The notes beneath the pieces were generated by a model, which ran no database searches, was not told the DNA's origin, and was given only the letters and a program-made list of their open reading frames with translations. From Faecalicatena orotica (GTDB lineage Bacteria > Bacillota > Clostridia > Lachnospirales > Lachnospiraceae), in NCBI RefSeq assembly GCF_003149245.1, contig NZ_QGDL01000015.1, forward strand, positions 1 through 64,000: 64,000 nt of DNA. Reading direction: 5' to 3'. Positions 1-64,000 of the stretch are shown here, piece by piece. Numbering within the stretch: position 1 is the first letter of the stretch; every line of letters begins with the position of its first letter. A program made the translations under genes and the position numbers.

Positions 1-214
1 AAGCGGTATCTTTATCGTAAGAGAAGAATTTGAGCAGTTCATCCTTTACAGTGCCGGTTTCCATAGAGATGATGAGATACAGCAAAGAGGGGAAATCCAG
101 TTTTCTGTTTCTGGTGAAGTCAGTTTCAGGGTGTTTTGAAAAGTTCTCGGGATGGAGCGCCATTCCTGAAATAATTTCTAAGAGATTGTTTTTAACCTGT
201 TTTGCAAATGACAT
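1..214 (-). CDS. IS4-type transposase, N-terminal part (cut by window edge)
   Basis: Reading the minus strand from the ATG at 214 gives an open frame that begins MSFAKQVKNNLLEIISGMAL and runs off the window. The text resembles the N-terminus of clostridial IS4-type transposases (a helix, then an 'HPENF.KHPETDFTRNRKL' segment), from memory of the family. AAGGAGG at 221-227 gives a good ribosome site 7 nt upstream. The DDE catalytic residues lie outside the window, so activity cannot be judged. A strong hairpin lies just upstream of the gene. The + strand reading of the same bases is a shadow. Confidence 0.7.
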   Translation of the reverse strand, partial: MSFAKQVKNNLLEIISGMALHPENFSKHPETDFTRNRKLDFPSLLYLIISMETGTVKDELLKFFSYDKDTA

Positions 215-261
215 ATGAGACCTCCTTGTAGTCAGACAAAAGATATAGTTCTGATTACAGG

Positions 262-301
262 GGCCGCTCTTGTTGCTGTCACACCAGCAACGAGAGCGGC
301 C
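262..301. promoter_or_regulatory. Near-perfect 17-bp hairpin upstream of the transposase
   Basis: Positions 262-278 and 285-301 form a 17-bp stem with one G-U pair and a 6-nt loop. It falls in the 5' leader of the minus-strand transposase and has no T-tract on either side. IS elements often carry such stems to block transcription or translation entering from flanking DNA; that role is inferred here. The rest of 215-428 shows no gene. The IS end probably lies near 305-345 (GGCTCTGTGTCAACC), but the other end is outside the window, so it cannot be confirmed. Confidence 0.5.
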
Positions 302-428
302 GCACATTTTGGGCTCTGTGTCAACCTTTAGAGGTGATTTTTTTAAATTTAGGTTAGACCCTTATTCAGGATTTAACCTCGTAACTTAACTAACTGACAT
401 TGCCTGTGAACAGTAACATTTATTCTGC

Positions 429-457
429 TTGACATCTTTAAATAAAACGTGCACAAT
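429..457 (+). promoter_or_regulatory. Sigma-A-like promoter of the DUF2007 gene
   Basis: TTGACA at 429-434, a 17-bp spacer and CACAAT at 452-457 (4 of 6 matches to TATAAT). It points at the gene starting at 546. Confidence 0.5.
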
Positions 458-545
458 AAAATTAAAGATAAACGACATTTATTATTCCAGGCTTTGCGGG
501 TAACCAGCACAGCTGTATGGTGATTCAGCCAAAGGAGGTGCCATT

Positions 546-788
546 ATGGAAGGCATGAAAGTAACAAAAGTATGCACGGCCAGAGACAAGATTGAAGCGG
601 AGATGATTCTGGATATTCTAAGCCAGAACGGGATCACTGCATTCAGACAGGGAATCGGCAGCGGCGGTATCATGGACATCTATACAGGAAATTCAATCTA
701 TGGCGAGGATATATTTGCCGATGAAAGAGATGTAGAGAGGGCACAGGACCTGATTAGAAATATTATTGAAGGTGTAGAAGAGGCTTAA
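546..788 (+). CDS. DUF2007-type small protein
   Basis: 80 aa. The start has AAAGGAGGTG a few bases upstream. The sequence reads as one small alpha/beta domain: an early 'KVCTARDKIEAEMILDILSQ' strand-helix, a glycine-rich turn (GIGSGGIMDIYTGNS) and a closing helix (ADERDVERAQDLIRNI). This matches the DUF2007 pattern (putative signal-transducing, GlnB-like fold) as I recall it. No membrane segment or catalytic motif is visible. It is a single-gene unit with its own promoter (429-457) and terminator (823-861). The biological role of the family is not established. Confidence 0.7.
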   Translation: MEGMKVTKVCTARDKIEAEMILDILSQNGITAFRQGIGSGGIMDIYTGNSIYGEDIFADERDVERAQDLIRNIIEGVEEA

Positions 789-822
789 TCCAAAAGTGGC
801 AGGAAATATAAAATAGGTATAG

Positions 823-861
823 AAAAAGAGGCGGGAATTTCATTTCCTGCCTCTTTTCTTA
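823..861 (+). terminator. Intrinsic terminator
   Basis: AAAAGAGGCGGGAA pairs with TTCCTGCCTCTTTT (one G-U) around a short loop, followed by CTT. It ends the DUF2007 unit. Confidence 0.7.
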
Positions 862-979
862 ACATTATAATACCACAAAATGCACTTTTTTTCAAGTCTT
901 GTAAAGAATAGGGGACGGACATATAATGAATATCACTGTTTACAGGAAACCTGCAGATTCATTGAAAGGGGTATTTGTT

Positions 980-1522
980 ATGGATAGTCATGTTTTTGAA
1001 CTTATGCAGTCAGCACGAAGGAAGGAGGAACTGGCAGTCATTTCGGGTATGAATCAAAAGACCGAGCGATTTGGCTTATTGCTTAAGGAAGAAGAGATAA
1101 ATGAACTGGTCACATACCGGAATGACAGCCTGAAGCAGTTCCGGCGCTTTGAGTGGGGGACCGGGATGCTGGAAAAGCTGATTTATACATTCTGTGATTC
1201 ACAGTATATCAATCAGCAGAATTATCTGGAGAGCCTGGAAAGGCTGCAGGATATTTTTTACAAGTTTAAGAATGCCACCTTAGACCGCATGACAGATGAT
1301 GAGGTGCTCACTTTTATGAAGGAGCAGTATGAGACGGTCTGCTTCGGCAGTCTTGACTATCTGGAAGACACCTGTCTGGAGGTATACGCAGAAGCTGTAC
1401 GAAAAGGCCACAAAGGATATACCGCCAGCGGCGGAAGGGGAGAGTACTCCGAATTTGACGAAGCCCGGCGGTGGGACAGTGAACTATATCAGCAGGTTCT
1501 AAAAGAATTGTGCTGGGAATAA
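980..1522 (+). CDS. DUF6323-type protein
   Basis: 180 aa from the ATG at 980. An in-frame ATG at 926 would add 18 residues but has no ribosome site, whereas AAAGGGG lies about 9 nt before 980 and the family starts near this 'FEL' segment. It is mostly helical, acidic and soluble, with no signal peptide or membrane segment. Residues such as 'CDSQYINQQNYLESLERLQDIFY' (split here as an example of a helix-rich core) and 'GSLDYLEDTCLEVY' recall the DUF6323 family; assignment is from memory. It lies 39 bp before the DUF6179 gene, an association I recall from other Lachnospiraceae. No enzymatic motif is visible and no function is assigned. Confidence 0.6.
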   Translation: MDSHVFELMQSARRKEELAVISGMNQKTERFGLLLKEEEINELVTYRNDSLKQFRRFEWGTGMLEKLIYTFCDSQYINQQNYLESLERLQDIFYKFKNATLDRMTDDEVLTFMKEQYETVCFGSLDYLEDTCLEVYAEAVRKGHKGYTASGGRGEYSEFDEARRWDSELYQQVLKELCWE

Positions 1523-1561
1523 AAAGGATGAATACAGACAACATGTCAGGGAGGGAATGTC

Positions 1562-2368
1562 ATGGTTTATAAAATAGAAGAATTATTACCTGTTATGGCA
1601 AAACTGTCAGATAAGTACACGTCAAAGGACAGTGCTTCTGTTTCTTACGAGACAGCCCAGCAGCTAATGGAGGCCATTCTTTACTGTATACAGGAGTGCG
1701 GGGATGAGAATAAGGATCTGCTGGGAGGTGCTTCAGTGGACTGTATGACTGCCTACGAGCAGGATTACAGGTTCACGATGGACAAGGTCATGAGGGCAAA
1801 AGAAGTTTATCATAGGATTACTTCTGATTTCGAGGATTATGGCTGCCGGAATTACAGGGAAACAATCATAGAAGGAATGCCCATGTTTTTTACAAAATAT
1901 GATGTGCGTTTTGAGCCGCAGAATCATATCCTGTCACTGGATTATCCGGCACTTGGGATGGCCCCCGGCAAAAGGGGCATCGATTTGATCATGGATTATC
2001 TTGAGGAAATCGAATATGAACAGCATTTTTTAAAATACTTCAAAAGAAAAGCGGTTACGGATCTGCTGGAATACCGCTGCACCGATTACCAGGAGCTTTA
2101 TTTAGACAATATCTGTGAACCTGTTCTGATCAGGGCAGCAGCCTGCCTGGCCACGGATCAGGAGATCGGGAATCTGAGACTGGACGTAAGTGACCATAAA
2201 GCTGCGGAGGAATACTTTATGGAGGACACGGACAAACGTGCAGAAATCCACATGAGTGTTTTTCTTGATACTTTGGAAAAAAATATTATGGGAAGGGCGT
2301 ACAGGGGCAGATTCAAAAACTGTGCCCATGAATTCACCTATAGAGTGAGACATGGCCTGCAGTTTTAA
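1562..2368 (+). CDS. DUF6179-type protein
   Basis: 268 aa with AGGGAGGG just upstream of the start. Soluble, helix-rich, with several aromatic and charged stretches and no signal peptide or membrane span. The text 'NYRETIIEGMPMFFTKYDVRF' precedes 'LDYPALGMAPGKRGIDLIMDYL', which fits my recollection of DUF6179 proteins. It follows the DUF6323 gene by 39 bp and is surely co-transcribed. It ends 12 bp from the stop codon of the convergent TetR-type regulator, so the three genes form a compact locus. Function unknown. Confidence 0.6.
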   Translation: MVYKIEELLPVMAKLSDKYTSKDSASVSYETAQQLMEAILYCIQECGDENKDLLGGASVDCMTAYEQDYRFTMDKVMRAKEVYHRITSDFEDYGCRNYRETIIEGMPMFFTKYDVRFEPQNHILSLDYPALGMAPGKRGIDLIMDYLEEIEYEQHFLKYFKRKAVTDLLEYRCTDYQELYLDNICEPVLIRAAACLATDQEIGNLRLDVSDHKAAEEYFMEDTDKRAEIHMSVFLDTLEKNIMGRAYRGRFKNCAHEFTYRVRHGLQF

Positions 2369-2380
2369 AGTTATCCCGCA

Positions 2381-2956
2381 TCAGATTCTGCTGCCCGGAA
2401 ATTCTATCAGATTCAGGATGGAATTGCGGATGATATAAGAATATGCCTCGTAAAGCTGATCCGAAGAATAGGGAATATCATGGGTGATCCAGTATTTCAG
2501 CGAATCGGCCAGACCGAACGTATAGAATCTCGCCATCGAGTCCTTTGACAGGATTGCAACCTTGTCAGGGGACTTAAGCGGGTATTTATTTAGCAGCGAT
2601 AGAAACATATCAAAAATGTAGCGGCTCAGTAAAGCTTCAAAGGAATTTGGCCCTTCTATCAGATACAGCCTCTTGTAGAATTCCCGGTCTTTTTCCAGAC
2701 AGCTGCACAGGAGGCGGAAGATATCTTCCTCCATATTATTATCTGTCAGTACCTGAATCTTATCTGCAATATCCTTCTTCAGGATCCATTCAATCACTTC
2801 ATACTTATCCTGAAAATGTTTATAAAAAGTCGGGCGGATGACACCGGCGCCATCCGTGATCATCTTAATCGTTATCTTCTCAAATGGCATCTGCATGACA
2901 AGCTCTTTGAAAGACATCGTAAGCAAATCCTTAGTCAGTTCCCTTTTATCTTCCAT
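2381..2956 (-). CDS. TetR/AcrR-family transcriptional regulator
   Basis: 191 aa. The N-terminal 50 residues form the TetR DNA-binding domain, including 'KITIKMITDGAGVIRPTFYKHF', where a second helix-turn-helix is followed by the typical 'TFY.HF..K' ending. The C-terminal part is a variable helical ligand/dimer domain. I start at the ATG at 2956 because AGGGGA sits about 10 nt upstream; an ATG at 2965 would be almost on top of that site. It faces the DUF6323/DUF6179 pair, which it may control, though no operator was located. Its own upstream region is the 92-bp promoter repeat at 2984-3172. The ligand is unknown. Confidence 0.85.
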   Translation of the reverse strand: MEDKRELTKDLLTMSFKELVMQMPFEKITIKMITDGAGVIRPTFYKHFQDKYEVIEWILKKDIADKIQVLTDNNMEEDIFRLLCSCLEKDREFYKRLYLIEGPNSFEALLSRYIFDMFLSLLNKYPLKSPDKVAILSKDSMARFYTFGLADSLKYWITHDIPYSSDQLYEAYSYIIRNSILNLIEFPGSRI

Positions 2957-2983
2957 AAAAATCATCCCCTTTTACGAGTATTG

Positions 2984-3172
2984 TACCATAAATACTAAAC
3001 TCGTGAAATACCTCGTTAAGTATTTAGGTATATGTCTTACTAAGCGTGAAAAAACCACGCTAAGTGCGAGCATTATACCATAAAACCAAACTCGTGAAAT
3101 ACTTCGTTAAGTATTTAGGTATATGTCTTACTAAGCGTGAAAAAACCACGCTAAGTGCGAGCATTATATCAT
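2984..3172 (-). repeat. 92-bp promoter-bearing repeat, two tandem units plus a third start
   Basis: Unit 1 starts at 2984, unit 2 at 3076, and a third start is at 3167, giving periods of 92 and 91 bp. Read on the minus strand each unit ends with TATGGTATAAT or a near copy, an extended -10 promoter, and contains a hairpin GCGTGG..CCACGC. The array lies immediately upstream of the minus-strand TetR gene. The same unit recurs at 55117-55256 (same orientation) and 61043-61147 (inverted). Promoter activity is inferred from the motif. Confidence 0.85.
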
Positions 3173-3192
3173 AAATACTAAACTCATGAAAA

Positions 3193-3232
3193 CCCACCCG
3201 GCTACAAAAACGGGATTTTGTAGCCGGGTGGG
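3193..3232. other. Perfect 17-bp hairpin
   Basis: Positions 3193-3209 and 3216-3232 pair perfectly around a 6-nt loop. On the minus strand it is followed by TTTTCATG, a weak terminator tail, so it could isolate the repeat-array promoters from mntP. The remaining stretch to 3350 holds only a purine-rich leader before mntP; no yybP-ykoY riboswitch was recognised. Confidence 0.6.
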
Positions 3233-3350
3233 AACAGATCGGGGAAATTGTCGGGTTTCGGATACAGGGGGGAGAGATTGAATATTATGGCACGGGGGAT
3301 GGAATGTTACAATAATAACAGGCAGATAGATAGGGAAGGGGAGGAGGAAA

Positions 3351-3926
3351 TTGGTATTATTTGAAATCCTTATGATTTCGGTCGGGTTATCTCTGGATGT
3401 GTTTGCGTATGCATTGTATAAAGGCGCTATGCTGCCGGAAATACGGAAGTCTTCTCTCATTAAAATTGGCGGTGTCTTTACGGTGTGGCAGATGGCAAGC
3501 CTTCTGCTTGGAAATATGATCACGAATATTCCAATGATAAAGGCTCCGGCTGGCAGGGCGGCTGTTCACTGGCGGTATCTCTCGGTTATTATTTTTCTGG
3601 GTCTGGGCCTTTATATGATATGCAAGGCCGGAAGACAGAAGGTAGTCATAGAGAAGATGGAGGAGCATGTAGAACTTAAACAGATTGCCATATGGGCATG
3701 CATTACAAGTATTGATGCCTTTCTCGCAGGAATCGGGTTTGGATTTTTCCAGACAGATTTTTTAATTACAATAATAACCGTAGGTATGGTTACGGCTGTC
3801 AGTGTAGTTGCCGGGTTATATGCGGGGTACTGGCTGGGATGCCAGTTTAAGAATAAAATCGTGATTCTGGGAGGGGGTATACTGCTGATCGGGGGCATTG
3901 AACTTTTAATCCGGGGAATAAACTAA
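3351..3926 (+). CDS. mntP: MntP-type manganese efflux pump
   Basis: 191 aa, the usual length for the family. Six hydrophobic segments can be drawn, and the two family signatures are present: 'GLSLDVFAYAL' (Asp16) and 'SIDAFLAGIGFG' (Asp122), membrane aspartates needed for Mn(II) transport in MntP proteins. The start is TTG at 3351, chosen because GGAGGAGG sits 4-6 nt upstream and the encoded N-terminus matches the family. It should export Mn(II) across the cytoplasmic membrane. No manganese riboswitch was recognised upstream. The gene stands alone, 42 bp before a radical SAM gene, so read-through is possible. Confidence 0.85.
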   Translation: MVLFEILMISVGLSLDVFAYALYKGAMLPEIRKSSLIKIGGVFTVWQMASLLLGNMITNIPMIKAPAGRAAVHWRYLSVIIFLGLGLYMICKAGRQKVVIEKMEEHVELKQIAIWACITSIDAFLAGIGFGFFQTDFLITIITVGMVTAVSVVAGLYAGYWLGCQFKNKIVILGGGILLIGGIELLIRGIN

Positions 3927-3968
3927 AGAAAAGTTTCATGTACTGTAAGGTGAAGGAGGATATGAGAT

Positions 3969-5324
3969 ATGGGAAAATTAAGACATCAGGCTGAGAGGGC
4001 CGCTTTCGGAAAATTGATTGATACTTCTATGAAGCACATCAGCAAAGACAGGGAAAAGAGTTTCCTGAAAATGGTAGATTTGACCGAGAATTTTGCGAAG
4101 GACCGGTTCCAGCCGGAAAGCTACGAGGCGGCAAGGCAGATGATCCGGGATGAGGATGGGAAATGGATGACCTATGTAAACAGGATACTGGACGAGGTGA
4201 GCCCGAACGTGATTAAGAAAACCGCGATGAATCTGGGATTCGAGGCAATGCTCAGCGGCACTAAGATCATGCACGAAAGCCGTGAGAAATACCAGTGCAA
4301 TATTCCCTGGCTGATTCTTTTGGACCCGACAAGTGCATGCAACTTAAAGTGCACCGGCTGCTGGGCGGCAGAGTATGGACATACATTATCCCTGACTTAT
4401 GAAGAGCTCGACAGTATCATAACACAGGGGAAAGAGCTTGGGATCTATTTCTATATGTACACAGGCGGTGAACCACTTGTCAGAAAGGCGGACATCATCA
4501 GGCTGTGCAGAAAGCATGATGACTGTGCGTTCCATGCGTTTACAAATGGAACTCTGGTAGATGACGCATTCTGTGAAGAGATGGAAGAGGTAGGAAATCT
4601 CTCATTGTCAATCAGTCTGGAAGGATATGAGGAAGTCAATGACGGAAGAAGGGGGCCGGGCGTTTTCAATCAGGTTATGAAAGCGATGGATATACTGAAA
4701 GCGCACGGGCAGATATTCGGAACATCTATCTGCTACACCAGTGCAAATATCGATACCGTTACGTCCGATGAATTTCTGGATATGATTATTGAAAAGGGAT
4801 GCCGTTATGCATGGTACTTCCATTACATGCCGGTCGGTAATGACGCCGCAGTTGAACTTCTCCCGACAAAAGAGCAGAGGGAGTACATTTATCACAGGAT
4901 CCGTGAAATCCGTGCAATGGAAGGAGGCAAACCAATCTTTGCCTTTGATTTTCAAAACGATGGCGAATATGTAGGCGGATGTATTGCGGGCGGACGTAAT
5001 TACTGTCATATTAATCCCAACGGCGATGTGGAACCGTGTGTGTTCATTCACTATTCGGGTGCAAATATCCGTAATGTCAGTCTTCTCGAGGCGCTTAAAC
5101 AGCCGTTGTTTATGGCATACAGAGAAGGACAGCCGTTTAACGAAAACCATTTAAGGCCGTGCCCCATGCTCGAGAATCCGGAAAAGCTGATGGAAATGGT
5201 GAGGAAAACGGGGGCCAAATCGACGGATATGCAGTCTCCGGAATCCGTAGAGCATCTCTGCGGGAAATGTCTGGAATATGCTGAAAACTGGAAGGAAAAG
5301 GCGGAAGAGCTTTGGAATAAGTAG
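3969..5324 (+). CDS. Radical SAM protein with C-terminal cysteine region
   Basis: 451 aa. An N-terminal helical region of about 110 residues precedes a radical SAM core with the CxxxCxxC cluster motif at Cys124, Cys128 and Cys131 (DPTSACNLKCTGCW), then 'YTGGEPL' for S-adenosylmethionine binding. Further cysteines at 'GGCIAGGRNYCHINPNGDVEPC' (listed as separate motifs GGC, NYCHINP and EPCVF) and 'HLCGKC' suggest a SPASM-like auxiliary iron-sulfur site. The substrate is unknown: no precursor peptide gene or partner is visible nearby. AAGGAGGA precedes the start. A strong terminator follows at 5337-5388. Confidence 0.8.
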   Translation: MGKLRHQAERAAFGKLIDTSMKHISKDREKSFLKMVDLTENFAKDRFQPESYEAARQMIRDEDGKWMTYVNRILDEVSPNVIKKTAMNLGFEAMLSGTKIMHESREKYQCNIPWLILLDPTSACNLKCTGCWAAEYGHTLSLTYEELDSIITQGKELGIYFYMYTGGEPLVRKADIIRLCRKHDDCAFHAFTNGTLVDDAFCEEMEEVGNLSLSISLEGYEEVNDGRRGPGVFNQVMKAMDILKAHGQIFGTSICYTSANIDTVTSDEFLDMIIEKGCRYAWYFHYMPVGNDAAVELLPTKEQREYIYHRIREIRAMEGGKPIFAFDFQNDGEYVGGCIAGGRNYCHINPNGDVEPCVFIHYSGANIRNVSLLEALKQPLFMAYREGQPFNENHLRPCPMLENPEKLMEMVRKTGAKSTDMQSPESVEHLCGKCLEYAENWKEKAEELWNK

Positions 5325-5336
5325 GAAGCTTTTATT

Positions 5337-5388
5337 AAAACGAAAAAAGGAATCCGGAATGGATCATTTCGGACTCCTTTTTTCGTTT
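5337..5388. terminator. Bidirectional intrinsic terminator
   Basis: A-rich arm at 5337-5356 pairs with the T-rich arm at 5370-5388 around a short loop. It serves the radical SAM gene and the convergent spore coat genes. Confidence 0.8.
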
Positions 5389-5427
5389 ACATCAGAGAGT
5401 TGGTTTCATTGCGTAAATATGATTTCT

Positions 5428-5685
5428 TTAGAAAGTTTTCGGCTGGGTCAGGATATTTTTTACATGCTCTACTTCCTCAGAAGTTGCTTTGGCAGCAGGA
5501 ACATAATAGCTTTTTTCTCTGGCCACATGATAGAGTTTTTCCTGAGACATTTCACATTCGTTGCGGATCTGCTTCAGGCATTGCTTTAATTCTTTGTTTT
5601 CAGTCTGCGGGATCATATCCCCGAACATTTTCAGTTCGCCGTTTACTCCGACTAATGCGTCGGATACCATTGTTTTTTCATTCAT
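5428..5685 (-). CDS. CotF-like spore coat protein
   Basis: 85 aa, all helical, with the 'MVSDALVGVN' and 'YYVPAAKA' segments that recur in CotF-family small coat proteins (ferritin-like helical pairs). The ATG at 5685 is preferred to a GTG at 5694 because AAGGGG lies about 7 nt before it. It follows the 60-aa coat gene at 5698-5880 with a 12-bp gap, so the two form an operon. CotF-like proteins sit in the coat of clostridial and bacillar spores, implying a sporulation-capable host. Expression is probably late sporulation; no sigma-K site was verified. Confidence 0.75.
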   Translation of the reverse strand: MNEKTMVSDALVGVNGELKMFGDMIPQTENKELKQCLKQIRNECEMSQEKLYHVAREKSYYVPAAKATSEEVEHVKNILTQPKTF

Positions 5686-5697
5686 ATGCGTCACCCC

Positions 5698-5880
5698 TTA
5701 TAAGAATTTCATCAGTTCCTGTTTGTTTTTCATAGCAGAATCAGCTGCATCCTGGAAAAGTTTCTTTACTTCAGGATCTTCGGCCTGGGATGCATAATCG
5801 GTCATTTTGCAATGTGTTGTGTCATAGCCGCCAATGAGATGACGTAAGTTCTGTAAATCAAGTATTGATATTTCAGACAT
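5698..5880 (-). CDS. Small CotF-like spore coat protein
   Basis: 60 aa. The pattern 'LDLQNLRHLIGGYDTTHCKM' followed by 'DPEVKKLFQDAA' and a lysine-rich end (KQELMKFL) is the first-helix half of CotF-type spore coat proteins. AAGGAGG lies just upstream of the ATG. First gene of a two-gene minus-strand unit with the CotF-like gene downstream; the two proteins probably pair as adjacent helical halves. The stretch 5881-5982 holds its leader and nothing else recognised. Confidence 0.75.
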   Translation of the reverse strand: MSEISILDLQNLRHLIGGYDTTHCKMTDYASQAEDPEVKKLFQDAADSAMKNKQELMKFL

Positions 5881-5982
5881 AATTGGACCTCCTTAAAGAA
5901 ATAATAATTACGAGGTTTATTATGCCCGTATCCATGCAAAATATAAGAATTATTCGAATGAAAAATTTGTTATTAAATGTGA

Positions 5983-6708
5983 TTAAGCCTCGGCGGTTTT
6001 AGCAGGACGCAGCCGCGCATGCAAGACAAATTCGGAAAAAAGCTCCCTCATTTCGGGGGAACTGCGGTACATGCATTCCGGATGCCACTGCACTCCGATC
6101 GCGAAGGGATGGTCTTTCATTTCAATGGCTTCAATCGTCTGGTCGGCGGCACGCGCACAGGCGATGAGATCCTTTCCAAGCATGCCTACGCTCTGGTGGT
6201 GAAAACTGTTCACATCCAGTCTGGAACCAATATATCTCTGGAGCTGGGAACCTTTTTCGATATTGATCCTGTGACTGACTTCTGACCGGGAATAAGACTG
6301 CTGCATATGGTTCATTGGCTTTCCGGGCTGCAGCGACATGTCCTGATAAATCGTACCGCCGCAGGCTACATTGTATACCTGCATACCGCGGCATATGGAA
6401 AAAACTGGTTTTTTGGTAGTGAGGACTGACTTCATCAGGCGGATTTGAAACAGATCCAGCGTAATATTCGTTTTACCGATTCCGTTTTTTGGTTCCTCAC
6501 CAAATAAAAGCGGTGTAATGTCATCACCCCCGCAGAACAGGAATCCGTCACAGAAGGAGATATACTCCCGTATGGCAGAATCAGAACGGATGAGGGGCAG
6601 GATAAAAGGAAGCCCCCCGGAGTAACGGATGGACTGGATATAAGTATTGGTAACAAACTGCCTGTCGTTCATAAGCCCACAGACAACAATTCCGATTTTC
6701 GGTTTCAT
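5983..6708 (-). CDS. Gamma-glutamyl-gamma-aminobutyrate hydrolase-like class I amidotransferase (peptidase C26)
   Basis: 241 aa. The fold is the class I glutamine amidotransferase type: 'GFLFCGGDDITP' oxyanion loop, nucleophile Cys106 in 'FSICRGMQ', and His209/Glu211 in 'QWHPE'. These make the Cys-His-Glu triad of PuuD-like hydrolases that cut gamma-glutamyl bonds. A longer frame extends upstream, but AAAGGAGTG sits right before the ATG at 6708 and homology begins there (MKPKIGIVV). It is divergent from a membrane dipeptidase, suggesting a shared role in gamma-glutamyl or peptide turnover; the substrate is inferred from the family only. Confidence 0.85.
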   Translation of the reverse strand: MKPKIGIVVCGLMNDRQFVTNTYIQSIRYSGGLPFILPLIRSDSAIREYISFCDGFLFCGGDDITPLLFGEEPKNGIGKTNITLDLFQIRLMKSVLTTKKPVFSICRGMQVYNVACGGTIYQDMSLQPGKPMNHMQQSYSRSEVSHRINIEKGSQLQRYIGSRLDVNSFHHQSVGMLGKDLIACARAADQTIEAIEMKDHPFAIGVQWHPECMYRSSPEMRELFSEFVLHARLRPAKTAEA

Positions 6709-6736
6709 AAGCACTCCTTTTTTGGCATAAGATAGT

Positions 6737-6765
6737 TTGATAGTAAAAGAACAATACACTATTAT
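6737..6765 (+). promoter_or_regulatory. Promoter of the dipeptidase gene
   Basis: TTGATA at 6737-6742, 17-bp spacer, TATTAT at 6760-6765. Each hexamer matches consensus at five of six positions. Confidence 0.6.
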
Positions 6766-6842
6766 GTGTGTATAGCGTATGTAAAAAACTGGGAAAATAT
6801 ACCTTGCCGTGCAGGGGATTTTTTCGAAAGGATGGTTATGAA

Positions 6843-7859
6843 ATGATGAATTTAATTGACCTGCACTGTGATACAATCAGCAGGCTTATGACGGCTGGCG
6901 GGAGCCATAATCTGGCGGACAACGATCTGAGTATTGATCTGGGGGGAATGCAGAAGGCGGGAACGCTTGTCCAGTTTTTCGCATGTTTCGTGCATGCAGT
7001 ATCCTATGAAGACGCCGGCCTGACAGACGGCAGTACAGGAAGACATATGCCTGCCCAGATTAGTCCTAAGGCATGGGACAGGGCTTATCAGGCGGTTCTT
7101 GAGATGGCAGGGCGAATCGACGGCGAACAAAATGACAGAATCAGGACAGCACATTCTTATGGGGAAATCAGGAAGAACCAGGAGCAGGGAATGATTTCTG
7201 CTGTAAAGGCGGCGGAGGAGGGCGGTATCCTAAACGGAAGGCTGGAGAGGCTGGAAGAATTGTATGATGCAGGGATCAGACTGATAACACTTACATGGAA
7301 TTACCCGAACTGCCTTGGATTTCCAAACAGCAGAACAGGTGATATTATGGAAAGCGGGCTGACGGAGTTTGGATTTCAAGCGGTTGAACGGATGAATGAG
7401 CTGGGGATGATTGTGGACGTATCACATCTTTCCGACGGCGGATTCTGGGACTGCATTAAAGCGAGCTGTGTGCCAGTCTGCGCTTCCCATTCTAATGCAC
7501 GTGCACTCTGTCCACATCCGAGAAACCTGACGGATGAGATGCTGAAGGCTCTGGGAGAAAAAGGCGGTGTGGCGGGTCTGAATTTTTATCCGGCATTCCT
7601 GTGCGAAAACGGTGTGGCAGTTGTGGATGATATTGCCCGCCATGCAGTACATATGATCAAAACCGGCGGGGAAGATGTGGCTGCAGTTGGAACAGATTTC
7701 GACGGATTTGACAGTGAGCCGCATGAAGGCTGGATCAGTCATGTCTCAGAGATGGAACTTGTCTGGGAAGCTATGAGAAAAAGAGGAATCACACCGAGGC
7801 AGCTTGACAAGGTCATGTCTCTAAATGCCCTGCGGGTGATTAGAGAGGCTATGAAATAA
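6843..7859 (+). CDS. Membrane dipeptidase (peptidase family M19)
   Basis: 338 aa from the ATG at 6843, chosen for GAAAGGATGG upstream; an earlier in-frame ATG at 6768 gives a non-homologous leader. The zinc-binding 'DLHCDT' motif (His8, Asp10) opens the protein, with later 'VDVSHLSDGGFWD', 'ASHSNARALCPHPRN' and 'GTDFDG' motifs typical of renal-dipeptidase-like metalloenzymes. Expected reaction: hydrolysis of dipeptides using a binuclear zinc site. No signal peptide is visible, so it is likely cytoplasmic despite the family name. It is divergent from the amidotransferase-like gene and has its own promoter. Confidence 0.88.
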   Translation: MMNLIDLHCDTISRLMTAGGSHNLADNDLSIDLGGMQKAGTLVQFFACFVHAVSYEDAGLTDGSTGRHMPAQISPKAWDRAYQAVLEMAGRIDGEQNDRIRTAHSYGEIRKNQEQGMISAVKAAEEGGILNGRLERLEELYDAGIRLITLTWNYPNCLGFPNSRTGDIMESGLTEFGFQAVERMNELGMIVDVSHLSDGGFWDCIKASCVPVCASHSNARALCPHPRNLTDEMLKALGEKGGVAGLNFYPAFLCENGVAVVDDIARHAVHMIKTGGEDVAAVGTDFDGFDSEPHEGWISHVSEMELVWEAMRKRGITPRQLDKVMSLNALRVIREAMK

Positions 7860-7953
7860 TTGTAACATTTCCATATAAAAATAAATTTTCTATCTTGGCT
7901 CTTTATGATACAATAGTAAAGATAAAGTGAACAAGAGAGAAATGGAGGGCTAT

Positions 7954-9210
7954 ATGGAAAGTCGAAAAATTATTCAGGTGGAAGAAAAAGTACCGTTCAA
8001 AATGCTGGTGCCCTTGAGCATCCAGCATATGTTTGCGATGTTCGGGGCATCGGTTCTGGTTCCGTTTGTATTCGGAATTAACCCGGCGATTGTATTATTT
8101 ATGAATGGTATCGGAACAATGTTATTTATTCTGATTACAAAGGGAAAAGCACCGGCATATCTTGGCTCCAGTTTTGCATTCCTTGCACCGGCGGGGATCG
8201 TTATCAGCAAATGGGGCTATAATTATGCACTGGGCGGTTTCGTAGTGGTTGGATTCTTCGGGTGCATCCTGGCTCTGATTATCTACAAATTTGGCTCAGA
8301 CTGGATTGATATTGTGCTTCCCCCGGCAGCGATGGGGCCTGTTGTCGCATTGATCGGACTGGAACTTGCCGGAACGGCTGCTTCTAATGCAGGTCTGAAG
8401 GATGAGGTGATTGATTATAAGAATGTCATCGTATTTCTGGTGACCCTTCTGACGGCCGTGATCGGTTCTGTTGTATTCCGCAAGTTTTTATCGGTCATAC
8501 CGATACTGATTGCTATTATTGCAGGATATGTGGCGGCACTGCTTTGCGGGATCGTGGATTTTGCAGCGGTCGGGTCAGCGGCATGGTTTTCACTGCCAAA
8601 CTTCGCGACACCGAAGTTCAAATGGGAGGCTATCGTTATTATACTGCCCGTACTTCTGGTCATTGCATCTGAACATATCGGGCACCAGATTGTTACAAGC
8701 AAGGTAGTGGGAAGGGACCTGCTGAAAGACCCGGGTCTGCACCGCTCTTTGTTTGCAGATAATTTTTCAACAATGATCTCCGGATTCATCGGTTCGGTCC
8801 CGACAACCACATACGGTGAAAATATTGGTGTCATGGCCGTGACGAAAGTTTACAGTGTCTATGTCATCGGCGGGGCGGCAGTACTGTCTATAATATGCTC
8901 ATTTATCGGGAAAATGACGACCCTGATCAGTACGATCCCGGGGCCGGTTATCGGTGGTATTTCCTTCCTCCTGTACGGAATGATCGGTGCATCCGGTATC
9001 CGCATCCTTGTAGAGGCACAGGTAGATTACGGGAAATCCAGAAACATGGCAATGACCTCCATTATTTTTGTGACTGGGCTTTCCGGCATATCCGTACAGT
9101 TCGGAAGCATCCAGCTTTCTGGAATGGTACTCGCATGTGTAGTCGGAATGCTGATGGGACTGATGTTCTTCATCCTGGACAAGCTGAAACTGACGAACGA
9201 TAGAGAATAG
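7954..9210 (+). CDS. uraA: Uracil/xanthine permease (NCS2 family)
   Basis: 418 aa, about 12-14 membrane spans. The N-terminus 'VPFKMLVPLSIQHMFAMFGA' is the QHxxAMF signature of uracil permeases, and 'SEHIGHQI' and 'GSVPTTTYGENIGVMAVT' carry the conserved substrate-site glutamate region. It imports uracil with protons. ATG at 7954 is chosen for GGAGGG just upstream; GTG at 7927 and ATG at 7942 lack ribosome sites. No upstream uracil attenuator was recognised. A short perfect hairpin at 9230-9257 separates it from convergent argG. Confidence 0.9.
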   Translation: MESRKIIQVEEKVPFKMLVPLSIQHMFAMFGASVLVPFVFGINPAIVLFMNGIGTMLFILITKGKAPAYLGSSFAFLAPAGIVISKWGYNYALGGFVVVGFFGCILALIIYKFGSDWIDIVLPPAAMGPVVALIGLELAGTAASNAGLKDEVIDYKNVIVFLVTLLTAVIGSVVFRKFLSVIPILIAIIAGYVAALLCGIVDFAAVGSAAWFSLPNFATPKFKWEAIVIILPVLLVIASEHIGHQIVTSKVVGRDLLKDPGLHRSLFADNFSTMISGFIGSVPTTTYGENIGVMAVTKVYSVYVIGGAAVLSIICSFIGKMTTLISTIPGPVIGGISFLLYGMIGASGIRILVEAQVDYGKSRNMAMTSIIFVTGLSGISVQFGSIQLSGMVLACVVGMLMGLMFFILDKLKLTNDRE

Positions 9211-9229
9211 TTTCATATTCGAAGATAAA

Positions 9230-9257
9230 TAGGACGCTTGCCACGGCAAGCGTCCTA
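9230..9257. terminator. Hairpin between uraA and argG
   Basis: Perfect 13-bp stem TAGGACGCTTGCC with a 2-nt loop, followed by ACATTCATTC. Probable bidirectional terminator with a weak T-tract. Confidence 0.6.
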
Positions 9258-9295
9258 CATTCATTCATATTAAAAGTTTCTTTACAATATCCAGC

Positions 9296-10519
9296 TTATT
9301 TTTTGTTCAGCTCCGCCATTTTCATTGCGCGTACTTTTAACGGCAGTCCGAACAGGTTGATAAATCCTTCTGCATCATGGTGATCGTAAAGTTCACCGGT
9401 TGTAAAGCTTGCCAGAGATTCGCTGTACAGTGAATATGGGGAAGTAGTTCCGGCTTTGATGATATTACCTTTATACAGTTTGAATTTAACTTCACCTGTT
9501 ACATACTGCTGTGTCACATCTACAAATGCCTGAATTGCTTCGCGAAGTGGTGTGAACCATTTTCCTTCATATACGATCTGTGCAAACTTGTTGCCCATAT
9601 CTTTCTTTACTTCATAGGTAGCACGGTCCAGAACAAGCTCTTCTAACTGGTCGTGTGCTTCCATCAGGATGGTTCCGCCGGGAGTCTCATACACGCCACG
9701 TGATTTCATGCCTACAACACGGTTCTCAACGATATCGACGATGCCGATTCCGTGCTTTCCGCCGAGAGAGTTTAATTCAGTGATGATTTCGGAAACTTTC
9801 ATTTCTTTTCCATTCAGGCTCTTCGGTACACCAGCCTCGAATGTCATTGTTACATATTCGCCTTCATCCGGTGCTTTTTCAGGAGACACACCTAATACCA
9901 ATAAATCATCATAGTTCGGCTCATTTGCCGGATCTTCCAGTTCCAGTCCTTCATGGCTGATGTGCCACAGGTTACGGTCACGGCTGTAGCTGTGCTTTGC
10001 ATCAAACGGGAGGTCGATTCCATGCTGGTGGCAGTACTCGATCTCGTCTTCACGTGACTGCATGGTCCAAACATCTGTCATTCTCCAAGGTGCGATGATC
10101 TTAATGTCCGGTGCGAGAGCCTTGATTCCGAGTTCAAAACGAATCTGGTCATTTCCTTTTCCTGTTGCACCGTGGCAGATTGCAGTAGCGCCTTCTTTAC
10201 GGGCGATCTCAACAAGCCTTTTTGCGATGACAGGACGAGCCATAGAAGTTCCGAGTAAATACTTGTTCTCATAAACAGCGCCTGCCTTTACACATGGCAC
10301 GATATATTCGTCACAGAATTCGTCGATAATATTCTCTATGTATAACTTGGAAGCGCCTGATAATTTTGCTCTTTCTTCCAGACCGTCCAGTTCTTCTCCC
10401 TGTCCGCAGTCGATGCAGCAGCAGATTACTTCATAGTCGAAATTTTCCTTTAACCAGGGGATAATTGCGGTCGTGTCAAGTCCGCCTGAATACGCCAATA
10501 CAACTTTCTCTTTACTCAT
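9296..10519 (-). CDS. argG: Argininosuccinate synthase
   Basis: 407 aa, full length. The pyrophosphatase-type P-loop '[10 protein letters not shown]' lies at residues 9-18, followed by '[11 protein letters not shown]' and the '[13 protein letters not shown]' nucleotide/citrulline loop. It joins citrulline and aspartate with ATP to give argininosuccinate in arginine synthesis. Start ATG with AGGAGGC upstream. It stands alone; no argH is in the window. Its promoter (10612-10640) has a TATGCA-type ArgR-like half-site overlapping the -35, and similar sites precede argC, so arginine repression is likely. Confidence 0.97.
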
Positions 10520-10611
10520 TTCATTTGCCTCCTAAATGTATTTCATTTTTAATTATATATTTGGTCCGGCAGTGATTGCTGCCTTGTGTATGCCCCGTTG
10601 AGCTAACACAT

Positions 10612-10640
10612 ACTATACACCACTTTTTATATTTATGCAA
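10612..10640 (-). promoter_or_regulatory. argG promoter
   Basis: On the minus strand TTGCAT (10635-10640), a 17-bp spacer and TATAGT (10612-10617). The predicted leader is about 85 nt and includes a GGCAG/CTGCC hairpin at 10567-10582. The -35 hexamer overlaps a TTATGCAA site. Confidence 0.65.
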
Positions 10641-10728
10641 TAGAAAATGTGAAAAAATTCATTATATACATAAAATACAAATAAATATGCAAAAACCAAG
10701 AGATATTATGCAATGTTTATGCATAATA
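10629..10728. promoter_or_regulatory. Cluster of ArgR-like sites upstream of argG
   Basis: Four copies of an AT-rich (A/T)TTATGCA-like half-site: near 10629, 10681, 10703 and 10714. The last two lie back to back in TATTATGCAATGTTTATGCA. The same motif occurs four times before argC (26237-26313). ArgR of Firmicutes binds 18-bp AT-rich palindromes related to this; the assignment is by shared context, not by a matrix search. Confidence 0.5.
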
Positions 10729-10933
10729 TAATATACTGCGGGCCAGATACCGTAAATCACGTCATAAATATAGAAAGAGAACATGTGGCAGGCATCAGCA
10801 AAAAGTATATCCATTGCCCGAAGATAAGGAAGATATCACGGTTCAGAAACGTGTTCATTCAGGTAATGAGGGACTGGAGGAATATTTAAAGGGGATTTCG
10901 GTATATGAAATTGAGATAAATTTCGATGAATAG
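10719..10933 (+). pseudogene. Possible decayed small gene (frameshift)
   Basis: Two overlapping + frames read like protein. One starts ATG at 10719 (MHNIIYCGPDTVNHVINIER) and stops at 10889. A second frame, open across the same stretch, ends at 10933 with 'HSGNEGLEEYLKGISVYEIE'. Joining them with one frameshift near 10810-10830 would give a single protein of about 70 aa. No ribosome site is obvious at 10719 and no family was recognised. A strong terminator at 10954-10995 follows, as expected for a former gene. Low confidence. Confidence 0.3.
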
Positions 10934-10953
10934 ACACCACATACATGTGGGCG

Positions 10954-10995
10954 GAGTGTTATAAAATGACCGGATATGGTCATTTTATAACACTC
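10954..10995. terminator. Strong bidirectional terminator
   Basis: Perfect 18-bp stem (10954-10971 with 10978-10995) and 6-nt loop, followed by TTTCTTTTATT on the + strand. It sits between the decayed gene and the convergent membrane-protein gene. Confidence 0.8.
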
Positions 10996-11004
10996 TTTCT
11001 TTTA

Positions 11005-11331
11005 TTATAACTGTTTCTGCCGGGAGTCGGTATCGGTATAATGCACCTTAATTGTTTTATATTTATGGCCATTTTTCAGGCACATACGGGAATGGTACAT
11101 ATTGATTACAAGTGAGTCGGGTACGCCATTGATTCTCGCATGCTCCACTGCGATTTTCCGGGCAGCGTCCTCTGTCAGCCAGATTTTATATTCAACCACA
11201 TTCAGTTCTACGTCTTTTCCTGTGTCGGATAATGTACTCCGGTCGGTTACAATGATGTAATCCGGTGTGAGCTTCGTAATGATAATAAGGAAAATCCCAA
11301 TGAGTATGATTATGCAGCCTCTCTTCTTCAT
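11005..11331 (-). CDS. Small membrane-anchored protein, unknown
   Basis: 108 aa. Residues 1-25 are a positively charged start followed by one hydrophobic span (KKRGCIIILIGIFLIIITKL), likely an uncleaved anchor; the rest is a small extracytoplasmic domain rich in charged and beta-type residues (DYIIVTDRSTLS, LTEDAARKIAVEHAR). ATG at 11331 is preferred over an in-frame GTG at 11340 because AGAGGTG sits upstream at proper spacing. I do not recognise the family. It is a lone gene, convergent with the terminator at 10954-10995. Confidence 0.6.
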   Translation of the reverse strand: MKKRGCIIILIGIFLIIITKLTPDYIIVTDRSTLSDTGKDVELNVVEYKIWLTEDAARKIAVEHARINGVPDSLVINMYHSRMCLKNGHKYKTIKVHYTDTDSRQKQL

Positions 11332-11531
11332 AAAAAACACCTCTGCTTAAAATGTAGTGAAATAAAACAAGCCCGGAATCGGATGATTCTGAGCTCTCTT
11401 TAGTGATGGAAAAAGCTAAAGGTGGTGAGGAGATTAGCTCCTTTCATATTAAGTAAACACCTCAAAAAAATAAAACTTACGCGGGTTTGATAGAAATTAT
11501 AAGACCTTTTTGGCGGCATCATAATCTTGGG

Positions 11532-11548
11532 ATTAACCATTGGTTAAT
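11532..11548. promoter_or_regulatory. Palindrome upstream of XRE regulator
   Basis: ATTAACCA-T-TGGTTAAT is a perfect palindrome; a looser TTAATGGA..TCCATT pair follows at 11552-11579. It lies about 130 bp before the XRE-family gene and could be its operator. Otherwise 11341-11675 shows no gene. Confidence 0.4.
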
Positions 11549-11675
11549 TTTGTTAATGGAATTTAACGATTAATCCATTGTGGGTTATCCCGGTGTCTGC
11601 TATTCTGTAACCAGAAAGGAAGAAAATACAAAAAGAAAAGCGGCATAATTTTAAACCGTTTTGGGAGGCATGATT

Positions 11676-12776
11676 ATGAAAATACACGAAATTATCCGGA
11701 AACAGAGAAAGGAAAGAGGGCTGACGCAGGAGGAACTTGCAAGGTATCTCGGTGTCTCTGCACCGGCGGTCAACAAGTGGGAGAAAGGGCAGAGCTATCC
11801 GGATATTACGCTGCTTCCGGTAATGGCTGCTTATTTCAATATGAGCGTAGATGAACTTCTCGGCTACGAGCCGCAGATGATAAAGCAGGATATTGAAAAG
11901 CTATATCACAGGCTTGCGAAAAGGTTCAGCAGTGAACCATTTGAAGTGGTAAAGGCGGAATGCGATGAATATGTCAAAAAATATCATTCCTGTTTCCAAT
12001 TGCTTCTACAGATGGCGGTACTATACGTCAACCACGTTCCACTGGCGCCGGCCCCAAAGGAGATTCTGGAGGAAGCCATCACACTTTTGGACTGTGTCAT
12101 CGAAGACTGCGGCGAAGTCCAGCTTGTAAAAGAGGCAGTCATCACAAAAGGAGGGTGTTACCTTATGATGGAAAATCCGCAGGAGGTTCTGGACCTGCTA
12201 GGAGGTGAGGTTCATGCGATTATGCAGGATGCGGAGATGCAGGCTCAGGCTTTCCAGATGAAAGGTGACATGGAGAAGGCAAGGGAGGCGCTTCAGGTCA
12301 GCATGTACCAGCATCTTCTGATGTTTGTGGGAGATTCGGCACTGCTGGTTTCCTGGGAAACAGAATCACCTGCGAAGGCAGATGAAGTGATCCGGCGAAC
12401 TCTTAAGGTTATGGAAATCTACCAGATTGACAAACTGCATTTCAATGTCATGGCGCAGGTATATCTGTCATTTGCACAGCATTACTGCATTGTAAAAAGG
12501 CCGGAAGATGCGGTGGATATACTAGAGAGGTATGTAAATGTTTTTCTAAATCAGGAACATGCACTCGAGCTGCATGGGGATGAATATTTTGACAAGATTG
12601 ACAACTGGCTGTCGAACCTGACTCTTGGAAAAGAGCCGCCCCGCAGTGAGGCAGTCGTGAGGCAGAGTGTTCTTGGGACCGTTGCGGAAAACCCGGTATT
12701 TGCATGTTTAAAAGACAATGCCAGATACCGGCATCTTGTAAAGCGTCTTGAGGAATATTGCGGCAGAACGAATTAG
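11676..12776 (+). CDS. XRE-family transcriptional regulator with long C-terminal domain
   Basis: 366 aa. Residues 1-60 are a Cro/C1-type helix-turn-helix ('RKERGLTQEELARYLGVSAP' then 'VNKWEKGQSYPDI'). The remaining 300 residues are helical and TPR-like, with repeats such as 'EAITLLDCVIEDCGE' and 'KAREALQVSMYQHL', probably sensing a ligand or peptide. The ATG at 11676 follows GGGAGG; a TTG at 11661 is less likely. It precedes an ABC exporter (12851-14732), which it may regulate. A paralog of similar architecture is at 20346-21422. Confidence 0.8.
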   Translation: MKIHEIIRKQRKERGLTQEELARYLGVSAPAVNKWEKGQSYPDITLLPVMAAYFNMSVDELLGYEPQMIKQDIEKLYHRLAKRFSSEPFEVVKAECDEYVKKYHSCFQLLLQMAVLYVNHVPLAPAPKEILEEAITLLDCVIEDCGEVQLVKEAVITKGGCYLMMENPQEVLDLLGGEVHAIMQDAEMQAQAFQMKGDMEKAREALQVSMYQHLLMFVGDSALLVSWETESPAKADEVIRRTLKVMEIYQIDKLHFNVMAQVYLSFAQHYCIVKRPEDAVDILERYVNVFLNQEHALELHGDEYFDKIDNWLSNLTLGKEPPRSEAVVRQSVLGTVAENPVFACLKDNARYRHLVKRLEEYCGRTN

Positions 12777-12777
12777 G

Positions 12778-12823
12778 GCGTGTTTGATAAATCAGCCGTA
12801 TACATGATTCATCTAACAGGCTT
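12778..12823 (+). other. Imperfect hairpin between XRE gene and ABC operon
   Basis: The arm GCGTGTTTGATAAATCA pairs, with three mismatches, with TGATTCATCTAACAGGC across a 10-nt loop. A hairpin built on the same GTGTTTGA arm occurs at 32851-32908, also in a gap inside a gene cluster. Role unknown. Confidence 0.4.
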
Positions 12824-12850
12824 CAGAAGGAAAATCAGGAGGTAGAAATT

Positions 12851-13054
12851 ATGAGTACACTTATGGAATATTTACCGGTCCTTTTACCGGTGATTATCAT
12901 ACAATTAGTTTTAATGCTGACGGCGCTTGTCCATGCACTGCGCCATCCGCATTACCGTTTCGGAAACAGAATCATATGGGTTCTTGTGATCGCATTCGGA
13001 CAGATGATCGGACCCATCATTTATTTTGTAATCGGAAGAGGGGAAGAGGAATGA
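12851..13054 (+). CDS. PLDc_N-type small membrane protein
   Basis: 67 aa with two membrane spans (residues about 8-30 and 42-62) and the 'ALRHPHYRFGNRIIWVLVI' segment of the phospholipase-D N-terminal-like domain family (PLDc_N), which lacks catalytic residues. AGGAGGT precedes the start. Its stop overlaps the start of the ABC ATPase by 4 bp (ATGA), so it is the first gene of the exporter operon and may be an accessory membrane subunit. Confidence 0.75.
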   Translation: MSTLMEYLPVLLPVIIIQLVLMLTALVHALRHPHYRFGNRIIWVLVIAFGQMIGPIIYFVIGRGEEE

Positions 13055-13968
13055 ACATACTTGAAATAGAAGGCCTGAGAAAAAAGTTTGGTGCCCATCA
13101 GGTTCTGGACGGGTTAAACATAGTGGTACCGGAGCATTCCGTTTTTGGATTTCTCGGAAAAAACGGTGCAGGAAAAACGACTACTATGAAAATCGTACTG
13201 GGACTTCTGAAGGCAGATGCCGGGGAGGTCCGTGTGCTGGGTGAAAAAGTGGAATACGGCCAGACCAGTACAAACAGGTTTGTCGGTTATCTGCCGGATG
13301 TGCCGGAGTTCTACAGTTACATGACACCAAAAGAGTATTTAAGACTCTGCGGCCGCATCACAGGAATGACAGACAAACAGATTATGAGGAAGAGTGAGGA
13401 ACTTTTAGAACTCACGGGACTAAAAGGTGTAAAAAAGAGAATTGGCGGTTTCTCCAGAGGGATGAAACAGCGTCTCGGAATTGCACAGGCGCTGTTTAAC
13501 GAGCCAAAGCTTTTGATCTGTGATGAACCTACTTCGGCACTTGACCCTGTCGGGCGCCGCGAAGTGCTGGATATTATGGAACAAGTCAGGGAAAAGACAA
13601 CGGTGATCTTTTCAACACATGTACTTTCAGATGTAGAGAGGATCTGCGACAGGGTGGCTGTATTGAATGACGGGAAGACGGTTATGGAAGGGACTCTCGG
13701 TGAAATTAAAGAAAGACACAGGAAAAACAGCCTGCTTATAGAATTTACAAGGAAAGAAAGCATGGACCGGTTCATGGAGGAACCTTTGTTCAGACAACTA
13801 CTGAAGCAGTCGAAGCGTGAAGGGAGCCAGATCATCATCCATACAAAAGATATAGAGCAGGCAGAGGCGGAAATCATCCGCGGACTTAACGAGACCCGGC
13901 TCATGCCTTCCCGTCTGGAGATACTGGAACCATCATTAGAGGGATTATTTATGGAGGCGATACAATGA
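13051..13968 (+). CDS. ABC transporter ATP-binding protein
   Basis: 305 aa. Walker A 'GKNGAGKTT' at 36-44, signature 'FSRGMKQRLG' near 134-143 and Walker B 'LLICDEPTSALDP' near 154-166 are all intact, so the ATPase should be active. The C-terminal extension after residue 220 is typical of ABC-2 exporter ATPases. The start ATG at 13051 overlaps the previous stop (ATGA) and has GGGAAGAGGA upstream; a longer reading frame to 12976 is an artefact of the overlap. It energises the permease encoded next, with a 4-bp overlap. Substrate unknown. Confidence 0.9.
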   Translation: MNILEIEGLRKKFGAHQVLDGLNIVVPEHSVFGFLGKNGAGKTTTMKIVLGLLKADAGEVRVLGEKVEYGQTSTNRFVGYLPDVPEFYSYMTPKEYLRLCGRITGMTDKQIMRKSEELLELTGLKGVKKRIGGFSRGMKQRLGIAQALFNEPKLLICDEPTSALDPVGRREVLDIMEQVREKTTVIFSTHVLSDVERICDRVAVLNDGKTVMEGTLGEIKERHRKNSLLIEFTRKESMDRFMEEPLFRQLLKQSKREGSQIIIHTKDIEQAEAEIIRGLNETRLMPSRLEILEPSLEGLFMEAIQ

Positions 13969-14732
13969 GGGCATATGCAGCATTTACAGCAAAAGAATTT
14001 ACCGAATATACAAGAACATACAAACTGCTGGTAATCGGACTGGTATTCCTTCTGTTTGGAATTTCAAGCCCGCTGGCGGCCAAATTTATGCCGGAGATCA
14101 TTAGCCAGTTCATGCCGGCGGGAATTGAGATTACAATTACAGAACCTGCGGCACTGGATTCCTGGATGCAGTTTCTAAAAAATATTTCCCAGATCGGTGC
14201 CTTTGTTCTGGTCATTCTGCTGAGTGGAATCATGGCAGGAGAGTACTCCAGAGGAACATTGATCCACATTCTGACAAAAGGACTTTCAAGGAAGACCGTC
14301 ATCCTTTCTAAGTTTACGGCTGCCGCACTGTTATGGACGGGCGCATATCTGTTATGTTTTGGTGTGGCTTATGGCTACACATGGTATTTCTGGAGGAAGA
14401 CCGTGAATACGCCCGGACTTGCTGAGGCAATTACGGCGTTGTGGGTATTCGGCATCCTGCTTACGGCGATAACCGTACTGGGCGGGGTTCTGGTCCGGTC
14501 ATCTTACGGAACACTGCTCTTTACCGGGGCTTTGGTCGTCATCCAGATCCTTCTGAATATGCTGCCTGACGTACAGGATTACAACCCGATACAGCTGGCA
14601 AATGGAGGGACGCCACTGATGCAGGGCCAGTTGGAAAGTGGAAGCCTGATTAAACCGATGATTGTGGCGGCAGCGGGAATTGCCATATGCATCATCGCGG
14701 CATGTGCAGCTTTCAATAAGAAAAAACTATAG
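13965..14732 (+). CDS. ABC-2 type transporter permease
   Basis: 255 aa with about six membrane spans: residues 21-41, 85-105, 120-145, 160-180, 185-205 and 230-250. The pattern 'IMAGEYSRGTL' followed by 'LTKGLSRKTVILSKF' is characteristic of ABC-2 exporter permeases. Start ATG overlaps the ATPase stop (ATGA), so the PLDc_N protein, ATPase and permease are translationally coupled. Exported substrate cannot be told from sequence. A long terminator follows at 14784-14840. Confidence 0.85.
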   Translation: MRAYAAFTAKEFTEYTRTYKLLVIGLVFLLFGISSPLAAKFMPEIISQFMPAGIEITITEPAALDSWMQFLKNISQIGAFVLVILLSGIMAGEYSRGTLIHILTKGLSRKTVILSKFTAAALLWTGAYLLCFGVAYGYTWYFWRKTVNTPGLAEAITALWVFGILLTAITVLGGVLVRSSYGTLLFTGALVVIQILLNMLPDVQDYNPIQLANGGTPLMQGQLESGSLIKPMIVAAAGIAICIIAACAAFNKKKL

Positions 14733-14783
14733 GGAACAGGACACGTGGAATGATTACGCAGCCATTTTCCGTGTTTTAACCGG

Positions 14784-14840
14784 ACCGGGGAAGTCTCCCG
14801 CTTCTATGTCAAAGAGACATAAGCGGGGACTTCCCCGGTT
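14784..14840 (+). terminator. Long hairpin terminator
   Basis: A 20-bp arm at 14784-14803 pairs with 14821-14840 with one bulge; an inner ATGTC/GACAT stem closes the loop. It is followed by CTGTTAATTTCTT, a weak T-tract. Confidence 0.65.
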
Positions 14841-14913
14841 CTGTTAATTTCTTATGGAAAACTTCCTGCGTGAGTAGTATAATCAGGTTATTACTACCGA
14901 GAGGAGAACGCAG

Positions 14914-15945
14914 ATGATTTATTTCAATTGTGATTATAACGAGGGCGCTCATGAGAAAGTGCTGGAAAGACTGAGCAAAACGAATATGGAACAGACTGCC
15001 GGATATGGGGAGGATGAATACTGCGGGCAGGCCAGGAAGCTGATTTGCAGGCTTTGTAAGGATGACAGCCTGATGGTACAGTTCCTGGTAGGCGGCACAC
15101 AGGCTAATATGACGGTAATCTCCGCGGCGCTGCGCCCGCATCAGGGGGTATTATCGGCTGATACAGGGCATATCAATGTCCATGAGACAGGTGCGGTTGA
15201 ATCTACCGGACATAAGGTGCTCTCACTTCCGTCTGTGGATGGGAAGATTACGGCAAAACAGGTGGAAGATGCATACAGAAGCCATGTGGAGGAAGACAGT
15301 TTTGAACATATGGTCCAGCCGAAGATGGTATACATATCCAACCCGACAGAACTCGGGACCATCTACAGTAAGGCAGAGCTGGAGGCTCTTTCACAGGTGT
15401 GCAGGAAGAACGGGCTTTATCTGTTTATGGATGGCGCAAGGCTTGGATATGGCCTGACTTCGAAAGAGAATGATCTGGATCTGGAACAGATTGCGAAGCT
15501 GTGTGATGTATTTTATATAGGGGGGACAAAGGTTGGCGCGCTGTTCGGGGAAGCGGTTGTCATTTCGAATCCGGCGCTGAAAGAGGATTTCCGCTATATG
15601 ATCAAGCAGAAAGGCGGGATGCTTGCCAAGGGAAGGCTTCTCGGGGTACAGTTTCTGGCCCTTTTGGAAGACGGACTCTATTTCGAGATTTCCAGACATG
15701 CGAATGAACTGGCAGAGGAGATCCGCGATGCCTGCAAAAAAGCCGGTTATCTGTTTCTGGTTGAGAATCCGACAAACCAGATATTCGTGATCCTGCCGGA
15801 TGTAAAGCTTGCAGAACTAGGGAAAAACTATAGTTTCTGTTATCAGGAGCGCGTGGATGAAGCCCACAGTGCCGTCCGTATCTGCACGAGCTGGGCAACG
15901 AGCAGGGAAAGTGTGGAGAAACTGATAAAGGACATTGAAGGTTAG
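14914..15945 (+). CDS. Threonine aldolase family protein (low-specificity L-threonine aldolase)
   Basis: 343 aa, PLP-dependent fold type I. The PLP lysine is Lys206 in 'YIGGTKVGALFGEA', and 'FMDGARLGYGL' (Asp173, Arg176) forms the cofactor pocket. It cleaves threonine or allo-threonine to glycine and acetaldehyde. The ribosome site GAGAGGAG is well placed. The stop is 7 bp before the signal peptidase start, so the two may be co-transcribed, though no functional link is evident. Confidence 0.9.
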   Translation: MIYFNCDYNEGAHEKVLERLSKTNMEQTAGYGEDEYCGQARKLICRLCKDDSLMVQFLVGGTQANMTVISAALRPHQGVLSADTGHINVHETGAVESTGHKVLSLPSVDGKITAKQVEDAYRSHVEEDSFEHMVQPKMVYISNPTELGTIYSKAELEALSQVCRKNGLYLFMDGARLGYGLTSKENDLDLEQIAKLCDVFYIGGTKVGALFGEAVVISNPALKEDFRYMIKQKGGMLAKGRLLGVQFLALLEDGLYFEISRHANELAEEIRDACKKAGYLFLVENPTNQIFVILPDVKLAELGKNYSFCYQERVDEAHSAVRICTSWATSRESVEKLIKDIEG

Positions 15946-15952
15946 GGGATTT

Positions 15953-16486
15953 ATGAAGAAAGATATAAAAAGAGATGAGATTCTGCATGAACTGCTGGAG
16001 TATCTGAAGGTGATAGCGATAGCCGTGGCATTTGTTTTCGTTGTAAATAGGACACTGATCGTAAATGCACAGGTCACTTCCGGCTCAATGGAAAGTACGG
16101 TCATGACAGGCAGCCGTGTGCTCGTAAACCGGCAGGCATATTTATTCCATGATCCGGAACGGGGGGATATTGTCACATTTAACTGCCCGGACGATCTGGG
16201 GAAAGAATATATGAAGCGGATTCTCGCACTTCCCGGGGAAACCATTGAAGGGAAAGACGGTATGGTCTATATCGACGGGAAGAAGCTGGAAGAACCATAT
16301 ATTAAGATACGGTTTGAACATGATTTCGGGCCGTTTCAGGTTCCGGCAGATTCTTATTTTATGATGGGGGATAACAGGAATAACTCATGGGATTCCCGGT
16401 TCTGGCTGAACAAGTATGTGAAGAAGTCGGATATTATCGGAAAGGCGGAATTCGAGTACTTTCCGGAAATTAAAAAGTTCTTTTAG
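15953..16486 (+). CDS. lepB: Signal peptidase I
   Basis: 177 aa. One N-terminal membrane span (residues about 19-38) is followed by box B 'TSGSMESTV' with catalytic Ser45, box D 'YMKRILALPGE' with Lys88, and box E 'GDNRNNSWDSR'. It is a type I signal peptidase that removes Sec signal peptides on the outer membrane face. The start at 15953 has AGGGGA upstream; a longer in-frame start at 15935 lies inside the previous gene. Length is normal for Firmicutes SipS-type enzymes. Confidence 0.92.
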   Translation: MKKDIKRDEILHELLEYLKVIAIAVAFVFVVNRTLIVNAQVTSGSMESTVMTGSRVLVNRQAYLFHDPERGDIVTFNCPDDLGKEYMKRILALPGETIEGKDGMVYIDGKKLEEPYIKIRFEHDFGPFQVPADSYFMMGDNRNNSWDSRFWLNKYVKKSDIIGKAEFEYFPEIKKFF

Positions 16487-16517
16487 AGAAGCGGCAGACA
16501 TCAAAGAGGGAGGAAAC

Positions 16518-17555
16518 ATGCAGGTATTTTTTGATTGTTCGTTATGGATGGAACAGGGAGAAGAGGAATGCAGCTGCATCCAGCCTGTAAATGCAAGATT
16601 CAGAGCCGGTGGCCTTGACCGGGTTATTCCGGCCGTTTACTGCTTTGAAGAGGGAATTGTGTTTGACATTCTGACCGTGATGGATGAACGCGTTATGAAG
16701 GAGTACCGGGACAGATATGCGGAATGTGAAGAGAAGCCCGAAGAACTTTCGGATGCCCGGATTCTTGAAATTACCCAGAATAACCCATACCATAATGTAG
16801 ACATTGCGTGTATCTGGCTGAATGGCTGCTGTGAAAAGGAAGAGATAGCATACAGCAGTACGGGATATGACCCGGAATATACAGGAGAGATGGAAAAACG
16901 TGTGGTCCTGAGGATAAAAGAAGCCTACCCTGAATATCTGGAAAATGAAAACTGTTTTTTCTGCCAGCGTGTTTCGCTGAAAACGCAGGAAGACTGGACG
17001 AAACACGTTCTGACAGAGATCAGGATACAGACGAGGGAGCTAAGGCGGACAGAGGTTCTGGATCTGGAGATGGAAGTGAAGCCGGGCGGGGAAGGCCGGG
17101 GGACATTTGTCCATCCGTTGACAGGGGCGCGGCACGAAGTGGTTATTTACGATATAGAGCTGGCAGAGCTTCCCGGAATCCGTCCGTTTTATGCAGGAAA
17201 GGCTTATGTTGTCCCGGAATTGTCAGGAGAGGAACACATTTTATTCGACAGTAATCTCCGGTTTGAAGATTCCGGTCCGGACGGCTGCAAAGAAGAGGGT
17301 GACCTGTCTGTCATCGGAGGCTCCGAAGGACCGGCCGCTGTTTTTATTGCGGCCAAAAGAGGCGGGGACGGGCCGGTATCTGTCTTTCTGGCAGGGAAAA
17401 CGAAGGTGGGAGAATCAGAAAATGGCAGCCAGCCGGTATGCTGTTTTTCAAGACCTGTCCGGCCCGGTGTGGAGGAACACATTGTTTTTCGTATAATAGG
17501 ACTGGAGCGTGTTACTGCGCAGGAAGAGTTGATACAGGTTTACCAGATGCGATGA
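16518..17555 (+). CDS. Unknown protein with GGADGPT-like repeat motif
   Basis: 345 aa, soluble, no signal peptide, and cysteine-rich in the first 150 residues. I do not recognise the family as a whole. Residues 263-280 (LSVIGGSEGPAAVFIAAK) closely resemble the 'GGADGPT.IF' signature of the membrane beta subunit of sodium-pumping decarboxylases, and a second partial copy follows at 284-294 (DGPVSVFLAGK). No membrane span is present, so a decarboxylase annotation would be wrong. GGAGGAAAC precedes the start. It sits between lepB and a nicotinamidase-like gene. Confidence 0.6.
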   Translation: MQVFFDCSLWMEQGEEECSCIQPVNARFRAGGLDRVIPAVYCFEEGIVFDILTVMDERVMKEYRDRYAECEEKPEELSDARILEITQNNPYHNVDIACIWLNGCCEKEEIAYSSTGYDPEYTGEMEKRVVLRIKEAYPEYLENENCFFCQRVSLKTQEDWTKHVLTEIRIQTRELRRTEVLDLEMEVKPGGEGRGTFVHPLTGARHEVVIYDIELAELPGIRPFYAGKAYVVPELSGEEHILFDSNLRFEDSGPDGCKEEGDLSVIGGSEGPAAVFIAAKRGGDGPVSVFLAGKTKVGESENGSQPVCCFSRPVRPGVEEHIVFRIIGLERVTAQEELIQVYQMR

Positions 17556-17571
17556 TTGGAAGGTGGCAGTG

Positions 17572-18096
17572 ATGAAAATATTAGTAGTAGTTGATATGCA
17601 GAAGGATTTTATAGATGGGGCGCTCGGGACAAAGGAAGCACAGCAGATTGTGCCGGGAGTGATAGAAAAGATCCGTACGTTTGACGGCAGGATTCTGGCT
17701 ACGCGTGATACCCATGAGGCAGATTATCTGGACAGTGAGGAAGGAAAGCACCTTCCGGTTGTACACTGCGTCAGGGGGACAGAAGGCTGGCAGTTACATC
17801 CGCAGATTGCGGCACTCATAAAAGAAGAGCCGATCGACAAGCCGTCTTTTGGCAGTACCAGGCTGGGGCAGGTGCTGCGGGCGTGTGATATCAGCGGAGA
17901 ACCGGTTGAAAGCGTTACGTTGGTCGGACTCTGCACAGATATCTGTGTGATTTCCAATGCCCTGCTGATAAAGGCATATCTGCCGGATGTCCCGGTAATC
18001 GTAGATGCTTCCTGCTGTGCGGGAGTTACCCCAGAGACACATAAACAGGCACTGGAGGCGATGAAAGTGTGCCAGATTGAGATCGTAAACGAGTAA
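17572..18096 (+). CDS. Nicotinamidase-like cysteine hydrolase (isochorismatase family)
   Basis: 174 aa. The catalytic triad is visible: Asp8 in 'VVDMQKDF', Lys90 in 'DKPSFGS' and Cys125 in 'GLCTDICV'. The zinc-binding pattern 'DTHEADYL...HLPVVHC' and 'GTEGW' favour nicotinamidase (nicotinamide to nicotinate, NAD salvage) over isochorismatase. The ATG at 17572 has GGAAGGTGG upstream; GTG at 17563 is inside that site. It follows the unknown gene by 16 bp and is probably co-transcribed. Confidence 0.82.
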   Translation: MKILVVVDMQKDFIDGALGTKEAQQIVPGVIEKIRTFDGRILATRDTHEADYLDSEEGKHLPVVHCVRGTEGWQLHPQIAALIKEEPIDKPSFGSTRLGQVLRACDISGEPVESVTLVGLCTDICVISNALLIKAYLPDVPVIVDASCCAGVTPETHKQALEAMKVCQIEIVNE

Positions 18097-18101
18097 GACA
18101 G

Positions 18102-18119
18102 GTTCCTGTTTACAGGAAC
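18102..18119. promoter_or_regulatory. Short perfect palindrome before the dehydrogenase
   Basis: GTTCCTGT-TT-ACAGGAAC, 8-bp arms, no T-tract. It lies 30 bp upstream of the alcohol dehydrogenase start. Could be an operator or a small stem; undecided. Confidence 0.35.
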
Positions 18120-18147
18120 GCAGGACGGACATCAGGAGGGATGAATT

Positions 18148-19329
18148 ATGAATCAATTTCAGTATTATACACCGACAAAGGTCATATTTGGAAAAGGAAC
18201 AGAGGAAAACATGGGGGCTCTGGTTCAGGAATATGGTTGTAAAAAAGTGCTGGTACATTATGGCGGCGGAAGTGTAAAAAGAAGTGGACTGCTTGACCGC
18301 ATTTACCAGTCACTGGATGTAGCGGGAATTGCATATGTTTCACTTGGCAAAGTCGTACCGAACCCGCATTTATCCCTTGTATATGAAGGGATTGAACTGT
18401 GCAAAAGAGAAGGGGTTGACTTTATCCTCGCGGTGGGCGGCGGCAGTGTGATTGACTCTGCAAAAGCGATCGGGTATGGTGTGACGAATGAGGGCGATGT
18501 ATGGGATTTCTATGAGAAAAAGAGGAATGCATCGGCCTGCCTTCCAGTAGGTGTCATCCTTACGATTGCGGCAGCAGGATCGGAGATGAGTGATTCCTCC
18601 GTGATTACCAATGAAAACGGCTGGGTAAAAAGGGGGTACAGCAGTAATTACTGCAGGCCGAAGTTCGCCATCATGAACCCGGAACTGACGATGACGCTTC
18701 CACAATACCAGACCATGAGCGGCTGTGTGGATATTATGATGCATACAATGGAACGCTATCTGAATCATGCAGACAATATGGAACTGACGGACGGTATCAG
18801 TGAGCATCTGCTTCGCACGGTGATGAAAAATGCCAAAATTCTGCTGAACGACCCGGAAAATTATGACGCAAGGGCGGAAGTGATGTGGGCGGGAAGTTTG
18901 TCCCACAACGGACTGACCGGCTGCGGGACGGATGGAGGCGACTGGGCCAGCCACCAGCTGGAGCATGAGCTGGGTGGAATGTTCGATGTGGCGCACGGAG
19001 CCGGACTGGCAGCTATATGGGGAAGCTGGGCAAGATACGTGGTGGATGCAGGAGCGGAACGTTTTGCACAATTCGCAGTCAATGTTATGGGTGTGAAAGC
19101 TGCCGGGGATGGTATGCAGACGGCTTTGCTGGGGATCGAGGCAATGGAGGATTTCTACCGTTTTATTCACATGCCGGTATCAATGAAAGAACTTGGGATT
19201 GAACCGACAGAAGAGCAGATGAAAGAGCTGGCCCGCAAGTGCAGTTTCTGGGGCAGAAGGACGATAGGCTGTGTAAAAGTTCTGGAGGAGGAAGATATGT
19301 ACCAGATTTACAAAAAAGCTTGTAATTAA
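18148..19329 (+). CDS. Iron-containing alcohol dehydrogenase (butanol dehydrogenase type)
   Basis: 393 aa. The NAD(P)-binding 'AVGGGSVIDSAKAI' motif (GGGS at 97-100) and metal-ligand segments 'CVDIMMHTMERYL', 'SHQLEHELGG' and 'FDVAHGAGLA' place it in the group III Fe-dependent alcohol dehydrogenases, YqhD/BdhA branch. It reduces aldehydes such as butyraldehyde to alcohols in fermentation. AGGAGGG precedes the start. Two small genes follow with short gaps. Confidence 0.9.
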   Translation: MNQFQYYTPTKVIFGKGTEENMGALVQEYGCKKVLVHYGGGSVKRSGLLDRIYQSLDVAGIAYVSLGKVVPNPHLSLVYEGIELCKREGVDFILAVGGGSVIDSAKAIGYGVTNEGDVWDFYEKKRNASACLPVGVILTIAAAGSEMSDSSVITNENGWVKRGYSSNYCRPKFAIMNPELTMTLPQYQTMSGCVDIMMHTMERYLNHADNMELTDGISEHLLRTVMKNAKILLNDPENYDARAEVMWAGSLSHNGLTGCGTDGGDWASHQLEHELGGMFDVAHGAGLAAIWGSWARYVVDAGAERFAQFAVNVMGVKAAGDGMQTALLGIEAMEDFYRFIHMPVSMKELGIEPTEEQMKELARKCSFWGRRTIGCVKVLEEEDMYQIYKKACN

Positions 19330-19351
19330 TATGCCGGATAGGAGAAAATAA

Positions 19352-19585
19352 ATGATGTATATGTTTGGAATGCTGTACCATATATTAGCATTTGCGTTTG
19401 TCGTGGTTATCGTTGGAGGACTTTTCGTACTGCTGTATTTTGTCGTCAAAAAGGCAGTCAGGGACGGTATGATGGAAGCGAATGCCGAACTTCATAAGGG
19501 CCCGCAGCAGAGCGCCAATGAACGGAATACAGATTACAGGACCGCAAAGGAGAAGGCGGCAGAACAAAAAAGAGAAGGATTGTAG
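19352..19585 (+). CDS. Single-span membrane protein, possibly DUF6019
   Basis: 77 aa. One membrane span at residues about 9-33 is followed by 'VVKKAVRDGMMEANAEL' and a charged tail that looks cytoplasmic. The segment recalls DUF6019 proteins of Clostridia, but that is from memory and uncertain. GGAG lies 7 nt upstream; ATG at 19355 is an equal alternative. It is flanked by the dehydrogenase (22 bp) and the pentapeptide gene (3 bp). Confidence 0.55.
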   Translation: MMYMFGMLYHILAFAFVVVIVGGLFVLLYFVVKKAVRDGMMEANAELHKGPQQSANERNTDYRTAKEKAAEQKREGL

Positions 19586-19588
19586 AGG

Positions 19589-20191
19589 ATGCTGACAGAA
19601 GAAATACAATATGCCGGTATGGATGAGATGCCTGTTGAAAACCGGGAATTTACAGAAGAAGTACTGACGGGGGTCAATGCCAGTAAAGTGGAGTTTGTAT
19701 CGGTCAGATTTGAGCGTTGCAGGTTTGTCGATTGTGATTTTACAGGTGCAGGTTTTTACCAGTCCTGTTTTGATAAATGTGATTTTTCCAACTGCCGTTT
19801 TACGGGGAGTTACTGGAAAAACTGCGAAGTGTCAGGATGTAAAGGGAATGGCAGCATGTTTGACCATGCGGTGCTGAAACATGTGAAGCTGCTGGAATGC
19901 CAGATGCCGCTGGCGAATTTCGGGGGCAGCCTCTGGGAGGCAAGCAGGGCAGAGCTTTGCAGCTTTCAGGAGGCTTTTTTTTCGGAAGTGAAGCTGAAGA
20001 AATCACAGTTTATCAAATCGGATTTCACGAAAGTAGATTTCTTCAGGACGATTTTAAAAGGTATGGATTTTTCCGACAGTGTAATAGAGAGTATTATGGT
20101 ATCGGACAGCTATAAGGAACTGGCCGGGATGAAGATTAATATGTTTCAGGCTGCCGAGATTGCGAAATTACTCGGGGTAAAGATCGTATAA
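19589..20191 (+). CDS. Pentapeptide repeat protein
   Basis: 200 aa. Residues about 35-175 are built from five-residue units with a central aromatic or Leu and A/C/S at the -2 place, for example 'RFERCRFVDCDFTGAGFYQS' and 'DFTKVDFFRTILKGMDFSDS'. Such repeats form a right-handed quadrilateral beta helix. Some members (Qnr, MfpA) shield DNA gyrase from quinolones; others have no known role, so resistance is not claimed. It is cysteine-rich. The start lies 3 bp after the previous stop with AGAGGA upstream, so they are probably coupled. Confidence 0.8.
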   Translation: MLTEEIQYAGMDEMPVENREFTEEVLTGVNASKVEFVSVRFERCRFVDCDFTGAGFYQSCFDKCDFSNCRFTGSYWKNCEVSGCKGNGSMFDHAVLKHVKLLECQMPLANFGGSLWEASRAELCSFQEAFFSEVKLKKSQFIKSDFTKVDFFRTILKGMDFSDSVIESIMVSDSYKELAGMKINMFQAAEIAKLLGVKIV

Positions 20192-20345
20192 ATACAGAGA
20201 TACCTGAATGCACGTTAATATTTGCGGCATAAATATGAATGATCCTCCGTTGTTTTGAGGCTTAACAGTCTGATATGATGATGACAGGGACAGGATAGAT
20301 CTGAATGTTTCGACAAAAACGTAAAAAACAACAGGAGGAATCATC

Positions 20346-21422
20346 ATGAGGATACATGAAATTATCAGGGAAAAAAGGAAGGAACAGGGACTCACACAGG
20401 AACAGGCGGCCGGGAGGCTTGGGATTTCGGCCTCTGCATTCAATAAATGGGAGCGCGGGATGACCTGCCCGGATATCATGATACTGCCGGCGCTGGCAAG
20501 GCTTCTGGAGGTGGATTTAAATACGCTGCTTTCTTTTGAGGAGGATCTCACAGATCAGGAAATCGGTGTATGGTGCAGCCAGATATCCGACTGCATCATG
20601 AAAGAAGGTTTTTCTGCGGGATATACGGCGGCAATGGAGAAAATACGAAGATTCCCGAACAGCGGTATGCTGCTTTACACGATGGCAGCTACTCTTGAGG
20701 GCGGCCTGACGATGTTTGCAGACGGCGCCGGGGATGAGGGAGAAAGGCAGAGGTATCTGGATGAAATTGAAGGTCTCTATGAGCGCGCTGCTCGTGGGAA
20801 AAATGAAGCTGCCCGCATGCAGGCAGTCTCAATGCTCGCCTCAAAACTGATGAACCGCGGGGAGTATGAGGAAGCGCGGGGAAAATTAGAACTTTTGCCG
20901 GAACGGAATTTCCCGGATAAAAACCAGCTGCTGGCAAGGCTGTATTTCCGGCAGGGAAATTATGCAGAGGCGGCCCGGCTTACTGAGAATAAAATTCTTG
21001 CGGCGGCGAATGATATCTATTCCAGCCTGTTTATGCTGATGGATATCGCGCTGGAGGAAGAGCGGATTTCGGATGCGGAATATTTTGCCGGGAAAATGGT
21101 ACAGACAGTTAACGTATTTGAAATGTGGGACTATTCTGCCTGTGCGGCGGAATTTACACTGGCAGTAAAAAAACAAGACAAAGAAGAAGTCATGCGTGTC
21201 CTGAAGAAAATGTTCCCGGCGCTGGAAAAGAAATGGAAGCCCTGTGATTCCCTGCTGTACAGCCATATCAGCGAGAAAGAAGGGGGCGAAAGACGTCAGG
21301 AGTTTGGCCGCAGGTTTCTGAAGAATCTGGCGGCAGAACTTCAGGAGGATAAAGATATGGAGTTTATCAAAGAAGATGAGGCTTTTCAAAAGTTCCTGAA
21401 GAGGTATAAAGGAGAAGAATAA
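20346..21422 (+). CDS. XRE-family transcriptional regulator with TPR-like C-terminus
   Basis: 358 aa. Residues 1-60 are a helix-turn-helix ('KEQGLTQEQAAGRLGISASA' then 'FNKWERGMTCPDI') close to the XRE protein at 11676, so they are paralogs. The rest is helical repeats such as 'EEARGKLELLPERNFP' and 'NYAEAARLTENKIL'. AGGAGG precedes the start. It ends 3 bp before the WYL-domain gene, and both probably act on a shared target region. A leader of about 150 bp (20192-20345) has no recognisable element. Confidence 0.8.
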   Translation: MRIHEIIREKRKEQGLTQEQAAGRLGISASAFNKWERGMTCPDIMILPALARLLEVDLNTLLSFEEDLTDQEIGVWCSQISDCIMKEGFSAGYTAAMEKIRRFPNSGMLLYTMAATLEGGLTMFADGAGDEGERQRYLDEIEGLYERAARGKNEAARMQAVSMLASKLMNRGEYEEARGKLELLPERNFPDKNQLLARLYFRQGNYAEAARLTENKILAAANDIYSSLFMLMDIALEEERISDAEYFAGKMVQTVNVFEMWDYSACAAEFTLAVKKQDKEEVMRVLKKMFPALEKKWKPCDSLLYSHISEKEGGERRQEFGRRFLKNLAAELQEDKDMEFIKEDEAFQKFLKRYKGEE

Positions 21423-21425
21423 CCT

Positions 21426-22340
21426 ATGAAGATTGACCGTTTGATCGGGATTCTATCCATCCTGCTCCAGCAGAAAAAGGTGACGGCGCCTTATCTTGCC
21501 GGGAAGTTTGAAGTATCCAGAAGAACTATAAACAGGGACATCGAGGCACTTTGCAGGGCGGGGATACCACTTGTTACGACACAGGGGGCCGGCGGCGGGA
21601 TTTCCATCATGGACGGTTACAGTATCGACAAAACGCTTCTGACATCCTCTGACATGCAGGCAATTCTGGCCGGGCTGAGAAGTCTGGACAGTGTGGCCGG
21701 AAGCAGCCGTTACCAGCAGCTTATGGACAAGCTTTCCCCGGAGCATTCAGAAATCCTTACATCCAGCCAGCATATTCTGATCGACCTGTCCTCCTGGTAC
21801 AAGAGCTCGCTTGCTCCAAAGATAGAGCTGATTCAGGCGGCAATTGAGAGAAAAGAGCTGATCGAGTTCGAATATTATGCACCCGGCACGGAAGGAAAAC
21901 GAAAAATAGAGCCTTATCTTCTTGTGTTTCAATGGGCATCCTGGTATGTGTGGGGGTATTGTCCGAAGAGACGGGATTACAGAATGTTTAAACTGAACCG
22001 GATGCCGGAAGTGAAAAGTACCGGTGAGAAGTTTGAAGCGAGGGAACTTCCGGAGTTCAAAATAGAAAAAGAAACGGTTTTTCCGGCAGTGATCTCTGTG
22101 AAAGCACTGTTCGAGCCATCGTTTAAATGGAGGCTGATGGAAGAATACGGGCCGGAGAGCTTTCAGGTACAGGAGGATGAAAGACTGCTGTTTCAGTTTG
22201 GATTTATGGATAAAGAGAGCATTTTCGGCTGGATTTTAAGTTTCGCGGATCACGCGGAACTGCTGGAGCCGGTGGGGCTGAGAGAAGAATTGAAGAAACT
22301 GCTTAGCAGTATGCAGAAAAAATATGAATCCAGAGAATAA
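21426..22340 (+). CDS. WYL-domain transcriptional regulator (YafY type)
   Basis: 304 aa. An N-terminal DeoR-type helix-turn-helix ('KVTAPYLAGKFEVSRRTINR' then 'DIEALCRAGIP') is followed by a WYL effector domain (residues about 140-215, 'IEFEYYAPGTEGKRKIEPYLL', 'WASWYVWGYC') and a C-terminal WCX-like part. WYL regulators often respond to nucleic-acid or small-molecule ligands. The start lies 3 bp after the XRE stop. A GyrI-like gene follows, an arrangement common in Clostridia. Confidence 0.85.
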   Translation: MKIDRLIGILSILLQQKKVTAPYLAGKFEVSRRTINRDIEALCRAGIPLVTTQGAGGGISIMDGYSIDKTLLTSSDMQAILAGLRSLDSVAGSSRYQQLMDKLSPEHSEILTSSQHILIDLSSWYKSSLAPKIELIQAAIERKELIEFEYYAPGTEGKRKIEPYLLVFQWASWYVWGYCPKRRDYRMFKLNRMPEVKSTGEKFEARELPEFKIEKETVFPAVISVKALFEPSFKWRLMEEYGPESFQVQEDERLLFQFGFMDKESIFGWILSFADHAELLEPVGLREELKKLLSSMQKKYESRE

Positions 22341-22410
22341 TGATGACATGCAGTTGTCGTGTTTCCCATGTTATCCTGAATCTATCAAACAGAAAGGTAA
22401 GGTTAAATAA

Positions 22411-22863
22411 ATGGAATACGAAATTGTAGAATTAGAGGAGAAAAAGGTAGCGGGACTGCGTGCCAGAACGAATAACTTTGCACCGGATATGACGCAGGTG
22501 ATCGGCGGGCTGTGGCAGCGTTTTTATCAGGAAGCCTATCCGCACATTACGGGGATGGTCAATGGAAAGTCACTTGGCATTTATTCCGGATATGAAGGAG
22601 ACGAAAAGTCCGACTATGATATAACCGTTGCCTGTGAGGTGGATGGATCCGGAGCACTGCCAGAGGGAACCAGCCTGTTTATGATTCCGGCCGGAAAATA
22701 TGCGAAGTTCGTTGTAACAGGGGACCTGCACGCAGAAATTGCAAAATTCTGGAAGAACCTCTGGGCAATGGACCTTGACCGCACGTTCGTATGCGATTTT
22801 GAAGAGTATCAGAATAAAGATGTAGAAAATGCGGTGATACACGTCTATATCGGGATTAAATAA
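22411..22863 (+). CDS. GyrI-like effector-binding protein
   Basis: 150 aa. It has the stand-alone effector-binding fold of AraC-type activators and GyrI/SbmC: 'EYEIVELEEKKVAGLRARTN' at the start, 'IYSGYEGDEKSDYDITVACE' in the middle, and 'FMIPAGKYAKFVV' closing the pocket. Such proteins bind amphipathic drugs or dyes. AAAGGTAAGG sits upstream. It follows the WYL regulator by 70 bp and may be its co-regulated partner. Confidence 0.75.
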   Translation: MEYEIVELEEKKVAGLRARTNNFAPDMTQVIGGLWQRFYQEAYPHITGMVNGKSLGIYSGYEGDEKSDYDITVACEVDGSGALPEGTSLFMIPAGKYAKFVVTGDLHAEIAKFWKNLWAMDLDRTFVCDFEEYQNKDVENAVIHVYIGIK

Positions 22864-22921
22864 TATAGGACAGGCATCAGTTTTGCGGGAAGATAATACC
22901 TGCTTTAGAAAGGGGATATGT

Positions 22922-23263
22922 ATGGCATCAACATTAGAATTCGTGGAATATGTTGCAGAACAGCTGCATGAAGCCGGAAATATCAGCTATAAGAAGCTGT
23001 TTGGTGAATATGGACTCTGGTGTGACGGGAAGTTTTTTGGAACAGTGGAGGGGAATCAGTTTTATGTAAAAATGACGCAGGCAGGACATGAGATGATGCC
23101 GGAGGCAGTTCCGGCGGCACCGCATGGAGGCAGACCGGGGATGTATCTGGTGGAAGAACTCGAGGATACTGCATTCTTAAAAGAACTGACAGAGCGGACA
23201 TTGATGGAACTGCCGGAACCAAAAGTAAAGTCCGGGAAAAGAAAACAGGTTTCTAATTCATAA
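22922..23263 (+). CDS. TfoX N-terminal-domain protein
   Basis: 113 aa. The TfoX/Sxy N-terminal domain covers residues 1-95 ('SYKKLFGEYGLWCDGKFFGT' and 'FYVKMTQAGHEMMPEAVP'). The C-terminal domain of the proteobacterial competence factor is absent; stand-alone N-domains are common in Firmicutes and have no proven role. ATG at 22922 has GAAAGGGGAT upstream; a longer in-frame start at 22883 does not. A link to the com genes at 32-38 kb is not shown. Confidence 0.75.
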   Translation: MASTLEFVEYVAEQLHEAGNISYKKLFGEYGLWCDGKFFGTVEGNQFYVKMTQAGHEMMPEAVPAAPHGGRPGMYLVEELEDTAFLKELTERTLMELPEPKVKSGKRKQVSNS

Positions 23264-23350
23264 AAAGAAAATTTGTGGTGTATTAAATAAAAACGATTTT
23301 TCCGTATATATCTTAAACAGCGGAAATACGCAGATAGACCGAAGTTCATT

Positions 23351-23425
23351 TAGACTGACGTCTAGTTTTGAATGACTGAAAAAATGCAGGAAATCGCTTG
23401 ACAAATCATGAAATGCGGGTAAAAT
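23351..23425 (+). promoter_or_regulatory. Promoter with upstream TetR-like palindrome
   Basis: TAGAC-TGAC-GTCTA at 23351-23364 is a palindrome of TetR-operator style. TTGACA at 23398-23403, a 16-bp spacer and TAAAAT at 23420-23425 form a strong promoter. It reads into the 23.4-23.8 kb locus that has no gene over 60 aa. Confidence 0.6.
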
Positions 23426-23475
23426 AAAAACAACTGATGCAAAAGGATGCGCTGAATATGCATCTGCATACAGTC

Positions 23476-23491
23476 TGACAGTTAACTGTCA
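23476..23491. promoter_or_regulatory. Perfect 16-bp palindrome in the leader
   Basis: TGACAGTTAACTGTCA lies about 45 nt downstream of the predicted transcription start. Perfect palindromes of this size are typical repressor sites. Confidence 0.5.
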
Positions 23492-23541
23492 CAAAATGAA
23501 TTTGAAACAAGAAGACCACACGAATGATTGGAGTTGTAGTG

Positions 23542-23658
23542 ATGAAAGCAAAAAGTAACAGCCTTGACATCATGAACCGGTTTAATCAGACTCTGCCACT
23601 TTGCGACAGTGTTGTTTTTGTGCCGTGCGTTCCGAGTCCCCTTGGGGTATGCGCATAG
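23542..23658 (+). CDS. Micro-ORF, 38 aa, unknown
   Basis: ATG at 23542 with GGAG 8 nt upstream opens a 38-aa frame starting MKAKSNSLDIMNRFNQTLPL and ending with 'VPCVPSPLGVCA'. Three cysteines lie in the last 18 residues. It is downstream of a strong promoter and upstream of a terminator at 23724-23768. A 20-aa frame (23496-23558) overlaps its start. No homologous family is recognised; it could be a leader peptide, a signalling peptide, or chance. Low confidence. Confidence 0.3.
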   Translation: MKAKSNSLDIMNRFNQTLPLCDSVVFVPCVPSPLGVCA

Positions 23659-23723
23659 TATAAAAATGAATATTGGCAGTAAAGAGGATATCGTTGTGCT
23701 GAATGCTTGTATGGATCATATAC

Positions 23724-23768
23724 AAAGGATAGGAGGATGACTATATGCTTCTATCCTTTTTCTTTTTG
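23724..23768 (+). terminator. Intrinsic terminator
   Basis: AAAGGATAGGAG pairs with CTTCTATCCTTT (12 bp, one G-U), loop 12 nt, followed by TTCTTTTT. Confidence 0.75.
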
Positions 23769-23814
23769 GAATCTCCCTACAGTTTCTGGGAGGTCTTAAA
23801 AGGCAGGCTTTAGA

Positions 23815-23847
23815 AGAGAGGCGGACTGCATATCCGGCTCTCTTTTT
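23815..23847 (+). terminator. Second intrinsic terminator
   Basis: AGAGAGGCGGA pairs with TCCGGCTCTCT (one mismatch), followed by TTTTT. It insulates proB from the upstream locus. Confidence 0.7.
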
Positions 23848-23901
23848 GCATACAGCGGTTTATCAGTATAAGTGAAATGAAAAAGAGGAAGGTTAAACAT
23901 T

Positions 23902-24969
23902 ATGGATAGAAAAGAGATTTTAGGGAATAAAAAAAGAATTGTGATAAAAGTAGGAACTACGACAGTTACCTATGACGAGACAGGAAATATCAATCTGGAT
24001 AAACTGGAGAAGTTCGTGAGGATTCTGATTAACTTAAGAAACAAGGGCAGGGAAGTCATTGTAGTTTCCTCCGGTGCGGTCGGTATTGGAAGAAATGTAC
24101 TGGGGCTTTCCGGCCGTCCGGAGACAGAGGCGGCTAAGCAGGCATGCGCCGCGGTCGGCCAGGGGCGGCTTATGATGATCTACGAAAAGCTTTTTAACGA
24201 ATACAGCCAGCTGACAGCACAGGTACTGCTGACGAAGGAATCCATAACGAACGAGGAATGCAGGAAGAATGCAAGACAGACCTTTGACGAGCTCTTCAGG
24301 ATGAATGTCGTGCCTATCGTGAACGAAAATGATGCAATATCTGTGGATGAACTGTCATATGGTAATTTCGGGGATAATGACACACTTGCGGCATATGTGG
24401 CAAAACTGGTAGATGCGGACCTGCTGATCCTCATGTCTGACATTGAAGGCCTGTATACGGATGATCCGAAGAAGAATCCGAATGCGAGGTTTATCCATAC
24501 GGTAGTCGGGATCGACGACAAGCTGGAGCAGATGGCGAAAGGGGCTTCGAATGACACAGGCACGGGCGGGATGTCTACCAAGATTGATGCTGCAAAGATT
24601 GCGACGGCATCGGGTGCAGATATGGTGATTGCAAACGGGGCTAATATTTATTCAATCAATGACATCATGGCAGGAAAGAAGATCGGCACGCTGTTTTTAT
24701 CCAGAGAGCATGGCAGGGAATTAGAAAATGAACTTGCTCCGGAACGTGCAACGTACCGCAGACAGGCTAAAAAACAGAAGAAGGAAGGGCCAAAGGATGA
24801 AGCATACCGGAATGAAATGCAAAAAGAAGGTTTTGTGAAGCCGGGATTTCCTTCTGACAGGGAGTCTGCAAAGGGGCAGGCAGTAACGATGAAACAGGAT
24901 ACCACGGAGTTTTCGATGATTATGACAGGAGGCAGTTATGGGCAGTTATATGGAAACATTGGGCAGTAG
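23902..24969 (+). CDS. proB: Glutamate 5-kinase with unusual C-terminal tail
   Basis: 355 aa. Residues 1-265 are an amino-acid kinase: '[13 protein letters not shown]', 'VSSGAVGIG', '[11 protein letters not shown]' and '[15 protein letters not shown]'. It phosphorylates glutamate in the first step of proline synthesis. Instead of a PUA domain, the last 80 residues are a charged, low-order tail (residues about 275-355, rich in K, E, Q), and its end overlaps proA by 32 bp. The tail may be real or the product of a lost stop. Start ATG has AGAGGAAGG upstream. Confidence 0.9.
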
Positions 24970-26188
24970 GGCAAAGACGGCATCCAGAGAGGCAGGGAAG
25001 CTGAGTACGAATGAAAAGAATAAGGGACTGTTATCTGTTGCAGAAGAACTGCTTCTGGAGATGGAAGCCATTCTGCAGGAAAATGAAAAGGATGTCAGCG
25101 AGGCAGAAGCGCGTGGGATGAAGGCTTCGCTTGTAGACCGGCTCAGGCTCACGGAAATCCGCGTACAGGATATGGCAGAAGGGCTGCGGCAGATAGCGGC
25201 TCTGGATGATCCGACTGGGGAAGTCCTTTCCATGAAGAACCGGCCGAACGGACTACGGATCGGGAAAAGAAGAGTGCCGCTCGGGGTCGTGGGAATTATT
25301 TATGAGTCCAGGCCAAATGTCACGGCTGATGCATTCGGGCTTTGCTTTAAAACCGGGAATGCCGTGATATTAAGAGGCGGGAGCGATGCGATCCATTCGA
25401 ATAAGGCAATCGTCCATGCGGTAAAGGAGGGGCTCAGGAAGGCGAAACTGCCCCAGGATCTGATTTTGCTTGTTGAGGACACAAGCCGGGAGACCGTCAA
25501 TGAAATGATGAAACTGCACGGATTCATCGATGTACTCATTCCAAGGGGTGGAGCGGGCCTGATTGCCAGCGTGGTCCAGAACAGCACAGTACCGGTAATC
25601 GAGACCGGAACCGGAAACTGCCATATTTATGTAGATGAAGGTGCTGATTTAAACATGGCAGTGGATATTATCGAGAATGCGAAGACGCAGAGAATGGGAG
25701 TATGCAACGCCTGCGAATCGCTGGTGATTCACGAACATGCGGCCGCGCAGGTGATCCCGATGATTGTAAGCAGGCTGAAACTGCACTCAGTGGAAATCCG
25801 CGGGGATGAGACTGCCTGCGCACTGAGTGGGGAAATTGTACCCGCATCTGAGGAGGACTGGGGAACAGAATATCTGGACGCTGTAATCTCAATTAAGGTT
25901 GTAGAATCACTGGATGCAGCGATTAAACACATCAACACTTACAACACAGGGCACTCCGAGTCGATTATTACAGAGAGCTATGCCAATGCACTGCGATTTC
26001 AGGATGAGATTGATGCAGCGGCAGTCTATGTAAATGCCTCCACACGCTTTACAGACGGTTTTGAGTTCGGCTTCGGGGCAGAGATCGGGATCAGCACCCA
26101 AAAACTGCACGCAAGGGGTCCTATGGGGCTGGAGGCACTGACGACTACAAAATATATCATTTTTGGCAGCGGCCAGATCCGCAGATAA
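24938..26188 (+). CDS. proA: Gamma-glutamyl phosphate reductase
   Basis: 416 aa, full length. Aldehyde-dehydrogenase-type fold with the catalytic cysteine in '[12 protein letters not shown]' (Cys259), preceded by '[17 protein letters not shown]' and followed by '[20 protein letters not shown]'. It reduces glutamyl phosphate to glutamate semialdehyde. The start at 24938 has AGGAGG 5 nt upstream, inside the proB tail, so the genes are translationally coupled. The hairpin at 26228-26279 follows. Confidence 0.95.
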
Positions 26189-26227
26189 AATTTTTAACGA
26201 ATATTTGACTAAAATTAAAATTTTTCG

Positions 26228-26313
26228 AATAACACTTGCATAATATACAATACGGATGTATAATTATGCAAGTGTTATTTATGTTTATGCAGAGTGATTA
26301 CAACTATTATGCA
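26228..26313. promoter_or_regulatory. proA terminator-like palindrome overlapping ArgR-like sites
   Basis: Positions 26228-26244 pair perfectly with 26263-26279 (17 bp), and an inner ATACA/TGTAT stem closes it to a 7-nt loop. The arms contain TTGCATAAT and ATTATGCAA, the same half-site seen before argG, and two more TTATGCA copies follow at 26284-26291 and 26307-26313. It may end proBA transcripts and also bind ArgR for argC. Confidence 0.55.
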
Positions 26314-26400
26314 GAAGAGGGGGACTGTACACGTCTTTCTTCCATGTTACCGTTTACACCCTAAGGGCGTGCACAGCAACAAGGGGAAGTCCGGAAACTC

Positions 26401-26429
26401 TTTACTTCATGCAAAAAGTGGTATATGAT
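26401..26429 (+). promoter_or_regulatory. argC promoter
   Basis: TTTACT at 26401-26406, 17-bp spacer, TATGAT at 26424-26429. A CATGCA half-site lies in the spacer. AGGAAAGGAAG before the argC ATG is the ribosome site. Confidence 0.55.
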
Positions 26430-26461
26430 AATAAGTTAGAAAAGGAAAGGAAGTAGTACTT

Positions 26462-27502
26462 ATGATTAAAGCAGGGATTATCGGGTCCACAGGATATGCA
26501 GGCGGCGAACTTGTCAGGATCCTGACAGCACATAAAGAAGTGGAGATCGTCTGGTATGGATCCAGAAGTTACATAGACAAGAAATATGCACAGGTGTATC
26601 AGAACATGTTTCAAATTGTAGACGCAGTGTGCATGGACGATAATATGGAGGAACTGGCTGGCCAGGTAGACGTGATTTTTACGGCAACTCCCCAGGGACT
26701 GTGTGCGTCACTTGTAAATGAAGAAATTCTTTCAAAAGTTAAGATTATAGATTTGAGTGCAGATTTCAGAATCAAAGATGTGTCTGTATATGAAAAGTGG
26801 TATGGGATTGAACACAAGAGTCCGGAATTTATAGAAGAAGCTGTATACGGTTTGTGTGAAATCAACAGAGAAGATGTAAAAAAAGCGCGGCTGGTCGCCA
26901 ATCCGGGATGCTATACGACCTGCTCGATCTTAACTGCATATCCGCTGGCAAAAGAAGGCCTGATCGATATGAGTACACTGATCATAGACGCGAAATCCGG
27001 AACCTCAGGGGCCGGAAGAGGCGCAAAGCTTCCTAACCTCTACTGTGAAGTCAATGAAAACATAAAGGCATATGGCGTGGCAACACACCGGCATACCCCT
27101 GAGATAGAAGAACAGCTGGGATATGCTGCAGGAGAAAAAATCCTTGTGAATTTTACCCCCCATCTGGTCCCAATGAACAGAGGAATCCTCGCAACAGAAT
27201 ATGCAAAACTAAAAAAAGAAGTCACCTACGAAGAAGTAAAGGCCATATACGATAAATACTATGCCGACGAAAAATTTATCCGGGTACTCGACAAAGATAT
27301 CTGCCCCGAGACAAAATGGGTCGAAGGCAGCAATTACGTAGACATAAACTTCAAAATAGACGAAAGAACCGGACGCATCATCATGATGGGGGCTATCGAC
27401 AACCTCGTAAAAGGCGCGGCAGGTCAGGCAGTGCAGAACATGAACCTAATGTTTGGCTTTAAAGAAACAGAAGGACTGGAACTAGTACCAATGTTCCCTT
27501 AA
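26462..27502 (+). CDS. argC: N-acetyl-gamma-glutamyl-phosphate reductase
   Basis: 346 aa. N-terminal NADP-binding 'IIGSTGYAGGELVRIL' and catalytic Cys150 in 'ANPGCYTTCS', plus 'SGAGRGAKLPNLYCEVNEN' in the substrate domain. It makes N-acetylglutamate semialdehyde, third step of arginine synthesis. First gene of argC-(GNAT)-argJ-argB-argD. Its stop codon abuts a repeat element (27501-27604), which separates it from the next gene. Confidence 0.96.
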   Translation: MIKAGIIGSTGYAGGELVRILTAHKEVEIVWYGSRSYIDKKYAQVYQNMFQIVDAVCMDDNMEELAGQVDVIFTATPQGLCASLVNEEILSKVKIIDLSADFRIKDVSVYEKWYGIEHKSPEFIEEAVYGLCEINREDVKKARLVANPGCYTTCSILTAYPLAKEGLIDMSTLIIDAKSGTSGAGRGAKLPNLYCEVNENIKAYGVATHRHTPEIEEQLGYAAGEKILVNFTPHLVPMNRGILATEYAKLKKEVTYEEVKAIYDKYYADEKFIRVLDKDICPETKWVEGSNYVDINFKIDERTGRIIMMGAIDNLVKGAAGQAVQNMNLMFGFKETEGLELVPMFP

Positions 27503-27604
27503 TTGGGGACGTAATCTTTTTAAGGTTTACTACGTCCCCAATTGAGTTAAGTGGTGTACCTAAATGAATGAAGTGGTGTACCGGAATGAAAATTGTGGTG
27601 TACC
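27501..27604 (+). repeat. Hairpin plus 22-bp iterated repeat, copy E1
   Basis: AATTGGGGACGTA (27501-27513) pairs perfectly with 27531-27543. Then GTGGTGTACC occurs at 27551, 27573 and 27595, exactly 22 bp apart. Copies with the same layout are at 29379-29454 (inverted) and 58604-58680 (direct). The first bases overlap the argC stop. Confidence 0.85.
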
Positions 27605-27627
27605 CGATTGGAATTGAGAGGATAAAT

Positions 27628-28077
27628 ATGATTCGTGTAATGACAATAGAAGACTATGACGGTGTATATGCCCTGTGGATGACAATCAAGGGTTTTGGCA
27701 TTCGCAGTATTGATGATTCCAGAGAGGGAGTGAGACGCTTTCTTAAGAGAAATCCGGCAACGAGTGTGGTTGCAGAGGAGGACGGGAAGATTGTCGGCAG
27801 CATTTTATGCGGACATGATGGCAGAAGGGGTTGTATGTATCATGTGTGTGTGGATCGGGAATATCGAAGACGCGGTATTGGCAAAGGCATGGTTGTCATG
27901 GCTATGGAGGCATTAAAAAAGGAAGAAATCAGCAAGGTTTCTCTGATTGCATTTACAAAAAATGATGTGGGAAATGCATTCTGGAATACGATAGGATGGA
28001 CAGAGCGGCTGGATTTGAATTATTATGATTTTGTTTTGAATACGGAAAATATTACAGCTTTTAATCAAAGCGAATAA
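27628..28077 (+). CDS. GNAT-family N-acetyltransferase
   Basis: 149 aa from ATG 27628, with GAGAGGAT upstream; a longer frame runs back into the repeat. The GNAT core is visible: 'VYALWMTIKGFGIRSIDDS', 'ATSVVAEEDGKIVGSILCGH' and the acetyl-CoA loop 'VCVDREYRRRGIGKGMVVMA' (R-R-x-G-I-G), then 'NAFWNTIGW'. The acceptor is unknown; it is not ArgA-like by length. It lies between argC and argJ, inside a segment bounded by inverted repeat copies E1 and E2. Confidence 0.85.
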   Translation: MIRVMTIEDYDGVYALWMTIKGFGIRSIDDSREGVRRFLKRNPATSVVAEEDGKIVGSILCGHDGRRGCMYHVCVDREYRRRGIGKGMVVMAMEALKKEEISKVSLIAFTKNDVGNAFWNTIGWTERLDLNYYDFVLNTENITAFNQSE

Positions 28078-28146
28078 TTTTTGAAAGTTTTTATTTTAAC
28101 TATTGAATACGTACGAATTGAATGGGTAAAGAAAGGAATGGAAAGT

Positions 28147-29370
28147 ATGAAAATTATTAAAGGCGGAGTAACCGCAGCAAAAGGATTTGAGGCAGCATCG
28201 GTGGCAGCAGGGATTAAGTATAAAGACCGTACGGATATGGCACTTATATATAGTAAGAAACCGTGCAAGACAGCAGGAACATTTACGACAAATGTTGTAA
28301 AAGCAGCACCTGTTAAGTGGGACAAAAATGTAGTGGAAAACGGTATTAAATCACAGGCAATCGTTGTAAATTCGGGTATTGCCAATGCCTGTACAGGTGA
28401 AGAGGGTTATGGCTATTGCGAAGAAACTGCAAAAGCCGCAGCAAAAGAACTTGGCATAGAGGCAGAAGGTGTCCTGATCGGCTCAACAGGTGTGATCGGC
28501 ATGCAGCTTCCAATTGATAAATTAAAAAATGGTATAGCAAAACTTGCTGTTAACAAAAATAAAGATATTGAAAGCGGAACGCAGGCTGCGAAAGCGATTA
28601 TGACTACAGATACAGCAGAAAAAGAAATTGCTGTAACAATTGAAGTGGGCGGTAAAACAGTAACAATCGGCGGGATGGCAAAGGGCTCTGGGATGATTCA
28701 TCCAAATATGTGTACGATGCTTTCCTTTATTACTACCGATGCGGTTATTTCAAAGAAAGCACTGCAGAGTGCATTAAGTGAAGACGTCAGTGAGACTTAT
28801 AATATGATTTCTGTAGATGGTGATACATCCACAAATGATACAGTTCTGCTGCTCGCAAATGGGCTTGCTAAGAACGAAAAAATCAAATACGGAACAAAAG
28901 ATTATGAAAAATTTGCGGAAGCCCTTCACATAGTAAACGAATATCTTGCAAAAAAAATAGCAGGTGACGGTGAAGGTGCGACAGCATTGTTTGAAGTGAA
29001 AGTAGTGGGTGCATCAGACAAGACTCAGGCAAAAACTCTCGCGAAATCAATTGTTTGTTCCAATCTCACGAAAACCGCGATCGCAGGACATGATGCAAAC
29101 TGGGGGCGAATCTTGTGTGCAATGGGATATTCTGGTGCACAGTTCGAACCAGAAAAAGTAGACTTGTTCTTTGAAAGCAAAGCAGGGAAAATACAGATCA
29201 TAGAAAATGGTACTGCAATTGATTACAGCGAAGAAAAAGCAACAGAAATACTCTCTCAGTCCGAAGTAACAGCAATTGCCGATATCAAAGAAGGTGCAGA
29301 AACAGCAACTGCATGGGGATGCGACTTAACCCACGGATACATCGACATCAATGCAGATTACCGTAGTTAA
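28147..29370 (+). CDS. argJ: Bifunctional ornithine acetyltransferase / N-acetylglutamate synthase
   Basis: 407 aa from the ATG at 28147, preceded by AAAGGAATGGAAAG; an ATG at 28138 is too close to that site. The self-cleavage motif is '[13 protein letters not shown]', with Thr190 as nucleophile, and '[12 protein letters not shown]' and '[17 protein letters not shown]' are conserved. It transfers the acetyl group from N-acetylornithine to glutamate, making the cyclic arginine route. The codon choice looks more A-rich than in argB and argD, and the gene is boxed by repeats E1 and E2. Confidence 0.95.
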
Positions 29371-29378
29371 GTCATTTT

Positions 29379-29454
29379 GGTACACCACTTTTGACGTTTT
29401 GGTACACCACAAAAGTTAATTTGGGACGTAGTAAACATGAGAAATATTACGTCC
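29379..29454 (-). repeat. Hairpin plus 22-bp iterated repeat, copy E2 (inverted)
   Basis: GGTACACCAC at 29379 and 29401 (22 bp apart), then a GGGACGTA/TACGTCC stem at 29423-29454. It is the reverse complement of the layout at 27501-27604, so GNAT-argJ lies between inverted copies. It ends 14 bp before the argB start and may affect the argB leader. Confidence 0.85.
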
Positions 29455-29468
29455 GCAAGGAGGGTTTT

Positions 29469-30368
29469 ATGAACGAGAATATGCAGCAATACCTCGACAA
29501 GGCGCAGGTTTTGATTGAAGCGCTTCCGTACATCCAGCGTTTTAATCGTAAGATTATCGTTGTGAAATATGGCGGAAGTGCTATGGTTGATGAGGACCTG
29601 AAAAAGCAGGTTATTGAAGATGTGACTTTGCTGAAGTTGGTTGGCTTTAAGCCAATTATTGTGCATGGCGGCGGCAAGGAGATCAGCAAATGGGTAGGCA
29701 AGGTAGGCATGGAGCCGCAGTTTATTAACGGGCTGCGTGTGACGGATGCAGATACGATGGAAGTCGCAGAGATGGTGCTGGGCAAGGTAAATAAGAGTCT
29801 GGTGCAGCACGTGGAGGAACTGGGTGTCCGTGCTATTGGTATCAGTGGCAAGGACGGCGGACTTCTCAGGGTGGATAAGAAGCTTTCAGGCGGAGAGGAC
29901 ATTGGTTTTGTCGGTGAGGTAAAGAAAGTCAATGCAGACATTTTATATGATCTTCTGGAAAAGGATTTCCTCCCGATCGTATGCCCGGTAGGAATGGACG
30001 ATGATTTTAATACATACAATATCAATGCAGATGATGCGGCCTGTGCGATTGCGCGTGCCGTGAAAGCGGAGAAGCTTGCTTTTCTGACGGATATTGAGGG
30101 GGTCTATAAGGACCCGGAGGATCCGAAGACGTTAATCTCTGAACTAAGGGTTGATGAAGCCCAGAAACTGATGGCTGACGGATATATTGGAGGCGGCATG
30201 CTGCCGAAACTGCAGAACTGTATAGATGCCATAGAGAACGGGGTTTCCAGGGTGCATATTCTGGACGGGCGGATTCCGCACTGCCTGCTTCTGGAAATCT
30301 TCACAAACAGAGGGATCGGCACCGCAATTTTAAATGGAGAAGAAAGCAGGTATTATCATGGTGAATAA
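29469..30368 (+). CDS. argB: Acetylglutamate kinase
   Basis: 299 aa. Amino-acid kinase motifs '[20 protein letters not shown]', '[19 protein letters not shown]' and '[20 protein letters not shown]' are intact. It phosphorylates N-acetylglutamate, the usual feedback-controlled step. ATG at 29469 has AAGGAGGG upstream; the frame is open further upstream through repeat E2 but without homology. It overlaps argD by 11 bp. Confidence 0.95.
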
Positions 30369-31542
30369 AAAGATTCAGGCCTCAGAAGAGAATCTGATCC
30401 ATGTGTACAACCGTTTTCCGGTTGCACTGGAGCGCGGAGACGGCATGTATGTATATGATACAGACGGCAGGGAATATCTGGACTTTGCCGCCGGGTTTGC
30501 AGTGACCGGGCTCGGATATAATCACAAAGAGCTGAATGATACCCTGAAGGAACAGATTGACAAGATCTACCATATCTCCAATCTTTACTATCATGAGAAC
30601 TGCGGAGAGGCGGCCAAAGAGCTGAACCGGATTTCAGGAATGGACAGAGTGTTCTTTACGAACAGTGGAAGCGAGGCAAATGAAGGCGCGCTGAAGGCGG
30701 CGAGAAGATACGCATATACAAAGCAGACGGGAAGATATGAGTTTATCGCGATGGAAAATTCATTTCACGGAAGGAGCTTCGGCGCCGTGTCGGTTACAGG
30801 ACACGACTCATACCGGGAACCATTCGAGCCGGTTGTGCCGGGCGTACGTTTTGCAAAGTTTAATGATCTGGACAGTGTAAAGGAACTTATAAATGATAAG
30901 ACGTGTGCCATTATTCTGGAGGCTCTTCAGGGGGAAGGCGGCATCAATCTGGCTTCTTGGGAATTCATGAACGGCATCCGGGAACTGTGTGATGAAAACG
31001 GTATTTTAATGATCTGCGATGAGATTCAGTGCGGGATGGGACGTACCGGTGATTATTTCACCTATCAGGGATTCGGCGTAAAACCGGATATTGTTACGAT
31101 GGCAAAGGCGATCGGGAACGGCATCCCGGTAGGAGCTTTTGCAATGACAAACGATGTTGCAGAATATTCTTTAAGACCGGGAGACCACGGGGCGACCTAC
31201 GGAGGAAATCCGCTGGCCTGCACAGCCGTGAAAAAGGTCATTGAAATCTTCGAGAGGGACCACATTGTAGAGCATGTAAGGCAGGTGGCGCCATATCTGG
31301 AGAAGCGGCTGGATGAGCTTGTTGATGAACTGGACTGTGTTGTCAGAAGAAAAGGAAAAGGACTGATGCAGGGGCTGGAATTCAATATACCTGTTGCTGA
31401 AATCAATCAAAAAACAATCGCGGAGGGACTGCTTGTGATACAGGCGCAGGGCAATGTAATCCGTTTCCTCCCTCCGTTAATCATGGAAGAAAAACATGTT
31501 GATGAGATGATTGAACGCCTAAAACGCGCTCTTACAAGATAA
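30358..31542 (+). CDS. argD: Acetylornithine aminotransferase
   Basis: 394 aa, PLP-dependent class III aminotransferase. '[19 protein letters not shown]', '[16 protein letters not shown]' and the PLP lysine in '[14 protein letters not shown]' are present. It converts N-acetylglutamate semialdehyde to N-acetylornithine. Start ATG at 30358 overlaps the argB end by 11 bp; ATG 30334 is the alternative. It is the last arginine gene here. Confidence 0.94.
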
Positions 31543-31632
31543 ATACTTCAAGATAAAAATACTTATAAAAACCATTCATTGGGACATACTACTTATGACA
31601 CGCAGAATAAAAACTGCAGGAGGTATGAGAAA

Positions 31633-32064
31633 ATGATTGGTTTTTTTATTGCCCTGCTCTCAGGAGCATTGATGAGTGTGCAGGGTGTATTTAACACACA
31701 GGTGACAAAAACAACCGGCATGTGGGTCGGCAACGCATGGGTGCAGCTGTCTGCATTTGCGGTCTGTCTGGTGGCCTGGTTTATCACAGGGCGGGACAGC
31801 ATAACGGCAATTGCAAAAGTAGAGCCGAAATATATGCTTCTGGGCGGGGTGATCGGCGCGGGGATCACTTGGACAGTCATCAAAAGTATGTCTGCACTCG
31901 GACCGGCGAAGGCCGCGCTTCTGATCGTGATCGCACAGTTAATTGTGGCATATGTCATTGAACTGCTCGGTATTTTCGGAGTGGATAAGGCACCTCTGGA
32001 CTGGAGAAAAATCGGGGGACTTGCACTTGCACTGATTGGGATCGCCATATTCCAGTGGGAATGA
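31633..32064 (+). CDS. DMT-type small membrane transporter (DUF606/YdcZ-like)
   Basis: 143 aa with five predicted membrane spans. 'GFFIALLSGALMSVQGVFNT' and 'WVGNAWVQLSAFAVCL' near the N-terminus and 'GPAKAALLIVIAQLIVAY' match the DUF606/YdcZ branch of the drug/metabolite superfamily, which usually occurs as small proteins or pairs. ATG 31633 has AGGAGGT upstream. Substrate unknown. It may be co-transcribed with argD (90-bp gap) or have its own leader. Confidence 0.75.
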   Translation: MIGFFIALLSGALMSVQGVFNTQVTKTTGMWVGNAWVQLSAFAVCLVAWFITGRDSITAIAKVEPKYMLLGGVIGAGITWTVIKSMSALGPAKAALLIVIAQLIVAYVIELLGIFGVDKAPLDWRKIGGLALALIGIAIFQWE

Positions 32065-32194
32065 CGGGGCAGGCTGTAATAAAGATGTAACAAAAACGTA
32101 AAAATATGTATTGTAATTTAATCTATAATTCGTTACAATATTAATGTCCGGCATTGGGGGATTTCTAAACGTCTGGTTCAGACGGGAGGATAAG

Positions 32195-32848
32195 ATGAAG
32201 GGCAAGAGATTAAAACGAATCTGTACATTTCTGTGTATATTCACTGCCGCAGCAGTCCTGACGGCGGGGTGTGCGAAGGAAAAGGCAGATGATCTGACGG
32301 AGCTTGAGTTAGAACAGACCGGGCAGGGTCAGGCAGAGACGAAGGGAAAAGAAACAGAAGGGGCTGTGAACGGCGGTACAGAGGAACAGAAGGATGAAGA
32401 CACAGTTTTTGTTTATGTCTGCGGCGCGGTGAACACTCCGGGAGTATATGAATTATCCGGCAAAGCCAGGGTATATGAGGCCATTGCACGGGCAGGCGGC
32501 ACAAGAGCTGACGCTGCATCTGAATCACTAAATCAGGCAAGGGCAGTAACGGATGGGGAGCGCATTTATATACCAACGCTGGAAGAACTGGAAAAAGGGA
32601 TTGTAGACGGCGAAGTGCCGGAAGTAACGGGATCGGATCAGAAAGATGAGGGAAAGATAAATATTAATACGGCTGGAAAAGAGGACTTAAAGACCCTGCC
32701 CGGTATAGGTGATGCCAAGGCAGACAGCATCATTTCTTACCGGGAAATGAACGGAGGGTTTCAGGCCATTGAGGACCTGATGAATGTTGAGGGAATCAAA
32801 GACGGCGTGTTTAATAAAATAAAAGACAAAATTACAGTTACAGGCTAG
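32195..32848 (+). CDS. comEA: ComEA-type DNA-binding competence lipoprotein
   Basis: 217 aa. A signal with lipobox LTAGC (Cys26) precedes an acidic linker, an SLBB domain (residues about 68-140, 'VFVYVCGAVNTPGVYELSGK') and two helix-hairpin-helix motifs at the C-terminus ('ININTAGKEDLKTLPGIGDA' and 'FQAIEDLMNVEGIKDGVF'). ComEA binds incoming double-stranded DNA outside the membrane. Lipid anchoring replaces the membrane span of Bacillus ComEA. GGGAGGA lies upstream. comEC follows after three other genes. Confidence 0.85.
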   Translation: MKGKRLKRICTFLCIFTAAAVLTAGCAKEKADDLTELELEQTGQGQAETKGKETEGAVNGGTEEQKDEDTVFVYVCGAVNTPGVYELSGKARVYEAIARAGGTRADAASESLNQARAVTDGERIYIPTLEELEKGIVDGEVPEVTGSDQKDEGKININTAGKEDLKTLPGIGDAKADSIISYREMNGGFQAIEDLMNVEGIKDGVFNKIKDKITVTG

Positions 32849-32850
32849 AA

Positions 32851-32908
32851 TGTGTTTGAGTATTCAGTGTATAATCAGGAAACAGCAGTACATATGATTG
32901 ATCAAACA
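32851..32908 (+). other. Hairpin with GTGTTTGA arms after comEA
   Basis: GTGTTTGA (32851-32858) pairs with TCAAACAC (32901-32908), with partial extension inward and a 28-nt loop containing TATAAT. A related arm occurs at 12778. It could be a weak terminator or hold a promoter for the response regulator. Confidence 0.35.
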
Positions 32909-32940
32909 CGCTCAATGTAAGAGTTAAGGGAAAGAGGAGT

Positions 32941-33630
32941 ATGGGCAAGAAGAAAATCTTAGTAGTAGATGACGAAAAATTAATTGTAAAAGGGATTCGT
33001 TTCAGCCTTGAGCAGGACGGCATGGAAGTAGATTGTGCCTATGACGGCGAAGAGGCGCTAGAGTATGCGAAGAACTGTGAGTACGATCTGGTACTTCTTG
33101 ACGTAATGCTTCCAAAGCTGGACGGATTTCAGGTCTGCCAGCAGATCAGGGAATTTTCGGATATGCCGGTTGTAATGCTGACGGCAAAAAGTGAGGATAT
33201 GGATAAGATTCTGGGACTGGAATACGGTGCAGACGACTATATTACAAAGCCATTCAACATTCTGGAGGTAAAAGCCCGCATCAAGGCAATCATGAGAAGA
33301 ACTGCAAAGAGAGAAGAACCGGCCAACAGTACAGTAATCGTGAAGGGCACCATGAGGATCGACTGCGAAAGCCGCAGGGTATTTATCGGGGAGCGGGAGA
33401 TCAATCTGACAGCGAAAGAATTCGATGTACTGGAGCTGCTGGCAATGAATCCAAATAAGGTATACAGCAGGGAGAACCTGCTGAATCTGATCTGGGGCTA
33501 TGATTATCCCGGAGATGCAAGAACAGTGGATGTACACATCAGGAGGCTGCGTGAGAAGATCGAGCTGAATCCGAGCGAGCCGAAATATGTACATACAAAG
33601 TGGGGAGTTGGTTATTATTTCCAGGGGTAG
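32941..33630 (+). CDS. OmpR-family response regulator
   Basis: 229 aa. Receiver domain residues 4-118 with acidic pocket 'LVVDDEK' and phospho-acceptor Asp54 in 'LLDVMLPKLDG'; then a winged-helix DNA-binding domain (about 130-229) with 'RTVDVHIRRLREKIE' recognition helix. It resembles WalR/YycF-type regulators, but orthology is not proven. AAAGAGGAG precedes the start. It overlaps its kinase gene by up to 44 bp. Confidence 0.9.
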   Translation: MGKKKILVVDDEKLIVKGIRFSLEQDGMEVDCAYDGEEALEYAKNCEYDLVLLDVMLPKLDGFQVCQQIREFSDMPVVMLTAKSEDMDKILGLEYGADDYITKPFNILEVKARIKAIMRRTAKREEPANSTVIVKGTMRIDCESRRVFIGEREINLTAKEFDVLELLAMNPNKVYSRENLLNLIWGYDYPGDARTVDVHIRRLREKIELNPSEPKYVHTKWGVGYYFQG

Positions 33631-35059
33631 TTTTCATTTCAGGTTTAACAGTAAATTCTTAAAAAGTCTGCGGTTCTGTATCATTGAGCTGCTGCTCGTA
33701 GTATCCATTGTACCGTGTTTCGCCGCGTACAACGGGATCATTAAATCCTATGAATCGAGAGCCGTATCATTAAGGACCGCAGAGATACAGAATCAATGTA
33801 CAATTCTAAGCAATCAGCTGAACAGCTATAATTATCTGGCGGATACGTCTTCCGAAGTTATCAATGCAAGTTTAACGCAGTTAACGAATATTTATAATGG
33901 GCGTGTGATGATCGTAGATAATGATCTGCAGGTCGTAAAAGACACGTATTCGCTGGATGAAGGGAAGACGATCGTGTCTGAGGACGTCATCCGCTGTATG
34001 AAAGGGCACAGTACTAATTTTTACGACAAGGAAAACCGGTACATAGCAGTGACCTCCCCTGTCATGGAGGGAGACTCAGAGCGGATATCGGGAGTCATAC
34101 TTGCCAGCGTATCGACAGATACGATCGAGGACAGCCTGGAAATTCTCAGGACGAAGGGCAGCGCCATTATCGGGATTGTAATTATACTGATGCTGGGCAT
34201 AAGTCTCTTTATTGCAGGACGGATTGTCAGACCCCTGCGCAGAATTACAGAATCCATTGCAGATGTGTCAGAAGGGTATGACGATGAAGTACTGCATGTT
34301 AATACATTTACGGAGACGAAACAGCTTTCAGAGGCATTTAATAAGATGCTGGGACGTCTGAAGCAGCTGGACCAGTCCAGAGAAGAGTTTGTATCCAACG
34401 TCTCACACGAGTTGAAGACACCGCTGACATCCATGAAAGTACTTGCAGATTCCCTGCTTGCGCAGGAAGATGTACCAATCGAGCTTTATCAGGAATTCAT
34501 GGGGGATATTGCAAAAGAAATCGACAGAGAAAATGACATCATAACGGACCTTTTATCTCTTGTTAAGATGGACAAGACTGCAAAGGACCTTCATATCAAA
34601 TCAGTAAATATCAATGAATTGCTGGAACTGATTCTGAAGAGGCTGAAGCCGATCGCAGAGACGAAGAATGTGGAAGTGGTGCTGGAAAGTTTCCGGCCGG
34701 TAACGGCTGAGATTGACGAGGTGAAGCTGACGCTCGCCTTCTCCAATCTTGTAGAGAATGCAATCAAGTACAACCATGAGGGCGGATGGGTCCACGTCTC
34801 GCTGAACGCAGACCATAAGTATTTTTATGTAAAAGTAGCAGATTCCGGAATCGGGATACCGGAAGAGGACCAGGTTCATATTTTCGAACGTTTTTACCGG
34901 GTGGACAAGTCTCATTCAAGGGAAATGGGCGGGACTGGCCTGGGACTGGCCATTGCAAGAAACGCGGTTATCATACACAGGGGTTCTGTCAAAATCTACA
35001 GCAATGAGGGGGAGGGGACGACATTTACTGTACGGATACCTCTGACCTATGTAGCTTAA
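33587..35059 (+). CDS. Sensor histidine kinase, HAMP-containing
   Basis: 490 aa as read from ATG 33587. Two membrane spans (about 32-50 and 192-211) frame an extracytoplasmic sensor; a HAMP linker, HisKA domain with His274 in 'NVSHELKTPL', and an HATPase with 'NAIKYNHEGG', 'DSGIGIPEED' and 'GTGLGLAI' follow. The true start is uncertain: 33587 lies inside the regulator gene without a good ribosome site, and AGGGG at 33624-33628 points to an initiation near 33637 with no standard codon. Partner of the regulator at 32941. Confidence 0.88.
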   Translation: MYIQSGELVIISRGSFHFRFNSKFLKSLRFCIIELLLVVSIVPCFAAYNGIIKSYESRAVSLRTAEIQNQCTILSNQLNSYNYLADTSSEVINASLTQLTNIYNGRVMIVDNDLQVVKDTYSLDEGKTIVSEDVIRCMKGHSTNFYDKENRYIAVTSPVMEGDSERISGVILASVSTDTIEDSLEILRTKGSAIIGIVIILMLGISLFIAGRIVRPLRRITESIADVSEGYDDEVLHVNTFTETKQLSEAFNKMLGRLKQLDQSREEFVSNVSHELKTPLTSMKVLADSLLAQEDVPIELYQEFMGDIAKEIDRENDIITDLLSLVKMDKTAKDLHIKSVNINELLELILKRLKPIAETKNVEVVLESFRPVTAEIDEVKLTLAFSNLVENAIKYNHEGGWVHVSLNADHKYFYVKVADSGIGIPEEDQVHIFERFYRVDKSHSREMGGTGLGLAIARNAVIIHRGSVKIYSNEGEGTTFTVRIPLTYVA

Positions 35060-35073
35060 GGAGGGCGCGAAAG

Positions 35074-36012
35074 ATGGGAAAAAGAAAAAGCGGCGCCTAT
35101 ATGGTGATCTGTATATTGTTTCTTAGTATGTTCATATCTGCATGTTCAAAAAAAACAGAAGTGAAAGCCGGTGATCCGTACATTTACTGTCTCAATTCAG
35201 ACAGGACAGGGCTTGTCAAGGCAGCCTATGAGAATACGGAGAAAGATCCGCTTAAGGCGGCACGGGCCATGCTGAAGGAATTGAAGAAGCCGACAGAAGA
35301 TATAGAAATTACAACCCCCATCCCGAAAGATGTCAAGGTACAGGAAAGCGAACTGGAGGGTCAGGTCCTGTATCTGGACTTTAACGGGAAATATCTGGAA
35401 ATGCCGCCGTTGGAGGAAAAACTGGTGCGTGCGGCGATTGTGCAGTCGATCGTGAGGATAGACGGGATCAGTGCCCTTTGGTTTACAATTGACGGAGAAG
35501 ACCTGCATAACGGGGATGGGACACTTGCCGGTTTCTTAAATGAAGATGATTTTGTCCAGAATACGGATTCTTCCCTGAGCTCCTACCAGACAGGGACACT
35601 GACTTTGTATTTTGCAAACGAGGCAGGGGACAGGCTGGTCGAACAGGAGCTGGATGTAAGATACAGCAGCAATATGTCCAAAGAAAAGCTGATCGTTGAG
35701 AAGTTGATGAAGGGGCCTAAGAAAAACACTGGAAAGCCTACATTGAATCCAAATGTGAGTGTGTTAGGAGTGACAATTAAGGATGGGATCTGTTATGTGA
35801 ATTTCGACGATGAATTCCTGACAGGCGGCGTAGACGTAAAACCGGAACTTACTATTTATTCTATTGTCAATTCCATCGTGGAAGGGACAACGGCAAGTAA
35901 AGTACAGATAACGATTAATGGAGAGAAAAATGTATCCTACATGGATACCGTAGATTTAACCCAGCCGCTCCAGAGGGATATGGAGTGGGTGGAGAAAACG
36001 GAGGAAGAATGA
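35074..36012 (+). CDS. GerMN-domain lipoprotein
   Basis: 312 aa. Lipobox FISAC (Cys24) marks a lipoprotein. Two GerMN domains can be traced, about residues 55-160 ('DPLKAARAMLKELKKP') and 190-300 ('SKEKLIVEKLMKGPKKN'). GerM-type proteins act in spore peptidoglycan or at the cell surface; pairing with a kinase/regulator just upstream (14-bp gap) resembles the YycFGHI/LpqB arrangement. AAGGAGGG precedes the start. Its stop overlaps comEC by 4 bp (ATGA). Confidence 0.85.
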   Translation: MGKRKSGAYMVICILFLSMFISACSKKTEVKAGDPYIYCLNSDRTGLVKAAYENTEKDPLKAARAMLKELKKPTEDIEITTPIPKDVKVQESELEGQVLYLDFNGKYLEMPPLEEKLVRAAIVQSIVRIDGISALWFTIDGEDLHNGDGTLAGFLNEDDFVQNTDSSLSSYQTGTLTLYFANEAGDRLVEQELDVRYSSNMSKEKLIVEKLMKGPKKNTGKPTLNPNVSVLGVTIKDGICYVNFDDEFLTGGVDVKPELTIYSIVNSIVEGTTASKVQITINGEKNVSYMDTVDLTQPLQRDMEWVEKTEEE

Positions 36013-38261
36013 TAAAACGGCCGCTTTGCGCTGCGGCTGTCCTCTTTCTTTGTATTCAGGCAGTTTTCACCGGCGGGCTTTTTCATGCACCAGATCAGAA
36101 GCCCGCCGCTTTTGAAAAAAATCTGGAATACAAAAGCGGGGTTGTCCTTACGGGCACCGTCTGCCGGAGAGAGGAAAAGCCGGATTATACAATATTATAT
36201 CTAAAGGACAATCGTGTCCTTATGAAAAAACGAATCTTTCAGGAATCTAAAATTCTTGTTTATATCGAAACAACAAATCATATTTCAATCGGAAACAAAA
36301 TCAAAGTAACGGGTCAGGCAGAAGCTTTTGAGGCCGCCAGAAATCCCGGGAATTTTAATCAGAAGTTTTATTACCAGAAACAGGGAATCCATGCATTTGT
36401 ATGGGCAGACACCGTGGAAGTACAAAATCAGCATATTTTTTTACTGAGAGAAAAGCTGGCAGTATTAAGGGCGGAATGGAAGAAAAAGCTGACAGAACAT
36501 CTGGGAGACTATTACGGAAACAGTATGAGTGCAATTCTTCTGGGTGACAAAAGTGAACTGGACAGCGAATTAAAGGACTTGTATCAAAAAAGTGGAATCG
36601 GGCATATTTTGGCCATATCGGGACTTCATATGTCATTCCTTGGTATCGGGTTATATAAAATACTAAGGAAAATCGGACTTAACTTCGCGGTGTCAGGCGG
36701 AATCGGAATTTGTTTTCTATTGGCATACACACTCATGATTGGATGCGGGGTTTCCAGTATCAGGGCGTTGGTCATGTTTATCGTCAGAATGGGGGCGGAC
36801 ATTACGGGGAGGGATTACGATATGCCTACCAGCCTTGCACTCGCGGCCGCGGTAATCGTTATATGGCAGCCCCTTTACCTTAAGGATGCGGGGTTTTTGC
36901 TATCCTTTGGTGCATTACTCGGGATCACGTCCGTGAATCCATGTCTTGAATCTTGTTTTCTTCAAAAAACAAAACAGAATGCTCTTGCGAAAAGTATCTG
37001 CGCAAGCCTGTCTATTAACTTAGTACTGCTTCCAGTCATGCTCTATTTTTATTTTGAATTTCCCCTATATTCTATTCTGTTAAATCTCCTTGTGATACCG
37101 CTGATGTCCCTTGTGCTTGGTGCAGGGGCAGCCGGCTCACTCATTTTAACTGTTCTTCCACAGGCAGGAGGGGGAATCCTTACGCTCTGTAAATGGATAC
37201 TCATGCTGTACGAAGAAGCGTGCCGGACCAGTCTGTCTCTGCCCATGAGCCGGATTGTGACGGGAAAGCCGGGAAAGGGCGGCATGGCCATCTATTACCT
37301 CATTCTGCTGATGTTTTGCATAGCTGTGTATCTTATAAGAAACCGCGGCAGAAAGCACGGGATAAAGCGAAAGGGCAGAAGCAAAGCCGTGATTGGATGC
37401 ATTACTATATTTGGTCTGTGTCTGGTATTATATGTGAATTGTACGATGAACTACGGCAGAAAGGGGGAACTACGTGTTACGATGGTTGACGTGGGACAGG
37501 GGGATGGCCTGTACATGAAGGGGCCGGACGGGATGAACTATTTTATAGACGGGGGCAGCAGTGATGTATCCTTGGTCGGGAAATACCGGATAGAGCCGTT
37601 CCTGAAATCGCAGGGGGTGCAGTCTTTGGACTATGTCTTTATCTCCCACGGGGATGCAGACCACATGAATGGAATCGGGGAAATGTTAGAACATCAGAAT
37701 TTGGGAATCTCCATCCGCTGCCTCGTCCTGCCGCCCGCCGAAGTGCAGGATGAGACACTCATGAAACTGGCGCAGAAGGCAGAACAGAACGGTACCCGTG
37801 TCGTTGTCATGGAAAGTGGAGAAACACTTGGGGAATCGGGGCTTAAGCTGGTCTGTAAGGGACCGCTGAAGGATTATCAGGGGGAACCGGGAAATGCTGC
37901 GTCCATGATACTGGAGGTTTCCTATGGTGCGTTCCATATGCTGTTTACTGGAGATGTGGAAGGCGAAGGGGAAAAACTGCTCGAGCAAAGCGGCACGCTG
38001 GAACAGTACACTGTACTGAAGGTGGCACACCACGGTTCAAAGAATTCTACTTCAGAAGAATTTCTAAGGCTCACAGCCCCCAAAATTGCATGGATATCGT
38101 CCGGACTGCATAACCGTTACGGGCATCCCCATGAAGAAACGATAAAGAAACTTCAGGGGATAGGCGGCCGGATATACGGGACACAGGAACAGGGTGCCGT
38201 GACACTGGTAACAGACGGGGACAGACTGGAAATTACGACTTATCTGAAACAGACAAAGTGA
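36009..38261 (+). CDS. comEC: ComEC/Rec2 DNA channel protein
   Basis: 750 aa, complete. N-terminal DUF4131-type region (about 25-170), a competence membrane domain with many spans (about 185-480, including 'KSGIGHILAISGLHMSFLGI'), and a C-terminal metallo-beta-lactamase-like domain with 'FISHGDADHMNGIGEM' and 'VAHHGSKNSTSEEF'. ComEC forms the pore that passes single-stranded DNA. Start ATG 36009 overlaps the lipoprotein stop; GGAGGAAG is upstream. Its 3' end overlaps the convergent regulator gene by 29 bp. Confidence 0.92.
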   Translation: MIKRPLCAAAVLFLCIQAVFTGGLFHAPDQKPAAFEKNLEYKSGVVLTGTVCRREEKPDYTILYLKDNRVLMKKRIFQESKILVYIETTNHISIGNKIKVTGQAEAFEAARNPGNFNQKFYYQKQGIHAFVWADTVEVQNQHIFLLREKLAVLRAEWKKKLTEHLGDYYGNSMSAILLGDKSELDSELKDLYQKSGIGHILAISGLHMSFLGIGLYKILRKIGLNFAVSGGIGICFLLAYTLMIGCGVSSIRALVMFIVRMGADITGRDYDMPTSLALAAAVIVIWQPLYLKDAGFLLSFGALLGITSVNPCLESCFLQKTKQNALAKSICASLSINLVLLPVMLYFYFEFPLYSILLNLLVIPLMSLVLGAGAAGSLILTVLPQAGGGILTLCKWILMLYEEACRTSLSLPMSRIVTGKPGKGGMAIYYLILLMFCIAVYLIRNRGRKHGIKRKGRSKAVIGCITIFGLCLVLYVNCTMNYGRKGELRVTMVDVGQGDGLYMKGPDGMNYFIDGGSSDVSLVGKYRIEPFLKSQGVQSLDYVFISHGDADHMNGIGEMLEHQNLGISIRCLVLPPAEVQDETLMKLAQKAEQNGTRVVVMESGETLGESGLKLVCKGPLKDYQGEPGNAASMILEVSYGAFHMLFTGDVEGEGEKLLEQSGTLEQYTVLKVAHHGSKNSTSEEFLRLTAPKIAWISSGLHNRYGHPHEETIKKLQGIGGRIYGTQEQGAVTLVTDGDRLEITTYLKQTK

Positions 38262-38922
38262 CCTTGTATCCGAGTCCTCGCACCGTAACAATCTGAAATT
38301 CCTTCCAGCTGTCGAATTTATTCCGGAGGCGGCTGATATGTGTCTTGATTGTATTTTCATCACTGTCAGTCTCGTAGCCCCAGATATCCTCCAGCAGCTG
38401 GTTTTTCGTAAATATCACATCAGGATAAGAAAGGAGTTTGAACAGGAGGTCAAACTCCTTTCTTGGAAGTTCGATGGAATCGGCAGTGTCAGCACGCGAC
38501 ACTGTGTAATTCGAGGAATCCGCAGTCACGGCTCCGATTATGATTCTTTTGTCTGCATGAATCTTTGCACGCCGAAGAAGCGCCTCGATACGCCAGAGGA
38601 GTTCTTCATGGTTCACAGGCTTTGTCATATAATCGTCCGTGCCAGTGGAAAAGCCCAGCCGCTTGTCTTCGAAGGCATCTTTGGCCGTGAGCATGATTAC
38701 CGGGACATCCTGGTGATAACTGCGCAGTGTCCGTACAAGCTCATAGCCATCCATGTTAGGCATCATTATATCTGCCACAATAAGATCCACATGCTGTTTA
38801 TAAAAAAGATCCAGAGCCTCCTCCCCGTCGCAGGCAGTGAGGACGGTATAATAGGGCTTAAGCCGGGCAGCAGTGAGAAGCCGTGTATTTTTATCATCTT
38901 CAACAATTAAAACAGTAGCCAT
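38233..38922 (-). CDS. OmpR-family response regulator
   Basis: 229 aa. Receiver domain with 'LIVEDDK' and Asp51 in 'IVADIMMPNMDGYEL'; winged-helix domain with 'NTIKTHISRLRNKF'. Start 38922 has AAAGGAGC upstream; an upstream ATG in frame at 38964 is less supported. It follows its kinase (38951-39991) on the minus strand, 28 bp apart. Its last 29 bp overlap the end of comEC. Likely binding sites are the direct repeats at 40248-40299. Confidence 0.9.
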   Translation of the reverse strand: MATVLIVEDDKNTRLLTAARLKPYYTVLTACDGEEALDLFYKQHVDLIVADIMMPNMDGYELVRTLRSYHQDVPVIMLTAKDAFEDKRLGFSTGTDDYMTKPVNHEELLWRIEALLRRAKIHADKRIIIGAVTADSSNYTVSRADTADSIELPRKEFDLLFKLLSYPDVIFTKNQLLEDIWGYETDSDENTIKTHISRLRNKFDSWKEFQIVTVRGLGYKVTLSVSDKS

Positions 38923-38950
38923 AGTAAGCTCCTTTCCGTTAAAGCCATGT

Positions 38951-39991
38951 TTATCGTGACACATTAGTGGGGAGGATTACAGTAAATGTACTCCCTTCCC
39001 CCGGCGTACTGGCAACCTGAATCTCCCCGCCGCACAATTCCACAATCCGGTGCGCGATGGAGAGTCCCAGACCCAGCCCCTTTGTGGCGTGCGAAGCATC
39101 GGCCTGATAATATTTATTAAAAATACGGGATGTCTCCTCTTTTGTCATGCCTTTCCCATTATCTGCGACAGAGACATATATCTTTCCGCCGGATTCCTTC
39201 AAGTTGACTGTAATCCTGCCGTGTCCGGGGGTGAATTTGATGGCATTGCTGATCAGGTTCAGCCAGATATGTGACATGAGGGCGGGATTTCCCAGATAAG
39301 AGACAGGGTTTAAATCGGTATCTATCTCTATTAATTTTGCGCCCCAGTCTTTGGAAAGCAGGATTAAGTTCTGCCGGATCTGCTCATCAAGGGCATACCA
39401 TTCCTGATCGATGATATTCTGCTGGCTGTCCAGCCGGGACATCATCAGCGTTTCCTCGGCAAGTTTTGAAAGGCGTGAAGATTCTTCGGCGATGATGGTC
39501 AGATACTGTCTGCGCTCCTCTTCTGTGACTTCTGTCTCCAGAAGCAGATTGGCGAATCCATTGATCGAGGTAATCGGGGTCTTGAATTCATGCGAAAAAT
39601 CATTGATAAAATCATTGCGCAGTGTATGGACACTTTTCAATTCAGCCGTCATTTTGTTGAAGTTCTCAGCCACATCAGGCATAGGCGCCGCTTTTTTTAC
39701 ATCAAGTGTAACATCATAATTTCCCCCTGCAACCTGATTGATCGCATTTGCAAGAGTGTTAACCTTGCGGTTCAGATGGCGTGAAAGGAAAAACGTGTAC
39801 AGTTCCATAAGGAGGGCCATAGGGATAATCATGCCAAGCCCAACCACGGGACGATAGTCAGTATTGTTGTAGTTCACAAAATATTCGACCAGCTCGTATG
39901 CCATAACAGACAGAAAGGCGGGGGCGATCGCGATAATTGCAAAATAATTAGGCAGTTTACTGGCATCATCCAGCCTTTTATTTCTTTTCAA
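38951..39991 (-). CDS. Sensor histidine kinase
   Basis: 346 aa. Two membrane spans (about 15-36 and 50-70) with almost no external loop, a HAMP-like linker, HisKA with His134 in 'DFSHEFKTPI', and an HATPase with 'NAIKFTPGHG', 'DNGKGMTKEE' and 'GLGLGLSI'. The short loop suggests sensing within or at the membrane, or by partner proteins. AGGAGGTAAAG precedes the ATG. It is downstream of the truncated dehydrogenase and upstream of its regulator. Confidence 0.9.
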   Translation of the reverse strand: MKRNKRLDDASKLPNYFAIIAIAPAFLSVMAYELVEYFVNYNNTDYRPVVGLGMIIPMALLMELYTFFLSRHLNRKVNTLANAINQVAGGNYDVTLDVKKAAPMPDVAENFNKMTAELKSVHTLRNDFINDFSHEFKTPITSINGFANLLLETEVTEEERRQYLTIIAEESSRLSKLAEETLMMSRLDSQQNIIDQEWYALDEQIRQNLILLSKDWGAKLIEIDTDLNPVSYLGNPALMSHIWLNLISNAIKFTPGHGRITVNLKESGGKIYVSVADNGKGMTKEETSRIFNKYYQADASHATKGLGLGLSIAHRIVELCGGEIQVASTPGEGSTFTVILPTNVSR

Positions 39992-40020
39992 ATTCTTTAC
40001 CTCCTGTGTTTGGCATTGTC

Positions 40021-40197
40021 TTAACGTGTATTATAACGAATCGGAAGACAGGGCGCAACTCTAAATACTTTTACAGCAGATTCTAATTTCTGCACGGTCC
40101 TTCCACAGATAATAATATAGTGGGTAGAGGCCATAATCCGGGCGGTTTCCAGACCCATCCCACTTCCGCCCCCGGTAATAACACATATGTTTTTCAT
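40021..40197 (-). pseudogene. Truncated short-chain dehydrogenase, N-terminal remnant
   Basis: 58-aa frame from ATG 40197 with AGGAGG upstream. It starts MKNICVITGGGSGMGLETAR, the glycine-rich NAD(P)-binding motif of short-chain dehydrogenases, but stops after one Rossmann half; normal members are about 250 aa and need a downstream Y-x-x-x-K site. The residues after 'CGRTVQKL' no longer look like the family. It is followed after 29 bp by the kinase gene. Probably the leftover of a deletion, or a small leader gene kept for coupling. Confidence 0.6.
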
Positions 40198-40247
40198 GAT
40201 AATCCTCCTGTTTTTTTATATTGTGGGTACTACTTTAATGACACAAG

Positions 40248-40299
40248 GTAAACTGAATGTAAACAGAAAAATATTTCTTCCGGTTTACGTTCAGTTTAC
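40248..40299. promoter_or_regulatory. Operator-like inverted pair of direct repeats
   Basis: GTAAACTGAATGTAAAC (40248-40264) and its inverse GTTTACGTTCAGTTTAC (40283-40299) are 18 bp apart. Inside each half GTAAAC recurs with an 11-bp period, the layout of OmpR/PhoB-type regulator boxes. A TATTAT-like -10 follows near 40307. It sits between the kinase/regulator unit and the divergent epimerase gene. Confidence 0.6.
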
Positions 40300-40410
40300 A
40301 TTCTCTTATTATGATGGCATCGTTGAAAGAACGGCAGGCGGGAAAGACTTTTTCCGTCATGCTGTTTCCTTAAGAATAGTAAAAAATCAAAATAAAAGGA
40401 GAACAATGAA

Positions 40411-41442
40411 ATGAAAAACAGAATGTATTTAGTAACCGGGGCAGCAGGATTATTAGGAAGCAATATTACTAAACAGCTGATCGAAGCAGGTGAAGAGGTA
40501 AGAGCACTGGTACTGGAAGGCGACCCCGCGGTGAAACACGTGCCGAATCAGGCGGAGGTCATGTTTGGTGATATCACGGATAATGTATCATTGGAAAGAT
40601 TTTTTACGACTGAAAACAGGGAAGTCATTGTCATCCATTGTGCCAGTATCGTGACGGTAGTGGATGAATACAGTAAGAAAGTATATGATGTGAATGTAAA
40701 TGGGACAAGGAACGTCATAGAGATGTGCAGAAAACACCAGGTAAAAAAGCTGGTCTATATCAGTTCGACAAGTGCAATACCGGAATTGCCGGGAAATCAG
40801 ATCATCCGGGAGACAGATCATTTCTCACCGGAAGGAATCATCGGATTTTACGGGCAGACAAAGGCAGAAGCGACGCAGATTGTTCTGGATGCTGTCAGAC
40901 AATATCAGTTGGATGCGTCCATTGTATTTCCGACCGGAATCTGCGGGCCGAATGATTTTGCAAACGGTCCGGTGAGTTCCTTTATTAAAGACTATGTGGA
41001 TGGAAAAATGCCAGCGGGCATCGAAGGGTACTTTAATGCCGTAGATGTACGTGACCTTGCAAAGGGCTGCATCTCCTGTGCAGAAAAGGGCCGCATGGGA
41101 GAAGGATACATTATGGGGAACCAACTCGTGACGATGCGGGAGATGTTTGACCTGCTTTCCGACATCAGCGGGTGTAAAAATGTGAAATTGATTCTGCCAA
41201 TCGGTATCGGCAGGATGATGGGAAAATTGTGCGACCTGATGGGAAAAATCACCGGGAAACCGGGGCGCATGACTTCATTCGCCGTGTATAATCTCGCCAG
41301 AAACAATAACTTCTCCTATGAAAAAGCGGCAAAGGAGCTGGGGTACAGGGTACGCCCCTTTGCGGACACCATCCGGGATGAGATGGTGTGGATGAGGGAT
41401 GAAAAAATGATTTCGTGGGAGGGGGAGTTGATACGGATATAA
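40411..41442 (+). CDS. NAD-dependent epimerase/dehydratase family protein
   Basis: 343 aa. Extended short-chain dehydrogenase fold: 'YLVTGAAGLLGSNITKQLIE' cofactor loop, 'IHCASIV', catalytic Tyr-x-x-x-Lys in 'FYGQTKAEATQIV', then 'VFPTGICGPNDFANGPVSSF'. Substrate unknown (sugar nucleotide or dihydroflavonol-type). AAAGGAGA precedes the start. It is divergent from a truncated dehydrogenase and a two-component system, and the operator-like repeats lie between. Confidence 0.85.
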   Translation: MKNRMYLVTGAAGLLGSNITKQLIEAGEEVRALVLEGDPAVKHVPNQAEVMFGDITDNVSLERFFTTENREVIVIHCASIVTVVDEYSKKVYDVNVNGTRNVIEMCRKHQVKKLVYISSTSAIPELPGNQIIRETDHFSPEGIIGFYGQTKAEATQIVLDAVRQYQLDASIVFPTGICGPNDFANGPVSSFIKDYVDGKMPAGIEGYFNAVDVRDLAKGCISCAEKGRMGEGYIMGNQLVTMREMFDLLSDISGCKNVKLILPIGIGRMMGKLCDLMGKITGKPGRMTSFAVYNLARNNNFSYEKAAKELGYRVRPFADTIRDEMVWMRDEKMISWEGELIRI

Positions 41443-41512
41443 AGGTATAGACTGCTAAATCATTCTTTTTTATGCAGGACACGATGAATTTCATTATCTG
41501 TAGTGAAATATT

Positions 41513-41541
41513 TTGCAAAATAGAGAACTTTCCTATATAAT
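41513..41541 (+). promoter_or_regulatory. Promoter immediately in front of holA
   Basis: TTGCAA at 41513-41518, a 17-bp spacer and TATAAT at 41536-41541. The holA ATG is at 41551, so transcription would start within about 3 nt of the start codon. Confidence 0.65.
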
Positions 41542-41550
41542 AGATACGTT

Positions 41551-42537
41551 ATGAAGAGTTTGAATGAAGATTTAAAAACGGGACAATTTAAGCAGGTATA
41601 TCTTCTCTACGGGGAAGAGAATTATCTGAAGAAGCAGTACAAAGACCGGTTTACGAAGGCGATGCTTCCGGACGGGGATACGATGAATTACGCTTACTAT
41701 GAAGGGAAGGGCGTAGATGTCCGGGAGGTCATTGATCTGGCGGAGACTCTGCCTTTTTTTGCCGAGCGCCGTTTGATTGTATTCGAGAACACCGGTTTCT
41801 TTAAGAATGCGGGGGCGGACCTGGCGGATTATATCAAGGAGATGCCGGATACAACGTATTTCATTTTTATCGAAAATGAAGTGGACAAGCGGAGTAAGCT
41901 TTTTAAGGCTGTGAAGGCGAAAGGGCATATTGTGGAACTGCCGTTTCAGGATGAGGTGACGCTGAAAAAGTGGATACTCGGCCAGGTACGCAAGGAAAAC
42001 AAGCAGATATCCGAATCTACAGTCACGTACCTCCTGAATAAGATCGGTACGGACATGGAGAACATACAGAAGGAACTGGAGAAACTGTTCTGTTATACAC
42101 TGGAGAAAGACAGTATTGCGGCGGAGGATGTGGATGCAGTATGTGTCACACAGATATCCAACCACATCTTTGACATGGTCAATGCAGTTGCGGAGAAGAA
42201 GCAGGAACATGCGTTGGAGCTGTACTATGAACTTCTGGCCCTGAAGGAGCCGCCGATGCGGATTCTTTATCTGATGACAAGGCAGTACCGGATTCTCCAT
42301 CAGGTCAGGGACCTTCTGAAAAAGGGGTACGGAAGGAAAGAAATCGCTTCCAAAGCAGGACTGCACCCGTTTGCCGCCGGAAAGTACATGGATCAGGCGA
42401 AGCACTTTGGCTCCAGTGAACTAAGGGCGATCATGGAGGACAGTGCGGACATCGAGGAACGGGTGAAGACAGGAAGACTGACGGATGTCATGGCGGTTGA
42501 ATTATTCATTGTGAAGTATTCATCCGTATCTAAGTAA
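41551..42537 (+). CDS. holA: DNA polymerase III subunit delta
   Basis: 328 aa. '[20 protein letters not shown]' at the start and '[12 protein letters not shown]', '[19 protein letters not shown]' match the clamp-loader delta subunit (YqeN type), which opens the sliding clamp. No ribosome site precedes the ATG and the promoter lies 9 bp upstream, so a leaderless message is likely. In Bacillus, comEC is next to this gene; here a two-component system and epimerase are inserted between. rpsT, usually after holA, is absent before lepA. Confidence 0.9.
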
Positions 42538-42559
42538 TAGGATTGGAGGAAATGTAAAA

Positions 42560-44374
42560 GTGTCAGGAATAGATCAAAGTAAAATACGGAATTTTTGTAT
42601 TATTGCCCATATAGACCACGGAAAATCAACTCTCGCAGACAGGATCATCGAGAAGACCGGGCTTTTGACGAGCAGGGAGATGCAGTCACAGGTGCTGGAT
42701 AATATGGATCTGGAGAGAGAACGCGGAATTACAATCAAGGCACAGGCCGTAAGGACCGTGTATAAGGCAAAGGACGGGGAGGAGTATATCTTCAACCTGA
42801 TTGACACCCCCGGGCATGTGGATTTTAACTATGAGGTGTCCCGAAGCCTTGCCGCATGTGACGGTGCGATCCTTGTTGTGGACGCGGCACAGGGAGTGGA
42901 GGCGCAGACATTAGCGAATGTATACCTTGCGCTCGACCATGATCTGGACGTGATGCCGGTTATCAATAAAATCGACCTGCCGAGCGCGGATGCGGGCAGG
43001 GTAAAGGAAGAGATCGAGGATGTGATCGGCATTGAGGCCGATGATGCCCCCTTAATTTCTGCAAAAACGGGATTGAATGTGGATGACGTACTGGAACAGA
43101 TTGTAGAAAAGATTCCCGCCCCGGGAGGGGACCCTTCTGCACCTCTGCAGGCGCTGATTTTTGATTCTCTGTATGATTCCTATAAAGGTGTCATTGTCTT
43201 TTGCAGAATCAAGGAGGGGAGCGTTAAGAAGGGCACACCGCTTCTCATGATGGCGACAGGGGCTACGGCGGATGTCGTGGAAGTCGGATATTTCGGCGCC
43301 GGCCAGTTTATCCCATGCGAGGAGCTGAGTGCCGGAATGGTTGGTTATATTACGGCCAGCCTGAAAAACGTGAAAGATACCCGTGTGGGTGATACAGTGA
43401 CAAACGCACAGCGCCCGTGTGCGGAACCGCTGCCCGGATATAAGAAGGTAAATCCGATGGTATACTGCGGCATGTACCCTGCTGACGGGGCAAAATATCC
43501 GGACCTGCGTGATGCTCTGGAAAAACTCCAGCTCAATGATGCGGCGCTTCAGTTCGAAGCAGAGACATCTGTAGCACTCGGATTCGGTTTCCGCTGCGGA
43601 TTCTTAGGACTGCTCCACCTCGAGATCATTCAGGAGCGTTTGGAGCGGGAGTACAATCTGGACCTTGTCACGACGGCGCCGAGTGTTATCTATAAGGTGC
43701 ACAAGACAAACGGGGATATCATTGAACTGACGAACCCGACGAATCTTCCGGACCCGGCAGAGATCGAGTTTATGGAGGAGCCGATCGTGAAGGCGGAGAT
43801 CATGGTGACATCCGAATTTATCGGGGCTATCATGGACCTGTGTCAGGAGCGCCGCGGGGAGTATCAGGGTATGGAATATATCGAGGAGAACCGTGCCGTA
43901 CTGAATTACCATCTGCCGCTCAACGAGATCATTTACGATTTCTTCGATGCACTGAAATCAAGGTCACGGGGATATGCATCCTTTGATTATGAGATGCTTG
44001 GATATGTACAGTCAGAACTTGTGAAGCTGGATATCCTTATTAATAAAGAAGAAGTGGATGCACTTTCCTTCATCGTACACAGCGGTACTGCATATGAGCG
44101 GGGAAGGAAGATGTGTGAGAAACTGAAAGAGGAGATCCCGCGCCAGCTATTTGAGATTCCGATTCAGGCAGCCGTCGGCAGTAAGATCATTGCACGCGAA
44201 ACGGTGAAAGCGATGCGAAAGGATGTACTTGCGAAGTGCTACGGCGGTGATATTTCGCGTAAGAAAAAGCTTCTGGAAAAGCAGAAGGAAGGAAAGAAGC
44301 GTATGCGTCAGGTAGGTAACGTGGAGATTCCGCAGAAAGCCTTCATGAGCGTACTGAAGCTGGACGATAAATAA
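42560..44374 (+). CDS. lepA: Elongation factor 4 (back-translocating GTPase)
   Basis: 604 aa. GTPase motifs '[14 protein letters not shown]', 'DTPGHVDF' and 'NKIDLP' are intact; the C-terminal LepA-specific domain with '[20 protein letters not shown]' is complete. It acts on ribosomes under stress. Start is GTG at 42560 with GGAGGA upstream. Its stop overlaps the hemW start by one base (TAATG), so translation is coupled. Confidence 0.96.
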
Positions 44375-45576
44375 TGATGGAAAAAGAACTGGAGCTTTAT
44401 CTTCATATTCCGTTCTGTGTACAGAAATGTGCATACTGCGATTTCCTTTCCGCACCGTCGGATGAAGTGCAGCGCATAAGGTACATGGATGCACTGGTAA
44501 AGGAAATCGGCGGATATAGAAAAAAATATCATGATGATTACCGGGTAACGACGATCTTTATCGGCGGGGGGACCCCTTCCTTACTGGAGGAAAACCAGAT
44601 CGCGGACCTCTTTCATGCCCTGCAGCAGACGTTTCAGATTGAGCAGGATGCAGAGATTACAATCGAGGCGAATCCGGGAACTGTAACGGAAGAAAAGCTT
44701 GCGGCCTGGAAGTCTTTGGGGATTAATCGTCTCAGTATCGGACTCCAGTCCGTAAATGATGCGGAGTTGAAACTGCTGGGAAGAATCCACACATATGAGG
44801 AATTTCTGGAGACATACAGGACCGCAAGGGCTCAGGGATTCGAGAATATTAATATTGACCTGATCTCGGCGGTTCCGGGACAGACAGTGGAAAGCTGGAG
44901 CCATACACTGACCAGCATCGCCGGGCTGGGGCCGGAGCATATATCCGCTTACAGCCTGATCATAGAAGAGGGCACCCCTTTCTATGATTATTACGGCGAA
45001 TGCCGTAAAGATGGTTCCGGGACGGCCCGGGATTGTGCATCCGCGGATATGCCGGGCCTCCCGGATGAGGATACAGAAAGAAAGATATATGAAATGACAG
45101 CAGATCTGTTAGCCGGATATGGATACAAGAGATATGAAATCTCTAATTATGCAAAAGAAGGTTTTGCATGCCGCCATAATCTGGGGTACTGGGAAAGAAA
45201 GCAGTATCTCGGAATCGGTCTGGGGGCTTCCTCCCTGATCGGGCATCAGAGGTATCACAATACAGCGGATCTGGAAACATATATATATAAGGTACAGAAA
45301 AAAGAAGAGATAAGAGAAGATATAGAGGAGTTATCTCTTTCAGATGAGATTGAAGAACATATGTTTCTCGGCCTGCGTAAGACGGAAGGTATTTCCGTAC
45401 AGGGGGTTCTGGAAACGTTCGGAAAAAGTATATTCGACATATATGGGAAAGAACTGGAAAAACTGAAAAGCGAGGGATTACTGGAAGTTACAGCCGATGC
45501 AGTAAGGCTGACAGAACGGGGGATTGACGTTAGCAACACTGTCTTTGTAGAATTTCTTGATCCAGTCACAGATTAG
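44374..45576 (+). CDS. hemW: Radical SAM protein HemW
   Basis: 400 aa. Radical SAM motif 'HIPFCVQKCAYCDF' with CxxxCxxC, then 'IFIGGGTPSLL', 'NIDLISAVPGQT' and 'YEISNYAKEGFACRHNLGYW', typical of HemW, a heme-binding chaperone-like protein rather than coproporphyrinogen oxidase. C-terminal HemN-type domain present. The residues about 208-230 carry an extra insert ('RKDGSGTARDCASADMPGLP'). Gene order lepA-hemW-hrcA is the classic Firmicutes one. A terminator and structured region follow. Confidence 0.93.
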   Translation: MMEKELELYLHIPFCVQKCAYCDFLSAPSDEVQRIRYMDALVKEIGGYRKKYHDDYRVTTIFIGGGTPSLLEENQIADLFHALQQTFQIEQDAEITIEANPGTVTEEKLAAWKSLGINRLSIGLQSVNDAELKLLGRIHTYEEFLETYRTARAQGFENINIDLISAVPGQTVESWSHTLTSIAGLGPEHISAYSLIIEEGTPFYDYYGECRKDGSGTARDCASADMPGLPDEDTERKIYEMTADLLAGYGYKRYEISNYAKEGFACRHNLGYWERKQYLGIGLGASSLIGHQRYHNTADLETYIYKVQKKEEIREDIEELSLSDEIEEHMFLGLRKTEGISVQGVLETFGKSIFDIYGKELEKLKSEGLLEVTADAVRLTERGIDVSNTVFVEFLDPVTD

Positions 45577-45577
45577 A

Positions 45578-45620
45578 GAGTGTTCTGCCGGCAGAAGTGC
45601 CGGCCGGATGCTCTTTTTAT
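45578..45620 (+). terminator. Terminator after hemW
   Basis: GAGTGTTCTGCCGGC pairs with GCCGGCCGGATGCTC with a few wobbles and mismatches, followed by TTTTTATTT. Confidence 0.6.
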
Positions 45621-45651
45621 TTCATAGGACGTACGTCCTATGAAATAAAAA
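45614..45651. repeat. Perfect 38-bp palindrome
   Basis: The arms 45614-45632 and 45633-45651 are exact reverse complements with no spacer, centred on ACGTACGT. The left end is the T-tract of the hemW terminator. It can act as a terminator in the other direction too. Confidence 0.8.
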
Positions 45652-45665
45652 GCCCTCCGGGGGAT

Positions 45666-45735
45666 GCGCCCTGCGGCGTATAAGGTGGATGTCGCAGAGC
45701 GAGCGCCGCAGGCGCGAGTTTCGCAAGCGAAACTC
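45666..45735. other. GC-rich folded block between hemW and hrcA
   Basis: GCGCCCTGCGGCG (45666-45678) pairs with CGCCGCAGGCGC (45704-45715) with one bulge, then GAGTTTCGC pairs with GCGAAACTC (45716-45735) around AA. The block is far richer in G+C than its neighbours and codes for nothing recognisable. Could be a dispersed structural repeat of the genome. Confidence 0.55.
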
Positions 45736-45795
45736 TACAGAAATGCCTATCATTTTATATAAAATATAAAAAGTATGAAAAATATATAAAGAGTG

Positions 45796-45866
45796 TTGAC
45801 AAAAAGAAATCAGGGTGCTATCTTAATATACGTAAGGTGTTAGCACTCAAAACTAAAGAGTGCTAA
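45796..45866 (+). promoter_or_regulatory. hrcA promoter and CIRCE operator
   Basis: TTGACA at 45796-45801 and TATCTT at 45819-45824 (17-bp spacer) form the promoter. The CIRCE element, TTAGCACTC-N9-GAGTGCTAA, occupies 45840-45866 and is a perfect match to consensus. HrcA binds it and represses the operon until heat stress. Confidence 0.92.
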
Positions 45867-45907
45867 TAAGCAGAGAAAACAGTACTCTGCGGCGGAAAGG
45901 AGGGCCT

Positions 45908-46957
45908 ATGGCAGGAATCACAGAACTGAGTGAGAGAAAGATGGTTATTTTAAAAGCGATCATTCAGAACTATCTGGAGACAGGAGAGCCGGTTGGTTCA
46001 AGAACTCTTTCCAAATACACGGACTTGAATTTAAGTTCAGCTACGATCCGTAACGAGATGGCAGATCTGGAGGATCTGGGATATATTTTCCAGCCCCACA
46101 CGTCCGCAGGACGTATTCCTTCTGATAAAGGATACCGCTTTTATGTGGATATGCTGATGGAAGAGAAGGAGCAGGAGATTCTGGAGCTTCGCAATGTGAT
46201 GCTGGAGAAGACGGATAAGGTAGATAAAGTTCTGAAGCAGGCGGCGAAGGTTCTGGCGGCGAATACTAACTATGCAACGATGGTATCCGCACCGGTTAAC
46301 AGCCGGAATAAGCTGAAGTTCATCCAGCTTTCACAGGTGGATGAGGAACAGATTGTAGCTGTGATCGTGATGAACGGGAATGTCATCAAGAATAAGATCA
46401 TCGAAGTCGGTGAAACCTTAAGTAATGAACATTTGTTTAAGCTGAATATGCTGCTGAACACGACATTGAATGGAATGTCTATAGAAGAGATCAACCTGGG
46501 GCTGATTGCAAAGCTGAAAGAGCAGGCAGGTATTCACAGCCAGGTCATCAGCGATGTTCTGGATGCGGTAGCGGAAGTCATACATGTGGACGAAGATATG
46601 GAGATCTACACGAGCGGGGCTACCAACATTTTTAAGTATCCGGAACTGAGTGATAAAGAGAGTGCACAGGAGATTATCAGTGCATTTGAAGAAAAGCAGC
46701 AGCTGGCGGAACTTGTTACAGAGACCCTTGCCAGTGAAGACAGTCATGGAATTCAGGTATACATCGGAGATGAAGCACCGGTGAAGACCATGAAGGACTG
46801 CAGTGTTGTGACAGCGACCTACGAATTGGGCGAGGGCATGAAGGGTACGATCGGTATCATCGGTCCAAAACGTATGGATTATGAACATGTCATGAAGACG
46901 CTGAAGACTCTGCAGAACGAGTTGGATGCAATTTATTACAAAGATCCAAAAGAATAG
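45908..46957 (+). CDS. hrcA: Heat-inducible repressor HrcA
   Basis: 349 aa. N-terminal winged helix with 'KYTDLNLSSATIRNEMADLE', then the HrcA domain with 'GYIFQPHTSAGRIPSDKGYR'. It represses this operon through the CIRCE site at 45840-45866. The ATG at 45908 has AAAGGAGGG upstream; the earlier in-frame ATG 45860 would overlap CIRCE. First gene of hrcA-grpE-dnaK-dnaJ. Confidence 0.96.
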   Translation: MAGITELSERKMVILKAIIQNYLETGEPVGSRTLSKYTDLNLSSATIRNEMADLEDLGYIFQPHTSAGRIPSDKGYRFYVDMLMEEKEQEILELRNVMLEKTDKVDKVLKQAAKVLAANTNYATMVSAPVNSRNKLKFIQLSQVDEEQIVAVIVMNGNVIKNKIIEVGETLSNEHLFKLNMLLNTTLNGMSIEEINLGLIAKLKEQAGIHSQVISDVLDAVAEVIHVDEDMEIYTSGATNIFKYPELSDKESAQEIISAFEEKQQLAELVTETLASEDSHGIQVYIGDEAPVKTMKDCSVVTATYELGEGMKGTIGIIGPKRMDYEHVMKTLKTLQNELDAIYYKDPKE

Positions 46958-46972
46958 GAAGGTGAATAGCTG

Positions 46973-47692
46973 GTGGAAGAAAATATGAGCAAAGAAGATA
47001 TGATAAAAGAAGCGGTGGAAGAGGCGAAAGCAAAGGCCGCGAAAGAGGCTGAGGAACAGGCAGCCCGGACGGACGAACAGTCTGAGGCCGAAGAACAGAC
47101 AGAAGAGGCCGAAGAAATGGAAGACGCTTCAGAGGATGACGAAGCAGATGCATCAGAGGACGCAGAAGAACCTGCGGCTGAGGAAGAAGCAGCGGATGAT
47201 GATAAAGAAAAATCCGGCAAAGAAAAGAAACTGTTTGGCAGAAAGAATAAGAAAGATAAAAAAGACGAGAAGATTGAAGAGCTGACTGACCGGCTCACTC
47301 GTCAGATGGCTGAGTTTGATAACTTCCGCAAACGTACAGAAAAGGAGAAATCCCAGATGTATGAGATAGGTGCGAAAGATATCATAGAAAAGATTCTTCC
47401 GGTCGTTGATAATTTTGAACGCGGCCTGGCAGCTGTGCCAGAGGAAGACAAGGCCAATCCTTTTGCGGAAGGAATGGAGAAGATTTATAAACAGCTGATG
47501 ACTACACTGGAAGAGATTGGTGTAAAGCCGATCGAGGCGGTCGGAAATGAGTTCAACCCGGATTACCACAACGCTGTGATGCATGTTGAGGATGAAGAAT
47601 TCGGAGAGAACACGGTGGCCGAAGAATTCCAGAAGGGCTACACATACCGTGAAAGTGTAGTGAGACATAGTATGGTAAAAGTTGCAAATTAA
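46973..47692 (+). CDS. grpE: Nucleotide exchange factor GrpE
   Basis: 239 aa. The first 85 residues are a very acidic, low-complexity tail (runs of E, A, D), longer than usual, and contain a lysine-rich break. The GrpE core follows: 'QMAEFDNFRKRTEKEKSQMY' coiled coil and 'FNPDYHNAVMHVEDEEFGEN' in the beta domain. It releases ADP from DnaK. The start is GTG at 46973 with AGGAAGGTG 8 nt upstream; ATG 46985 is an alternative. Gaps to neighbours are 15 and 29 bp. Confidence 0.94.
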   Translation: MEENMSKEDMIKEAVEEAKAKAAKEAEEQAARTDEQSEAEEQTEEAEEMEDASEDDEADASEDAEEPAAEEEAADDDKEKSGKEKKLFGRKNKKDKKDEKIEELTDRLTRQMAEFDNFRKRTEKEKSQMYEIGAKDIIEKILPVVDNFERGLAAVPEEDKANPFAEGMEKIYKQLMTTLEEIGVKPIEAVGNEFNPDYHNAVMHVEDEEFGENTVAEEFQKGYTYRESVVRHSMVKVAN

Positions 47693-47709
47693 TTTAATGA
47701 ATAATTTAG

Positions 47710-49590
<1,881 letters not shown>

Positions 49591-49640
49591 ATGTCCGCTG
49601 GAATAGGCCTGTAACAGACAGGTTTATTCTTGAAAAAGGG

Positions 49641-49680
49641 TTCTACGAAGCTGCAAGAAGCGGCTTCGTAGAATTTCTTT
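49641..49680 (+). terminator. Intrinsic terminator after dnaK
   Basis: TTCTACGAAGC pairs with GCTTCGTAGAA (11 bp), loop 11 nt, followed by TTTCTTTGT. It would reduce dnaJ transcription relative to dnaK. Confidence 0.75.
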
Positions 49681-49720
49681 GTACAAAATCATAATCAGAC
49701 AGATGAAAGGGTAGAGTGTT

Positions 49721-50914
49721 ATGGCAGAGTCAAAAAGAGATTATTACGAGGTGCTTGGCATAGGCAGGGATGCTGATGATGCAGCAATCAAAAAAGCATA
49801 CCGTGTTTTAGCAAAAAAGTACCATCCGGACATGAATCCGGGAGATGCCGAAGCCGAGAAGAAGTTCAAAGAGGCATCTGAAGCGTATGCAGTGCTCAGC
49901 GACCCTGAAAAACGCCGCCAGTATGACCAGTTTGGACACGCAGCATTTGAAGGCGGGGCCGGCGGAGCTGGAGGCTTCGGTGGTTTTGACTTCAGCGGTG
50001 CTGATTTCAGCGATATATTTGGAGATATCTTCGGGGATTTATTCGGCGGAGGCGGAAGAAGAGGCGGCCGTGGAAATAATGGCCCGATGAAGGGTGCGAA
50101 TATACGCAAAAGTATAAGAATCACATTTGAGGAAGCAGTTTTCGGATGTGAAAAAGAATTAGAGGTCATTTTAAAAGACCCATGTACAGCATGTAACGGA
50201 ACAGGCGCAAAGCCGGGCACATCCCCGGAGACCTGTCCGAAGTGCGGAGGTAAGGGACAGGTAGTTTATACATCACAGTCCTTCTTCGGAACTGTACAGA
50301 ATGTTCAGACTTGTCCGAACTGCGGTGGTTCAGGAAAAGTGATTAAAGAGAAATGTTCTTCCTGTTCAGGTACCGGATATACATCCAGCAAGAAAAGAAT
50401 CCAGGTTTCCATTCCGGCAGGCATCGACAACGGACAGAGTGTCAGAATCCGTGAAAAAGGCGAGCCGGGAACAAACGGCGGCCCGAGGGGCGACCTGCTC
50501 GTGGAAGTAAACGTATCGAGGCACCCGATCTTCCAGAGACAGGATATGCATATCTTCTCAACCGTGCCGATCAGCTTTGCACAGGCGGCACTGGGCGGGG
50601 ATGTAAAGATCCCGACTGTGGACGGAGATGTGATCTATACCGTAAAGGCAGGAACAAAAACAGATACAAAAGTGCGCCTGAAAGGAAAAGGTGTGCCTTC
50701 CCTGAGAAACGCCCAGGTACGTGGAGACCATTATGTAACACTGGTCATCCAGACACCGGAGAAGTTAAGCCCGGAAGCAAAAGAGGCACTGCGTGAATTC
50801 GACAGGCTGTCAGGAAATTCACTGAATCTTGACACAGGCGAGAGCAGCGGGAAATCCGGAAAAGGGAAGAAAAAAGGGTTTATGGATAAAATGAAAGAAG
50901 CATTCGATGAGTAG
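49721..50914 (+). CDS. dnaJ: Chaperone DnaJ (Hsp40)
   Basis: 397 aa. J domain residues 6-70 with '[10 protein letters not shown]' (HPD), a Gly/Phe-rich linker, four zinc-binding CxxCxGxG repeats ('CTACNGTG', 'CPKCGGKG', 'CPNCGGSG', 'CSSCSGTG') and C-terminal substrate domains. It stimulates DnaK ATPase. A weak purine-rich site (AAAGGGTAGAG) precedes the start. A terminator (49641) lies between dnaK and this gene, so it is partly uncoupled. Confidence 0.96.
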
Positions 50915-50951
50915 GAAGTGAATCCAGTCCACTCAACGAAGAAGTTCTAAT

Positions 50952-51078
50952 AGAAAAAGAGATGCTCAGAAGGGCGCAGCAGGCATGCAGCGGAAAAATA
51001 GATATTTTTCCGCCTTAGGCCGGCTTGAAAATTGATTTTGGAAAATCAATTTTCATCCCTTCTGAGCATCTCTTTTTC
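50952..51078. terminator. Long branched inverted repeat after dnaJ
   Basis: The arm at 50952-50974 pairs with 51057-51078, and looser pairing extends outward to about 50938 and 51091. Two further perfect stems are nested within: 50990-51000 with 51003-51013, and 51026-51039 with 51042-51055. The result is a three-way junction with T-rich ends, likely a bidirectional terminator between dnaJ and the convergent debranching enzyme. Nothing else is seen in 50915-51220. Confidence 0.7.
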
Positions 51079-51220
51079 AATAAGAACTTCTACTCGCTCG
51101 TTAAAAGGATTCTGAAACGACCTAGCCGTGAGCAGGCTGCATACTTTCCCCCGCCCCAGCTGTTTAGCTCAATCGGAAGTTGCACACCAGTTACTGGAGG
51201 ATATTTTACCCCCTCCTCTT

Positions 51221-53326
51221 TTACTGTACCGTAAAGATGATGACGGAGCGGCCGCCGAGCAGTACGGTGTTTTTTATTTCGGGCATGTTTTCGTCCGGAA
51301 AGGTTAAGTGGGCAGGGTCGCCGGTGTTTACTGCGATGTGCCAGGATTTTCCGGCCGGGAGGCTGGGGAGTGTGAGTTCGAGTGTCCTCCAGTAAGGATT
51401 GACGGCAAGGTAAACGATGTCTTCTGTTTGTTTTTCCGGATCATATCCGGCATACATGATGCAGATGGTCCGTGACTCTGGTGTGTAGTCGGGGAGCCAC
51501 GGGGTCAGGCCGTGAATGCTGGTGCATGGGAACCCGCCCGGGGCCGGCTTAAGGTCTTTGCGGATCACGGTGTGTTTTTGACGGAAGGCAATCATGTACC
51601 GGAAGAAATCAAAGAGGTCCCGGTTTGTTTCTAACAGGGTCCAGTCCAGCCAGGAGATTTCGTTGTCCTGGCAGTAAGGATTGTTATTGCCGAAGCGTGT
51701 ATCCCCGAATTCATCTCCAGAGAGGAACATGGGGGTTCCACGGCTTGTCATGAGGACGGCACAGGCGTTCATCATCATACGCTTTCTTAGTTTCAGGACC
51801 TCGGGGTTGTCGGTTTCTCCTTCTACACCACAGTTCCAGCTGTTGTTGTCATTGGAGCCGTCCGTGTTGTTCCAGCCATTGGCTTCATTATGTTTTTCAT
51901 TATAAGAATATAAATCATTGAGAGTAAAACCGTCGTGGCATGTCAGGAAATTGACGGAGGCGCTTAACCCCCTTGATGCCGGATCATACAGGTCAGGGGA
52001 ACCTAAGATACGCTGGGCTGCGGTTTCGGCAAGGCCGGCGTCACCTTTTAAGAACCTTCTCATGTCGTCCCGGTATTTTCCGTTCCATTCTGCCCAGCGG
52101 CGCCAGGAGGGGAAAGAACCGACCTGATAGAGGCCCCCCGCATCCCATGCTTCCGCAATCAGTTTTACCGTGCCGAGGATCGGGTCAAATGCCAGACTTC
52201 TTAAAAGCGGCGGCTGGTTCATCGGGGAACCGTCCTCGTTTCTTCCGAGTATGGAGGCGAGGTCAAAACGAAACCCGTCCACGCGGTAATCGGTAACCCA
52301 GTAGCGCAGGCAGTCCAGAATGAGCTGCTGGACAACCGGGTGGTTGCAGTTCAGTGTGTTGCCGCAGCCGCTGAAATTGTAATAATATCCGTCGGGGGTG
52401 AGCATATAGTAAATATTATTATCAAATCCTTTGAAGCAAAAACTGGGGCCGTATTCATTTCCCTCGGCAGTGTGATTGAATACAACGTCTAGTATGACGT
52501 CAATGCCGTTGTCATGGAGGGCCTTGATCAGCTGCTTTAACTCACGGCCCTCCTGATTGTATTCAATAGAGGAGGCATAGCTGGTATTGGGGGCAAAGAA
52601 ACAGACGGAGTTATACCCCCAGTAGTCCAGAAGCTGGTTGTTGTCGATCAGACGGGCATCTCTCATTTCATCGAATTCGAAGACGGGCATCAGTTCGACC
52701 GCATTGATCCCCAGATCCTTCAGATACGGAATCTTATCGCGTAGTCCCTGAAAGGTTCCCGGACAGCAGACATCGGAGGAGGAATCCCGTGTAAAACCAC
52801 GCACATGGGCTTCATAGATGACGAGGTCCTCCATCGGAATCTGAGGCTGTTTTTCCAGCCCCCAGTCAAAATTATTTCTCACGACGCGGGCACGGTAGCC
52901 ATGCTCACAGCAGTTCGTGACACCCCAGCGGCTCTGCCCTGTGACGGCCCTTGCATAAGGGTCAAGAAGAATCTTTGTCTTGTCAAAACGCAGTCCTTTT
53001 TTTTCGTCATATGGGCCGTCCAGACGGAAGGCGTACTCAAATTCTTCGATATCCAGACCAAACACGATCATAGAATAAACGAATCCGATCCTGTAGTTAT
53101 CAGGAAACCTGAGGGCCGCAAAAGGTTCCTCTGCCATGCGGTGGAAGAGGAGCAGTTCGCAGGAAGAAGCGCCGTGGGACTGGATAGTGAAACTGACTCC
53201 GCCGGGGATGATAGTGGCCCCGAAGGAGTGGAAGAAGCCGGGGCGGACCTGAAAGCCGTCTATCGTATCCAGAGGCTTGAGCTGGTCATTAGGGACGAGG
53301 GTGATATCGGATGTATGTACAGCCAT
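51221..53326 (-). CDS. glgX: Glycogen debranching enzyme, GlgX/isoamylase type
   Basis: 701 aa. An N-terminal CBM48-like domain (about 25-130, 'FHSFGATIIPGGVSFTIQSH') precedes a GH13 barrel with 'DVVFNHTAEGNEYGP', nucleophile Asp355 in 'RVDGFRFDLAS', acid Glu392 in 'LIAEAWDAGG' and Asp465 in 'TCHDGFTLND'. It cleaves alpha-1,6 branches of glycogen or starch dextrins. No signal peptide, so cytoplasmic. GGAGAGAA is upstream of the ATG. It stands alone, 39 bp after the NarL-type regulator gene. Confidence 0.88.
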   Translation of the reverse strand: MAVHTSDITLVPNDQLKPLDTIDGFQVRPGFFHSFGATIIPGGVSFTIQSHGASSCELLLFHRMAEEPFAALRFPDNYRIGFVYSMIVFGLDIEEFEYAFRLDGPYDEKKGLRFDKTKILLDPYARAVTGQSRWGVTNCCEHGYRARVVRNNFDWGLEKQPQIPMEDLVIYEAHVRGFTRDSSSDVCCPGTFQGLRDKIPYLKDLGINAVELMPVFEFDEMRDARLIDNNQLLDYWGYNSVCFFAPNTSYASSIEYNQEGRELKQLIKALHDNGIDVILDVVFNHTAEGNEYGPSFCFKGFDNNIYYMLTPDGYYYNFSGCGNTLNCNHPVVQQLILDCLRYWVTDYRVDGFRFDLASILGRNEDGSPMNQPPLLRSLAFDPILGTVKLIAEAWDAGGLYQVGSFPSWRRWAEWNGKYRDDMRRFLKGDAGLAETAAQRILGSPDLYDPASRGLSASVNFLTCHDGFTLNDLYSYNEKHNEANGWNNTDGSNDNNSWNCGVEGETDNPEVLKLRKRMMMNACAVLMTSRGTPMFLSGDEFGDTRFGNNNPYCQDNEISWLDWTLLETNRDLFDFFRYMIAFRQKHTVIRKDLKPAPGGFPCTSIHGLTPWLPDYTPESRTICIMYAGYDPEKQTEDIVYLAVNPYWRTLELTLPSLPAGKSWHIAVNTGDPAHLTFPDENMPEIKNTVLLGGRSVIIFTVQ

Positions 53327-53365
53327 AATAGATTCTCTCCTTTTCGTTTGAGCGGTGTTGACGGG

Positions 53366-53989
53366 TTATGCTTTGTGCTGGTAATAGAATACGGCAACCT
53401 GGGTTCTGTCACGCAGTTCCAGTTTATCAAGTATGGAACTCAAATAGTTTCTGACTGTTCCTTCACTTAAATACAGGCGGGAAGCGATTTCTTTGTTACT
53501 CAGTCCTTCTGCGATCAGCTCAATGATCTCCAGTTCCCTGTCATGGATGTCAAAATCTTCGTAGTGAAAGGATGGCGTCTGCTGGAGCAGGGATGGGATT
53601 TTGGAGACAATTTCATTGCCGAATACCGTCTGGCCTGAGAAAATAGCGCGGATTGCAGGGACGATATTCTGATAATCCTGTTTCAGAAGGTAGCCCTTTG
53701 CTCCCAGTTTTAATGACTTGATAATATATTCGTCATCAGAAAAGGTGGTAAGCAGGAGAATACGCGCATCCGGGAATTCTTTCAGTATCTCTGCCGAGGC
53801 ATCCAGCCCGCTCATTTCTTTCATACGGATATCCATAAGCAGGACATCCGGCCTGTGCTCCCGGTACAGGGACACGGCGTCTGTCCCGTCATGCCCGCAT
53901 GCAGGGACATGAAAATCCTTTTCTGCTTCCAGAATCGTCTTTAAGGCGCCTGCAACAAGGCAGTCATCATCTATTATTAATATATTCAT
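53366..53989 (-). CDS. NarL/LuxR-family response regulator
   Basis: 207 aa. Receiver domain with 'IIDDDCLVAGAL' and Asp53 in 'VLLMDIRMKEMSG', then a LuxR-type helix-turn-helix ('IAEGLSNKEIASRLYLSEGT' then 'VRNYLSSIL'). It overlaps the kinase gene by one base (TAATG). Together they probably control the divergent ABC exporter at 55404-58612, in the manner of LiaSR/DesKR-type systems; candidate sites are at 55271-55306. Confidence 0.9.
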   Translation of the reverse strand: MNILIIDDDCLVAGALKTILEAEKDFHVPACGHDGTDAVSLYREHRPDVLLMDIRMKEMSGLDASAEILKEFPDARILLLTTFSDDEYIIKSLKLGAKGYLLKQDYQNIVPAIRAIFSGQTVFGNEIVSKIPSLLQQTPSFHYEDFDIHDRELEIIELIAEGLSNKEIASRLYLSEGTVRNYLSSILDKLELRDRTQVAVFYYQHKA

Positions 53990-55059
53990 TATGAAATCTC
54001 CTTTGGTATAGTAATAAATATTTTAAACCCTTTGTCATTTCTAATCTGTATATTGCCTTTCAGGGTATGAATCCGTTCTTTCATATTGATCAGGCCGATC
54101 CCCTCATCCGAAATGGGTCCGGCTGTCCCGTTATCTTCTATACAGAGCTGGTAGAGGGCCGGATGCTCCCGCATGGTTACATGGACCTGCGTGGCACTGC
54201 TGTGCTTCATGACATTGGAGAGGGCTTCTTTTGTTATGCTGATAAAACTAAACTTAATCTCTCTTGGAATATCTCTGCCCATATCAAATTCAAAGCTGAC
54301 GGGACAAAACGTAAAATCATTTAAGAGACTTTGCGTGGCCTCTTCTAAGTTTATGGCCTCATCATGGAGGTCATGCACACTGCTGCGGATACTGTCCATT
54401 GCAGAATTCAAAGTAGAATCCAGTGTATTTAGAGGCTCTGATAGTCCCGGGGACGTATTCACTGCCTTCATGGCACCGACCATCAGAATGGAGCGGGAGA
54501 GCAGATGACCGACATTGTCGTGGATTTCCCGGGCAATCCGGTTGCGCTCCTTCAAGGTTGCCGTGTAAATCTCATAATCCTGTTTTTCCAGCAGTGTATG
54601 GTTTTTCTCCGTCAGGAGCAGGTTTAATTCACGGCTGTCATCACGAGTATGTTTGTATAAGTCTTCCAGCTGATTGTAACCTGTAGTCTGCCGCTCCAAC
54701 AGAAAAGCAAGGAGGATGCCGAATGCACCGAGAAGGAATAGGAAATAATCCGTTGTATGAATGAGGAAAGTCCATACATAAAACACCGCCCCTGCGATAA
54801 GAGGTATATAGCACCTGCGGCGGAAAAGAACATAGGCCACGGCCGGGAAAAAATAGAGAAAGGCAGGGCAGAACCATGATATCAAAAGAAATACAAGGGA
54901 AATGGGGATGATGTATAAATTTAAATCCATGAAACAGTCCATGCAGCATATGATCAGGGCTGCTAATAAAGCCAGGACATAGTAAAAGTCCGGGCGGGTG
55001 TGAAATAGTGTAAAAAAGCAGTAAAGCAGGATTAGCACGGAATCTTTCATGTATTTCAT
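53989..55059 (-). CDS. Sensor histidine kinase, HisKA_3 (NarL-partner) type
   Basis: 356 aa. Five or six N-terminal membrane spans (residues 1-125), a short coiled coil, then HisKA_3 with His180 in 'ERNRIAREIHDNVGHLLSRS' and an HATPase with 'ITKEALSNVMKHSSAT' and 'DNGTAGPISDEGIGLINMKE'. The membrane-only sensor resembles DesK/LiaS-like envelope-stress sensors. GGGAGCC precedes the start. Its upstream region carries the 92-bp promoter repeat (55117-55256). Confidence 0.9.
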   Translation of the reverse strand: MKYMKDSVLILLYCFFTLFHTRPDFYYVLALLAALIICCMDCFMDLNLYIIPISLVFLLISWFCPAFLYFFPAVAYVLFRRRCYIPLIAGAVFYVWTFLIHTTDYFLFLLGAFGILLAFLLERQTTGYNQLEDLYKHTRDDSRELNLLLTEKNHTLLEKQDYEIYTATLKERNRIAREIHDNVGHLLSRSILMVGAMKAVNTSPGLSEPLNTLDSTLNSAMDSIRSSVHDLHDEAINLEEATQSLLNDFTFCPVSFEFDMGRDIPREIKFSFISITKEALSNVMKHSSATQVHVTMREHPALYQLCIEDNGTAGPISDEGIGLINMKERIHTLKGNIQIRNDKGFKIFITIPKEIS

Positions 55060-55116
55060 CGCAGGCTCCCTTTTAGGTGATTTAAAGTTTCAGAAAAAAA
55101 TAATCTACATCTATTT

Positions 55117-55256
55117 TACCATAAATACTAAACTCGTGAAATACCTCGTTAAGTATTTAGGTGTATGTCTTACTAAGCGTGAAAAAACCACGCTAAGTGC
55201 GAGCAATATACCATAAATACTAAACTCGTGAAATACCTCGTTGAGTATTTAGGTGT
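55117..55256 (-). repeat. 92-bp promoter-bearing repeat, one unit plus a partial unit
   Basis: Unit starts are at 55117 and 55209, period 92 bp; the second unit stops after about 48 bp. Read on the minus strand it ends TATGGTAAAAT, a weakened form of TATGGTATAAT, 58 bp before the kinase start. Same sequence as 2984-3172. Confidence 0.85.
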
Positions 55257-55270
55257 TTCCATATATTTTA

Positions 55271-55306
55271 TGACATTTGTCATGTATATGCAGTGACGGA
55301 TGACAC
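55271..55306. promoter_or_regulatory. Candidate regulator site before the ABC exporter
   Basis: Palindrome TGACATTTGTCA (55271-55282), then GTGACGGATGACAC (55293-55306) with TGAC repeated. A TATAGT -10 lies at 55330-55335 with no good -35, so an activated promoter is plausible. NarL-type regulators bind such sites. Confidence 0.45.
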
Positions 55307-55403
55307 TACCATATCTCACCCAAAACCATTATAGTATAGACATAGAATGAAAGGAAGGAATACGGTAATGTCTTAAACAGGCATGTATGAAGGAGGAAAT
55401 GTT

Positions 55404-56333
55404 ATGATAAAGATAGAAAATCTCGTAAAACGATATGGAAATCTGGTGGCGCTGGATCATTTGAATCTGGAAATAGAGGAAGGGGAAATTTTCGGGCTGC
55501 TTGGTCCGAACGGTTCGGGAAAAACGACGGCGATCAGCTGTATGCTGGCACTGCTGAAATATGACAAAGGAAAGGTCACGATTTTTGGTGAAGAGATGAA
55601 GCCTGACAGCTACAAGATCAAGCAGCAGATCGGAATCGTTCTTCAGAATGTGGCGGTTTTCGATGAGCTGACAGTCTATGAAAACATTGATTATTTTTGT
55701 GGGCTGTATGTGAAGGAGAAGGCGAAACGGAAAAAACTTGTAGAGGAAGCCGTCCAGTTTGTGGGACTGGAAGAATATATAAAGATGCGTCCGAAAAAGC
55801 TTTCAGGAGGCCTTTTAAGACGGCTGAACATTGCATGCGGAATCGCACACAGGCCGAGGCTGATTATTATGGATGAGCCGACAGTCGCGGTGGACCCGCA
55901 GAGCAGGAACCGGATTCTGGAAGGGATTAAGGAACTGAACAGGCAGGGCTCGACGATCATATACACATCCCATTATATGGAAGAGGTGGAACAAATTTGC
56001 ACAAGGATTGCGATCATGGACCACGGCAGGAGCATAGCATCGGGGACGAAGGAAGAGCTCAAGAGTATGATCAAAACAGGTGAGACTGTAACAATAGAAG
56101 CCGTTGCAATAGAAGAGGCACAGATCAGGGAAATCAGACAGCTGCCTCATGTGTTTGATGTCCGGTACGATGAACAGGTATTGACTGTGAGATGTACGGG
56201 CGCAAAACATAACCTGATCCGCATTCTGAATTATCTGCAGGAGAACGCAGTTTCTTTCGGGAGAGTTTTTTCAGAACTGCCGACTTTAAACGATGTTTTT
56301 CTGGAAATCACAGGAACAGAACTGAGAGATTAG
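55404..56333 (+). CDS. ABC transporter ATP-binding protein
   Basis: 309 aa. Walker A 'GPNGSGKTT', signature 'LSGGLLRRLNIACG' and Walker B 'LIIMDEPTVAVDP' are intact. ATG 55404 has AAGGAGGAAATG upstream; an in-frame ATG 55383 is less likely. It begins an operon with two ABC-2 permeases (gap 10 bp). Such sets next to NarL-type kinases typically export peptides or lipids in envelope stress. Confidence 0.9.
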   Translation: MIKIENLVKRYGNLVALDHLNLEIEEGEIFGLLGPNGSGKTTAISCMLALLKYDKGKVTIFGEEMKPDSYKIKQQIGIVLQNVAVFDELTVYENIDYFCGLYVKEKAKRKKLVEEAVQFVGLEEYIKMRPKKLSGGLLRRLNIACGIAHRPRLIIMDEPTVAVDPQSRNRILEGIKELNRQGSTIIYTSHYMEEVEQICTRIAIMDHGRSIASGTKEELKSMIKTGETVTIEAVAIEEAQIREIRQLPHVFDVRYDEQVLTVRCTGAKHNLIRILNYLQENAVSFGRVFSELPTLNDVFLEITGTELRD

Positions 56334-56343
56334 GAGGGAAGAT

Positions 56344-57474
56344 ATGCTGCATTTAATGAAATACGATGTGAAAGTAAAACTGCATAATTTTAATATGCTT
56401 TTCTGGCCGCTGGTTTTTCCTCTTGTTCTGGCAACGTTTTTTTACTTTGCCTTTGGGCGCATGGAAGAAGCAGATTTTGAAACAGTGCCAGTGGTTATTG
56501 TGGAAGAGGCAGACAGCGCAGAGGCGGATGCATTTACAGAGTTTCTGAAGAGCATCGAGGCGGACGATACAAAACTGATTACAGTAAAGAAAATGGATGA
56601 AAAAGAAGCACAAAAAGCATTGGAAGAAAAGAAAGCAGCCGGTATTTTTTACGCCGGTGATGAGCCGTCACTTACTGTCAGGGGAGTCGGTCTGGAGGAG
56701 AGTATTCTTCAGTCCCTGCTGGAAAGCTATGAGAATGGAAGGCAGACAATGGAAAATATTGCGGCAAGTCATCCAGAAGGCATCCAGAACGCTGTAAAAC
56801 AGATGGAGAATTACGAGGAATTAGTTTCTCAGGTATCTCTGGGCGGCAGGACGACAAATGGCAATGCACAGTTTTTCTATGCATTGATAGCGATGGCATG
56901 TATGTATGGCTGTTTTATCGGTTTTGGATCTGCACTGACCCTGCAGGCAAACCTGACCGCTCTGGCGGCAAGAAGATGTGTAACACCGACCCATAAGCTG
57001 AAACTGATTCTCTCAGAGATGCTGACTTCTTTTGGGATTCACTTCATTAATGTAATAATACTGCTATTGTACCTGAAGTTTGTACTGAAACTGGAATTTG
57101 ACGGGCAGATGCCGCAGATGCTGCTTGTGTCTTTTGTCGGCTGCATGATCGGGGTATCAATGGGAATCTTTATCAGCAGTTCCAGTAAACGGGGAGAAGG
57201 AATCAAGATTGCCATATTGCTGGGGATTTCTATGGTATGCAGTTTCCTGGCAGGGCTGATGAATTCAGGGATGAAGGATGTAGTAGAAAGAAACTGCCCG
57301 ATCATAAACCGGATCAACCCGGCCGCACTGATATCAGATGCCTTTTACTGCATTAATGTCTATGATGACCCGCTTCGGTTCAGACGCAGCCTGATGACAC
57401 TGGTCATAATGTCTGCGGTACTGACAATTGGCTCATTCTTAGTGATCAGGAGGGAACGTTATGACAATATTTAA
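56344..57474 (+). CDS. ABC-2 type permease, subunit 1
   Basis: 376 aa. One N-terminal span (about 18-35), a large extracytoplasmic domain rich in Glu (residues 40-170), then five spans from about 178 to 370. Motif 'FGSALTLQANLTALAARRCV' is ABC-2 exporter-like. Gap of 10 bp to the ATPase gene; overlaps the next permease by 14 bp. GGAGGGAAG precedes its start. Confidence 0.85.
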   Translation: MLHLMKYDVKVKLHNFNMLFWPLVFPLVLATFFYFAFGRMEEADFETVPVVIVEEADSAEADAFTEFLKSIEADDTKLITVKKMDEKEAQKALEEKKAAGIFYAGDEPSLTVRGVGLEESILQSLLESYENGRQTMENIAASHPEGIQNAVKQMENYEELVSQVSLGGRTTNGNAQFFYALIAMACMYGCFIGFGSALTLQANLTALAARRCVTPTHKLKLILSEMLTSFGIHFINVIILLLYLKFVLKLEFDGQMPQMLLVSFVGCMIGVSMGIFISSSSKRGEGIKIAILLGISMVCSFLAGLMNSGMKDVVERNCPIINRINPAALISDAFYCINVYDDPLRFRRSLMTLVIMSAVLTIGSFLVIRRERYDNI

Positions 57475-58612
57475 AGGATATATGAAAATCACAAAACAAA
57501 ATGCAGCCATCATCATTCTCTATCTGGTGGTTTTCTTCGGAATCACTCTAATGATACAAAGTTCTGTCAAATCAACGATGAATGACAGCTATACAGCACA
57601 TAGCGTAAAGCTAGCATTTGTGGATGAAGATGGCGGAGAAATGGCAAAAGGGCTTATGCAGTATCTTGAAAAGTACCATCAGGTAACATTGACAGAGAAC
57701 AATAAAGAAGAATTACAGGAAAACATGTTCTATTCGAACATCGAATATATTGTAAAGATTCCTGCCGGATTCGAGGAAAAATGTCTGGACGGCGATGAAA
57801 AACTGTCTGTGACCAAAATTCCGGGTTCATACACAAGCTTCTATGTAGACCAGCAGATCAACAGCTTTCTGAATAACATGAAAACATACAACGCAGCAGG
57901 GTATACAGTTGGAGAGGCAGTCAAAGCAGTAAATGAGGCAAAGGAACCATCAGTAACAATGCTGGCCAGTAACGGAAACGCAGGAGAGGCACCGGTATAC
58001 AGTTACTATTTTCAATACATCCCTTATCTCCTGCTGAGCATACTCTGCTATGTCCTTGGAAACATCCTGTCCGTTTTCCATAAGCCAGACATCCAGAAAA
58101 GAATGCAGGCAAGTGCGGTTTCCGCACGCAGACAAAATATGGAGGCACTATTGGCGGCATCTGTATTCGGCCTGGTATTGTGGGGAATCAGCATGGCCGG
58201 GAATCTAATCCTGTATGGAAAAGAATTCCTGCAAAGCAAAAACGTTCCATACTACATCATAAACTCCCTAATCATGCTGGTGGTGGCATTATCACTCGCA
58301 TACATGGTCGGAATGATTACAAATAACACGAATGCACTGAACGGAATCGTTAATATACTCTCCCTTGGGATGGGCTTCCTCTGCGGCGTCTTCGTCCCAT
58401 TGGAATTACTGGGGAAAGGCGTAAAAACAGTTGCACAGTTCCTGCCGGTCTACTGGTACGTAAAAGGCAACGACCTGCTGGCCGAATACGGAAGCATCAC
58501 CGGAAATGTAAGGACAGAAATACTGCAGGCATTCGGAATACAACTCGTATTCGCAGCGGCAATCTTATGCATCGCAATGGTAATATCAAAAAGAAAGAGA
58601 TTAGGGACGTAA
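57461..58612 (+). CDS. ABC-2 type permease, subunit 2
   Basis: 383 aa with the same plan: one span (16-33), an external domain with 'FVDEDGGEMAKGLMQYLEKY', then five spans from about 190 to 375. It overlaps the previous gene by 14 bp with GGAGGGAAC as ribosome site. The last three residues (L-G-T) and the stop are contributed by the repeat element at 58604-58680, so the native end may have been replaced. Confidence 0.85.
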   Translation: MTIFKGYMKITKQNAAIIILYLVVFFGITLMIQSSVKSTMNDSYTAHSVKLAFVDEDGGEMAKGLMQYLEKYHQVTLTENNKEELQENMFYSNIEYIVKIPAGFEEKCLDGDEKLSVTKIPGSYTSFYVDQQINSFLNNMKTYNAAGYTVGEAVKAVNEAKEPSVTMLASNGNAGEAPVYSYYFQYIPYLLLSILCYVLGNILSVFHKPDIQKRMQASAVSARRQNMEALLAASVFGLVLWGISMAGNLILYGKEFLQSKNVPYYIINSLIMLVVALSLAYMVGMITNNTNALNGIVNILSLGMGFLCGVFVPLELLGKGVKTVAQFLPVYWYVKGNDLLAEYGSITGNVRTEILQAFGIQLVFAAAILCIAMVISKRKRLGT

Positions 58613-58680
58613 TATAGTTCAGGTTTACTACGTCCCAAATTAAGGTTTGTGGTGTACCAATTTGAAGTTTGCCCTGTACC
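58604..58680 (+). repeat. Hairpin plus 22-bp iterated repeat, copy E3
   Basis: GGGACGTA (58604-58611) pairs with TACGTCCC (58629-58636), then GTGGTGTACC at 58649 and a decayed copy, GCCCTGTACC, at 58671, again 22 bp later. Same layout as E1 at 27501. Confidence 0.8.
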
Positions 58681-58712
58681 TTTTTGGAATTTTATGCTAA
58701 TATTTTTATACT

Positions 58713-58748
58713 AAGATGTTCTTTGCGTCAGCGGAGGGCATCTTTTCT
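58713..58748 (+). terminator. Intrinsic terminator
   Basis: AAGATG..CTTTGC pairs with GCGGAG..CATCTT, followed by TTCT. It ends the ABC operon. Confidence 0.6.
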
Positions 58749-58825
58749 AAGGTTAGGCCGGTGTGTGGATAGATGTTTTCCAGACAGGTGAAAAATATAA
58801 AGTATAAGAGAGGGCGGCGAAGAAG

Positions 58826-60220
58826 ATGAGTGTGGAGAAAGGCAGGTTACATATAGAGAATCAGCTGGGGATTGACTGGGGTAAGTTTTATAAAAGTGTG
58901 TTTGCCCTTGTGATTCCGATGGCGCTGCAGAATCTGATAAATGTGGGGGTTACTGCGGCGGATGTTATTATGCTGGGCAAGGTGGGGGAAAAGGCCCTTT
59001 CAGGGGCGTCTCTGGCCGGGCAGGTGCAGTACATCATGGTTCTTTTTCTGTTTGGCCTGACGTCCGGAGCAACGGTGCTGACGGCACAGTACTGGGGGAA
59101 GGGCGATAAGAAGACGATTGAGAAGATACTGGCTCTTGGAATGAAGGCGGCGGTGGTGGTTACTGCGGTGTTTATGATTGCGGCCCTTGTGATTCCGGGG
59201 ATACTGATGAAGATATTTACGAATGATCCGGAGGTGACAGCACAGGGGATACAATACCTGCGGATTGTAGCATTTTCATATGTGATAATGGGGATTACCC
59301 AGGTTTACCTTTATGTGATGCGCAGTGTGGAGCGGGTGGTTGTGGCAACTGTCGTCTACCTCATTTCGCTTATCGTGAATGTGGTCCTGAATGCCATTTT
59401 TATTTTTGGCCTTCTGGGCTGTCCGGCGATGGGAATTCAGGGTGCGGCGCTTGGAACGCTGATTGCAAGGATTACGGAGCTGGTACTCGTATTTGGATAT
59501 GCCAGGTTCTTTAATAAGGACATAAAATTCCGGATAAACTATTTTTTAAGGACAGATAAAATACTTGTGCAGGATTTCCTGCGTTATGCACTGCCTGTTG
59601 TTATGAATGAGGTGATGTGGGGGCTTGGCACGGCTGCGAACACGGCTATTTTAGGACATATGGGAAGCGCGGCCGTGGCTGCAAATTCTGTCGCGCAGGT
59701 GGCCAGACAGCTGGCAACTGTTGTGGCATTTGGCCTGTCGAGCGCCACTGCGATTTATTTAGGTAAAACAATAGGGGAGAAAAAATTTGAACATGCAAAG
59801 GCATATGCCAACAGGTTTCTTTGGCTGAGCGTCATTATGGGGGCATTAGGCGGGGGGCTGATTCTGGCGGCATCACCGGTCGCAGCGGCGGCGCTGTCAC
59901 TGTCTGTGGAGGCTAAGGGCTATCTGAAATTCATGTTCTTTATTATGTCTTATTTCGTAGTTGCCCAATCATTCAACACAACGATGGTAGTAGGAACATT
60001 CCGTTCAGGCGGGGACACGAGGTTCGGCCTGATTATGGATGTTTCTACCATGTGGGGAGGTTCTATCCTGTTTGGATGGCTGGCCGCATTTGTGTTTAAA
60101 TGCAGCGTCCCGGTTGTATACATGATATTGATGTGCGACGAGCTGATTAAAGTACCGATCACATGGATACGCTACAAAAGCTTCAAGTGGCTGAAAGACG
60201 TCACCCGGGATGAATTGTAG
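58826..60220 (+). CDS. MATE-family efflux transporter
   Basis: 464 aa with about 12 spans in two similar halves (1-230, 240-464). 'VIPMALQNLINVGVTAADVI' and 'GQVQYIMVLFLFGLTSGATV' are typical MATE (DinF/NorM-like) segments. It exports cationic drugs or metabolites using Na+ or H+ gradients; substrate unknown. GAGAGGGCGGCGAAGAAG lies upstream. It is a single gene after a terminator. Confidence 0.88.
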   Translation: MSVEKGRLHIENQLGIDWGKFYKSVFALVIPMALQNLINVGVTAADVIMLGKVGEKALSGASLAGQVQYIMVLFLFGLTSGATVLTAQYWGKGDKKTIEKILALGMKAAVVVTAVFMIAALVIPGILMKIFTNDPEVTAQGIQYLRIVAFSYVIMGITQVYLYVMRSVERVVVATVVYLISLIVNVVLNAIFIFGLLGCPAMGIQGAALGTLIARITELVLVFGYARFFNKDIKFRINYFLRTDKILVQDFLRYALPVVMNEVMWGLGTAANTAILGHMGSAAVAANSVAQVARQLATVVAFGLSSATAIYLGKTIGEKKFEHAKAYANRFLWLSVIMGALGGGLILAASPVAAAALSLSVEAKGYLKFMFFIMSYFVVAQSFNTTMVVGTFRSGGDTRFGLIMDVSTMWGGSILFGWLAAFVFKCSVPVVYMILMCDELIKVPITWIRYKSFKWLKDVTRDEL

Positions 60221-60306
60221 AAACGAAGGACGGATGGGAAAGTTTACTTTAAAGCATCTCTATGTTATGATAAATATTGTATCAAATTAAAAAGAGGTGA
60301 GCGTTT

Positions 60307-60354
60307 GTGAAGCTTTGCATTGCATTAGCTGGAATGGTTGAAATAAGTGGTTAA
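60307..60354 (+). CDS. Possible 15-aa leader peptide before the acetyltransferase
   Basis: GTG at 60307 with AGAGGTG 7 nt upstream opens a 15-codon frame (MKLCIALAGMVEISG) ending at 60354, just before the ribosome site of the Vat-like gene. CTGGAAT (60329-60335) inside it can pair with ATTCCAG (60382-60388) in the start of the next gene. Short leaders of this type attenuate some antibiotic-resistance genes; this case is inference only. Confidence 0.3.
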   Translation: MKLCIALAGMVEISG

Positions 60355-60375
60355 CAATTAAGAGGAGGACTTAAA

Positions 60376-61005
60376 ATGGCTATTCCAGAGAAACAAATAT
60401 ATCCCAGAACGGGAGACAATCAGACAGTTTATTTAAAGAACGTAATCAGCGATCCAAACATTATGGTCGGCGATTATACGATGTATAATGATTTTGTCAA
60501 TGACCCGGTATTGTTTGAAAAAAGTAATGTGCTGTATCATTATCCGGTCAACCATGACCATCTTGTGATCGGCAGGTTCTGTTCTATTGCCTGCGGAGCA
60601 AAGTTCCTGTTTAACAGTGCAAATCACAGGATGTCATCCCTGTCTACGTATCCGTTTCCACTTTTCTTTGAGGAGTGGGGGCTTGACATGAAAAATGTTG
60701 CAGATTCCTGGGACAACAAGGGTGATATCGTCATAGGAAATGATGTGTGGATCGGCTATGAGGCAGTTATTCTGGCCGGGGTTACCATCGGTGACGGTGC
60801 AGTCATAGGCAGCCGTGCGCTTGTGACAAAAGACGTTGCACCATATACAATCGTCGGCGGAATACCGGCAAATCCTATCAGAAAACGGTTTTCAGAAGGT
60901 ACGATTAAGACCCTTCTGGAGCTGAAATGGTGGGACTGGCCGAAAGAGCGCATTACACAAAACATTACAGCGATACAGTCCGGTGCCATAGAAAAACTGG
61001 TATAG
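60376..61005 (+). CDS. Vat/CatB-type xenobiotic O-acetyltransferase
   Basis: 209 aa. Left-handed beta-helix acetyltransferase: 'VGDYTMYND', 'LVIGRFCSIACGAKFLFNSA', catalytic His84 in 'NHRM', 'IGNDVWIGYEAVILAGVTIG' and 'VTKDVAPYTIVGGIPANPIR'. This is the CatB/Vat group that acetylates chloramphenicol or streptogramin A; many chromosomal members have other substrates, so resistance is not established. GAGGAGGAC precedes the start. Confidence 0.85.
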   Translation: MAIPEKQIYPRTGDNQTVYLKNVISDPNIMVGDYTMYNDFVNDPVLFEKSNVLYHYPVNHDHLVIGRFCSIACGAKFLFNSANHRMSSLSTYPFPLFFEEWGLDMKNVADSWDNKGDIVIGNDVWIGYEAVILAGVTIGDGAVIGSRALVTKDVAPYTIVGGIPANPIRKRFSEGTIKTLLELKWWDWPKERITQNITAIQSGAIEKLV

Positions 61006-61042
61006 GGGTATGCATCATTCCGAGGGTTTTTAGTAAATTGCA

Positions 61043-61147
61043 TTTATGGTATAATGCTCGCACTTAGCGTGGTTTTATCACGCTTAGTAAGACATATACC
61101 TAAATACTTAACGAGGTATTTCACGAGTTTAGTATTTATGGTATAAT
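61043..61147 (+). repeat. 92-bp promoter-bearing repeat, inverted copy
   Basis: TATAAT occurs at 61050-61055 and 61142-61147, 92 bp apart, each in TATGGTATAAT. The unit between is the reverse complement of the arrays at 2984 and 55117. It points at the Mrp gene (61231), consistent with its orientation to the other two target genes. Confidence 0.85.
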
Positions 61148-61148
61148 A

Positions 61149-61188
61149 CAAAAAGCGGGCCTTGCCGTTACAGGCAGGCTTGCTTTTT
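61149..61188 (+). other. Terminator-like hairpin at the predicted transcript start
   Basis: AAAAAGCGGGCCTTGCC pairs with GGCAGGCTTGCTTTTT with one bulge and a 6-nt loop, starting a few bases after the repeat's TATAAT. It lies between that promoter and the Mrp gene and could terminate or stabilise the transcript. Confidence 0.5.
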
Positions 61189-61230
61189 GAAACAGTACGA
61201 TACTATTATAGAAAGAGAAGGTAGAGCAAT

Positions 61231-62058
61231 ATGGCAGATGAATACAGCAATGGCTGCAGCGAAGAGTCCTGTGCAGGCTGCGCACATGCAGGATCATGTG
61301 AGAGCAAAAAGGAGGATTTCAGAGTTCCGGCAAATAAATATTCACAGATTAAAAAGGTAATCGGCGTTATCAGTGGAAAGGGAGGCGTAGGCAAATCACT
61401 CGTGACTGCATCTCTGGCCAGAATGATGCGTGAGAAAGGATACACCGTCGGCATTCTGGATGCAGACATTACAGGACCGTCCATTCCAAAGATGTATGGT
61501 GTGCATGAGACGGCGAAGGGCAGTGATGAGGGGATGTTCCCTTGTATCGCAAAGGATGAGACCAGAATCATGTCCGTCAACCTTCTGCTGGAGGATGAGG
61601 ATACCCCGGTTATCTGGAGGGGGCCTGTTATTGCAGGAGTCGTAACACAGTTCTGGACTGACGTTATGTGGGGAGACATTGATTATCTGTTCGTGGACAT
61701 GCCTCCGGGAACCGGAGATGTGCCGTTAACCGTATTCCAGTCACTGCCGGTAGACGGGGTTGTCATTGTAACATCTCCTCAGGACCTTGTACAGATGATC
61801 GTGAAGAAAGCATACAACATGGCAAAACAGATGAATATCCCTGTGCTTGGCGTGGTGGAAAACTACAGTTATGTAAAATGTCCTGACTGCGGGAAAGAGA
61901 TCAAAGTATTCGGCGAGAGCCACATAGACGAGATTGCGGCGGAACTGAACATGCCTGTACTCGGTAAGATGCCGATCGATATGAAGATTGCAGAAGCGGT
62001 TGATGCAGAAAAATTCTATGAGGCCGAGAATCCATATCTGCAGGATATTAAACTATAA
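61231..62058 (+). CDS. Mrp/NBP35-family P-loop ATPase
   Basis: 275 aa. N-terminal cysteines (Cys9, 14, 17, 23), deviant Walker A 'GKGGVGKS' (50-57), 'VDMPPGTGDVPLT' and a CxxC pair (Cys217, Cys220 in 'KCPDCGKE') that holds a bridging iron-sulfur cluster. It carries iron-sulfur clusters to apoproteins. AGAAGGTAGAG is upstream. The promoter is apparently the repeat copy at 61043-61147. Confidence 0.9.
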   Translation: MADEYSNGCSEESCAGCAHAGSCESKKEDFRVPANKYSQIKKVIGVISGKGGVGKSLVTASLARMMREKGYTVGILDADITGPSIPKMYGVHETAKGSDEGMFPCIAKDETRIMSVNLLLEDEDTPVIWRGPVIAGVVTQFWTDVMWGDIDYLFVDMPPGTGDVPLTVFQSLPVDGVVIVTSPQDLVQMIVKKAYNMAKQMNIPVLGVVENYSYVKCPDCGKEIKVFGESHIDEIAAELNMPVLGKMPIDMKIAEAVDAEKFYEAENPYLQDIKL

Positions 62059-62091
62059 AAATGGCAGGACAGCCGAACAAAGCATATAATG

Positions 62092-62144
62092 AAACCCTTC
62101 AGTCCGGGCAGGAAAAATATATCCTGCTCCAGTCTGAAGGGTTT
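62092..62144. terminator. Bidirectional terminator
   Basis: AAACCCTTCAG pairs with CTGAAGGGTTT, and GCAGGA with TCCTGC inside. It lies between the convergent Mrp and S1-domain genes. Confidence 0.7.
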
Positions 62145-62187
62145 GTTCATTTCATAGCTTTTTCCGGAAACTTTCAAAAAGGAAATC

Positions 62188-62883
62188 CTAAAGCTTAATG
62201 TTCTTAAAGAGGTCACCAAGGTTTGTCCCGATGTTCTCGCTCTTAGGAATCTCTACTTTTTCAACAACTTCTTCTGCAGATTCCTCGAGTGCTTTCATAC
62301 TCAGGCTGATCTTGCCGTCCTTAATCCCGATCACTTTTACCTTTACAGTGTCGCCGGTTTTCAGAACTTCACCCGGAGTCTTGATGCGCTTCTGGGAGAT
62401 CTGGGAGATATGCACGAGGCCGGACAGTCCGTTCTCGAGTTTAATAAATGCCCCATAATTCTGCAGAGTCTCAACAGTTCCTTCCATAACAGTACCGATC
62501 TTAATGCTTGCGATCTGGTCTTCACGTGCTTTTTTCTCTTTTTCCCTTAAAATCTCGCGGGCGGATAAAACGAGACGGTTATTTGCCTGATCAACATCAA
62601 TGACGCGTACTTCGATGTCCTTCAATAAATAGGTTTCCAAATCCTCAATATATGAAAGAGAAAGCTTGGATGCAGGGATGAATCCGCGTAAGCCCTCGAC
62701 CATTGCGATAGCGCCGCCATTTACGATCCCTTCTACTTTAACAGGCAGGACTGTCTTGTTCTCCATGTAGTCAAGAACTCTGTTCCAGGGATTTGCATCA
62801 TCAAAATGTCCCTCGTAATCAGCCATTGTCTCAACAGGTTCTTCATTTGTCTGTACTTCTTCTGTTTTCAATTCTTCGCTCAT
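62188..62883 (-). CDS. S1 RNA-binding domain protein (ribosomal S1-like)
   Basis: 231 aa. Two S1 domains, about 46-112 ('VKVEGIVNGGAIAMVEGLRG') and 130-205 ('GTVMEGTVETLQNYGAFIKL'), with acidic ends. Full bacterial S1 has four to six such domains; short forms of this kind are common in Clostridia and aid mRNA binding. Start at 62883 has GAGGTG 7 nt upstream; ATG 62886 is an alternative. Confidence 0.88.
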   Translation of the reverse strand: MSEELKTEEVQTNEEPVETMADYEGHFDDANPWNRVLDYMENKTVLPVKVEGIVNGGAIAMVEGLRGFIPASKLSLSYIEDLETYLLKDIEVRVIDVDQANNRLVLSAREILREKEKKAREDQIASIKIGTVMEGTVETLQNYGAFIKLENGLSGLVHISQISQKRIKTPGEVLKTGDTVKVKVIGIKDGKISLSMKALEESAEEVVEKVEIPKSENIGTNLGDLFKNIKL

Positions 62884-62886
62884 CAT

Positions 62887-63220
62887 TGCACCTCAACTTA
62901 TCTTTAAAATTCGTGTAAATCACACTTGCACCGCGGCCCATTACTGAAAACCCGTGTGTCTGTGTGAAAAATAGTACAGACTTAGTATAGCATATGTTTT
63001 ACCAAAAAAACAACCAATCTTGAAAATTGGGTTGACGAATTCCTGAAAAAATGGCAAGCTACTATTAATGAATTGAAAAACCAAAGACCCTGCGGCGGGC
63101 TGCAGGGCATTAAATTTGCAGTGCGGCGGGGCCCGGGCAGAGGTTTTCTCCCACGGTGACAAAAAGGGATGGGATACCTGATCCCGTCCTGCCGCCTGCG
63201 GGAATAGAGGGTGAAATGAT
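62887..63220. other. Intergenic leader region
   Basis: Contains a weak minus-strand promoter for the S1 gene (TATACT at 62984-62989) and folded GC-rich stretches before the pyrophosphatase gene: CCCTGCGG..CTGCAGGG near 63088-63107 and GGGAT..ATCCC near 63166-63185. No gene or known riboswitch was recognised. Confidence 0.4.
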
Positions 63221-64000
63221 ATGGATAATGGAGTAAATAAGCGAAAAGTATATGTAGTAGGCCACAAGAACCCGGATACGGATTCGATCTGTTCTGCAAT
63301 TGCCTATGCAAGGCTTAAGACGAGGCTGACAGGGGAGGAGTATACCCCGCGCAGGGCAGGGCAGCTCAATGAAGAGACACAGTATGTTCTGGAGCGGTTT
63401 GGCATAAAAGTTCCCGGACTTCTTTCTGACCTGCGTGTCCAGGTGAAGGACGTAGAGTTAAGGAAGGTGGAAGGGCTCAATGGCAGCGTGTCCATTAAGA
63501 CGGCGTGGGCCAGAATGAAGGAACTCAACATCAAGACACTGCCGGTCACAAGAGGCGGCAAGCTCGAGGGGCTGATCACCATTGGTGACATTGCTACATC
63601 TTATATGGATGTGTATGACAGTACGATCCTTTCCACTGCCCGAACACAATACCGCAATATCGCAACGACGATCGGCGGCCGGGTAGTAATTGGAAATGAC
63701 CACAGTTTTCTTCTGAAAGGAAAAGTGGGGATTGCGGCGTCCAGCCGTGACCTGATGTCTGATTTCATTGAGGAGGATGACCTCGTAATCCTTGGAAACA
63801 GAAGAGAAGCACAGCAGTGTGCGATCGACCTGAATGTAGGCGCAATGGTCGTTTGTCATGGTGCGGAGATACCGGCTGACATCATAGAACAAGCGAGACA
63901 AAAAGAAATCGTGATTATCAGCACGCCCCACGATACATTTACGGTGGCAAGACAGATCAACCAGAGTATCCCTGTCAGACATTTTATGACAAAGGAAGGG
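63221..64000 (+). CDS. CBS/DRTGG-type manganese-dependent inorganic pyrophosphatase, N-terminal part
   Basis: First 260 aa, cut by the window end. DHH-type start 'VYVVGHKNPDTDSICSAIAY' binds Mn; CBS segments ('VSIKTAWARMKELNIKTLPV' and 'MTKEG' at the edge) flank a DRTGG domain (about 140-240). Family II pyrophosphatases with these inserts are regulated by adenine nucleotides. The start ATG at 63221 has GAGGGTG upstream. Confidence 0.9.
   Translation, partial: MDNGVNKRKVYVVGHKNPDTDSICSAIAYARLKTRLTGEEYTPRRAGQLNEETQYVLERFGIKVPGLLSDLRVQVKDVELRKVEGLNGSVSIKTAWARMKELNIKTLPVTRGGKLEGLITIGDIATSYMDVYDSTILSTARTQYRNIATTIGGRVVIGNDHSFLLKGKVGIAASSRDLMSDFIEEDDLVILGNRREAQQCAIDLNVGAMVVCHGAEIPADIIEQARQKEIVIISTPHDTFTVARQINQSIPVRHFMTKEG

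Follow-up and report, generated by a model that had tools for sequence, protein, structure and literature searches.

Between argC and argB of Faecalicatena orotica, a GNAT acetyltransferase gene and argJ are enclosed by two inverted copies of one repeat, here called E1 and E2. This raises the question of whether the repeats carried the two genes to the locus or settled around genes that were already there. The first-pass annotation of the window (the whole stretch of DNA analysed, 64,000 nt) read the segment as a transposon-like cassette without its transposase, with ends marked in the manner of TnsB- or IS21-type enzymes, and gave two separate insertions as an alternative. The features concerned are compiled in Table 1.

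Table 1. Genes and repeat elements discussed in the text (window coordinates)
Feature	Coordinates	Strand	Description
argC	26462..27502	+	346 aa, native neighbour
E1 hairpin	27501..27543	+	palindrome core 27506-27538; extended stem AATTG/CAATT; start = argC stop codon
E1 array	27551..27604	+	three GTGGTGTACC units, starts 27551, 27573 and 27595; 22-nt spacing, in register with hairpin arm
GNAT acetyltransferase	27628..28077	+	native
argJ	28147..29370	+	native
E2 array	29379..29410	-	two GTGGTGTACC units at 29379 and 29401, 22-nt spacing, inverted
E2 hairpin	29423..29455	-	one arm mismatch (CGGACGTA); outer end adjoins argB Shine-Dalgarno AAGGAGG
argB	29469..30368	+	native neighbour
Third window copy	58604..58680	+	palindrome, one GTGGTGTACC unit and one GCCCTGTACC unit

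The description of E1 and E2 as inverted copies with a hairpin and an exact 22-bp iteration is borne out: they share one layout and form an 87-nt inverted repeat (arms 27503-27589 and 29372-29458, 79% complementary). Each element consists of a 33-nt palindrome, GGGACGTA-N17-TACGTCCC, followed by in-register GTGGTGTACC units at 22-nt intervals. The motif GGGGACGTA occurs 17 times in the window against 8.5 expected, and GTGGTGTACC, with at most one mismatch, 8 times against 1.57 expected; neither count is reached in any of 100 shuffles. Folded as single-stranded DNA (ssDNA), the E1 hairpin yields -13.6 kcal/mol (z -6.7) and that of E2 is weaker (-5.5, z -3.3). The hairpin of a further copy, on contig C6, is weak as ssDNA, being equalled or surpassed by 22 of 200 shuffles.

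E1 and E2 are no private pair, but belong to a dispersed family with about 30 copies in the genome. The exact palindrome is found at 27 places in the 5.7 Mb (backward control, one per strand) and GTGGTGTACC at 26 (control, 4 + 5); 25 of the latter stand at the position of an array unit next to a palindrome that has one mismatch or none, the sole exception being C10:64023. A covariance model built from 26 own copies, which match it by construction, gives 57 matches in the genome at E ≤ 0.01, some of them a single palindrome read from both strands, and at least 33 matches at 30 or more distinct places at E 1e-6. According to the alignment of these 26 copies (consensus GGGGACGT), the common layout opens in most copies with an outer TTG; GGGACGTA and TACGTCCC come next, separated by 17 variable bases, and then a 12-nt spacer that usually starts with NAATT. 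GTGGTGTACC follows in most copies, then 12 nt, and many have a second unit, either GTGGTGTACC or GCCCTGTACC. The right arm of the hairpin lies in the 22-nt register of the array units, and thus the palindrome may itself be made of two diverged units placed head to head. The 17-nt loop (alignment columns 16-32) has halves of recurring 8-nt types, which occur in mixed combinations in this genome; in most of the listed copies from a second genome, G155, the loop halves pair into one long stem.

Comparison of the argC-argB interval speaks against a cassette. In G148, a genome of the same genus, argC, GNAT, argJ and argB stand in the same order without the repeats, and the idea of a mobile GNAT-argJ segment therefore fails; the gene order and the nearest relatives of the genes likewise count against it. 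A relative with argJ but no repeats is an outcome that the first-pass annotation itself had named as refuting the cassette. GNAT adjoins argJ in 9 of 25 argJ loci (own locus included), with argC beyond GNAT in 7 of these, and the covariance model matches one of the 25, namely the own locus (contig ends truncate some of the loci). By identity ranks, argC, argJ and argB all have their nearest relative in G148. Relatedness was followed through pairwise identities rather than trees: the argJ identities show a correlation of 0.88 with those of argB (21 taxa), and the argC identities one of 0.63 with those of either gene (15 taxa). The compositional contrast suspected for argJ is real, with a GC3 of 0.32 against 0.55 for argB, 0.52 for argD and 0.46 for argC; it is weaker in G148 (argJ 0.44 versus argB 0.49) and does not by itself show a foreign origin. 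The gap between argC and GNAT measures 39 nt in G148 versus 125 nt here, and that between argJ and argB 69 versus 98 nt, the element being absent from G148 in both. Judged by these comparisons, argJ is a native gene that was not carried in by E1 and E2. The simpler reading is that both elements were gained in the own lineage, and separate insertion of each describes them best; this alternative, offered in the first-pass annotation, is the better one. Nothing here implies that either element acts in arginine synthesis.

A transposase with the same repeats at its ends, for which a search had been proposed, is present in the genome. The single match to the Pfam family Y1_Tnp (Y1, HUH, IS200-like transposases) is a RAYT gene at C20:1905-2699, an ORF of 264 aa scoring over the cut-off. 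It is enclosed by inward-facing repeat copies at 1818 (+) and 2710 (-), the same geometry as that of E1 and E2. Its only and best NCBIfam match is REP_Tyr_transpos (NF047646), with 74.4 bits against a cut-off of 80, and among solved structures its sequence matches 4er8 alone, the structure of a RAYT together with its REP hairpin. The same entry is the best PDB fold match of a structure model made of a related RAYT, that of locus L074 (pLDDT 87.8, pTM 0.68), which has the Y1 HUH fold and a C-terminal region predicted to be all-helical; no HTH family was found in the RAYT C-terminal region in Pfam at E ≤ 5. The HxH and Tyr columns are invariant across five aligned RAYT proteins. The named nearest relatives belong to Lachnoclostridium, Claveliimonas and Mediterraneibacter, all members of the Lachnospiraceae. 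Another RAYT-like ORF, 205 aa long (C4:116294-116833; L166 1271-1888), matches residues 74-253 of the C20 RAYT only and is without the HUH part.

The nature of this enzyme bears on the proposed TnsB- or IS21-type marking. Ends of a DDE transposon that had lost its transposase would account for iterated sites 22 bp apart, but in five genera such matching ends enclose a gene for a Y1/HUH enzyme, and each element holds a palindrome of the ssDNA-hairpin type. Since the gene between matching ends is a Y1 enzyme, TnsB/IS21 ends were rejected, and such an origin has practically no likelihood. What stands of the original proposal is the assignment of the repeats to a transposase system; its other half, a GNAT-argJ cassette, falls with the G148 locus.

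The association of repeat and enzyme extends to related genomes. In a survey of 100 genomes of the family, an unselected test in which repeat counts per genome are lower bounds, the repeat is matched in 5 and RAYT relatives occur in 23. The four top RAYT scores (own genome G000, G035, G036 and G085) are those of four of the five repeat-bearing genomes, and in the 19 genomes with weaker RAYT relatives the repeat is absent at the same threshold. The fifth, G077, has at least two weak repeat matches without a RAYT relative at E 1e-10. Inward-facing repeat pairs also flank the RAYTs of G035, G155, G104 and G036 and of loci L072-L074. When 29 RAYT loci were compared, ten (L053, L157, L161, L163, L165, L072, L073, L074, L134 and L092) combined inverted flanks and a hairpin with units spaced by 21-23 nt, the units being recognized by eye. 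Of the 19 that remain, seven exceed the script margin with inverted flanks of a different type and twelve do not. The L077 RAYT (40% over part of the protein) is without inverted flanks and the L139 RAYT (44% over part of the protein) has flanks of another type. The letters of the array units are changed in L165, L092 and L134. An exception is G085, which has at least nine repeat matches, yet whose RAYT L134 (43%) is flanked by a related but different repeat of the GGGGACGG type. The array flanking L165 (G036:C55) is made of CCGTCAG-type units and retains the 22-nt spacing.

The gene itself keeps its place. An M18 aminopeptidase gene adjoins RAYT in all eight loci at ≥48% identity, own locus included, and RAYT therefore looks like a fixed, domesticated gene, judged from its neighbourhood. 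On its other side lies glyS in the own genome, G104 and G036, which represent three genera; the RAYTs of L134 and L092 are not beside an M18 gene, and the more distant RAYTs of L136 and L137 adjoin glyS. In the literature, as far as the consulted part of the report goes, RAYTs are described as vertically inherited single-copy genes (PMC8049555). In G148, glyS and the M18 gene are adjacent without RAYT, and the gap holds a degenerate GGGACGTA hairpin. This genome has no Y1_Tnp match in Pfam and no exact element, and covariance-model matches number 6 versus 57 in the own genome at E ≤ 0.01. As it represents one event, the absence of RAYT together with few repeats is suggestive only as evidence for a link between the two.

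Copies of the repeat occupy gaps between genes, in the own genome often against a Shine-Dalgarno sequence (E2 at argB) or a stop codon (E1 at argC). A CCTCC or CTCCT ends 2-5 nt from the outer end of the hairpin in 7 of 27 own copies (raw count), and three further matches lie 18-41 nt from it. Nine sites were compared with G148 (E1, E2, C5:21495, C5:314261, C6, the nth side of C11, C13, C20 and window position 58604); for a tenth, the flank was not found in that genome. A clean empty site is seen at one of the nine, on C6, where G148 has CCTCCTTTATCAGC and the own genome has the element between CCTCCTTT and TTTATCAGC; this copy is inserted against a pre-existing CCTCC, with TTT at both sides. 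Most other gaps in G148 are too diverged for exact ends to be read. A Shine-Dalgarno-like site without the element exists in G148 at the nth, C5:21495, C6 and argB sites. The G148 gaps before metG and era (L125 and L124), where the own genome has element copies, hold other hairpins of a GGAC type, by eye GGACAC..GTGTCC and GGACAAAG..CTTTGTCC, which may represent a different repeat family occupying these positions.

Placement of this kind would also be in keeping with elements retained as RNA structures, whether as hairpins that protect mRNA or as an insulator of translation ahead of argB, with a RAYT link that is only historical. The abutment of E1 on the argC stop and of the E2 hairpin on the argB Shine-Dalgarno, the proportion of own copies close to CCTCC/CTCCT and the presence of copies on both sides of one cupin gene common to G035 and G155 are consistent with such a function. 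Yet the repeat model matches none of the 24 other argJ loci, no Rfam family is found in 24000-33000, and repeat presence follows RAYT. Moreover, none of the terminator-like sites (three found, 1.8 expected) spans a complete palindrome of E1 or E2, although two overlapping plus-strand sites at 27491-27512 use the left arm of E1. Maintenance as RNA structures is therefore improbable.

Collectively, the dispersed copies, the RAYT gene between inward-facing copies, the co-occurrence across genomes and the array letters that differ with the RAYT point to a link between repeat and enzyme. E1 and E2 are thus probably copies, each inserted on its own, of a REP-like, non-autonomous element tied to the resident RAYT. 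The element would measure roughly 85-110 bp and combine a hairpin, in fixed register, with a short array of 22-nt units. By its predicted activity, the HUH/Tyr domain of RAYT would cut and rejoin the hairpin as ssDNA and so spread copies in trans, and the helical C-terminal region may read the array, whose 22-nt period corresponds to about two turns.

The arrangement of the copies provides a further lead. In nine genomes, eight of which were chosen in addition to the own one for having the repeat or a RAYT, at least 16 pairs of neighbouring copies that do not hold a RAYT lie within 2.5 kb; among the copies listed, half of the 16 pairs (8) are inward-facing, the other 8 have both copies in one direction, and none faces outward. 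About 3.4 pairs are expected at random positions, and none of 20,000 simulations reaches 16; given 16 pairs, the probability is 0.01 for no outward pair and 0.03 for eight or more inward ones. An inward pair of G213 (C31) that, judged by its 878-nt spacing, brackets the L073 RAYT was counted as a RAYT pair, leaving the eight inward non-RAYT pairs. The excess of inward pairs round native genes is only a lead, because the null uses random positions though copies sit between genes, two of the counted pairs surround orthologous cupin genes, the 2.5-kb cut-off was not fixed beforehand and the counts come from the copies listed. The cupin gene concerned, the same in G035 (L153) and G155 (L159), is surrounded once by copies in the same direction and once by inward ones. 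Those enclosed genes that were inspected look like ordinary genes of the host. RAYT remnants were considered as former occupants of the non-RAYT pairs, the spacings being near 900 nt in some; tblastn found none in the pairs of the regions searched, and none was found in the own C11, C13 and C15 pairs, which are covered by whole-genome searches only.

It is tempting to propose, though doubtful, that RAYT has a two-part substrate, with the HUH domain taking the hairpin as ssDNA and the helical C-terminal region binding the 22-bp array as a duplex, along one face of the helix. Two inward-facing copies would then be brought together and the enzyme would act on gene-sized segments enclosed by an inverted pair. 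This would account for the gathering of inward pairs round single native genes and for the absence of outward ones among the 16. An action of RAYT on the pair could in principle have carried GNAT and argJ in, E1 and E2 being the ends of the cassette. The geometry shared with the RAYT gene, the 8 inward and 0 outward pairs among at least 16 where about 3.4 are expected, and an argJ GC3 below that of argB would agree with this, but GNAT-argJ is in place without repeats in G148, GNAT adjoins argJ in other loci too, argC, argJ and argB share their nearest relative and their identities correlate, and in the C11 pair the radical-SAM gene follows nth in G148 as well (at the start of the aligned stretch). 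Such a transfer is very improbable.

As probable RAYT-linked insertions, E1 and E2 can be compared with known systems. In REP/RAYT systems, as portrayed in the consulted parts of the reports, short palindromes are dispersed in the genome, a resident HUH/Tyr gene lies between inverted copies, the enzyme gene is stable and genomes with the enzyme are richer in the repeats (PMC2817692, PMC8049555, PMC8266576). The present system resembles these (REPtrons; TnpA-REP) in its dispersed palindromes, its one resident HUH/Tyr gene between inverted copies, the stability of this gene and the greater frequency of the repeats alongside the enzyme; it differs, by the same partial accounts, in that the hairpin carries a phased 22-nt array and copies number tens, not hundreds. 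The unpaired GTAG/GTGG foot of canonical REPs is absent directly 5′ of the hairpin in the alignment of 26 copies. Within the excerpts consulted, the closest described group is that of the TIRYTs and their TIRtrons (Di Nocera 2013), RAYT-like enzymes with a C-terminal extension and flanking inverted repeats in moderately abundant families (PMC3733652, PMC6006769), which probably correspond to TnpAY1 subclass 2.1 of Quentin 2018. Here, too, the inverted repeats flanking a RAYT-like enzyme form a moderately abundant family; in contrast to the repeats described in those excerpts, GGGGACGT does not fit GGGGWSAS and the repeats contain a REP-like hairpin. The consulted portion of one report states that REP-like sequences were not found near subclass 2.1 genes (PMC6006769), and a phased 22-nt array is not mentioned in the consulted descriptions of TIRYTs and subclass 2.1 (PMC3733652, PMC6006769). 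With IS200/IS605 elements (IS608 and ISDra2) the system shares the Y1 HUH fold and, by prediction, hairpin substrates, but the copies round the RAYT gene are inverted and this gene keeps its place in the eight closest loci. CGTC-tagged REPs have, in the part of the source consulted, no flanking transposase gene and an unpaired CGTC (PMC3733652); the CGTC letters recur in the stem here, but paired. As both the GTAG foot and GGGGWSAS were looked for and neither was found, the repeat is classified as RAYT-associated, neither a canonical REP nor a TIR.

REP/RAYT systems are already known as a kind, and in the parts of the REP, RAYT and TIRYT literature covered by a search no family combining a hairpin with a 22-nt repeat was found named. 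What is new is the phased array joined to the hairpin, the change of array letters with the RAYT, the copies set against Shine-Dalgarno sites and the excess of inward-facing pairs round native genes. A RAYT held in one neighbourhood across genera may bear on what domesticated RAYTs do for their hosts, and G148, a congener free of RAYT, provides a natural comparison. The substrate of such an enzyme would have an additional part, phased at regular intervals and varying in its letters from one enzyme to another, and the subclass 2.1 RAYT clade, if the C20 RAYT belongs there, may thereby gain a candidate substrate.
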